Source: Candidatus Tectimicrobiota bacterium (GTDB lineage Bacteria > JACPSX01). Taken from it: DNA of 7,779 nucleotides. Below are positions 1 to 7,779 of this stretch, in pieces (positions within the stretch are counted from its first letter, which is position 1; each line of letters opens with the position of its first letter). The DNA is taken from contig JACPSX010000122.1 of NCBI GenBank assembly GCA_016193065.1, positions 1-7,779 of the forward strand, in the 5' to 3' direction. The notes beneath the pieces are model-generated. The model searched no databases, had not been told where the DNA came from, and saw only the letters and a list, made by a program, of their open reading frames with translations. The position numbers were made by a program, and so were the translations under genes.

Positions 1-148
1 TTTATCTTTGAGATTCGAATTGTACCTCAACATGTCTCGATCCTCTCAAAATCCCCCCTGCCCCCCTTTTTCAAAGGGGGGTTATGTTAGCGCTTATGCC
101 CTCTGGGGGAAAGGGGATCTCGATTGCGCGAATTTCTGACTCAGGACA
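1..148. other. Non-coding left flank downstream of the acyltransferase gene
   Basis: No credible gene lies in this stretch. It begins at the window edge and runs to the stop codon of the PlsC-like gene. Its main content is the C/G-rich hairpin at 61-81, annotated separately. A further purine/pyrimidine-biased patch (CTCTGGGGGAAAGGGGAT, about 101-118) has no clear pairing partner. It probably serves as the 3' untranslated region of the four-gene minus-strand operon. Confidence 0.6.
49..83. repeat. C/G-rich palindromic repeat (hairpin), possible operon end
   Basis: CCCCCCTTT (61-69) pairs perfectly with AAAGGGGGG (73-81), leaving a three-base TTC loop and a 9-bp stem. A second C-run (ATCCCCCCTG, about 51-60) sits directly before it. 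From general knowledge, the pattern 'AATCCCCC..CCCCCTTTTTCAAAGGGGG' occurs as a multi-copy interspersed palindrome in many environmental bacterial genomes, so this is probably one copy. Read from the minus strand the hairpin lies about 70 nt after the acyltransferase stop and could stop transcription or protect the 3' end, but no T-run follows it. The repeat identity is recalled by pattern, not searched. Confidence 0.6.
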
Positions 149-1162
149 TTAGAGGGCGGATTCTTTTACCAGCTTTTCCAGGGCCTCCAGGCTCCGGGGG
201 ATGATTTCCGCGATTTCCCGGCTTGATCCCAGGGCGTTTGTGAGGATCTGGTGAAATTCGGGACGGATCTCGCGGCGGACCTCCTCGGGAAGGGCAGCGA
301 ACATCCGTGTCATGTTCCCTACCCAGTCGTCGTAGATTCCGGGGTCCACCTGTTTGCGCTCGTAGAGGTACCCCTCAAAGCAGCCGGTCTTTGCGGCCAG
401 GGCGAAGAGTTCAGCGTAGAGTGACATGGCGCCTCCTGTCCATAGTGTCCTTGCCGTTTCCTGAGAGAAAAATGTGAGCCGGGCGATGGCTTCCATGGCC
501 CGGGACATCAGGGCGACCCCTTCTTCAGGCCCTCGGGCGTAAAGGGCGGGACCGATCCGGACCTCGACTCGCCGCGGCCACCTCCCCCGATAGCGAATCC
601 CCACAGGGATGAAGGGGAGCGGCGCCGCGGATTCCTCTTTCCAAAATTTCAACAGGTGCTCGACGAGGCGGGTTTTTCCGGGACCCATCCGCTCCGGGAA
701 ATAGGTGCCCTCGGGAAAGATGACTATAAATTGCCTCTCGTGCAGCAAGGTGCGCAGGTAGCGGAAGGAATCCACGTGAGATTCGGGGTGCTCGCGGTCC
801 AGGGGAATGCCTCCGAGCAGGGTCATGAGGCGGGCCCGAGGAGGAAATTGGAAGAGTTCTTTTTTCGCCACGAAGTGAAGATCTCGCGGGATGGCCAGGG
901 TCACCGCCGGGGTATCCATCCAGTGCTGGTGTTTGACCAGGAAGATCCCGGGACCTTCCGGCGGCAGGATTTCCCGGCCTTCCACGTGAAAGCGGTATTT
1001 CAGGGAAAGGAGGATCCGGCCAACCCCTTTGATGGCTTTCAGCAGTGCGGGGCTCCGGCGGATGGAGGATCTGCGGATTGCAAAGCGTTCGGGAGCAGCT
1101 CCTTCAGATTTCATCTCAAAGACCGGGTGGCCGGATGACCTGTTCCTGCAAAGAGGATTCAT
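149..1162 (-). CDS. PlsC-type lysophospholipid acyltransferase family protein with C-terminal extension
   Basis: This is a membrane-associated acyltransferase of the 1-acyl-glycerol-3-phosphate acyltransferase (PlsC/LPLAT) superfamily, which moves an acyl chain from acyl-ACP or acyl-CoA to a lysolipid or related acceptor. The family motifs occur in order: the catalytic HxxxxD as H78-QHWM-D83, the GGIPLDR block at 117-123, and FPEGT at 149-153. A proline-containing motif IV region (FIPVGIRYRG) lies near 184-193. At 337 aa it is longer than typical PlsC (about 240 aa). Roughly the last 110 residues form an apparently helical, unassigned extension. The acceptor cannot be read from the sequence. 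It is the last gene of the operon, 19 bp after the uracil-DNA glycosylase. Neither the ATG at 1162 nor the alternative Met17 (1114) has a strong ribosome-binding site, so the start is uncertain. Confidence 0.88.
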   Translation of the reverse strand: MNPLCRNRSSGHPVFEMKSEGAAPERFAIRRSSIRRSPALLKAIKGVGRILLSLKYRFHVEGREILPPEGPGIFLVKHQHWMDTPAVTLAIPRDLHFVAKKELFQFPPRARLMTLLGGIPLDREHPESHVDSFRYLRTLLHERQFIVIFPEGTYFPERMGPGKTRLVEHLLKFWKEESAAPLPFIPVGIRYRGRWPRRVEVRIGPALYARGPEEGVALMSRAMEAIARLTFFSQETARTLWTGGAMSLYAELFALAAKTGCFEGYLYERKQVDPGIYDDWVGNMTRMFAALPEEVRREIRPEFHQILTNALGSSREIAEIIPRSLEALEKLVKESAL

Positions 1163-1181
1163 GTCTTGAGGATAGGCCCGC

Positions 1182-1793
1182 TCAGAAAAGCGTCATCTGC
1201 TCGCTTACCCGGGTCGGCTCGATGCCCGCCTCCAAAAGGGTCTTTAGATAGCTGAAATCTTCCTTGAGGGAGACCAGAAGCCCTCCCTGGTGCAGGGCGG
1301 CCGCGGGATGGTACATAGGGACCACCACGTAGCCGTCGACTTGAAACGACTGGCCCCGCAGTTTGCTGACCCCGACTTTCTTTTTGAGAAGAAGCTGGGT
1401 CGAAAAGTTTCCCAAGGTGCACACGATCTTGGGTTTGATCAGCTCGATCTGCTTCAAGAGGTAGGGCTTGCAGCTTTCAATTTCTTCCGGAAGAGGATTG
1501 CGGTTTCCCGGAGGGCGGCATTTGATCACGTTGGCGATGTAGACGTCGGTTCGCTTCATGCCGATGTTTTCCAGAAGCTCGGAGAGCAGCCGGCCGGCGG
1601 AGCCCACGAAGGGCTCCCCTTTGAGATCCTCGTGGTAGCCAGGGGCCTCGCCCACGAACATGATCCGGGCCCTGTGATTCCCTGCCCCGAAGACCACCTG
1701 GGTGCGGGATTGCGACAGGGGGCAAAGCGTGCAACCCTTGGCCTGTTCTCCGAGGTCCTCAAGAGTATTCACCCGTTCCTCCTCTTCCCTCAT
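1182..1793 (-). CDS. Family 4 (Fe-S) uracil-DNA glycosylase
   Basis: This DNA-repair enzyme excises uracil produced by cytosine deamination and starts base excision repair. The 203-aa product has the full family 4 signature. Four cysteines (C21, C24, C92, C108) are in the spacing that binds a [4Fe-4S] cluster. The motif GEAPGxxED is at 48-56, GSAGRLL at 64-70, the KCRPPGNRNP block at 91-100, and the HPAAAL motif at 162-167. The start at 1793 is chosen because AAGGAGGGG lies 5 nt upstream and the ATG overlaps the methyltransferase stop as ATGA, a typical sign of translational coupling. The frame stays open upstream to 2264, but that extension lies inside the methyltransferase gene and is not family-like. 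The protein ends in QMTLF (199-203), which resembles a sliding-clamp-binding peptide. Confidence 0.95.
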   Translation of the reverse strand: MREEEERVNTLEDLGEQAKGCTLCPLSQSRTQVVFGAGNHRARIMFVGEAPGYHEDLKGEPFVGSAGRLLSELLENIGMKRTDVYIANVIKCRPPGNRNPLPEEIESCKPYLLKQIELIKPKIVCTLGNFSTQLLLKKKVGVSKLRGQSFQVDGYVVVPMYHPAAALHQGGLLVSLKEDFSYLKTLLEAGIEPTRVSEQMTLF

Positions 1794-2524
1794 GTTTGCC
1801 CCTCCTTGATGGCCTTGACGATGAGATGACCCCGGACCGTTAACCGGCAACCTTCCCTCTGGAAAGAATCGAGCAGCCCCGCCCAGCGCCCGTCCCTCTC
1901 CCATTTTTCCCGAAGCTGCCCCGAGACCAGCCCGGATTGCAGGAATTCTTCTTTGCCGCGGAAGCGCACCGCGTCCTGTTCGACTCCGAGGTACTCGATC
2001 CGGAAACCCAACTCCCGCAGGCAGGCCGCCATGTCCTCCTCGTTCCATGCGAACCGGGAAAGGATGCCCGTTTCTTGCCACTGACTGCGGTGGAACGCCT
2101 CGAACAGGAAGACGCCGACTGGAGCCAGGGCCCGGTAGGCACGAGCCATAATCGCAGAGGACATGCACAAATTGGCTGCCACCAAGTGAACGGGGCTTCC
2201 AGCGACCAGGTCCCGGTATTCGATCTGTTCCGCGTCCGCGCAGACAAACCCAACGCGGGTGCAATGTAACTCTTCCGCCCGCGTTCTGGCAAGATCAATC
2301 TGAGACGGGTCCCAGTCGATTCCCACAACCCGTGCGGCCCGGGCCGCCAGGTGGAGAGCCAGCCGGCCCCGGCCGCAGCCCACATCAATCGCCGTGAAAT
2401 TCTCAAGTCCCACGATGCCATCGATGAGCACCGTGAAGGTCGAGCTGAGGTCGTGTTCCGCGGCGCTCCACCCAACTTGGGGATCATACTCGAATTCCCG
2501 CCTCTGGAAGGGGACGTAAGTCAT
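1790..2524 (-). CDS. Class I SAM-dependent methyltransferase
   Basis: This 244-aa Rossmann-fold methyltransferase has SAM-binding motif I, DVGCGRGRL, at 47-55. The acidic residue after strand 2 is D70 (VVGID), and D97 in CADAEQIEY is the usual adenine-contacting position. A motif IV-like strand follows (VHLVAANLCMS, 112-122), then the methyltransferase core strand GVFLFEAF (137-144). The N-terminal 45 residues and the C-terminal third (about 145-244), which contains several aromatic and charged segments, probably bind the substrate. I cannot name it: small-molecule, lipid or protein methylation are all possible. The start is supported by AAGGTGAG about 6 nt upstream. It overlaps the glycosylase gene by 4 bp and follows the metallo-hydrolase gene after 78 bp, so it is probably in the same operon. 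Confidence 0.88.
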   Translation of the reverse strand: MTYVPFQRREFEYDPQVGWSAAEHDLSSTFTVLIDGIVGLENFTAIDVGCGRGRLALHLAARAARVVGIDWDPSQIDLARTRAEELHCTRVGFVCADAEQIEYRDLVAGSPVHLVAANLCMSSAIMARAYRALAPVGVFLFEAFHRSQWQETGILSRFAWNEEDMAACLRELGFRIEYLGVEQDAVRFRGKEEFLQSGLVSGQLREKWERDGRWAGLLDSFQREGCRLTVRGHLIVKAIKEGQT

Positions 2525-2544
2525 GCCGACTCACCTTGTGGGTA

Positions 2545-2564
2545 AGACCTGCTCTCAGAGGTCT
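2545..2564 (-). other. Small hairpin between the MBL-fold and methyltransferase genes
   Basis: AGACCT (2545-2550) and AGGTCT (2559-2564) are perfect inverted repeats separated by 8 bases, in the 78-bp gap between two operon genes. No T-run follows on the minus strand, so it is not a standard terminator. It could be an RNA processing or stability element, or chance. Confidence 0.3.
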
Positions 2565-2602
2565 CCCGTTGCCTCGGGGATGTGAGAGAAGATGTTCCGG
2601 AC

Positions 2603-3415
2603 TCAGCGGCGGCGCAGGGCGATCACTTCCGTGCGAGGGGGCAAGGTCTTCTTGTTCACCACCAGGGTGTCGGAATCGGAGCGCACGCTCCGCCAGTTCC
2701 CCTTCAGGAACTCCGCCAAGAGGCTCTCGCTGTCGTAGTAGTGCATGGGAATCGCGATCTTGGCCTTGATCTGAGCCATCACCTCTTTGGCCGTGATGGG
2801 GTCCATCGTGTACCGTCCACCGATGGGGATAAGGACCACGTCGACCTTGCCCAGTGCAGCCAACTGATCCTCGTTCATCTCGCTGCCTAGATCTCCCAGG
2901 TGGGCGATGCAGAGGTCGTCCACCTCGAAGACGAAGGCGGAGCCTTTGTATTGCCCCTCAAACCCTCTCTGGTAGATGGGGATGTTGAAGATGTGGGTGT
3001 CCCGGACGTGGGTATCCACCCGATTCCACTCCGTTCCCCCCGCCGCCAGTCCCCGGAGAACCGGCGGCCTTCCCCCCACCAGGTGGGCGCTGTTGTGATT
3101 GGGGTGCTCGCGCCCTATGGTAATCACGTGGGGGTAGATTTCAGGAATGGGATAGCCGATGAAACCGAAGGGATCGGTGGCGATCCGCGTTCCTTGACTG
3201 GTGGTGATCTGGAAATAGCTGTGGCCGAACCACTGGATGGTTACGTCTCCCTGGGCCGCCGCCGCCTTCTTGGGGGCAAAGAGCTTCAGGAAGGTTCGAG
3301 GGAGCTTCTGGACCAGGTTTAGGTCCTTGCAGCCTGCCGCTGCCGGACCCGCTGAAGCCGCCAGAAGCAAAAAGCAGGAGACCAGGATCAAAAGGGCAAA
3401 CCGGCCTCGTTTCAT
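2603..3415 (-). CDS. Exported metallo-beta-lactamase-fold protein with altered metal-binding motif
   Basis: This 270-aa protein resembles the UlaG/UPF0173-like (Lactamase_B_3-type) branch of the metallo-beta-lactamase superfamily. It starts at the ATG at 3415, preceded by GAGGAGGGGG. An in-frame ATG further upstream (3508) would overlap the promoter and precede the signal peptide, so it is rejected. Residues 1-28 form a signal peptide: MKRGR, a hydrophobic core at 6-20, then a PAAAGC site. Cys29 could be lipidated, but -3 is Ala, so signal peptidase I cleavage is equally plausible. Family features are GHS (64-66), a DP at 81-82, HLGD (172-175), PIGG (197-200) and H225. The usual HxHxDH motif reads REHPNH (102-107): the first His is Arg and the Asp is Asn. 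The substrate is unknown. It is the first gene of a four-gene operon. Confidence 0.85.
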   Translation of the reverse strand: MKRGRFALLILVSCFLLLAASAGPAAAGCKDLNLVQKLPRTFLKLFAPKKAAAAQGDVTIQWFGHSYFQITTSQGTRIATDPFGFIGYPIPEIYPHVITIGREHPNHNSAHLVGGRPPVLRGLAAGGTEWNRVDTHVRDTHIFNIPIYQRGFEGQYKGSAFVFEVDDLCIAHLGDLGSEMNEDQLAALGKVDVVLIPIGGRYTMDPITAKEVMAQIKAKIAIPMHYYDSESLLAEFLKGNWRSVRSDSDTLVVNKKTLPPRTEVIALRRR

Positions 3416-3479
3416 AGCCCCCTCCTCGTGCAGTTGACCACCCGGAAAACACTCCCTTTTAGGGTCTAGACGATTTTTT

Positions 3480-3508
3480 ATTATACGCACGGGACCCGGT
3501 CGCAGCAA
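3480..3508 (-). promoter_or_regulatory. Sigma-70-type promoter for the MBL-methyltransferase-UDG-PlsC operon
   Basis: On the minus strand a perfect -10 hexamer TATAAT (3480-3485) lies 17 bp from TTGCTG (3503-3508), a 3/6 match to the -35 consensus. Transcription would start near 3473, giving a leader of about 58 nt before the ATG at 3415. An A/T-rich stretch follows the -10 element, helping melting. It is the best sigma-70 match I noticed in the window and sits directly upstream of the first gene of the four-gene run. Confidence 0.6.
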
Positions 3509-3702
3509 GAATGGTTTTCAAGGCGGTTGTGGATCAGGAGGATTTGGATTGGGGTACGACACCGGTCACTTCCTCGGCCGTCCTGGGGAAGGCGGCGCTC
3601 CGCGATGTCCATGATGATGTCTTTCGCCAGGTGGTCGATCGATTCATCGACGTCCCGATAATACTTCTTGATAGCGTCGAGAATATTCCCTCGCGTAGCC
3701 AC
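3481..3702 (-). pseudogene. Doubtful small ORF, possibly a frameshifted gene remnant
   Basis: A 73-codon frame starts at a GTG without a visible ribosome-binding site. Its first 36 residues (containing ILDAIKKYYRDVDESIDHL and KDIIMDIAERR) look like genuine amphipathic, charged helical protein. The remainder, which includes RCRTPIQ and an HSCCDRVPC end, does not. If one base is removed from the CCCC run at 3585-3588, the frame joins LPRTAEEVTGVVPQSKSS and stops at 3534, giving a coherent protein of about 55 aa. This suggests a decayed gene, a sequencing error, or a repeat-borne fragment. The same frame is open back to the stop of the SDR gene with no other start codon. I do not recognise a family. 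It lies in the 335-bp gap between the SDR and MBL-fold genes, and its 3' end overlaps the promoter. Confidence 0.3.
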
Positions 3703-3720
3703 TGCAGGCTTGACGTCGCA

Positions 3721-3737
3721 GCCGCTGCTAAAGCGGC
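3721..3737 (-). terminator. GC-rich hairpin just after the SDR stop codon
   Basis: On the minus strand GCCGCT and AGCGGC form a 6-bp stem around a 5-base loop (TTAGC), starting about 13 nt after the SDR stop codon (3751-3753). An alternative pairing of GCTGCT with AGCAGC overlaps it. No T-run follows, so it is not a textbook intrinsic terminator. It may slow polymerase, define the mRNA 3' end, or belong to a repeat. The position at the end of the motA-motB-SDR run supports a 3'-end role. Confidence 0.4.
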
Positions 3738-3750
3738 GTTTTTCAGCAGC

Positions 3751-4521
3751 CTAAATAAGGGAGCGGGATTGGGATCCATCCACGGCAATGGAGGCGCCCG
3801 AGACCAAGCTCGCCTTTTCAGAGGCCAGGAAAACCACCATGTGGGCTACTTCCTCGGGGCGGCCGAAGCGCCCCAGGGGGAGTTCCTGCTCGACAAAGCG
3901 AGCGATGGCCTCCGGGTTTTCTTGCCGGCGGCGCTCCCAGCTCCCTCCGGGAAAGAGAATGGAGCCCGGCGCGACGCTGTTGACCAGGATGTTGTGAGGG
4001 GCGAGTTCCCTCGACAGGAACTTGGAAAAGCTGATGACTCCGGCCTTGGCTGCATTGTAGATCATGGAGCCCCCCCACTCGCGGCCGAAGACGGAGGCGA
4101 TGTTGATGATGCGGCCGGCGCGGCGCTCCTTCATCCCGGGGACGACGAGCCGGCACATCCGCACCGTCGACAGGAGGTTGATCTCCAGGATCTCGGACCA
4201 GTCCCGATCTTGCGTTTCCAGAACCCCTCCGGACCTTGACCCCCCCACGTTGTTTACCAGGACGTCGATGCTTCCGAACTGACGTGTTGCCTCTTCCACG
4301 AAGGCCTTGGCCTCTTCGTCGCGGGTCACATCGGCGCGGAAAGCAACAACTGTGGCTCCGAGGCCTCGCCATTCCCCGGCCGCCGATTCCAGCCTCTCTT
4401 GCCCGCGGGCGCAGATGGCGACCCGGCACCCTTCGGCGGCAAATCCGGCGGCGATGGCCTTGCCGAGACCCCGGCTTCCTCCCGTGATGAGAACAGCCTT
4501 GTCCCTGAGCCCCAGGTCCAT
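3751..4521 (-). CDS. Short-chain dehydrogenase/reductase (SDR), FabG-like
   Basis: This 256-aa classical SDR would use NAD(P)H to reduce a carbonyl or oxidise an alcohol. The cofactor motif TGGSRGLG occupies 13-20, and R39 after the second strand suggests NADP preference. D74 (ADVT) contacts adenine in the family. The structural NNAG motif is present as NNVG (90-93). The catalytic set is N115, S143, Y155 and K159 (YNAAK), with the usual 12-residue Ser-Tyr spacing. The C-terminus AVDGSQSRSLI is typical of FabG-like enzymes. The start at 4521 is preferred over the ATG nine codons upstream because TGAGGAAA is suitably placed before it and the family begins at this point. It follows motB by 62 bp and may be co-transcribed, although no functional link to the stator is evident. 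The substrate cannot be named. Confidence 0.93.
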   Translation of the reverse strand: MDLGLRDKAVLITGGSRGLGKAIAAGFAAEGCRVAICARGQERLESAAGEWRGLGATVVAFRADVTRDEEAKAFVEEATRQFGSIDVLVNNVGGSRSGGVLETQDRDWSEILEINLLSTVRMCRLVVPGMKERRAGRIINIASVFGREWGGSMIYNAAKAGVISFSKFLSRELAPHNILVNSVAPGSILFPGGSWERRRQENPEAIARFVEQELPLGRFGRPEEVAHMVVFLASEKASLVSGASIAVDGSQSRSLI

Positions 4522-4583
4522 GTGGATTTCCTCACATAAGCTGTGCACTGTTCAGCCATGGTGCGGCAGTTGCCCTACGCTTG

Positions 4584-5456
4584 TCAATCTTTACTCTTGG
4601 TTGGACCTGAGATCTCGGTGAGTCCCCGCCCCGTTTCCTTGTCCAGAACCGTGGAGGCTGTAGGATCAAAGCCGTAAGGGCTAGGCTCGACATGGTTCTC
4701 TCGTATATTCAGGATCACGATGTCAACCCGCCGATTCATTCCCCTGCCTTCCTCGGAATCATTGGACACCAGCGGGCGAAATTCACCGTAGCCTGCGGCT
4801 GAGAGCCGGCGGGGGTCGATGCCGGAGCGCTCGCTCAGATACCGGACCAGGTTGACAGCTCGAGCTGTAGATAGATCCCAGTTGGAGGGATAGGCCTTTG
4901 TTAAAACGGGTGTGTTATCCGTATGTCCTTCAATGCGGATAGGGATTTTCAGGGGTTTTAGGATTTCCGCGAGTTTGTCCACTACCGGCACGAGGTTGGG
5001 AACCAGCGTGGTCTCTCCCGGACGGTAGAACTCGCTGGCTGCCAGGCTCACCACCAGCCCTCGTTCGTCCACGCGCAGGCGGGCCAGGTCTCGGATCTTG
5101 CGAACCTGGATTTCTTCTCTCAGAGTTTTAAAAATTTCATTCTGGATCTGGGCCAGAATGACGTCGTAGCCCCCTTCCCCTTCCCCGCGCCCGGCGGCCT
5201 TTTCCCCCAAGGGGAGGCTGACGGCCTGCTGTTTCTGCTCGGCGGGGAAGATGGAGGCCTTTCCCTGACCAGCCAGGCCGATGAAGTTGAAGGCGGCCTG
5301 GAAGGACGACCCCACCCTTTTCAGCTTCTTCGCGTTGACTTCGGAGATGGAGTACATGACCACGAAAAAAGCAAACAGGAGGGTGATGACGTCCGCGTAA
5401 GAGACCAGCCATCGTTCCTGATTTTCGGGGGCTTCTTCTTTTTTCTTGCGGGCCAT
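4584..5456 (-). CDS. motB: Flagellar motor stator protein MotB (OmpA/MotB family)
   Basis: MotB anchors the stator to peptidoglycan and, with MotA, carries the ion flow that turns the flagellar motor. The 290-aa product has a short basic cytoplasmic tail (1-15) and a single membrane helix (about 17-38). The invariant ion-binding aspartate is D22 in SYADVITLLFAFF. A periplasmic plug/linker follows, then an OmpA-like peptidoglycan-binding domain (about 128-242) with GHTDNTP (177-183), NWDLSTARA (192-200) and NRRVDIVIL (231-239). The linker has a Gly/Glu-rich low-complexity patch (about 81-97) encoded by C/G-rich, palindrome-like DNA. It follows motA by 13 bp. Its GAGGG ribosome-binding site overlaps the motA stop codon, implying translational coupling. 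The sequence does not settle proton versus sodium coupling. Confidence 0.95.
   Translation of the reverse strand: MARKKKEEAPENQERWLVSYADVITLLFAFFVVMYSISEVNAKKLKRVGSSFQAAFNFIGLAGQGKASIFPAEQKQQAVSLPLGEKAAGRGEGEGGYDVILAQIQNEIFKTLREEIQVRKIRDLARLRVDERGLVVSLAASEFYRPGETTLVPNLVPVVDKLAEILKPLKIPIRIEGHTDNTPVLTKAYPSNWDLSTARAVNLVRYLSERSGIDPRRLSAAGYGEFRPLVSNDSEEGRGMNRRVDIVILNIRENHVEPSPYGFDPTASTVLDKETGRGLTEISGPTKSKD
5166..5216 (-). repeat. Low-complexity C/G-rich segment inside motB, repeat-like
   Basis: This in-frame stretch encodes LPLGEKAAGRGEGEGGY, between the membrane helix and the OmpA domain. The DNA combines a CCCCTTGGGG self-complementary core with runs of G, and the translated text resembles the 'LPLGEG..GEG' peptides produced when C/G-rich interspersed palindromes are read as protein. 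This could be an old repeat insertion tolerated in a flexible linker. Simple low-complexity drift is an alternative. Confidence 0.3.
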
Positions 5457-5469
5457 CGTACCGGTTCCC

Positions 5470-6237
5470 TCAAGCGGCCTTGGCCGGCTCCTCTTTCTTC
5501 TCCAGGTAAATCTTCAGGCGCTCTTCCACAATGCGGGGGTTGATCCCCTCCTGGATAGCGAGCACCCCCTCCATGATCATTTCCTGGATAATCCCCCGCA
5601 GCCTGAGCTTGCGCTTCAGCTTGTTCGCCATGGGGAGGAACACGAGGTTGGCGGAGCCGACCCCGTAGACAGTCGCTACGAAGGCCACCGCGATCCCCTC
5701 TCCGATCTTGCTAGGGTCGGCCAGATTTTCCATGGTGTGGATCAGACCAAGGACGGCCCCTAGGATGCCGATCGTGGGGGCGAACCCTCCCGCCGCTTCG
5801 AAAATCTTCAGGGCAGCCTCTTCCTTGCTTTCGTTGATGTCGATCTCGGACTCCAGGAGAGCTTTAATGAACGCGGGTTCCAGGCCATCCACCACGTGGC
5901 GGAGAGCCTTCCCGATCAGGGGGTCCGGGGTGTCGTGGAGGCGATTTTCCAGGGCCAGCACCCCATCCCGGCGGGCTACCGAGGATACCTCGACCAGGAA
6001 CGTCTTGATCTCTTCCGCGTTGGACTTGGGTTCGAAAAAGACCTTGCGGATCAGCCCGAGTCCCCGCAGGAAATCTGCCATTGGGGTGCTGAGCATCGTG
6101 GCCCCGATGCTGCCGCCCATAACGATGATCAAGGCAGTGGGCTGGATGATGGAGCTGACCTTTCCACCCTCCAAAACCTGGCCGCCGATGATGGCCACAA
6201 ACCCCAGAATGAGCCCGATGACGCTCGCTATATCCAT
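5470..6237 (-). CDS. motA: Flagellar motor stator protein MotA
   Basis: MotA is the membrane subunit of the stator; several copies surround a MotB dimer and press on the rotor as ions pass. The 255-aa protein is of normal length for this group. It shows four membrane helices (about 4-22, 29-50, 150-168 and 180-203). A large cytoplasmic loop lies between the second and third helices and carries ARRDGVLALE (88-97), whose Arg and Glu match the charged rotor-contacting residues known in the family. The conserved proline of the third helix is P154 in APTIGILGAVLGL, and VAFVATVYGVGSANLVFLP (184-202) is the typical fourth helix. The start ATG gives the expected N-terminus, but the ribosome-binding site before it is weak. 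It forms an operon with motB. No other flagellar genes are visible. Confidence 0.95.
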   Translation of the reverse strand: MDIASVIGLILGFVAIIGGQVLEGGKVSSIIQPTALIIVMGGSIGATMLSTPMADFLRGLGLIRKVFFEPKSNAEEIKTFLVEVSSVARRDGVLALENRLHDTPDPLIGKALRHVVDGLEPAFIKALLESEIDINESKEEAALKIFEAAGGFAPTIGILGAVLGLIHTMENLADPSKIGEGIAVAFVATVYGVGSANLVFLPMANKLKRKLRLRGIIQEMIMEGVLAIQEGINPRIVEERLKIYLEKKEEPAKAA

Positions 6238-6300
6238 TCAATTTGCCCAGTAAGAGGTGTCAGCCGTGTTCCTGCTCCCAGGTATTCTGTGTGCAGGTTC

Positions 6301-6328
6301 TTATCGACCGTCCGGTCCGCTTTCATTA
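6301..6328 (-). promoter_or_regulatory. Weak candidate sigma-28 (FliA-like) promoter upstream of motA
   Basis: On the minus strand GTCGATAA (6301-6308) matches 7 of 8 bases of the flagellar sigma-28 -10 element GCCGATAA. TAAT (6325-6328) lies 16 bp upstream, close to the expected TAAA at 15. The site is about 64 nt before the motA start, a sensible place for a motility promoter. The -35 part is poor, so this is tentative. The rest of the 206-bp gap (6238-6443) shows no gene or clear terminator. Confidence 0.3.
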
Positions 6329-6443
6329 GAAGTACTTAAAGCGATCCCGGCGTTTCTTATTGATTTTCCGTGGGTCAGGCGGGCTGGGTGGGGCGGGAAA
6401 TCCTACGCAGCGGAGGGTAATTTGCCCGCTCGGGGGACTCTCG

Positions 6444-6854
6444 TCAAACCTTCTTGAGGGCGTCGATCATTTTCTTGGCCTTGTCCAGGTGCACGGCGAC
6501 TGTGGACAGGTGCTTTGAGGTGCGCTCGACCCTCTTCACCAGCGATTCGATCAGCAGGCGTACACCGCGGGGCAGATTCGCGAATTTCTCGTCGAAGGTG
6601 GTGTAGTCAATTACTCCGACGACGAGGTCGTCTATGGCGGTGACGGTGGCGGAACGCAGGCCCTTGGAGATCAGTCCCATCTCCCCGAATATCTCCCCTT
6701 CGGAAAGTTGTTCTATGATCACGCGCTTGCCGTCGAGCTGCCTGGACACCTCCACCTTCCCCGAGAGAACCATATAGGCGGCGTCGCTGACGGAGCCTTC
6801 CCTGAGGATCACGTCCCCCTTCTTGAATTTTTCCTCGTGATGGATTCCCTCCAT
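6444..6854 (-). CDS. Stand-alone cyclic nucleotide-binding domain protein (CRP/PKA-R type)
   Basis: This 136-aa protein is a single cNMP-binding beta-barrel with a helical C-terminus. The barrel occupies about 6-92. It includes FKKGDVILREGSVSDAAYMVLSG (10-32), a standard entry, and the phosphate-binding cassette GEIFGEMGLISKGLRSATV (53-71). Glu58 and Arg67 stand where family members hold the ribose and cyclic phosphate. Residues 97-136 are predicted helical and charged (LIESLVKRVERTSKHL onward), and no helix-turn-helix follows, so it is not a CRP-type transcription factor. It may act by protein-protein contact, and c-di-GMP, cAMP or cGMP could be the ligand. A GGGGAG ribosome-binding site lies 7 nt before the ATG. 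It is preceded by a sigma-54 promoter and followed after 206 bp by motA, which makes motility a possible but unproven context. Confidence 0.9.
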   Translation of the reverse strand: MEGIHHEEKFKKGDVILREGSVSDAAYMVLSGKVEVSRQLDGKRVIIEQLSEGEIFGEMGLISKGLRSATVTAIDDLVVGVIDYTTFDEKFANLPRGVRLLIESLVKRVERTSKHLSTVAVHLDKAKKMIDALKKV

Positions 6855-6916
6855 GTTAGCTCTCCCCGTCTGTTGCCGGTTCTCGCCTCGGAGGACAAGC
6901 AGTCGTCCGATTGTAA

Positions 6917-6932
6917 TGCAACAGGTGTGCCA
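6917..6932 (-). promoter_or_regulatory. Sigma-54 (RpoN) -24/-12 promoter of the cNMP-binding gene
   Basis: The minus strand reads TGGCACACCTGTTGCA, a complete match to the RpoN consensus TGGCAC-N5-TTGCW, with the invariant GG (6930-6931) and GC (6918-6919) exactly 10 bp apart. Transcription would start near 6906, about 50 nt before the ATG at 6854. Such promoters need an AAA+ activator bound upstream, so the gene is probably induced by a specific signal or in a developmental or motility programme. The site lies in the 208-bp gap between the cNMP gene and the terminator of the preceding operon, on the correct strand. Confidence 0.75.
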
Positions 6933-6936
6933 CCTG
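6922..6936. promoter_or_regulatory. Palindrome overlapping the -24 element
   Basis: CAGGTG (6922-6927) and CACCTG (6931-6936) are perfect inverted repeats three bases apart, covering the -24 element of the sigma-54 promoter. It could be an operator at which a dimeric protein competes with RNA polymerase. Part of the symmetry is forced by the promoter bases, so chance is a real alternative. Confidence 0.3.
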
Positions 6937-7000
6937 GATTCTCATCGGCTCGGAAAGAAGATCCTTGAGTTGTGGGGGGTTGGGGGAAAGGCACACGGAG

Positions 7001-7023
7001 AAAAAAGCGTCCGGAATCCGGAC
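7001..7023 (-). terminator. Intrinsic terminator after the small helical-protein gene
   Basis: On the minus strand GTCCGG and CCGGAC (within 7009-7023) form a 6-bp GC-rich stem around a three-base loop, followed after two bases by TTTTTT (7001-7006). It lies 39 bp after the stop of the preceding gene and just upstream of the sigma-54 promoter, separating two transcription units. Confidence 0.75.
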
Positions 7024-7062
7024 AGGGACACATGGGTCGCAAATTGAGACTGTGAAGAGATC

Positions 7063-7383
7063 TTAAGGATTGGGCTGGCGGATCGCCAGGATCTGGCGCT
7101 CTCTCTCCTCAATGAGGGAGTGCTTCTCCTTTTCAAATTGCGCCTTCAGAGCGGCGATAGCCCCCATTGCTTCTCCGGGCGATCCCTGGAGCAGGATCTG
7201 CTTGATCTTGGCTTCCAGCATGACCTCTTTTTCAGCAATCTTGGCCTTGTATTCCCTTTCGATCTCCGCGACCCTCTCCTTTTGTTCCGCAGTCAAGGGA
7301 GTATAGTGTTCCTTCTCTTCCTGGTGGAGTTTCTCCGTCCTTTCCATGGCCAGGTCTCGGGCGCTCTTCAAGCCTTCGTTCAT
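7063..7383 (-). CDS. Small charged helical protein of unknown function
   Basis: I do not recognise a named family. The 106-aa product is almost entirely charged and helical. A first coiled-coil-like segment (about 30-66, TAEQKERVAEIEREYKAKIA) is rich in Glu/Lys with heptad-like hydrophobics. A Gly-Ser-Pro-Gly turn (67-70) follows, then a second helix (about 72-101). There is no signal peptide, membrane segment or metal motif. A helical hairpin of this kind often mediates oligomerisation or partner binding. The start is well supported by GGGAGGAC about 8 nt upstream. It follows the LLM-class oxidoreductase gene by 36 bp, so the two are probably co-transcribed, and an intrinsic terminator closes the unit. 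Confidence 0.75.
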   Translation of the reverse strand: MNEGLKSARDLAMERTEKLHQEEKEHYTPLTAEQKERVAEIEREYKAKIAEKEVMLEAKIKQILLQGSPGEAMGAIAALKAQFEKEKHSLIEERERQILAIRQPNP

Positions 7384-7419
7384 GATGTAGTCCTCCCGGT
7401 TCTCAGGGGAATTCCTTCC

Positions 7420-7779
7420 CTAATCGACAGCGGGGAGAATTTCCCGGGCAAAAAAGCGCATCTGCTCCGCCGGTTTGGGGGATGCAAAGCGCAGCACCAG
7501 GGAACGCGCTCCCTGCCGGATGAACTCTCGAAGCCAGTCCCTGCATTCCGCCGGCGCCCCGGCACAACACCCCTGCATCTGGGACATCACCGTGTAAGGG
7601 ACCCCGTAGTAAGCCTCCATGTAGGCTTCCATTTCCCGGCGAGCCTGGTTGCGGTCGGCGTGAGCCGTGAGGGTCACGTACAGAGCCGGGGTCAAGGTCT
7701 CAGGAGGGCGCCCGGCTTCGGCGACCAGAGCTTGAATTTTGGTCCAGCCTTCGGCGAAGACTTGGGGAGTTGGACTGAT
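7420..7779 (-). CDS. LLM-class (luciferase-like) flavin/F420-dependent oxidoreductase, C-terminal part
   Basis: The frame is open from the window edge to the stop at 7420, showing the last 119 residues; the start lies outside. The visible part matches the C-terminal half of luciferase-like (bacterial luciferase / F420-dependent) TIM-barrel oxidoreductases. A helix with AEGWTKIQALVAEAGRPPETL at its start is followed by the strand LTPALYVTLTAHAD. Next come a YMEAYYGVPY helix region, GAPAECRDWLREFIRQGARSLVLRF (the typical late barrel helix and strand), and the ending EQMRFFAREILPAVD. Members transfer hydride between FMN or F420 and diverse substrates; the cofactor-binding N-terminal part is not visible, so cofactor and substrate are undetermined. 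A short QGCCAGAP segment has adjacent cysteines. Confidence 0.85.
   Translation of the reverse strand: MSPTPQVFAEGWTKIQALVAEAGRPPETLTPALYVTLTAHADRNQARREMEAYMEAYYGVPYTVMSQMQGCCAGAPAECRDWLREFIRQGARSLVLRFASPKPAEQMRFFAREILPAVD

Follow-up and report, generated by a model that had tools for sequence, protein, structure and literature searches.

A credible sigma-54 promoter before a cyclic-nucleotide-binding gene beside motAB in Candidatus Tectimicrobiota, and its possible link to the flagellar motor

In Desulfovibrio vulgaris, sigma-54 promoters stand before 19 flagellar operons (PMC4641369). A GTCA-N6-TGAC repeat was reported for the FlrA/FleQ-like regulator DVU2894 (PMC4641369), and we saw neither motA nor cyclic nucleotides mentioned in the text of that paper. 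According to a survey of sigma-54 regulons, activators and sigma-54 co-occur (PMC12316311). Nucleotide control of the flagellar motor is represented by the YcgR-type, c-di-GMP control of MotA/FliG (PMC10140304), and among the hits listed by our literature search there was no relevant report of a cyclic-mononucleotide (cNMP)-binding protein linked to FliG or motAB. The locus described here lies in a 7,779-nucleotide stretch (the window, meaning all of the DNA analysed) from the genome of a Candidatus Tectimicrobiota bacterium. Its genome resembles that of D. vulgaris in having -24/-12 sites on flagellar genes and many enhancer-binding proteins, but here one such site precedes the gene of a cyclic-nucleotide-binding (CNB) protein beside motAB. 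Taken as a whole, the locus is best explained, and we think fairly probably, by a working sigma-54 promoter of a flagellar set from which the CNB protein would be made together with the flagella and would serve as a cNMP-binding signaller.

The order on the minus strand is terminator, sigma-54 site, CNB, motA, and motB, and the features concerned are as follows.

7063 to 7383, minus strand: upstream gene, encoding a 106-aa protein with no match in Pfam or NCBIfam
7008 to 7024, minus strand: intrinsic terminator at the boundary between upstream gene and promoter (terminator scan; arms also found in the inverted-repeat search)
6922 to 6936, no strand assigned: inverted repeat CAGGTG-N3-CACCTG (arms 6922-6927 and 6931-6936), overlapping the -24 element (inverted-repeat search)
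6917 to 6932, minus strand: sigma-54 -24/-12 promoter element TGGCACACCTGTTGCA (exact match and best score with a position-specific scoring matrix, PSSM)
6855 to 6906, minus strand: predicted 52-nt leader with a putative ribosome-binding site GGGGAGAG (6867-6860), read from the sequence
6444 to 6854, minus strand: stand-alone CNB protein of 136 aa (Pfam PF00027, E 1.1e-22; AlphaFold2 model)
6238 to 6443, minus strand: CNB-motA gap of 206 nt, with no terminator-like or sigma-70-like site
5470 to 6237, minus strand: MotA-type stator protein (PF01618, PF20560; NCBIfam NF006583 above cut-off)
4584 to 5456, minus strand: MotB-type stator protein (PF13677, PF00691)

The pattern TGGCAC-N5-TTGCA is matched with zero mismatches at 6932-6917 on the minus strand, which is the strand of the CNB gene, and the ten bases from GG to GC in TGGCACACCTGTTGCA are the correct spacing for -24/-12 elements; the seventh base is A, so that the longer consensus TGGCACG is incompletely matched. 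The site lies in the sense orientation, 62 nt before the CNB ATG, within the 208-nt intergenic gap that separates the CNB gene from the upstream gene (7383-7063). The CNB frame (6854-6444) offers no start codon farther upstream than 6854, which places the site outside the CNB gene. The intrinsic terminator (7024-7008) ends the upstream gene, and therefore the CNB gene requires a promoter of its own; no sigma-70-type site was detected before it in the scanned region. Taking the C of the -12 element as position 6918, transcription would start near 6906 to yield the CNB mRNA, and this transcript would probably read through into motA-motB. A sigma-54 match with exact spacing on the CNB coding strand, serving as promoter of that gene, had been proposed in the initial annotation, and while the match is confirmed, its role as promoter is supported by its exactness, its intergenic and sense placement, its top PSSM score, and the terminator just upstream. 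A sigma-28 promoter before motA (TAAT-N16-GTCGATAA, ending at 6301) was considered and rejected, the pattern being unenriched in the genome (38 occurrences versus 18-64 in controls).

Could such a match arise by chance, with the CNB gene transcribed from an unrecognised promoter? The whole genome (2.9 Mb) holds two perfect -24/-12 matches and none of the pattern read backwards, and at one mismatch the count is 42, versus 26 with the reversed pattern. By chance alone a genome should hold roughly one perfect match, which speaks for this explanation, as does the failure to find rpoN with either the DNA-binding (PF04552) or the core-binding (PF04963) model in this 86%-complete bin. Against it stands the placement of the site, which is sense, intergenic, close to the start codon, and past a terminator; by our own arithmetic, the chance of a perfect match in the 208-nt gap on the right strand is about 3e-5. 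Against it too stands the enrichment of promoter-placed sites. Scanning 83 contigs of the same genome (0.8 Mb) with a -24/-12 matrix based on the published consensus gave the window site the top score, 18.8 of a possible 19.5. Promoter-placed sites (sense, at most 200 nt upstream of a gene, as called by a simple and conservative gene caller with 73% coding) numbered five at a score of at least 14, versus 0.33 in 30 column-permuted matrices (maximum 3), and four at a score of at least 15, versus 0.10 (maximum 1), with the window site counted in both. The genome is also rich in sigma-54 activators: matches to the Sigma54_activat domain comprised 15 strong, one partial, and four marginal ones, and 12 of the 16 best activators carry a GAFTGA or GSFTGA loop. 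Because the bin is 86% complete and activators co-occur with sigma-54 (PMC12316311), we presume that rpoN falls in the missing part. A chance match is thus very unlikely in our judgement. The site itself is genuine, and the promoter is credible and fairly ordinary and would depend on RpoN. The only other perfect match of the genome (G000:C254:5448-5463) is followed by no clear coding gene over the next 260 nt.

Other strong sites of this genome stand on flagellar genes. One contig (C35, L216) has strong sites before fliL and at the start of fliK, in a cluster that also includes flgE and flhA, while on another (C276, L175), which carries flaG and fliD, a strong site downstream of these two genes precedes a response regulator-GGDEF gene and, after it, a PilZ gene. 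Since these sites precede fliL, fliK, and the GGDEF-PilZ pair, the window site is probably a member of a flagellar sigma-54 regulon. Its promoter would then belong to one sigma-54-dependent set with fliL, fliK, and the GGDEF-PilZ operon, and flagellar sigma-54 control would mean that the CNB protein is made during flagellar assembly. The promoter adds an uncultured lineage to the bacteria that apparently use sigma-54 for flagellar genes. Separately, the response regulator-GGDEF and PilZ genes (L175:5818-8351) add a c-di-GMP gene pair, on the flaG-fliD contig, to the likely flagellar regulon, and a prkA serine kinase gene (4451-6538) is preceded, at a distance of 184 nt, by a further -24/-12 site (L214:6723).

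Three GTTGACA/TGTCAAC copies occur in the fliL promoter (L216: 13579, 13763, and 13785), a triple cluster seen nowhere else in 0.8 Mb, and the GGDEF-PilZ promoter (L175:5669-5705) carries TGTCAAC and GTTGTCA. These repeats (L216:13579-13791; L175:5669-5705), a candidate binding site for a flagellar activator, resemble the GTCA-N6-TGAC repeat of DVU2894 (PMC4641369). No GTTGACA-type site was found at the CNB promoter, which has no repeat in common with the other flagellar promoters; this absence counts against the overall explanation, and the activator of the CNB promoter may differ from that of the fliL and GGDEF-PilZ promoters.

The CAGGTG-N3-CACCTG palindrome had been read in the initial annotation as a possible site of direct repression. 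It is indeed present and overlaps the -24 element exactly, which speaks for an operator at which a repressor would keep sigma-54 from binding. This role is not supported: by chance, a stretch of this size should contain about 0.4 perfect 6-bp inverted repeats with spacers of 0-10 nt, and the motif occurs a single time in 1.05 Mb of the same genome. We judge the palindrome to be a chance occurrence and an operator to be extremely improbable.

The CNB protein shares its fold and its phosphate-binding cassette with the single CNB domains of the Bd1971/PKA-R/CRP superfamily, but it lacks a partner domain of the DNA-binding, EAL, kinase, or channel kind and has just a long C-terminal helix. The AlphaFold2 model (pLDDT 88) consists of a beta-roll and one long C-terminal helix (96-134), and among solved structures its fold comes closest to that of the CNB domain in Bd1971, an EAL enzyme of Bdellovibrio. 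PF00027 is the sole Pfam domain, and the protein ends after the single helix without a C-terminal helix-turn-helix of the CRP/FNR type, in agreement with its earlier description as a sensor that lacks a DNA-binding domain. In known CNB proteins a Glu and an Arg of the cassette hold the phosphate, and both are retained in the cassette FGEMGLISKGLRSATV. Because this canonical cassette is retained, the protein should bind cAMP or cGMP, which would be made by the class III nucleotide cyclases of the genome (three domains were found). It should also dimerise via this helix and pass its signal on by contact with other proteins. No close ortholog was found in the sets searched, which included the phyla to which the two best MotA relatives belong. 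Some stand-alone CNB genes of deltaproteobacteria lie inside NADH dehydrogenase operons, in the nuoG/nuoH interval (L079:4923-5393, L101:4908-5375, and L102:4923-5390).

The stator encoded at 4584-6237 looks MotCD-like, because MotA matches NF006583 above the cut-off and the best NCBIfam match of MotB is the MotD model (itself below the cut-off). Of the MotA loci in 386 genomes, the best 29 were compared; three of them carry a sigma-54-like site immediately upstream of motA (L286, 12.9; L308, 17.0; L310, 15.8), so sigma-54 control of motAB would be nothing unusual. No CNB gene was found within ~1.5 kb flanks of MotA in any of these 29 loci. The nearest kin of the window CNB (L034, L037, and L073; support 100/71) were not seen beside motAB either, their neighbours being unrelated genes. 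In neither of these two sets does the CNB gene keep its place beside motAB. These observations speak for a rival reading in which the sigma-54 promoter drives a CNB protein of a promiscuous stand-alone type that is unrelated to motor function and stands beside motAB by chance, motAB having a promoter of its own. Other stand-alone CNB genes are found either within respiratory nuo operons or next to genes of unrelated function, and the 206-nt gap that precedes motA points the same way. On the other side, neither a terminator nor a separate promoter was detected in that gap, the strong sigma-54 sites of the genome fall repeatedly on flagellar genes, and Desulfovibrionales have independently set a CNB-FliG_C gene against motAB. 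We regard a motor-unrelated CNB protein as possible, though on the unlikely side.

In the Desulfovibrionales, a CNB gene abuts motA-motB at five loci, in five genomes.

L035, 4971 to 6134: CNB gene abutting motAB
L036, 4977 to 6164: CNB gene abutting motAB
L038, 4977 to 6140: CNB gene abutting motAB
L040, 4971 to 6131: CNB gene abutting motAB
L042, 4977 to 6140: CNB gene abutting motAB

According to Pfam, four of the five proteins carry a FliG_C domain at their C-terminus (E 1e-9 to 2e-6), and the NCBIfam fliG model matched both of the two proteins tested, weakly; the FliG_C assignment comes from Pfam and NCBIfam alone, the structure model of such a protein being too poor (pLDDT 50). Among the 386 genomes, the fusion was found in a single family. 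The arrangement is like that of the window in placing a CNB domain beside motA-motB, but the proteins are longer fusions on a separate branch of the CNB tree, and their genes have no upstream -24/-12 site. In a tree of few columns they form a clade of their own, apart from the window CNB, and a single origin was rejected, as no bootstrap tree, again with few columns, grouped the motAB-linked CNB proteins together. The placement of CNB beside motAB thus arose independently in two lineages, one of which joined CNB to a rotor domain.

That two lineages independently place CNB beside motAB makes the motor idea of the initial annotation more plausible. The cNMP-motor link is a plausible proposal, and an action of the CNB protein on the stator or motor is speculative, a tentative idea that we would rate as rather doubtful. 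If it were true, cAMP or cGMP would control stators directly. YcgR offers an analogous logic, that of a nucleotide-binding protein acting on the flagellar motor, but it has a PilZ domain and binds another nucleotide than CNB, so that the likeness is one of analogy and not of homology (PMC10140304). The strongest form of the idea, with the CNB protein acting directly on MotAB from a flagellar sigma-54 promoter as a cyclic-mononucleotide counterpart of YcgR, and with Desulfovibrionales having evolved the same logic through the FliG_C fusion, is unlikely. The CNB-FliG_C proteins make the motor idea testable, since the group includes the laboratory model D. vulgaris, if the gene is present there. 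The middle of these proteins may be a winged helix, as weakly suggested by a partial NtcA match in L040 and a low-confidence model.
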